Shown here: piece after piece, positions 1 to 21,409 of the stretch
Layout of the letters: every line of letters starts with the position of its first letter
How positions within the stretch are numbered: the first letter of the stretch is position 1
Origin: Clostridia bacterium
GTDB taxonomy: Bacteria > Bacillota_A > Clostridia > Oscillospirales > QAKW01
Direction of reading: 5' to 3'
NCBI GenBank assembly: GCA_017396865.1
Contig: JAFQKO010000050.1
Coordinates: forward strand, 1-21,409
DNA length: 21,409 nt
Position numbers and translations under genes: made by a program
The notes under the pieces: model-generated
Database searches by the model: none
What the model was told of the DNA's origin: nothing
Seen by the model: only the letters and a program-made list of their open reading frames with translations

Positions 1-915
1 AACGGTGATATCGCCGTCGAAGACCATATTGACGGTCTGGTGGTCCACCACGTTATTATCGCACTTATAAACGCATTTGCCGTATTGGGTATTCTTCAAG
101 CCCTCCATGACCTCCTCATCGGTGGGATCATGCTTCATGGAGGCGGCTTTGCGGAACCAGCCGTTGAGCTTATCGTCAAAATACAGCTTAACGGCGTTAT
201 AATAGCAGGTCTCACCGTGGGGACAGCCCTGCCAGCAATAGTCGGGCGCACCTGCGGGTGCATTCTCGGGCTTAAAATGCTTCAGGGAGCCAAAGGACTG
301 GATCTTCTTACAATCCTTATCCAGCAGCCATTGGAGGATATCCAGATCATGGCAGCATTTCTGCAACAGCATAAAGGTACTGCGGTCGGCATTGCCCCAG
401 TTGCCGCGGACAAAGCTATGGCTCTGGTGGCGGTTGCCGACAGCCTCAATATGCTCCACCGAAACGATATCGCCCAAAATACCGCTTTCAATGATCTGCT
501 TCAACTGCATAAAATAGGGGGCATAACGCAGCACGTGGCAGACCATAATTTTTGCGTTATACTTTTTCGCCTGCGCATAGATTTCGGCGCACTCCTCGGG
601 GGTGGGCGCAACGGGCTTTTCCAGCAGTAGGTCGTAGCCCAGCTCGATGGCCTTCATGGCAGGGGCGTAGTGCATCTGATCCATGGTGGAGATGATGCAG
701 ATATCGGCAAACTTCTCCCGCTCCAAAGCATGCTCCCAGGTCACAAAGCAATTCTCCTCGGGCACGTTATGCTTTTTGCGGATATATTCACGGCGATCCT
801 CGATCGGCTCTGCCACACCAACCACCTTGAAGCGATCGGGATACTCACCCATGATATCGGTATAGCGGCCGCCGCGGCCGCCCGCACCTAACACAATTAC
901 CTTTAAAGGTTCCAT
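1..915 (-). CDS. Gfo/Idh/MocA family oxidoreductase (3' end off window)
   Basis: NAD(P)-dependent sugar or cyclitol dehydrogenase of the Gfo/Idh/MocA family, cytoplasmic; substrate not predictable. The frame stays open to base 1, so 305 residues are seen and the C-terminus is missing. The Rossmann motif GAGGRG is at residues 10-15 and the family's EKP motif at 99-101. The usual catalytic HxxxD region appears as CCHDLDIL, a variant in which Cys-Cys precedes the His. A cysteine cluster C-x3-C-x5-C (CWQGCPHGETC) follows about 50 residues later; similar clusters occur in one Firmicutes subgroup of the family and could bind a structural metal (inference). The start is ATG at 913-915, preceded by GGAGG at 924-928, 8 bases away. 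It is divergent from the AraC-type regulator, which may control it. Confidence 0.88.
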   Translation of the reverse strand, partial: MEPLKVIVLGAGGRGGRYTDIMGEYPDRFKVVGVAEPIEDRREYIRKKHNVPEENCFVTWEHALEREKFADICIISTMDQMHYAPAMKAIELGYDLLLEKPVAPTPEECAEIYAQAKKYNAKIMVCHVLRYAPYFMQLKQIIESGILGDIVSVEHIEAVGNRHQSHSFVRGNWGNADRSTFMLLQKCCHDLDILQWLLDKDCKKIQSFGSLKHFKPENAPAGAPDYCWQGCPHGETCYYNAVKLYFDDKLNGWFRKAASMKHDPTDEEVMEGLKNTQYGKCVYKCDNNVVDHQTVNMVFDGDITV

Positions 916-942
916 CTTCAGATCCTCCACGATTTTAAAGAT

Positions 943-971
943 TTGACTTTTGCTCAAAATTATGATAAACT
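943..971 (+). promoter_or_regulatory. Candidate sigma-A promoter of the AraC-family gene
   Basis: TTGACT (943-948), 17-base spacer, TAAACT (966-971). The -35 is near consensus and the -10 matches at four of six positions. It would give a leader of roughly 85 bases that includes A/T tracts. Other AT-rich matches lie nearer the start codon, so this choice is tentative. Confidence 0.4.
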
Positions 972-981
972 TGCATTATCA
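963..981. promoter_or_regulatory. Inverted repeat TGATAA-N7-TTATCA, candidate operator
   Basis: Perfect 6+6 inverted repeat in the 146-base divergent intergenic region between the oxidoreductase and the AraC-family regulator. It overlaps the -10 element (966-971) of the candidate regulator promoter. That position fits autoregulation or co-regulation of both genes, although AraC proteins more often bind direct repeats. The region is very AT-rich, so a chance palindrome cannot be excluded. Confidence 0.4.
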
Positions 982-1061
982 CCTACATTTTAGCGTTTTT
1001 TTAAAAAAAATCTATGTTTTTTTGCATATATTATCTTTGATTTTATATACAAGGAGAAGCG

Positions 1062-1841
1062 ATGAAAGGCATAGTGATTTCCAACAATCCCCATATTACC
1101 GCCCTCTACACCTTTTTTCGGAATCAGCAAACGGCAGATTTTGTTTTCCGCGGAGAGTCCCATGATTTTTACGAGCTGGTCTGCATCAACGAAGGGCGGG
1201 CGGGCATCACCGCCGACCATCGGGTTTTTGAGCTGGAGGCAGGGCAGGCCTTTTTGCATCCGCCCATGCAATTCCATGCCATCTACGGCCTGAACGAGCC
1301 CTTTACCTATACCATCATCACCTTTTCGGGAACGGACATTCCCAAAACCCACGACCGCGTTTGCCGACCGAGCGAGCCTGCGGCAATGGAGCATCTTTAT
1401 CAATTGGGCAAACAGCGGTTTCTCACCGCCCCCTATTGGATCAAGGAGGCCACCGACCCCCTCCCCTTTGTGAAGGAGCTGGAGCGGTTTTTACTGCTGC
1501 TCCATCCCGAGGAAAAGCGGCGCACCCAATCCCAAAGCGCCCTCAATTATGCCACCATCATCCGCACCCTGCAGCAAAATATCCGCCGCCGCCTGACGGT
1601 GCGGGAGCTGGCGGAGCTTTGCAGCATGAGCGAGATCAACCTGCAAAAAACCTTTTCCCGCTACGCAGGCGTTGGCATTATGGACTATTTCAACCGCATC
1701 AAGATGCAGGAGGCGATCCGCCTTTTGCAGGCGGGGCTTTCGGTCAAGGAAACCGCCCTGCAGCTTGGCTATACCGACCAGAATTATTTCAGCACCGCCT
1801 TCAAGCGCATCATCGGCAAAACGCCCACCCATTATAAATAA
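1062..1841 (+). CDS. AraC-family transcriptional regulator
   Basis: Cytoplasmic DNA-binding regulator, 259 residues, in the usual size range for two-domain AraC proteins. An N-terminal cupin-like sensor domain spans about residues 25-90 (strand pattern around FYELVCINEGRAGI and the HPPMQFHAI segment), followed by a linker. The C-terminal double helix-turn-helix spans about 165-259, with the first helix-turn-helix at RELAELCSMSEINLQKTFSR and the typical family ending LGYTDQNYFSTAFKRIIGKTP. Such regulators usually respond to a sugar or sugar derivative and control neighbouring carbohydrate genes. The start is ATG at 1062 with AAGGAG at 1051-1056. It is divergent from the Gfo/Idh/MocA gene, the most likely target; the ligand is unknown. 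Confidence 0.93.
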   Translation: MKGIVISNNPHITALYTFFRNQQTADFVFRGESHDFYELVCINEGRAGITADHRVFELEAGQAFLHPPMQFHAIYGLNEPFTYTIITFSGTDIPKTHDRVCRPSEPAAMEHLYQLGKQRFLTAPYWIKEATDPLPFVKELERFLLLLHPEEKRRTQSQSALNYATIIRTLQQNIRRRLTVRELAELCSMSEINLQKTFSRYAGVGIMDYFNRIKMQEAIRLLQAGLSVKETALQLGYTDQNYFSTAFKRIIGKTPTHYK

Positions 1842-1870
1842 AAACGGAGAAGGTTCACCTTCTCCGTTTT
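1841..1870. terminator. Bidirectional terminator between convergent genes
   Basis: Perfect inverted repeat with 14-base arms (1841-1854 and 1857-1870) around TC. It forms a stem of about 13 pairs with A tracts on one side and T tracts on the other, so it can terminate both the AraC-family gene and the convergent propeller gene. It touches the stop codons of both. Confidence 0.9.
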
Positions 1871-2915
1871 ATTTATAAATTCTCAAACGTGTATGATAGA
1901 CGTTGACACGGCAGCGGCCGTCGTAGACGTCGGAATATTGGATCAGCAGGAAATTGCCCTGCTCATCCCGCAGATTGAGGTTATTGGAATAATAGCACCA
2001 AGCGTCCTTTTTGCGGATCATAAAGGTACCCGCGTCCCAATCGGCGGCGTTATCGGAGGTATAGAAAACAAAGCCCTCCTCGCCGCTTGCCCGACCGTGC
2101 AGAATATAAACGCCGTCGATCAGCGCAATCTGCGGATTGCGGATACCCTTATCCAGATAGCAGGGCTTACAGACCGACCAGCTTTTTCCAAAATCCGAAC
2201 TGACAACGTGATCCAATTCGCTCTCGGAATTGGAGTTATAGGCATAGGCGTGGAGCACCCCTTCCGCATCGAACAGCATCGCACCGTACCCCCGCCCGAC
2301 GGTATCGAAGGGAACGACGCCGACCTCCTCAAAGGTCAAGCCGTTATCGGTGCTCCGATAAAGGCGATAGAGATCCTCCGGCTTTTCACCGAGGAAATAC
2401 TCATTGCAAAAATGGAGGGCATAGATCACGCCCTCATAAACGCAGGCGTCATAGACCCGTCCGCCGTAGGGCGAAAGCTCGATCGGCTCGCTCCAGCTTT
2501 TGCCGCCGTCGGTACTGCGGATCGCCAACGGCGTGCCCCATGGCTCGCAGCATACCGCATCACGGGTAGAATTTTGCAAACAGATGGCAACGATGCTGCC
2601 ATCGGGGCAGGCGACTGCCTTTTCCACCGAGATGGTATACACGCCATCCAGCAAAGAGTTCATCGAAAATTCCAGCGTCTGCACCGCACCGAAGGTTTTG
2701 CCCGCATCCTCCGAGATGCGATATTCCACCCAACCGAAGGTGGAATGGCCGCGGCTTCGCACCGCAGAACAGTTGGAATTAAAAACGATGATCTTATCGG
2801 GCGCAAATTCCGCCATCGCATGGGTCATATGCCCGCTGCGGTTTTTACTTTCGTTGTCCACGTACAAGGTTGGCGCTTCGATCAGGGCAGTATAATTTTC
2901 TCGTTCAATCCGCAT
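1869..2915 (-). CDS. Asp-box (BNR) beta-propeller protein, sialidase-like
   Basis: 348-residue protein with five Asp-box motifs (S/T-x-D-x-G-x-T/S-W/F) near residues 68-75, 134-141, 188-195, 239-246 and 286-293; the last is degenerate. Regular spacing of about 50 residues indicates a five- or six-bladed propeller of the sialidase superfold. There is no signal peptide or membrane segment, so it is probably cytoplasmic. The classical sialidase RIP/FRIP motif near the N-terminus is not seen and the Arg triad and Tyr/Glu pair cannot be assigned. It may be an exo-sialidase-like hydrolase, a lyase-like propeller or a non-catalytic protein; sialidase activity should not be assumed. It begins 2 bases after the upstream DUF3810 stop, with GAGGTG as ribosome binding site inside the end of that gene, so the two form one operon and are probably translationally coupled. 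Confidence 0.85.
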   Translation of the reverse strand: MRIERENYTALIEAPTLYVDNESKNRSGHMTHAMAEFAPDKIIVFNSNCSAVRSRGHSTFGWVEYRISEDAGKTFGAVQTLEFSMNSLLDGVYTISVEKAVACPDGSIVAICLQNSTRDAVCCEPWGTPLAIRSTDGGKSWSEPIELSPYGGRVYDACVYEGVIYALHFCNEYFLGEKPEDLYRLYRSTDNGLTFEEVGVVPFDTVGRGYGAMLFDAEGVLHAYAYNSNSESELDHVVSSDFGKSWSVCKPCYLDKGIRNPQIALIDGVYILHGRASGEEGFVFYTSDNAADWDAGTFMIRKKDAWCYYSNNLNLRDEQGNFLLIQYSDVYDGRCRVNVYHTRLRIYK

Positions 2916-2917
2916 TC

Positions 2918-4024
2918 TTACACCTCATTAAAATTCCTGTAATACGCCAGCAGCAGGTCGATCATCTCGCCATAGCTTTTCAAACCCGACTCCTGATCGT
3001 TGGATTGGAGATATCCCTCATAGATCGCACCGGAGGTATTGCTGATGACGGTATCGCGATACTGCTCCCAATAGGCATCCTCTGCCTGAATATCCCGCAA
3101 AACGCCTTTATCGCACAGCTGCGCCGCTTTCCTTGCCAGCTCAACATCCTCATCATACAGCGCAGAAAAGGCATATTGGAAGGCCATCAGGCTGCCGCTA
3201 TATTGAAAATCGGCACGATCGGAGGTCTTGCAGGCAAGATAGCTCAAAAAGTTCGCCTCATCCTCGGCCATAAAGCCGCGAAAATGGGTCAGCTCATGGC
3301 ACATCGTTGCAGGCAAGGAAAAGGAGGGTACGTCGATATTGATGCCCGATTCGAAGGGGATATAGATCCCCGTTGTCATCACCATGGAAAAGAGCTTGGA
3401 GGTCAGCAGCGGCTTATTGCGCACGTTTGCCATCTCCAGAACGGGGATCTTTTTTTCCAGCGCCGCATAGGCGGCACGCGCCCCCTCTGCCACCTCGGAA
3501 AAGTCCTCGTTCAGCAGCAGGGCAACGCCGTTTTCATCCTCCCGAAGCTTTTGGCGGTAAAAGTTGCAATCGATCACCAGCAGCTCGCAGAGGTCGTAAA
3601 GCTCCTCCTTGGTGCTCTCCCGCACCGAAAGCTCCATGTGAGCCGTGATGGGATCGCGATAATAGTTCAACCCCATAAACAAAACGAAGCAGAAATACAC
3701 CACGCTCAGCCCGCCCAGCAGATTCAACCCCAGCCGATACAACCGATTTTTCCAAACGGTACGGTTGCGGCAGATCTGCACCACCGACCAAACGATATAA
3801 AACAACAGCGCCAATACGCCCAATAGGATCAAAATTTCCATCACCGAAAAGGGAAATAACGACACCACCCAACCGAAAACGTTGGCAAAAAACGGATAGA
3901 TATACTTGGAATGGAAGCCCTCCACCCAGCCGTTATCCACCTTGGCCATCAGCGTTAAAAGCAGCCCCAGCGGCGCCAACAGTAGCAGCCAGATGCGTTT
4001 ATATCGAAAAATGCGATTGAGCAT
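2918..4024 (-). CDS. DUF3810 membrane protein with HExxH metalloprotease-like motif
   Basis: 368-residue protein of the DUF3810 type. Hydrophobic segments lie at about residues 11-28, 45-82 (probably two passes or a long hairpin) and 100-119. A long soluble domain follows, on which side of the membrane is not certain. This domain contains HELTH at 243-247 and EDEANF at 254-259, which gives the gluzincin-like pattern HExxH plus a downstream Glu ligand and suggests a zinc peptidase. The family has no well-established function that I know of. The start is ATG at 4022-4024 with AAGGAG at 4030-4035. It is the first gene of an operon with the Asp-box propeller protein. TATAAT at 4043-4048 (minus) may be a -10 element but lies too close to the ribosome binding site and lacks a good -35. 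Confidence 0.88.
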   Translation of the reverse strand: MLNRIFRYKRIWLLLLAPLGLLLTLMAKVDNGWVEGFHSKYIYPFFANVFGWVVSLFPFSVMEILILLGVLALLFYIVWSVVQICRNRTVWKNRLYRLGLNLLGGLSVVYFCFVLFMGLNYYRDPITAHMELSVRESTKEELYDLCELLVIDCNFYRQKLREDENGVALLLNEDFSEVAEGARAAYAALEKKIPVLEMANVRNKPLLTSKLFSMVMTTGIYIPFESGINIDVPSFSLPATMCHELTHFRGFMAEDEANFLSYLACKTSDRADFQYSGSLMAFQYAFSALYDEDVELARKAAQLCDKGVLRDIQAEDAYWEQYRDTVISNTSGAIYEGYLQSNDQESGLKSYGEMIDLLLAYYRNFNEV

Positions 4025-4048
4025 AAAAACTCCTTTTGCGTTATTATA

Positions 4049-4088
4049 GAAAAAGCAAGAAATTTCGAAAGAAATTTCTTACTTTTTC
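4049..4088 (-). terminator. Terminator after asnA
   Basis: Inverted repeat with 18-base arms (4049-4066 and 4071-4088), one mismatch and a GAAA loop. On the minus strand the second arm ends in a T-rich run (CTTTTTC), as expected for an intrinsic terminator closing the mltG-U32-asnA operon. The stem is AT-rich, so efficiency may be moderate. Confidence 0.75.
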
Positions 4089-4109
4089 TCATCAACACAT
4101 CTTATTTTC

Positions 4110-5123
4110 TTAAAGAATAGGGATGCCCGCCTCTTTGCAGAGGGTGAGGGTCTTTTCATCCCAGATCGAAGCCTGCACCTCACCGATATGGGCAGTGCCC
4201 AGCAGCAGCATACAAAGGCGGCTTTGGCCGATACCGCCGCCGATGGTGAGAGGCAGCTCGTTGTTCAGCAGCGCCTTATGGAAGGGCAGCTCCCGCCGAT
4301 CCTCGCAGCCTGCGATCTTAAGCTGCTTCGCCAGGCTCTCGGGGCTGACACGAATGCCCATCGAGGAAAGCTCAAAGGCCTGCTGCAGGCGATCGTTCCA
4401 GAAGAGCAGGTCGCCGTTGAGCGACCAATCGTCGTAGTCGGGAGCGCGGCCGTCGTGGGGCTTGCCCGATTTCAAGGCGGCGCCGATCTCCATCAAAAAG
4501 ACGGTGCCCCGCTCCTGAACGATGGCGTTCTCCCGCTCCTTTCCCGAAAGGTTGGGATAAAGATCCTCCAGCTCCTGGGAGGTAATGAAGGTGATCTCGC
4601 GGCTGAGCGCAGGCAGCACCTGCAGCTGGGGGAACATGATCCGCAACGTTTCGTTGGTATCACAGATGGCGCCGACGATCTTGGTGACCACGGCCTTTAA
4701 ATAGTCCTTGGTGCGCTCCTCTTCGGTGATGATCTTTTCCCAATCCCACTGATCCACGTAGATGGAATGGAGGTTATCCAGTTCCTCATCGCGGCGGATG
4801 GCGTTCATATCGGCATAAAGGCCGGTATCCTTCTGAAAGCCGTAGTCCCGCAGGGCCTGCCGCTTCCATTTGGCCAGCGAATGCACCACCTCGGCATAGG
4901 TGCCGGTATCGCGGATCTCAAAGGCCACGGGGCGCTCCACACCGTTGAGGTTATCGTTGAGCCCCTTATCGGAGGCGACGAACAACGGAGAGGAGACCCG
5001 ACGCAGGTTCAATGCGCCACACAGCATGTCCTCAAACAGCCGCTTGATCAGGCCGATGGCCTTTTGGGTATCGTAAAGAGAGAGGGCCGGCTTATATCCG
5101 GCGGGGATAAATACTTTGCTCAT
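4110..5123 (-). CDS. asnA: Aspartate-ammonia ligase (asparagine synthetase A)
   Basis: Makes asparagine from aspartate, ammonia and ATP (releasing AMP and pyrophosphate) in the cytoplasm. It has 337 residues, close to the usual ~330 for AsnA, which is a relative of class II aminoacyl-tRNA synthetases. Recognisable family segments are the N-terminal part with NLRRVSSPLF and DNLNGVERPV, the SIYVDQWDWEK segment in the first half, and the C-terminal motif-3-like GGGIGQSRL followed by IGEVQASIWD. Start ATG at 5121-5123, with a GAAAGG ribosome binding site at 5132-5137 inside the end of the upstream U32 gene and a gap of only 3 bases, so it is co-transcribed. It is the last gene of the operon, followed by a hairpin terminator. 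Confidence 0.96.
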   Translation of the reverse strand: MSKVFIPAGYKPALSLYDTQKAIGLIKRLFEDMLCGALNLRRVSSPLFVASDKGLNDNLNGVERPVAFEIRDTGTYAEVVHSLAKWKRQALRDYGFQKDTGLYADMNAIRRDEELDNLHSIYVDQWDWEKIITEEERTKDYLKAVVTKIVGAICDTNETLRIMFPQLQVLPALSREITFITSQELEDLYPNLSGKERENAIVQERGTVFLMEIGAALKSGKPHDGRAPDYDDWSLNGDLLFWNDRLQQAFELSSMGIRVSPESLAKQLKIAGCEDRRELPFHKALLNNELPLTIGGGIGQSRLCMLLLGTAHIGEVQASIWDEKTLTLCKEAGIPIL

Positions 5124-5126
5124 GAT

Positions 5127-6320
5127 TTAAACCTTTCTTCGTTCCCTGCGGAGAATGGCGAAGGGCGGCAATGCCAGCGGCAGCCGCACCCGCATCTCTG
5201 CGTGGGGTGCACTTTCTATTGCTTCCCCGTTTTCATCCTGCATGGATTCCACGGTGATGGGATAGGGATCCCGCTTCGGCTCCAGCACCCAAAGCGTTTC
5301 CCCGATTGAAAACTTATTTTTTTGGACAAACAGCCCCGATTGCTCGGTGGCCACCGCTACCACGTCGGTATTGCGGATATAGCCGCCGTCCTTGAAGTTC
5401 TGCGCCTCGGCATTGGGCGCACCGAACAAAAAGCCTGTGGTATAATCCCGATGGGAAACACCCTTCAGCTCCTCCAGCAGCGCCGCATCAAAGGGCTTGC
5501 CCGCCTTAAGATCGTCCAGCGCGCGGCGATAGGCGCGGCTGACGCAGGCGGCATAGTAAAAGCTCTTCATTCTGCCCTCGATCTTAAGAGAGGCGATGCC
5601 CGCCTCCTCCAGCTCCTTGAGGTATTCGATCAGGCAGAGATCCTTGGAGTTAAAGAGATAGGTGCCCCGCGCATCCTCCTCCAGCGGGAATTGCTGATCG
5701 GGGCGGGTGCGCTCCACCAAATCATAGCTCCCGCGGCAGGGCTGGGCGCAGGCGCCCTGATTACCGCTGCGGCCTGTGAGCACCGCAGAAAGCTGGCAGC
5801 GCCCCGAATAGGCGATGCACATGGCGCCATGGGCGAAGCATTCCAGCTCCACCTCGGCGGGCAGCTTTTCCCTTAGGGCGCGGATATCGGCCAGCGGCAT
5901 CTCCCTTGCCAGCACAATGCGGCTCGCCCCCAGCTCATGGTAGGTGCGCGCCGCCTCATAGTTCGTTACGTTCGCCTGGGTGGAGATATGGATCGGCAGG
6001 CTCGGCGCATAGCGCTTCGCCATTGCCATCACTCCCAGATCGGCAATAATCAGCCCATCGGGCTTCAAACTCTCCAGCATCTCAAAATAAGCGGGGAGCT
6101 GCAGCAGATCGGCATGGGTGGGATAAATATTGGCTGTGATGTAGATTTTCTTGCCGCGGGCATGGCAATAATCGATGGCTTCCTTCAGCTCTTGCTCATC
6201 GAAATTCTCGCTGGCCGCCCGCAATCCGAAGGAGCGATAGGCGGCATACACCGCATCGGCTCCATAGGCCACGGCGTACCGCAGCTTTTCCATATTGCCC
6301 GCAGGGGCTAAAAGTTCCAT
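5127..6320 (-). CDS. U32-family protein, probable RNA hydroxylation enzyme (TrhP/RlhA-like)
   Basis: Member of the peptidase U32 family. Well-studied members are prephenate-dependent, iron-sulfur RNA hydroxylation proteins (TrhP for tRNA U34, RlhA for 23S rRNA) rather than proteases. From ATG at 6318-6320 the protein has 397 residues and starts MELLAPAGN, the canonical U32 N-terminus. The family signature ECFAHGAMCIAYSGRCQLS is at about 160-178. Probable cluster cysteines are 168, 175, 191 and 229 (the last in SKDLC). The frame could also begin two codons earlier at TTG (6324-6326), which would overlap the mltG stop by four bases; the ATG is preferred because it matches family N-termini. With ATG the gap to mltG is 2 bases, so coupled translation is likely; the ribosome binding site is weak. 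The size resembles YrrO-type proteins; the exact RNA target is uncertain. Confidence 0.92.
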   Translation of the reverse strand: MELLAPAGNMEKLRYAVAYGADAVYAAYRSFGLRAASENFDEQELKEAIDYCHARGKKIYITANIYPTHADLLQLPAYFEMLESLKPDGLIIADLGVMAMAKRYAPSLPIHISTQANVTNYEAARTYHELGASRIVLAREMPLADIRALREKLPAEVELECFAHGAMCIAYSGRCQLSAVLTGRSGNQGACAQPCRGSYDLVERTRPDQQFPLEEDARGTYLFNSKDLCLIEYLKELEEAGIASLKIEGRMKSFYYAACVSRAYRRALDDLKAGKPFDAALLEELKGVSHRDYTTGFLFGAPNAEAQNFKDGGYIRNTDVVAVATEQSGLFVQKNKFSIGETLWVLEPKRDPYPITVESMQDENGEAIESAPHAEMRVRLPLALPPFAILRRERRKV

Positions 6321-6322
6321 GC

Positions 6323-7633
6323 TCAAGCGACTGTACCCGTTCCGCGGAGATCCTCCCCGGCCTTCTTCAGATTGATCTTATGATCGGCTTCGTTGATAGC
6401 GAACAGCGTTTCGTTATCGGATTGGGTAACAAAATACATATAGTCGGTCTTCGTGGGCTTCAGCACCGCTGCGATAGCCTCTGCACCGGGGCTGCAGATG
6501 GCGCTCGGCGGCAAGCCCTTGCTGAGATAGGTATTATAAGGATCGTTGGTGAGCAGATCGGCAGCGGTAACGGTACCGTTTGCCATCGGCAGGATATAGC
6601 AGAGGGTTGCTTGGGATTCCAGATACGGGAAATCCTTATCCTTCAGGCGGTTAAAATAAACGCTGGCCGCCTTATTCAGCTCCTTGCCGCCCTCGGCCTG
6701 CAAAATGGAGGCCAGGGTAACAAGCTGATCCAGCGAATAGCCCGAGTCCTTGATCTTCTTTTGGTTCTCCTCGGTGAGCACCTCTTCCTCAAACCGATCC
6801 AGAATATGGCGCACCAACGCCACGGGCGACTCCCCCTTGAAGGTCTTATAGGTGCCGGGATAGAGATAGCCTTCCAGCTGGTAATTACGCGCAGGAAGGC
6901 CACTCAAAAAGGAATAATCGGAAAAATCGTAGCTTTGCAGAACCTCCTCCAGCTCTGCCCGTTCAAATACCTTCATGGTATCGCAAAGGGTGGTAACCAG
7001 CTCCTCCTGGGTATCACCCGGATTAACAACGAATTCCACCATCGTTTTATTGCCGCCCTTTTGCTGCAGGGCACGGATGATCTGATTATAATCGCTTTGA
7101 CAATTGATGGTATATTCACCCGATTGGAAGGTGCCCTCGGCATTTTTCAAGCCGCAATACAGCTTAAATACAAAGGTATGATCGATCAGGTCGGCCTCCT
7201 CCAGCACGTCGGTGACCTCGCTGACGGAATTTTTGCCCTCCTCGATGGTGAAGGTGATCTCCTTATCCGGCCGCACCAGACCCAACAGCTCGTTGCCCGC
7301 GCTGCAGATCCAGGTGGCCAGCAGCACGCTCGTTAAAAGGATCAGCGCATAATAACCGATGGTCAGAGAAAACTTCTTCATCGTTTTCTTGGAGAACAGA
7401 TCGGAAAAGCGCACCCGCTTTTTCTGCACCGTTTCCTCGGCTGCGTTCTCGGGCTCCAAATAATCCTCGGCCGACGGCACGGCAGGGATCTCCTCCTGCG
7501 GCTTGGGCGGCTCCGCCTTCGGAGCCGCCTTTTTGCCGGGATAGGAGCCGGAGGGGTTGGAAACCTTTTTTTGCGGCTTCGCCCCGCCTGAGCCGGGATA
7601 GGAACCGGTTATATTACGTTTCTTATCATCCAT
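6323..7633 (-). CDS. mltG: Endolytic murein transglycosylase MltG (YceG-like)
   Basis: Membrane-bound lytic transglycosylase that cleaves nascent peptidoglycan and helps set glycan strand length. It has 436 residues. A cytoplasmic N-terminal tail of about 85 residues is rich in Pro, Lys and Glu and holds two copies of a GSYPG motif (10-14 and 29-33). A single transmembrane helix is at about 89-112. The extracytoplasmic part has a LysM-like region at about 125-200 and the YceG domain to the end. The catalytic Glu is expected at 314 in LASILQAE (equivalent to LASIVEKE in E. coli), followed by YNTY at 366-369 and LPP at 374-376. The Asp in the usual LQTDPT segment is replaced (LESQAT). Start ATG at 7631-7633 with AAGGAG 11 bases upstream. 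First gene of the operon with the U32 gene and asnA. Confidence 0.95.
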   Translation of the reverse strand: MDDKKRNITGSYPGSGGAKPQKKVSNPSGSYPGKKAAPKAEPPKPQEEIPAVPSAEDYLEPENAAEETVQKKRVRFSDLFSKKTMKKFSLTIGYYALILLTSVLLATWICSAGNELLGLVRPDKEITFTIEEGKNSVSEVTDVLEEADLIDHTFVFKLYCGLKNAEGTFQSGEYTINCQSDYNQIIRALQQKGGNKTMVEFVVNPGDTQEELVTTLCDTMKVFERAELEEVLQSYDFSDYSFLSGLPARNYQLEGYLYPGTYKTFKGESPVALVRHILDRFEEEVLTEENQKKIKDSGYSLDQLVTLASILQAEGGKELNKAASVYFNRLKDKDFPYLESQATLCYILPMANGTVTAADLLTNDPYNTYLSKGLPPSAICSPGAEAIAAVLKPTKTDYMYFVTQSDNETLFAINEADHKINLKKAGEDLRGTGTVA

Positions 7634-7680
7634 TGTTCAAAAAACTCCTTGAGAAAGTTATCCTATAATTACACACTATA

Positions 7681-7709
7681 ATTATACACACTTTTTCATG
7701 CAATGTAAA
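7681..7709 (-). promoter_or_regulatory. Sigma-A promoter of the mltG operon
   Basis: On the minus strand, TTTACA (7704-7709), exactly 17 bases, TATAAT (7681-7686), about 48 bases before the mltG start codon. The 90 bases between the glycosidase-like gene and mltG hold no terminator hairpin, so some transcription may also enter from upstream. A near-repeat of the -10 region (ctataattacaca, then ctataattatacaca) lies just downstream. Confidence 0.8.
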
Positions 7710-7723
7710 GCAAAAAACGAAAA

Positions 7724-9031
7724 TTACTTATCGAGATAATACTCCACGGTATACGGCGCTTCCTCCGCAGGCTGAATCCGATAAAGGCGCAGCTCACCGG
7801 GCTCCAGCCGCAAGGGCAAAATCACAACGTCCTCATACTGCAGATGCTGCTCACCGTCCTCCTTGCTGACCTCGTAAACGTGGGAGGCCGCCTTCAGATC
7901 CAAGCGGATATGGGCATCCTTTTCATAATCACGGTTGAGCACCATCAGGTATTGATTACCGTAAGCATCCTTGTGCTCGGAAACCGAAATACGCGGCAGC
8001 AAAGCACCCTGCAGCAGCTCGCTCTCCTCCATGGAGGTGCGCAAGCCCTCCATGTTGGGCTCATCGGGCAGCAAAGACTCGTCGTGGATGACCCGCAGGC
8101 ACTCCAGCGCCATCAGGGTATTGCCCAGCATATGCAGCTCACGGTTCAGCTTCTTTTGCTCCTCGAAAAATGCGCCGGGGCCGCCGGTGGCGGGATCGAC
8201 GTAGCCATCGAACTCGGAATAGCACTCGGCCGCCTTAATGCCGTGCAGAACGCCTGCATAGGCCATCATGCGGGTCATGGCAAAATGATAATGATAATAG
8301 ATCTTATGGAAATGGAAGCGATGATCCTGATACCAGAACCAGAACGGAATATTTCGTTTTTGAGCGGCACGGCGCACCAGCTCCAGATTACTCCACATAT
8401 TGGAATTATCGAGCTGCTTTTCGGGATCATAGTCGGAGCGGCCGATGGGATAATAATCGAAGGACATTTCGGCGGGATCAATGACATCAAGGAATTGCTC
8501 GATATACTTTTTATAGTCGTCAAAGCTCTCGAAAAATCGGCTGTATTCGGGGTTGGCCACGGTATAGGGCAGTATCTCGGGATAATGCTGCTCGCAATAC
8601 TCGATCATGCGATGGGTCTCCTCCAGATGCTCCTCCAGCTTGGGCTCATCCCACACACAAAAGCTTTTAACGCACTTCCACTTGGAAAGGTCACGGAGCG
8701 CACCCTCATAATCGTTGGTCTCGCAAAAGATGTTCTTATCGCCCATGCCGCCGAAGCGCTGAAGGTCCTGAAACTGCACGTCAACGCCCAGGTCCTCCGC
8801 CGCACGCACGATATCCATTGCCATTCTGGGATCGGCCCAAAGGCAGCCGATCAGGTTGAAGCCTGCGTCGATGGCGGTCTGCACGGCGCGGCGGGTCTTC
8901 AGATAGGTATGCTCACTTTTGGGCGGCATCCCCATCTTGGTGGGGCTTGCCAGGCTGATAATAAATCGGTCCTGCTTCCAAACGCGGTTGGGGTTTCCGA
9001 TGGGATGGCGGGCAAGTAACTTATGTTCCAT
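7724..9031 (-). CDS. Cytoplasmic TIM-barrel glycosidase-like protein
   Basis: 435-residue protein, no signal peptide. Strand-like segments recur as in a (beta/alpha)8 barrel: FIISLA (23-28), FNLIGCLW (58-65), VDVQFQDL (83-90), VKSFCVWDEP (121-130), ILPYTVAN (153-160), EMSFDYYPI (188-196), IPFWFWYQD (228-236), GIKAAECYSE (264-273). A C-terminal beta-sandwich-like part runs from about 340 to 420. Asp128-Glu129-Pro130 sits where clan GH-A enzymes carry their acid/base Asn-Glu, so Glu129 is a candidate catalytic residue. The seventh strand, where the GH-A nucleophile Glu lies, ends in Tyr-Gln-Asp instead. An aromatic and His-rich stretch (237-250) follows. No family is assigned; a glycoside hydrolase-related enzyme for an intracellular oligosaccharide is the best guess. 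Start ATG at 9029-9031 with AAAGGAAA upstream; terminators flank the upstream side only. Confidence 0.75.
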   Translation of the reverse strand: MEHKLLARHPIGNPNRVWKQDRFIISLASPTKMGMPPKSEHTYLKTRRAVQTAIDAGFNLIGCLWADPRMAMDIVRAAEDLGVDVQFQDLQRFGGMGDKNIFCETNDYEGALRDLSKWKCVKSFCVWDEPKLEEHLEETHRMIEYCEQHYPEILPYTVANPEYSRFFESFDDYKKYIEQFLDVIDPAEMSFDYYPIGRSDYDPEKQLDNSNMWSNLELVRRAAQKRNIPFWFWYQDHRFHFHKIYYHYHFAMTRMMAYAGVLHGIKAAECYSEFDGYVDPATGGPGAFFEEQKKLNRELHMLGNTLMALECLRVIHDESLLPDEPNMEGLRTSMEESELLQGALLPRISVSEHKDAYGNQYLMVLNRDYEKDAHIRLDLKAASHVYEVSKEDGEQHLQYEDVVILPLRLEPGELRLYRIQPAEEAPYTVEYYLDK

Positions 9032-9050
9032 GATTCGTTTCCTTTCTTTG

Positions 9051-9085
9051 AAAAAATGCGGCTTTACGTGTGGTAAAGCCGCATT
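9051..9085 (-). terminator. Terminator after the second Gfo/Idh/MocA gene
   Basis: Perfect 13-base arms (9055-9067 and 9073-9085) with a five-base loop. The minus strand continues into TTTTTTC, a proper U tract. It lies between the dehydrogenase stop (9094) and the glycosidase-like start (9031), so the latter needs readthrough or its own promoter in the remaining short space; none is obvious. Confidence 0.88.
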
Positions 9086-9093
9086 GATTTTGG

Positions 9094-10161
9094 TTAGATT
9101 CTTTCTTTAACAACGATGCCTTCTTTAGAGGACTTAAATGCGGCTTCCATGATCTTCATCGAGCGACGCAGCTCATTGGGCTGAACCGCAACCTTAGAAT
9201 AATCACCGGTCTCCATGCCGTCGCAGAGCATCTCATGGAGCATATAGTTGGTTCTCTTCTCGGCAATGTCGATATGCATGCTCTCGGTAGAATCCTTGGG
9301 GCGGGCTGCCATGGTGCGGGTGGGGCCTGCAGCGGTAAAGACAACCGCATTCTCCCAATCCATCTCCACGTCCAACGCACGAACGATATCCGCGCCGCTG
9401 CCCCAATCGGCGATCTTCAAAGTACCTGCGTCGCCGTTGATGTACCAACGAGGCTGATCGATCAAATGGAAGGTGCCGACCTCGACCAGTGCATTGGTGC
9501 CGTTTTCAAACTTCATCATCATCTTGAAGTTATCATCCACGTCGTCGATCTCCCGATACTTGACGTTCAGCACCTGAGCATAAACCTCAACAACGGGGCT
9601 GTCGATCAGCATCAAAAGCTGGTCGATGAGGTGAACGCCCCAGTCCAGCATCATGCCGCCGCCCGCAACCTTGGTGCAGCGCCAGTCGCCGGGGATGCCG
9701 CGGGCACCAACGACCTTGGATTCAATATAGAAGGGCTTACCGATGGTACCCTTTTCATATACGTCCTTCACGATGAGATAGTCTCTGTCCCAACGTCTGT
9801 TTTGATGAACGGTGAAGATCTTGCCTTCCTCTTTAGCAACCGCCAGAACCTCTTCCAGTTCCTCGGAGTTCATCATAACCGGCTTTTCACACAATACGTG
9901 CTTACCTGCCCGCAAAGCCTGAATGGCATAGGGCTTATGAAAATTATTGGGGGTGGTGATCAGCACCAGATCGATCTCGGGATCGTTGATCAATGCCTCG
10001 GCAGTATCATACCAAAGCAGACCGGCCTCCTCTACCTTTTCTTTCTTTTCAGGCTTGATATCATAGGCACCCTTAACCTCCATGCGAGAAATCTTTTCCC
10101 GCACCAGCTTGGTATGGAAATTGCCCATGCCACCAAAGCCGATAACACCCATCTTAAACAT
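9094..10161 (-). CDS. Gfo/Idh/MocA family oxidoreductase
   Basis: NAD(P)-dependent dehydrogenase of the sugar/inositol oxidoreductase family, cytoplasmic. From ATG at 10159-10161 it has 355 residues, the usual family length. The Rossmann GFGGMG is at 8-13 and the cofactor-site EKPV at 92-95. The catalytic-region motif DWGVHLID follows GGGMM about 90 residues further on. This start was chosen because a consensus GGAGGT lies 9 bases upstream; the frame is open up to a GTG at 10201-10203, but that start would put the ribosome binding site inside the gene. It is divergent from the PHP-domain gene and has its own promoter and terminator. The substrate cannot be told from sequence; the neighbouring glycosidase-like gene suggests a sugar. 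Confidence 0.92.
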   Translation of the reverse strand: MFKMGVIGFGGMGNFHTKLVREKISRMEVKGAYDIKPEKKEKVEEAGLLWYDTAEALINDPEIDLVLITTPNNFHKPYAIQALRAGKHVLCEKPVMMNSEELEEVLAVAKEEGKIFTVHQNRRWDRDYLIVKDVYEKGTIGKPFYIESKVVGARGIPGDWRCTKVAGGGMMLDWGVHLIDQLLMLIDSPVVEVYAQVLNVKYREIDDVDDNFKMMMKFENGTNALVEVGTFHLIDQPRWYINGDAGTLKIADWGSGADIVRALDVEMDWENAVVFTAAGPTRTMAARPKDSTESMHIDIAEKRTNYMLHEMLCDGMETGDYSKVAVQPNELRRSMKIMEAAFKSSKEGIVVKERI

Positions 10162-10190
10162 AAGAATCATACCTCCGTTCAATGAGTCGC

Positions 10191-10203
10191 GTGGTAATAC
10201 CAC
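10191..10203. promoter_or_regulatory. 13-base palindrome in the dehydrogenase leader, candidate operator
   Basis: GTGGTAATACCAC is a perfect palindrome around a central A. It falls between the predicted transcription start (about 10213) and the ribosome binding site of the dehydrogenase gene on the minus strand, a normal place for a repressor roadblock. No regulator gene is adjacent, so the cognate protein is unknown. Confidence 0.4.
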
Positions 10204-10219
10204 TTTTCATACTGACCAC

Positions 10220-10248
10220 ATTTTACCCCTTTTACCGTAAAAAAGCAA
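10220..10248 (-). promoter_or_regulatory. Sigma-A promoter of the second Gfo/Idh/MocA gene
   Basis: On the minus strand, TTGCTT (10243-10248), 17-base spacer, TAAAAT (10220-10225), about 59 bases before the start codon. Both boxes match consensus at most positions and the spacing is optimal. Confidence 0.7.
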
Positions 10249-10281
10249 GACTAAAACGGCAAAAAGTGTGAAAAAATCGGC

Positions 10282-10310
10282 TTGATTTTAAAGTATACAG
10301 GTATTATAAT
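10282..10310 (+). promoter_or_regulatory. Sigma-A promoter of the PHP-domain gene
   Basis: TTGATT (10282-10287), exactly 17 bases, TATAAT (10305-10310), 27 bases before the start codon. This is one of the strongest promoter matches in the window. Back to back with the minus-strand promoter at 10220-10248. Confidence 0.8.
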
Positions 10311-10337
10311 AAAATCATCAAAAGGAGTTGTAGCTTT

Positions 10338-11219
10338 ATGATCGATTTACATTGTCATTCCACCTGCTCCGACGGCAGCTTAGAGCCGATCGAGCTGCTC
10401 CGAAAGGCCGAGCAACTGGGGCTGACCTATTTTTCCATCAGCGACCATAATAATGCCCGCGCCTATGAGGCGATCGCTGATCCTGCAGTTCGCTCAATCT
10501 TCTCCGGAAAAATAGTTCGCGGCATCGAGCTGACCACCTATCTGGACGGGCAGATGATCGAGATCCTCGGCTACGGCATCGACCCCAAAAAATTAGAGCC
10601 GACCATCCAAAAGATTCGCGAGCGGGGCTCCTCCCAACGGTTGATGGAGCTTTTATATAAAGAGTATCGGGCGCGGGGCGTCTATCTCCCCTTCCCCATG
10701 GAGGGATATGACCCCAAGGTCTACTTAAATCCCCGCCGCTACGTCTTCAAGCAGTTGGTGGACTTTCCTCAAAATCACCGCTTTTTCTTAGATTTCGAGG
10801 CCCATACCGACACACCTCTGACCTACTATCGACAAGAGCTCTACAACGAAAAAAGCCCCTTATACATCGACTGCTCCTGCCTTTACGTTTCCGCCCCCGA
10901 GATCATCGACGCCATCCATCAGGCGGGTGGGCTTGCTTTTATGGCTCATAGCTTTTGCTATACCGACGCCATCCACGGCCACCTCGATGAGATCACCGAC
11001 CGCCTTCCCCTCGACGGGCTGGAATGCTGCTATTCCTCCTTCACGGCGGAGCAGACCGAATCCATCATCGCCCTTTGCAAGCGCAAGGGACTCCTGATGA
11101 GCGGCGGCAGCGATTTCCACGGCAAGCTGCGCCCCGCCATCGAGCTGGGCATCGGAACGGGCAATCTTAACATTCCCGACAGCCTCGTTGCCGATTGGAT
11201 CGAGCCCTATACCTTTTAA
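10338..11219 (+). CDS. PHP-domain metal-dependent phosphoesterase
   Basis: Cytoplasmic metallo-phosphoesterase of the polymerase-and-histidinol-phosphatase (PHP) family, 293 residues. Related small proteins hydrolyse nucleotide 3'-phosphates, 3',5'-bisphosphates or short RNAs. The metal-ligand set is complete: DLHCHS with His5 and His7, Asp12, DH at 36-37, Glu64 (GIEL), His204 (MAHS) and SDFHG with Asp259 and His261. The segment between about 95 and 185 is an insertion-like cap region with no motif I can name. Start ATG at 10338 with AAGGAG 10 bases upstream. A single-gene unit with a strong promoter and a bidirectional terminator. The substrate is not determined. Confidence 0.92.
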   Translation: MIDLHCHSTCSDGSLEPIELLRKAEQLGLTYFSISDHNNARAYEAIADPAVRSIFSGKIVRGIELTTYLDGQMIEILGYGIDPKKLEPTIQKIRERGSSQRLMELLYKEYRARGVYLPFPMEGYDPKVYLNPRRYVFKQLVDFPQNHRFFLDFEAHTDTPLTYYRQELYNEKSPLYIDCSCLYVSAPEIIDAIHQAGGLAFMAHSFCYTDAIHGHLDEITDRLPLDGLECCYSSFTAEQTESIIALCKRKGLLMSGGSDFHGKLRPAIELGIGTGNLNIPDSLVADWIEPYTF

Positions 11220-11224
11220 ATATC

Positions 11225-11262
11225 AAAAAAACGGTTGCGCCGTATGGCGCAACCGTTTTTTT
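11225..11262. terminator. Strong bidirectional terminator
   Basis: Ten-base GC-rich stem (11232-11241 with 11246-11255) with a GTAT loop, flanked by seven A on one side and seven T on the other. It ends the PHP gene on the plus strand and the tetra-esterase gene on the minus strand. Confidence 0.95.
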
Positions 11263-11264
11263 AT

Positions 11265-14200
11265 TTATGCGGTAAGCAATTTCAAAAGCTTCAGCGCATC
11301 AGACAAGGAGACCTTGCCGTCGCCGTTAATGTCGGCAAGCTCGGCATCAAGCTCTGCATCGCCGTTGATCCCGCTCAGCAAGAAAACCACATCCGCACTG
11401 TCGGCCGTGTCATCCAGATTGATATCGAATCGTTTTAACTCAACCAGCCGTGCTTCGGCCGCCTCCAGAATATCTAAATTTTTAACCAAAGCCTTGGCTT
11501 CGTCGGATAGCCCGTCATAAGCGATGCGAGCCGCTTCAATCGCTTCCTTAGAGTTCAAAGCGACCTTGCCGATGGCGTTAATCATGGCATCTACAGCTTC
11601 CGCCTCTTCAACCGAAAGCTCCGCAAAGGTCTCATCCATCCATGCAATCAGTTTATCCACATTCTTTTCGTCCAAAAATTTCTTGGTTGCGTGGTTGATA
11701 CCGGGATAAAGATCCAACTTTGCGTTATCCTGACCGGCTTCTTTAATTAGGTCATACAGTTGGATAGAATCCTGATATTCGACCTCATTATCAGCCAGAC
11801 CGTGCTGCAGATAGAAAGGACAAATGTCCTCCGTAATATGCGCCACAGGGGACGCAGCCAAACAACCATTGTAGTTGTCAGCCGCACCGTAGCCCAGCAG
11901 AGTGGGCGCATACTGTTGATTGCGATCAGTTGTCAGATCGGTGATAGGATACAATGCCACGCATGCTTGAACGGCAGAGGAATAATCAGCATTGCCCATG
12001 GTCAGATCTTCATAAGCAAGATCATTGGAGGTGGCGGCAACAAAGCTTGCCAGATGGCCGCCTGCCGATTCGCCCCAGATCGCAAAACGATCAGCATCCA
12101 GATTATAGGTCTCGGCATTGGCGCGAAGATAACGGATAGCCGCCTTGATGTCGTAGATGGGAGCGGGATACTTGGCTTCGCCACCGCAACGGTAGTCCAC
12201 AAATACAACGGCATAGCCGTCCTCCAGCGCTTGGATGGGGCCGCGGGCGGTATACAAAACAGTACCGTTGGAACTGTTGCCCCCACTGAAGCCGCCGCCG
12301 TGAATAAAGATGATCGTCTTGAAGGGGCCTTCCCCATCAGGCGTAACGATATGCAACTTTTGCGTATCAGACAGACTCGCATACTGCAAATTCAGCGTAG
12401 CATTCGCATAAGTACTCAAGTCCAGCCGGGAATATGCGCGGTAATTATCGCCGTTTGTCAAAGGAACATGGGGTTCAAATCGCTTTTGCAGAAAAGCAAT
12501 GATATTGGTAATGGAATCGGTTCCGTTCCAGATCGTTGGATCGGCATGGGGTGCGTCTGCAGGATAATAGGTATCCACCAACTCGGGATCAATTACCGCC
12601 TTCAGCGCTTCTTCCAGATCGGAACTGTGATAGGGCTCCACCAAGCTATCGTTCTGTCCATGTGCCAAATAAACGGGAACAGAATCCTCACTCACATAAG
12701 TGATGGGAGAAGCGGCCAGCGCCTGCTCCTCGGTCCAATCGGCGCCCAGCAGCTTTTCAATGGGATCGCCGACAGAATCATATAAACTCGAGCGGGAATC
12801 CCACTTGGTCAGATCGGAGATACAGTAGTTGGATACCACCGCCATCACTTCAGAGGAATAGGTTGCGTTACCCATAGACAGGTCTTCAAATTCAGCCACA
12901 CCGTTCGTCAGCGCCGTCATAAGTGCCAGATGACCGCCCGCAGAAGCACCAAATACTGCAATGCGGCTTGCATCAAGGCCGTATTCATCGGCACGGGCGC
13001 GAATATAGCGAATCGCCGCCTTGCAATCATAGATCTGCGCAGGCCATTGTGCTTCAGAAGCATACCGGTAGTTGGCGCAGACCACAGCATACCCCTTTTC
13101 CACGATGGCATCCAGGATCCCCTGCGCTTCGGGCGCAGTTGCCTTATCGCCGGTAAGCCATGCACCGCCATGGTAGTAGACCACCACAGGGAAGGGACCC
13201 TCACCATCGGGCAGGTGGATATCCAGCTTCTGTCGTTCAGACTGATCGGCATAGGCAAGATCAAGAAAATCGCGTGGCTCTTCTTCAGGAAGCTTCGAAG
13301 CATCACGGAGGTATACCTCCATTTCGGCCAGCTGTACATAAGCAGAGCTTTCACCGGAAGCTGCACCGGAAACCCCATTGACCACCAAACGGATCAAAAC
13401 CGCATCGACTGTATCGAAGCTATAACTGTATGCCTCGGTTGGAGAAGCACAACTTCCGTTGGTGATGGTATCAATAGTAATAAAGTCGGCATCGGTTGTA
13501 CCGCCGGTGCTGTATTGAATGGAAAAATCGGTAGGAAAGTTGGCGGCGCGACCGTCGGCAGTGGCAACATCGTTTCTGGGATACAGAACAATTTGGTTGA
13601 CGGCAGACAGTTCACCCAGATTAACAGCAACCACAACTCCGCTTGCATTTTTATTAGAGGAGTACCCATAGTTGCCTGCTGAAACGTCAGACTGAGTTAT
13701 ACCGTCGGTCAGATAGTCAATCTTGAAAAACTGGGCAAGACCAACATCGGAATTGGTCAAGGCAGTTTTGCCCAAAGCCAGATTTACATTATAATCCACA
13801 ACGGGGATATCCCAGTTGCTACTGTCAATATAGTTGAAATCATCTCTAAAAAGGAGCTTTCCGTTTTGAGTGACTTTGATATAATCCACCTTACCGGCCT
13901 CTTTTTTAGAGAAGCGCAAGCCCAAAGGACCCGCAGAGAAGTCAGTCGGCATCGTATCGGTAGAGATCAATTCTTCGTTGATATACGTTTTAACCGTAGA
14001 ACCGACGATCTCGATTTTTAAATCTACCATGGCACCCGTTGCCACATTAGCATTGGCGACCTTATTGATGGAAGATGCTGACCAACTGCCGGGCTGATGA
14101 ATCCAGACACCGACAGGATTGACCAATGCCATACACCACAGAGCAGGATTAGGAGATCCGTTACCCACCAAAAGACCCAACGCCTGATAATCAACGCAAG

Positions 14201-16832
14201 CACGCATCTCTACGGTATAGTCACCGGAGAAGGTTTGTGTGGTATAGTAGGTTACGGCATCGCCACCGGGAATCACCAGTTGGCCGTTTTGAATACTGAC
14301 GCGGCCATCGGAGGAAGCAGAAGGATACAGTTTAATCAAAGCCGCCTCTGCCGCCTCCAGCACAGACAGATTTTCAACCAAAGCCTTGGCACCGTTGGAA
14401 AGCGCCTCGTAAGCCGCGCGGGCGGCTTCAATAGCTGTTTTGCTGCTGCGGGTGATATCACCGAGATCGGTAATCATGTCGTCGACCGTATAAGCCGCCT
14501 TCTGATCCTCGGGCAACACAGGAATATCCAGCTTATCATTCAGCCAATTATAAATTGCATACAAATTGCGCTCGGAAAGAAATTTACCGCCGGGGCCATG
14601 GATCAGGCCGGGGAACAGCTCGAGCCGATGGCCGTTGCCACCTGCATCCACCAAAGCGTTATACAAATCAACAGAATCCTGATACTCAACCAGTGTATCA
14701 GCCATACCGTGTTGCAGGTAAACGGGGCAATCATCAGCAGATGCCTGCGCCACAGGAGAAGCATCCCAACAGTTTTGATAGTTTTCACTTTCGGGATCGG
14801 TACCTGCGGCATACCCCATCAGATTTGCAGTCCAACCCTTGGAATTATTATAGGCGGAGGTCAGGTTGGTGATGGGATACCATGCCACGCAGGCCTGAAC
14901 AGCAGAGGAATAGTCCGCATAGCCCATGGACAGATCCTCATAAGCAGGTTCATTTCCGGTAAGCGCCACAAAGCTTGCCAGATGGCCGCCTGCAGATTCA
15001 CCCCAGATGGCAAAGCGATCGACATCCAGCTTATAGATTGCGGCATTGGCACGAAGATAGCGGATCGCCGCCTTAATATCGTGAACGGGCGCGGGATATT
15101 TGGCCTCTCCGCTGAGACGGTAGTCCACAAAGGCCACTGCATAGCCTGCATTGACAGCCTCCAACGTCGCACGCCCGACCCAATAGACAGAACCGTTCGA
15201 GCTGTTCAAGCCGGTGAAACCGCCGCCATGGATAAATACAATGGTAGGAAACGGCCCATCGCCCGTTTCGGGCGTAACAATATGAAGGATCTGCGAATCG
15301 GATTGAGTACCATACTTCAGCATCGTTGTGGCATTGGGCCAGGTCTTAAGATCCACATTGCTGAAAGTCTGGCTGTTATCATTGCCGGAGAGGGTGGTGT
15401 GGGGATTAAACCATTTACCCAAAAAATCGGTGACCGCTGCAGTGGGCTCTGCAGAGTTCCAGTAGGTGCTGTCGCCATGAGCGCCTTCGGCAGGATAGAA
15501 GGTATCAACCTTGGAAATACCATTAGCAGCAACGATAGCCTTCTCCAAATCGGAGCTGTGATAAAACTCCACCACAGCATCATCCTGACCGTGGCACAAG
15601 AGAACGGGAACGGAATTTTCATCCACATAAGTAATGGGAGAGGCTGCCAGCGCCTGCTCCTCGGTCCAATCGGCACCCAGCAACTTTTCAAGAGGATCAC
15701 CAACGGAATCATACAAGTTCGAGCGGGAAGTCCACTTGGTCAGATCGGAAATGCCATAGTTGGACACCACCGCCATCACTTCAGAGGAATAGGCTGCATT
15801 GCCCATTGTCAAATCTTCAAATTCGGTCATACCATTGGTCAGCGCTGTCATAAGCGCCAGATGACCGCCCGCAGAAGAACCAAAAACTGCAATACGGCTT
15901 GCATCAAGGCCATATTCCTCGGCATGGGCGCGGACATAGCGGATCGCCGCCTTACAATCATAGATCTGCGCAGGCCACTGCGCCTCAGAGGCATAGCGGT
16001 AGTTAGCGCAAACCACGGCATAGCCCTTTGCCACAAGGCTATTCAAAATTCCTTGCGCTTCGGGCACATCTGCCTTATCGCCGCTGAGCCATGCGCCGCC
16101 GTGATAGTAGACCACCACGGGGAAAGGGCCTTCCCCGTCGGGTAGGTGAATATCCAACTTTTGCCGTTCGGACTGATCGGCATAGACCAAATCAGAGAAA
16201 ACACGCACAGTCGTTTCGACTTGAGCATTGTAGATTTCCAATTCGGTCAACTGAACATGAAGGTTATTCTTCCAAGTATCCGGTAGGTTGATCTTGGTAA
16301 AGGTAAACTTTACATATCGCCCGCTAACCGCCTGATCCAACGTCACAACGGCGGGATCGGTGGAAACGGCGGGAACATCTCCGTTGACAATGGTTGCAAC
16401 GGTAGTCCAAGCGGCATTATCGTTACTCACCTGCACGGTATAGTCGATGGGGAACAAACGAGGGGTTGTAAGGTCTGCATTACGGGGATACAGTTTCCAT
16501 TGATTAAAGGCGGTTTCGGTACCGAAATCAAAGGTTGCCGTCACAGCGGTGGGCAGAACGACAGGCTCGGTAGCCGAAGTGCCGACTCCCAGCTTTTGGC
16601 TCGACCAACCGTAAGCAGAGGTATTGCCGAGCGTAACACCGTCGTTGAGTAAGCTCTTATCCCAAGCACCACCAAGATTGGAGGAAACAGTCAGCGTTGC
16701 ACCCAGTGCCAGATTTTCACTGTTATTGCCGGTCTCGGCCAATACGGGGCCAAAGCCTTGAAGTATCATCAGAAGTGCCAACAGCACGGAAAGCAGTCGC
16801 ATTGAAGCACTCTTTCTTTTCATATTTTTCAT
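11265..16832 (-). CDS. Secreted multi-domain protein: four esterase domains, binding modules and dockerin
   Basis: 1855-residue extracellular enzyme. Signal peptide at 1-32 (basic start, hydrophobic 12-25, cleavage near VLA-ET). Discoidin (F5/8 C)-like module 35-202. Esterase A1 about 212-477 (HGGAW 244; Ser320 in GSSAG, Asp418, His452). Esterase B1 about 494-768 (HGGGF 535; Ser613 in GESAG, Asp712, His745). Helical repeat 778-836. LamG/DUF1080-like domain 838-1000. Discoidin-like module 1015-1175. Esterase A2 about 1189-1453 (Ser1297 in GASAG, Asp1395, His1429). Esterase B2 about 1470-1735 (Ser1589, Asp1681, His1714). Helical repeat 1740-1800. Dockerin 1802-1855. The esterases resemble BD-FAE-type feruloyl/acetyl esterases, so removal of acyl groups from plant polysaccharide is likely; the exact ester is not known. 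AAAGGTG sits only 2-3 bases before the first ATG, so Met4 could be the true start. Probably co-transcribed with the rhamnosidase upstream. Confidence 0.93.
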   Translation of the reverse strand: MKNMKRKSASMRLLSVLLALLMILQGFGPVLAETGNNSENLALGATLTVSSNLGGAWDKSLLNDGVTLGNTSAYGWSSQKLGVGTSATEPVVLPTAVTATFDFGTETAFNQWKLYPRNADLTTPRLFPIDYTVQVSNDNAAWTTVATIVNGDVPAVSTDPAVVTLDQAVSGRYVKFTFTKINLPDTWKNNLHVQLTELEIYNAQVETTVRVFSDLVYADQSERQKLDIHLPDGEGPFPVVVYYHGGAWLSGDKADVPEAQGILNSLVAKGYAVVCANYRYASEAQWPAQIYDCKAAIRYVRAHAEEYGLDASRIAVFGSSAGGHLALMTALTNGMTEFEDLTMGNAAYSSEVMAVVSNYGISDLTKWTSRSNLYDSVGDPLEKLLGADWTEEQALAASPITYVDENSVPVLLCHGQDDAVVEFYHSSDLEKAIVAANGISKVDTFYPAEGAHGDSTYWNSAEPTAAVTDFLGKWFNPHTTLSGNDNSQTFSNVDLKTWPNATTMLKYGTQSDSQILHIVTPETGDGPFPTIVFIHGGGFTGLNSSNGSVYWVGRATLEAVNAGYAVAFVDYRLSGEAKYPAPVHDIKAAIRYLRANAAIYKLDVDRFAIWGESAGGHLASFVALTGNEPAYEDLSMGYADYSSAVQACVAWYPITNLTSAYNNSKGWTANLMGYAAGTDPESENYQNCWDASPVAQASADDCPVYLQHGMADTLVEYQDSVDLYNALVDAGGNGHRLELFPGLIHGPGGKFLSERNLYAIYNWLNDKLDIPVLPEDQKAAYTVDDMITDLGDITRSSKTAIEAARAAYEALSNGAKALVENLSVLEAAEAALIKLYPSASSDGRVSIQNGQLVIPGGDAVTYYTTQTFSGDYTVEMRACVDYQALGLLVGNGSPNPALWCMALVNPVGVWIHQPGSWSASSINKVANANVATGAMVDLKIEIVGSTVKTYINEELISTDTMPTDFSAGPLGLRFSKKEAGKVDYIKVTQNGKLLFRDDFNYIDSSNWDIPVVDYNVNLALGKTALTNSDVGLAQFFKIDYLTDGITQSDVSAGNYGYSSNKNASGVVVAVNLGELSAVNQIVLYPRNDVATADGRAANFPTDFSIQYSTGGTTDADFITIDTITNGSCASPTEAYSYSFDTVDAVLIRLVVNGVSGAASGESSAYVQLAEMEVYLRDASKLPEEEPRDFLDLAYADQSERQKLDIHLPDGEGPFPVVVYYHGGAWLTGDKATAPEAQGILDAIVEKGYAVVCANYRYASEAQWPAQIYDCKAAIRYIRARADEYGLDASRIAVFGASAGGHLALMTALTNGVAEFEDLSMGNATYSSEVMAVVSNYCISDLTKWDSRSSLYDSVGDPIEKLLGADWTEEQALAASPITYVSEDSVPVYLAHGQNDSLVEPYHSSDLEEALKAVIDPELVDTYYPADAPHADPTIWNGTDSITNIIAFLQKRFEPHVPLTNGDNYRAYSRLDLSTYANATLNLQYASLSDTQKLHIVTPDGEGPFKTIIFIHGGGFSGGNSSNGTVLYTARGPIQALEDGYAVVFVDYRCGGEAKYPAPIYDIKAAIRYLRANAETYNLDADRFAIWGESAGGHLASFVAATSNDLAYEDLTMGNADYSSAVQACVALYPITDLTTDRNQQYAPTLLGYGAADNYNGCLAASPVAHITEDICPFYLQHGLADNEVEYQDSIQLYDLIKEAGQDNAKLDLYPGINHATKKFLDEKNVDKLIAWMDETFAELSVEEAEAVDAMINAIGKVALNSKEAIEAARIAYDGLSDEAKALVKNLDILEAAEARLVELKRFDINLDDTADSADVVFLLSGINGDAELDAELADINGDGKVSLSDALKLLKLLTA
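11268..11429 (-). other. Dockerin module of the esterase protein
   Basis: Two calcium-loop repeats. Loop 1 at residues 1803-1814 has Asp1803, Asn1805, Asp1807, Asp1811, Asp1814; loop 2 at 1834-1845 has Asp1834, Asn1836, Asp1838, Ser1842, Asp1845. Each is followed by a leucine-rich helix. Loop positions 10 and 11, which usually set cohesin choice, are Ser-Ala and Leu-Ser. Confidence 0.87.
11628..13268 (-). repeat. Second copy of the esterase A-B pair (A2-B2)
   Basis: Codes for residues 1189-1735. It repeats the A1-B1 pair at 14529-16199 in the same order and orientation. Comparing A2 with A1 by eye over the first 203 aligned residues I count about 24 differences; B2 and B1 are less alike but share long identical blocks such as the one around GESAGGHLASFVA. 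The DNA is also clearly similar, pointing to an internal duplication of the whole two-domain unit. Confidence 0.9.
14529..16199 (-). repeat. First copy of the esterase A-B pair (A1-B1)
   Basis: Codes for residues 212-768. Partner of the A2-B2 copy at 11628-13268. The copies are separated by about 1.26 kb that encodes a helical repeat, the LamG/DUF1080-like domain and a discoidin-like module. Confidence 0.9.
16230..16712 (-). repeat. Discoidin-like module shared with the rhamnosidase (copy in the esterase protein)
   Basis: 483 bases encoding residues 41-201. It aligns without gaps to the module at 18173-18655 in the neighbouring gene: 131 of 161 residues identical by hand count, and the last 30 or so almost unchanged. 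Confidence 0.9.
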
Positions 16833-16852
16833 ACACCTTTCATAGTTAAAAT

Positions 16853-16880
16853 GGGCTGTAAAAACGAGTTTTTACAGCCC
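16853..16880. terminator. Hairpin between rhamnosidase and esterase genes, weak in the coding direction
   Basis: Perfect 13-base arms (16853-16865 and 16868-16880), realistically a 12-pair stem with a CGAG or CTCG loop. On the minus strand, the direction of both genes, it is followed by ATTTTAAC, a poor U tract. On the plus strand it is followed by five T. It may act as a leaky terminator that lowers expression of the esterase gene relative to the rhamnosidase gene. Confidence 0.65.
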
Positions 16881-16891
16881 TTTTTCTTGAT

Positions 16892-19800
16892 TTACTCGGC
16901 AAGCATCTTCAAAAGTCGCAGAGCATCGGCAAGGGAAATCTTACCGTCTCCGTTCACGTCGGCAAGATCGGCATCAACTTCTGCAGCGTCGTTGATACAG
17001 TTCAGCAAGTAAACTACGTCGGCAGAATTGGTGATGAGATCGCCGTTGAGGTCCACATTGAAGAGGTCCTCGCCTACAAACAGCAAGCCATCCTGCACCA
17101 TCCATTCGGTGGCGTAAAAGATGCTGTTCTGCTCCAGCAGCGCCGCAAGACTGCCATCGGCAATCGCACCTGCCTCAAAGGTTGCGGCGGTTGCCAGATT
17201 TGCATCGCGATTGGTGGCGGAATCGGCAGAGCCTGCCAGCCAATAGTTGTTGCTGTAGCGGCTGTAGCTATAGAGATAACTGCTTGTAAGGTCGTTGTAG
17301 CGGGCGATGGCATAACGGCTTGCGCCACTCAACTGCCCCATGTTCACGCAGTTGATGATATAGGCCATGTTCGCGCCGTTCTGGCCCCAGTCGGTGATAC
17401 CGGACACGTGCTTTGCAGCGGTGACGTCACCGCTGTTGACGCAGTTGAGGATCTTGGAAGCGGCCGTTGCACGGCCTGCAATACCGGCCACCGAGAGATC
17501 CTTTTCGCTGCCGTCGGAAATGGCGAGGGTTACGTCGGCGCCGTTATGGCAGTTTTCGATCAAGGTGCCGTTGACGGCACGGCCGACGATACCGCCCACA
17601 CCGTAGTCGTCACCGCTGACGGTATCGACCGGCAACAGTACGCTGACGGTACTGTTCAGCAGGCGGACGTTGCGGATGGTTGCCCCGTTGGCATTGGCAA
17701 AGAGGCCGACACCGTTGCTGTTCACGTAATTTCCGGTAAAGTTGATGGCAAGATCGGTAATGGTATAGTGGCCGCCATCGTAGGTGCCGGCGAAGTTTGC
17801 AGCCTGACCGCCGATGCCGATATAGCCCTCGATATCCTTCATGGAGATATCGGCTGTTTGGGTGAAGGTGAAGCCTTCCAAAGCGTGGGCTTTGGAATAC
17901 TGCTCCAGCGCCACAAGATCGGCGGCATCCGCGACCAGCCATTCGGAGGCGGTCTCAAAATTGTCGCAATAATGGAGATACTTCGCGCCCATCGGTGCCT
18001 GATCTTTCAGTTTCAGGGTTGCCAGCAGAGCTTCGGCTTCTGCGATCAGCGTTTCCGCATCGGCGGTCTTTTCCAGCCAAGCGGTAATCTGCTCGCCGCC
18101 CTCAAAATGGGAGGGCTCCAAGGCCTCAAAGAGAGCCTTATATTCCCGCAATGCATTGACAGCGGGATCACCGAAAATCTCCAGCTCGGTCAGCTGAACA
18201 TGGAGATTATTCTTCCAGGTATCGGGCAGATTGATCTTAGTGAAGGTAAACTTCACGTACCGTCCGCTGACAAACTGATCCAGCGTCACAACGGCAGGAT
18301 CGGTCACAACGGCGGGAACCTCTCCATCGGTGATGGTAGCAACGGTGGTCCAAGTGGCATTATCGTCACTGACCGCCACAGTGTAGTTGATGGGGAACAT
18401 CCGCGCCACCGTCAGATCGTGATTACGGGGATACATCTTCCATTGATTGAAGGTGGTTTCGGTGCCAAAATCAAAGGTAGCCGTTACGGCGGTGGGCAGG
18501 GTGGCAGGCTCGGTAGCCGAGGTGCCGACGCCCAACTTTTGGGTAGACCAGCCGCAGGCAGTGGCAGTACCGACGGTTGCTCCGTCGTTGAGATATTGCT
18601 TATCCCAGGTACCGCCGTTGTTGGAGGAAACGGTCAGGCCTGCGCCAAGCGCCAGATTGGTGCTTACCTCCTCGCTGCTTGCATAACAGACGGCCAGCTC
18701 GGAAAGCTGAACGTGAGAATTTTGATAATCATCGCAGGAGTTGATGGCGGTCACGGTGAACCGCAGATAACGCCCGCTCTTCGCCTCCGCAAGCGTTCCG
18801 ACCGCAGGCTGATAGATGGACTGCGGCACGGTGCTTTCCGTCACGGTAGCAACGGTGGTCCAGGTGCTGTTATCATCGCTGATCTCTACGGTATAGGCAA
18901 CGGGGAAGCAATATATGACCGTAGGATCAGCTATTCCGTTGGTACGGGGATAAAGCTTCCATTGATCAAAGGTCTTTTTGCTGCCCAAATCTACGACCAG
19001 AGTCTTGGGAGTAACAAGGGTGGTGATATTCTTGCCGTCGGAGGCGGAGGACCAACCGCTGGCGGCACTTGAGGTATGGATCAGCACGCCGTCGGTCAGG
19101 TTTGCGGCGCCCCAAGCGGAATTGACGGTGGAATTGGCGGTCACGGTGGCACCCAAGGCGATGTTCTCCGCCCCGATCAGGATCGGCTTGACGGTGAGCT
19201 TACGGGCGGTTGCAGCGGTCAGGGTGACCGTTTCTGCACCCAGCTCCTTGCCCGCCTCATCGAACCAAACCATTTGATAGTCCACGTCGTTATAAGCCTT
19301 GGCGGTGAGGGTCACGGTTGCACCCTCGACCACCTCAACGGCGGCAGACAGCTTAACCTTTTCGCCGTTATATTCCAGATAAGCAGGAACCGACTCATCC
19401 GCATTATTGACCGCGATATTAACGGTGCTCTCCCCTGCGGGGCTTTGAACGGTAAAGCTATAGCTACCCGCAACGGCGGTATAAACGGCATAGCCGTCCT
19501 TTTGCTCGATAAAGGTCAGGCCCTCGGCATCGCCGCCTTGGAGGGTGGCAAGATCGGCAACGGGCACCATCACGGTTGCGGTGGTATTGGCGGGGACGGT
19601 GCAGGAATAACGGAAGGTATCTCCTTCATAATTCCAAGCACTCTTGATCGTGCCGTAAACCGATTCATAGGTGGCATCGGCAGAGCCGAGGCTGCGATCG
19701 GGGTGGGGCTGCAGGGTGAAGGTCTTATAGCCCTCGACGGGAACGATACCCGCCATATAGCGATACATCCAGCCTGCTACTGCGCCGTAGGCATAGTGGT

Positions 19801-21409
19801 TAAAGGAGTTCATGGAGGCTTCACCGAAGCCGTTCTCCACGCTGAAGCTGTTCCAGCGTTCCCACATGGTGGTTGCGCCCTGATCGACGGTATACAGCCA
19901 GGAGGGGTTCTCATGCTGCAGCAAAAGCTTATAAGCAAGCTCGGTTTCGCCGATCTCGGTGAGGGTTTCCAGAATGATCTTGGTGCCGAGGAAGCCGGTT
20001 TGCAGCTTATTGCCCTTGGCGCGGATATTATCGGTCAGCTGCTTCTTTACCGCTGCAAAGGAGGCTTCATCGGGCAGCAGATCGAGGTAGAGGGCATAGA
20101 GGCAAACGCTCTGCTCGCTACGCTTCAGCGTGCCGTCCTCTTGCACGAATTGCTCAATAAAGTATTCTTTTTCGGTCTCATAGACCTCGAGATAGCGGGC
20201 GGCATCCTCGGTCTTGCCGAGGGCGGTGGCCATTTCGCTCATCAGCAGAGCATCGTAGGCATAATAGGAAACGGCCAGCATATTTTTGATCTCGGTATCG
20301 TTGGACTCATAGGCCAGCCAGTCGCCGTAGTTATGGGCGCCGCCCTTCTTCTCGGTGGAGGCCAGATAGCCGTCGATATAAAGCTGCATCGAATCGTACA
20401 TCTCGCGGAGGATCTCCACGTCGCCGTACTGCTTATACAGCTCATAGGTCACGATGACGCCCGCATCGGCCCAGCCCAAGGCACCGAAATTATTCCCGAA
20501 GGAGCCCATGGGAGAGACCGAAGCGTAGGCACCGTCGGCCCGCTGGGTATCCCGCATGGATTGCAGATAGGTACGCAAAAATTCTTTAGAATTATTGAGA
20601 TAGCCCGCCGCAACGGAAAAGACCTGCGTATCGGCAGCCCAGCCGTTTCGCTCGTTGCGCTGGGGGCAATCGGTGGGAACGCTCAGATAGTTGCCGTAAA
20701 GACCCCAATGAATGTTGGAGAGCAGTTGATTGACGTCGGCATCGCCGGTCACCAGCGAGCCGGTATCCTCCAAGGCAGAGGTCAGCACCTGACCGCGCAC
20801 CTGATGGATGGTTACCTCCTCGGTGGCGGTGATCTCTAAATAACGGAAGCCATAGAAGCTATGGGTAGAATGATAGGTTTCGGTTTCCACACCGCTCAGG
20901 GTATAGCGAGCGGTGGCGTCGGCGCCCCGCAGAGCAACCAGATAGAGGGAGCCCTCAGGGCCGTCGTTGCCACGGGATTTGGAGCCCTTGCTCTCGTTGA
21001 GCATCTCGGCATGGCGCATTCTGATTTGGGCACCCGCCGCACCGCTGACGGTCACCTCTTCCCGGCCGACAAAGTTCTGGCCGAAATCGAGAATGGCGGT
21101 TTGACCGGGCTTCAGGGTAAAGGCCTCCTCGCCCAGCTCGGCGGTCTTTTTCACCACGCCGTATTGATCGGCGGTCTTGTTGGTCACGCCTTCATAGATG
21201 TAGCCGCTCTGCACGGTGCGCTCCAGATCCTCGCGAGCATAGACCTCCACGCCCAAAGAGGTGGAGATGGCGCCGCTGAAATCGGCGCTGACGGCGGTAC
21301 GCAGCCAGCCTGCATCGTTATAGTCGGCCTGCATCCAATCGGTGTTGATGCGGGCATCATAGGCTTCACCCTCAAAGATATCGCCCATCAAAACGGGGGC
21401 ATAGCCTAA
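16892..21409 (-). CDS. Secreted GH78 alpha-L-rhamnosidase with binding modules and dockerin (N-terminus off window)
   Basis: Releases terminal alpha-L-rhamnose from plant glycans. 1505 residues are visible; the frame is open to base 21409, so the signal peptide and N-terminal domains lie outside. Numbered from the window edge: rhamnosidase N-terminal domain about 1-100, concanavalin-like domain 100-210, (alpha/alpha)6 catalytic barrel about 220-555, C-terminal sandwich to about 655. The signature DCPQRNER has Asp247 and the expected general acid Glu253, with Asp260 beyond; the expected base is Glu517 in TTMWERW. Then come an Ig-like region (656-745), discoidin-like modules at 748-906 and 917-1079, a helical linker, a GLUG-repeat beta-helix-like region (about 1140-1440, with segments such as GVGLFANANGATIRNV and GGIVGRAVNGTLIENC) and a dockerin (1449-1505). 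TTG and ATG codons near 21390 are internal, not starts. Upstream partner of the esterase gene. Confidence 0.94.
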   Translation of the reverse strand, partial: LGYAPVLMGDIFEGEAYDARINTDWMQADYNDAGWLRTAVSADFSGAISTSLGVEVYAREDLERTVQSGYIYEGVTNKTADQYGVVKKTAELGEEAFTLKPGQTAILDFGQNFVGREEVTVSGAAGAQIRMRHAEMLNESKGSKSRGNDGPEGSLYLVALRGADATARYTLSGVETETYHSTHSFYGFRYLEITATEEVTIHQVRGQVLTSALEDTGSLVTGDADVNQLLSNIHWGLYGNYLSVPTDCPQRNERNGWAADTQVFSVAAGYLNNSKEFLRTYLQSMRDTQRADGAYASVSPMGSFGNNFGALGWADAGVIVTYELYKQYGDVEILREMYDSMQLYIDGYLASTEKKGGAHNYGDWLAYESNDTEIKNMLAVSYYAYDALLMSEMATALGKTEDAARYLEVYETEKEYFIEQFVQEDGTLKRSEQSVCLYALYLDLLPDEASFAAVKKQLTDNIRAKGNKLQTGFLGTKIILETLTEIGETELAYKLLLQHENPSWLYTVDQGATTMWERWNSFSVENGFGEASMNSFNHYAYGAVAGWMYRYMAGIVPVEGYKTFTLQPHPDRSLGSADATYESVYGTIKSAWNYEGDTFRYSCTVPANTTATVMVPVADLATLQGGDAEGLTFIEQKDGYAVYTAVAGSYSFTVQSPAGESTVNIAVNNADESVPAYLEYNGEKVKLSAAVEVVEGATVTLTAKAYNDVDYQMVWFDEAGKELGAETVTLTAATARKLTVKPILIGAENIALGATVTANSTVNSAWGAANLTDGVLIHTSSAASGWSSASDGKNITTLVTPKTLVVDLGSKKTFDQWKLYPRTNGIADPTVIYCFPVAYTVEISDDNSTWTTVATVTESTVPQSIYQPAVGTLAEAKSGRYLRFTVTAINSCDDYQNSHVQLSELAVCYASSEEVSTNLALGAGLTVSSNNGGTWDKQYLNDGATVGTATACGWSTQKLGVGTSATEPATLPTAVTATFDFGTETTFNQWKMYPRNHDLTVARMFPINYTVAVSDDNATWTTVATITDGEVPAVVTDPAVVTLDQFVSGRYVKFTFTKINLPDTWKNNLHVQLTELEIFGDPAVNALREYKALFEALEPSHFEGGEQITAWLEKTADAETLIAEAEALLATLKLKDQAPMGAKYLHYCDNFETASEWLVADAADLVALEQYSKAHALEGFTFTQTADISMKDIEGYIGIGGQAANFAGTYDGGHYTITDLAINFTGNYVNSNGVGLFANANGATIRNVRLLNSTVSVLLPVDTVSGDDYGVGGIVGRAVNGTLIENCHNGADVTLAISDGSEKDLSVAGIAGRATAASKILNCVNSGDVTAAKHVSGITDWGQNGANMAYIINCVNMGQLSGASRYAIARYNDLTSSYLYSYSRYSNNYWLAGSADSATNRDANLATAATFEAGAIADGSLAALLEQNSIFYATEWMVQDGLLFVGEDLFNVDLNGDLITNSADVVYLLNCINDAAEVDADLADVNGDGKISLADALRLLKMLAE
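16895..17065 (-). other. Dockerin module of the rhamnosidase
   Basis: Two calcium loops, DLNGDLITNSAD and DVNGDGKISLAD, each with ligands at positions 1, 3, 5, 9 and 12 and followed by a leucine-rich helix. Positions 10-11 are Ser-Ala and Leu-Ala, almost the same as in the neighbouring esterase protein. It lies at the extreme C-terminus, the commonest dockerin location. Confidence 0.88.
18173..18655 (-). repeat. Discoidin-like module shared with the esterase protein (copy in the rhamnosidase)
   Basis: 483 bases, the second of two discoidin-like modules in the rhamnosidase protein and the partner of 16230-16712. The rhamnosidase's other module (about 18690-19170) is more distant, so this pair reflects copying between genes rather than simple tandem duplication within one. 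Confidence 0.9.

Follow-up and report, generated by a model that had tools for sequence, protein, structure and literature searches.

Several carbohydrate esterase domains can share one natural chain. A 2025 report presents Fll4 of Flavimarina sp. Hel_I_48, with the arrangement CE6-CE1-CE1, as the first enzyme to combine three distinct CE domains (PMC12247016). CE6-CE1 acetyl-feruloyl esterases occur in Bacteroides ovatus and Flavobacterium johnsoniae, and within-chain synergy has been described for the B. ovatus enzyme (PMC7110780). The dockerin proteins of R. flavefaciens FD-1 include the arrangement CE12-CBM13-Doc-CBM35-CE12 (PMC2930009). For the feruloyl esterase BD-FAE, the structural paper states that Glu197 contacts and holds the ferulate (PMC8165983).

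The window analyzed here, a whole stretch of 21,409 nucleotides from a gut bacterium of the Clostridia, encodes a protein, P0001, with four esterase domains. What is new is this four-esterase chain, as a variant of the known multi-esterase enzymes, together with a strongly supported conversion of its domain A1 by its domain A2. The history of P0001 is clearer than its function. Its domain limits (Table 1) come from Pfam and home-built profiles, and the leader may start at residue 1, 4 or 11.

Table 1. Features of the four-esterase gene and its upstream neighbour; positions are those of the window, residues those of P0001.
Feature	Position	Strand	Remarks
Four-esterase protein P0001	11265..16832	minus	1,855 aa, ORF 16832..11265
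Signal-peptide-like leader, ~residues 1-32	16737..16832	minus	by-eye reading of the sequence
N-terminal F5/8C module, residues 40-206	16215..16715	minus	Pfam and home-built profiles
Esterase A1, residues 211-479; S320, D418, H452	15396..16202	minus	Pfam, profiles, alignment
Putative converted stretch of A1, ~residues 210-408	15609..16205	minus	limits approximate
Esterase B1, residues 501-772; S613, D712, H745	14517..15332	minus	Pfam, profiles, alignment
Spacer 1, residues 778-836	14325..14501	minus	helical by look of sequence; home-built profiles
Jelly-roll lectin-like (CBM66-like) module, residues 840-1006	13815..14315	minus	profiles
Second F5/8C module, residues 1017-1181	13290..13784	minus	Pfam and home-built profiles
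Esterase A2, residues 1189-1456; S1297, D1395, H1429	12465..13268	minus	Pfam, profiles, alignment, model
Esterase B2, residues 1478-1740; S1589, D1681, H1714	11613..12401	minus	Pfam, profiles, alignment, model
Spacer 2, residues 1742-1800	11433..11609	minus	home-built profiles
Dockerin, residues 1801-1855	11268..11432	minus	Pfam match under cut-off, identity to neighbour, two repeats
Terminator-like hairpin, between the GH78 and esterase genes	16853..16880	both	
GH78-type alpha-L-rhamnosidase P0002, two F5/8C modules and dockerin	16892..21409	minus	upstream neighbour; runs off the window

An earlier note on this DNA had read one chain with four complete esterase domains in A-B...A-B order and a dockerin, and the profiles bear this out. 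PF20434, the BD-FAE family, matches four stretches of P0001 with 757 bits (curated cut-off 26.8), as against 40 bits (cut-off 22) for the Esterase family PF00756, which is linked to CE1, on the same domains. The Ser-Asp-His residues of all four domains align with the triad columns of BD-FAE. The triad also stands in these columns in every domain of the A and B clades described below (25/25 and 26/26, together 51/51), and it is intact in 15 of 15 domains across the four clusters of proteins with the ABAB layout. No CE6-like family was recognized among the Pfam matches of P0001. The nearest solved structures are BD-FAE (6tkx/6xyc), the GH43-CE protein 6mly, and 6nkf, at identities of 30-34%, and these relatives (6tkx, 6mly, 6nkf) are xylan or general esterases. 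The match lists of VIA-align and Foldseek are each taken up by matches to a single domain, and they bear on the domains rather than on the A-B arrangement. As for the dockerin, its Pfam score is 19.1 bits against a cut-off of 22.9; two calcium-binding repeats are present, and the module is 61% identical to the dockerin of P0002. The two spacers are approximately 55-65% identical to repeats of many otherwise unrelated long proteins, such as P0026 (up to 12 copies), P0074 and P0135, and Pfam does not name the spacers of P0001 FIVAR.

The A and B domains are distinct types. A1 and A2 are 77% identical and B1 and B2 58%, with 40-46% between A and B. In P0001, domain A carries HGGAW...GDK and GSSAG or GASAG, and domain B carries HGGGF...GNSS and GESAG. 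Thirteen nearly fixed columns separate A from B, including HGGAW/GDK versus HGGGF/GNS. The linker between A and B is 21 residues long in P0001, and a gap of 21-23 residues is found in all measured pairs (domains of at least 200 bits) except that of P0018. In this protein of 1,057 aa the domains run A-A-B, and the gaps between them, 4 and 38 residues, are atypical. In the predicted structure of A2-B2 (pLDDT 91.7, pTM 0.87), the pair is modelled as a single well-ordered two-domain unit.

Relatives were gathered by searching some 5.8 billion proteins with the full-length chain (62 matches) and with P0005 (the best 120 of 273 matches used), each search scoring the roughly 8,000 candidates with the most shared words. 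The esterase profile was run on 170 proteins, among which P0001 and P0003 are both the window protein and P0002 is its neighbour. Four esterase domains were found in P0001/P0003, P0004 and P0005, three in P0006 and P0018, and two in 19 proteins (16 clear A-B pairs; the matches in P0038, P0043 and P0130 are weak or partial); a further 31 proteins had one such domain and 114 lacked any. P0006 is N-truncated, since a B domain already begins close to its first residue. By this comparison, the A-B...A-B core is common to at least four clusters, those of P0001, P0004, P0005 and P0006, and a unique architecture is ruled out. The earlier note knew of no four-esterase precedent. Searches of open-licence PubMed Central likewise gave no enzyme with so many esterase domains; among sequenced proteins the search returned the three further clusters, so the layout is not a one-off. 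Three contigs, perhaps including that of the window, contain the P0001 cluster. A protein search with the A2-B2 unit alone gave no match at E 1e-100, at a length limit that probably excluded longer proteins. In genomes of unstated completeness, searched at E 1e-50, this unit matched 0 of 12 in the family of G002 (a relative of the host, see below), 1 of 394 sampled in its order, 0 of 391 sampled in its class, and 1 of 392 sampled in the order of a further genome, G001. These samples overlap, and the two matching genomes, G003 and G001, were both already known.

A tree of 73 domains was built after 14 of 87 had been dropped as short or weak and P0001 omitted as a duplicate of P0003. A domains form one clade of 25 rows (support 100/97) and B domains another of 26 (100/100), with 22 rows outside both. 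The order is constant, A first and B second, in the 16 A-B proteins and in the ABAB proteins; the sole scored domain of P0025 is a B. Four independent esterase fusions are ruled out by this tree. The B1 domains from the four ABAB clusters fall together in one clade (100/100), which argues that the doubling is old. Within this clade P0003+P0004 separate from P0005+P0006, which places the origin of B1 before that separation. The stem of the clade is long (0.35 in one tree, 0.45 in another). B1 groups with the B2 of P0003 and P0004 (97/95, and 90/86 in a second tree), and a single B2 clade for P0003-P0006 is disfavoured by 12.4 log units (p-AU 0.033). A clean single doubling was therefore not confirmed for B, although B1 is one clade. 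Long branches, or exchange of sequence among copies or among lineages, may explain the non-monophyly of B2. We read the tree as a single ancient doubling whose trace has been obscured by exchange or by the length of the B1 stem. Doubling in one line, followed by spread through recombination, is an alternative that we do not prefer. P0004 has the order jelly roll-F5/8C...A1-B1-spacer-jelly roll-F5/8C-F5/8C-A2-B2-spacer-spacer, which suggests that the doubling took in binding modules as well. The first jelly roll of this order is missing from the window protein and from P0005.

For A1, a simple history is ruled out by the conflicting placement of its two parts. Taken in full, the A1 of the window protein groups with its own A2 and not with the A1 of P0004 and P0005. 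Up to residue 319, nine of 16 diagnostic columns are A2-like, two (266 and 319) A1-like and five neither; from residue 411 on, 19 of 20 are A1-like and one is neither. Residues 320-410 hold zero diagnostic columns, with an identity of 87-90% to A2 versus 53-83% to the A1 of P0004. In the tree of the N part, A1 falls with A2 (100/98) and an A1 clade is rejected (p-AU 9e-6), and in that of the C part it falls with the other A1s (100/100) and A1+A2 is rejected (p-AU 2.6e-8). The effect sizes of this conflict are 72 and 66 log units; the cut point was picked after the pattern had been seen, which makes the p-AU values somewhat flattering and does not affect the log units. Intragenic gene conversion, by which A2 would have overwritten the first two thirds of A1, is thus strongly supported. 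The unconverted C-terminal third, which bears the Asp and His, is a distinct lineage with a stem of 0.73. A similar patch is seen in P0005, where A1 and A2 share 92-94% identity along some 60 residues; within it, A2 is 83% identical to the A2 of P0006 and A1 72-75% to the A1 of P0004. The four domains are, on this evidence, not equals: an old A-B pair appears to have been doubled, and A1 then partly overwritten by A2.

The modules at the two ends of the chain resemble those of rhamnosidases. The Pfam domains of the neighbour P0002 correspond to CAZy family GH78. Among the relatives gathered, the N-terminal F5/8C module has its nearest matches in the second F5/8C module of proteins of the GH78 type (84% identity to P0023, 81% to P0002, 74% to P0024), and the next-best matches are at about 44%. 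The jelly roll (66-68%) and the inner F5/8C (48-69%) are instead closest to those of P0004-P0006 among the same relatives. Since the end modules, including the dockerin, match rhamnosidases and these inner modules match P0004-P0006, the ends look local and the core familial. Sharing of a binding module and a dockerin with rhamnosidases suggests that enzymes are retargeted by module exchange. A recent graft of a resident F5/8C onto an immigrant gene is unsupported, because the third-position GC of the N-terminal F5/8C (0.53) is like that of the rest of the esterase gene and unlike the 0.64-0.72 measured in five of the six segments of the GH78 gene. The GC content at fourfold sites is 0.58 in the esterase gene versus 0.76-0.85 in six of seven neighbours measured, and a Gfo/Idh/MocA gene (9094-10203) is nearly as low at 0.61. 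Low GC at these sites is a weak hint of gene acquisition. Megablast gave zero plasmid matches and no viral-contig pattern was matched, methods that do not reach distant relatives.

Beside the GH78-type gene, the window contains genes for two Gfo/Idh/MocA proteins and for PHP, YceG, U32, AsnA and DUF3810 proteins, as well as a BNR-like gene, an AraC gene and one gene without a Pfam match. A 435-aa ORF (7724-9031, minus strand) matches nothing in Pfam or NCBIfam at E 1e-5 and was not found in the partly syntenic locus of the relative described below. The hairpin between the GH78 and esterase genes is perfect, with 12 pairs and T-rich tails on both strands, and lies 20 bases 5' of the esterase start codon. 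The same intergenic stretch showed no sigma-70-like promoter. Since a terminator-like hairpin parts the two genes, a simple operon is not favoured. In a Lachnospiraceae MAG (L001, 7902-11978), the gene for a jelly-roll-GDSL-A-B protein immediately precedes that for a GH78-type rhamnosidase, and GH43 and GH30 genes lie in the vicinity (NCBIfam matches below cut-off). A jelly-roll-GDSL-A-B-FIVAR protein is found in Massilioclostridium coli (L003, 7908-12821), with no rhamnosidase among the six genes scanned. A rhamnosidase thus adjoins an A-B protein in two of three contexts, the window and L001. A partly syntenic locus (L002) from a roe deer colon Clostridia MAG, G002, encodes AsnA (84% identity), U32 (73%) and GH78 (70%) proteins without an esterase gene between them, and no A-B esterase match was found in its whole genome. 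The rhamnosidase and the A-B esterase therefore need not go together. This 2.6 Mb genome has 13 cohesin matches over cut-off and 31 dockerin matches, which points to machinery of the cellulosome type in a bacterium related to the host. Nine cohesin matches lie within 30 kb of one contig (G002:C40:30572-59800).

We tentatively favour, at somewhat less than an even chance, the view that P0001 is a secreted, dockerin-bearing multi-esterase with a doubled A-B unit, acting as a cellulosome-attached deacetylase on a rhamnose-containing plant polysaccharide. What was observed is the architecture, the triads, the single B1 clade, the conversion and the rhamnosidase-type modules. Doubling of the A-B unit, probably a single event that took binding modules along, would predate the divergence of the known ABAB proteins; the two B domains would since have diverged, and A1 and A2 been partly homogenized by gene conversion. 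The protein would dock on a scaffoldin via its dockerin, and the F5/8C module common to it and the GH78 enzyme would let both bind the same glycan. The esterases would remove ester groups, most likely acetyl, from the polysaccharide. The column of Glu197 in BD-FAE holds E or D in none of the 51 A and B domains, in a gappy loop where the alignment is uncertain, and this makes acetyl likelier than feruloyl. The rhamnosidase link makes pectic rhamnogalacturonan the best guess for the substrate, and the neighbouring genes would point to a rhamnose-containing glycan rather than to the densely acylated polymer suggested in the earlier note. A and B may act at different positions, to judge from their nearly fixed sequence differences, and B1 and B2 on partly different substrates. 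De-esterification would let the rhamnosidase and other glycosidases work. A more elaborate form, which we consider rather unlikely, takes A-B as a rigid unit with two active sites of complementary positional specificity, in which recurrent conversion in A and free divergence in B would give one cellulosomal chain at least three specificities, for full deacetylation of rhamnogalacturonan ahead of the rhamnosidase that shares its modules.

The four domains might instead carry out the same one or two reactions, with the doubling raising local catalytic density. The similarity and partial homogenization of A1 and A2 are as one would expect where uniform copies do no harm or bring an advantage, and P0005 has its own conversion-like patch; the low identity of B1 and B2, the long-stemmed single B1 clade and the distinct lineage kept by the unconverted third of A1 argue against dosage, which is less likely than the deacetylase view but likelier than the other alternatives. 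Another alternative is a role on xylan, as a feruloyl or acetyl esterase like BD-FAE, rather than on pectin. Family PF20434 and the best solved relatives, BD-FAE and GH43-CE 6mly, speak for it, and the GH43 and GH30 genes of L001 would suit xylan as well. On the other hand, identity to the solved relatives is low, the ferulate-contact Glu is non-acidic throughout, no xylanase was recognized among the scanned window genes, and a rhamnosidase adjoins in the window and L001 (not L003). We consider a role on xylan unlikely.

The tandem duplication might also be neutral and maintained by recombination instead of selection. This would fit the conversion, which shows that the copies recombine, and the small number of genomes matched by the A-B unit. 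It is nevertheless improbable. The NG86 estimates of dN/dS are 0.20/1.03 (~0.20) for A1/A2, whose dS is lowered by gene conversion, and 0.30/1.26 (~0.24) for B1/B2. With both ratios well below 1 and every triad intact in four clusters despite the deep divergence of B1 and B2, the duplicates look kept for function, as the earlier note had supposed. An assembly artefact that fused two adjacent genes is the least credible account. The similarity of A1 and A2 could confuse an assembler in places, but their DNA differs by 10-21% per compared segment even inside the converted stretch, and the order recurs in P0004, P0005 and P0006, each with a diverged sequence of its own, which rules out an assembly chimera; the recovery of the cluster in three contigs, possibly including this one, also stands against it.

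The origin of P0001 is largely traceable, with a fixed pair doubled and one copy then partly overwritten by the other. In the A-B pair two active sites are set at a constant distance, which makes it a natural module for tests, and the wider family can be used to ask whether catalytic domains duplicated within one chain differ in specificity or only add dose. CE12 esterases have the SGNH fold. The GDSL-A-B proteins of L001 and L003 share the A-B pair and a jelly-roll module with P0001 but have one A-B pair plus GDSL, that is, three esterase-type domains. BD-FAE (6TKX/6XYC) has the Pfam family, fold and Ser-Asp-His triad of the P0001 domains, but it is a single domain, at about 30% identity, whose Glu197 is not kept in P0001 (PMC8165983). 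The R. flavefaciens FD-1 proteins likewise combine repeated esterases, binding modules and a dockerin; they have two CE12 domains and no unlike alpha/beta-hydrolase pair (PMC2930009). The CE6-CE1 fusions also place two unlike esterase domains in tandem, but these are two domains of other families, from Bacteroidetes PULs and directed at xylan (PMC7110780). Fll4 resembles P0001 in having several esterase domains per chain and differs in having three CE6/CE1 domains and no doubled pair, with no dockerin mentioned in the excerpted text; it is active on xylan, and no activity was found there for its third domain. Relative to that account, P0001 extends natural esterase fusions from three domains to four (PMC12247016).
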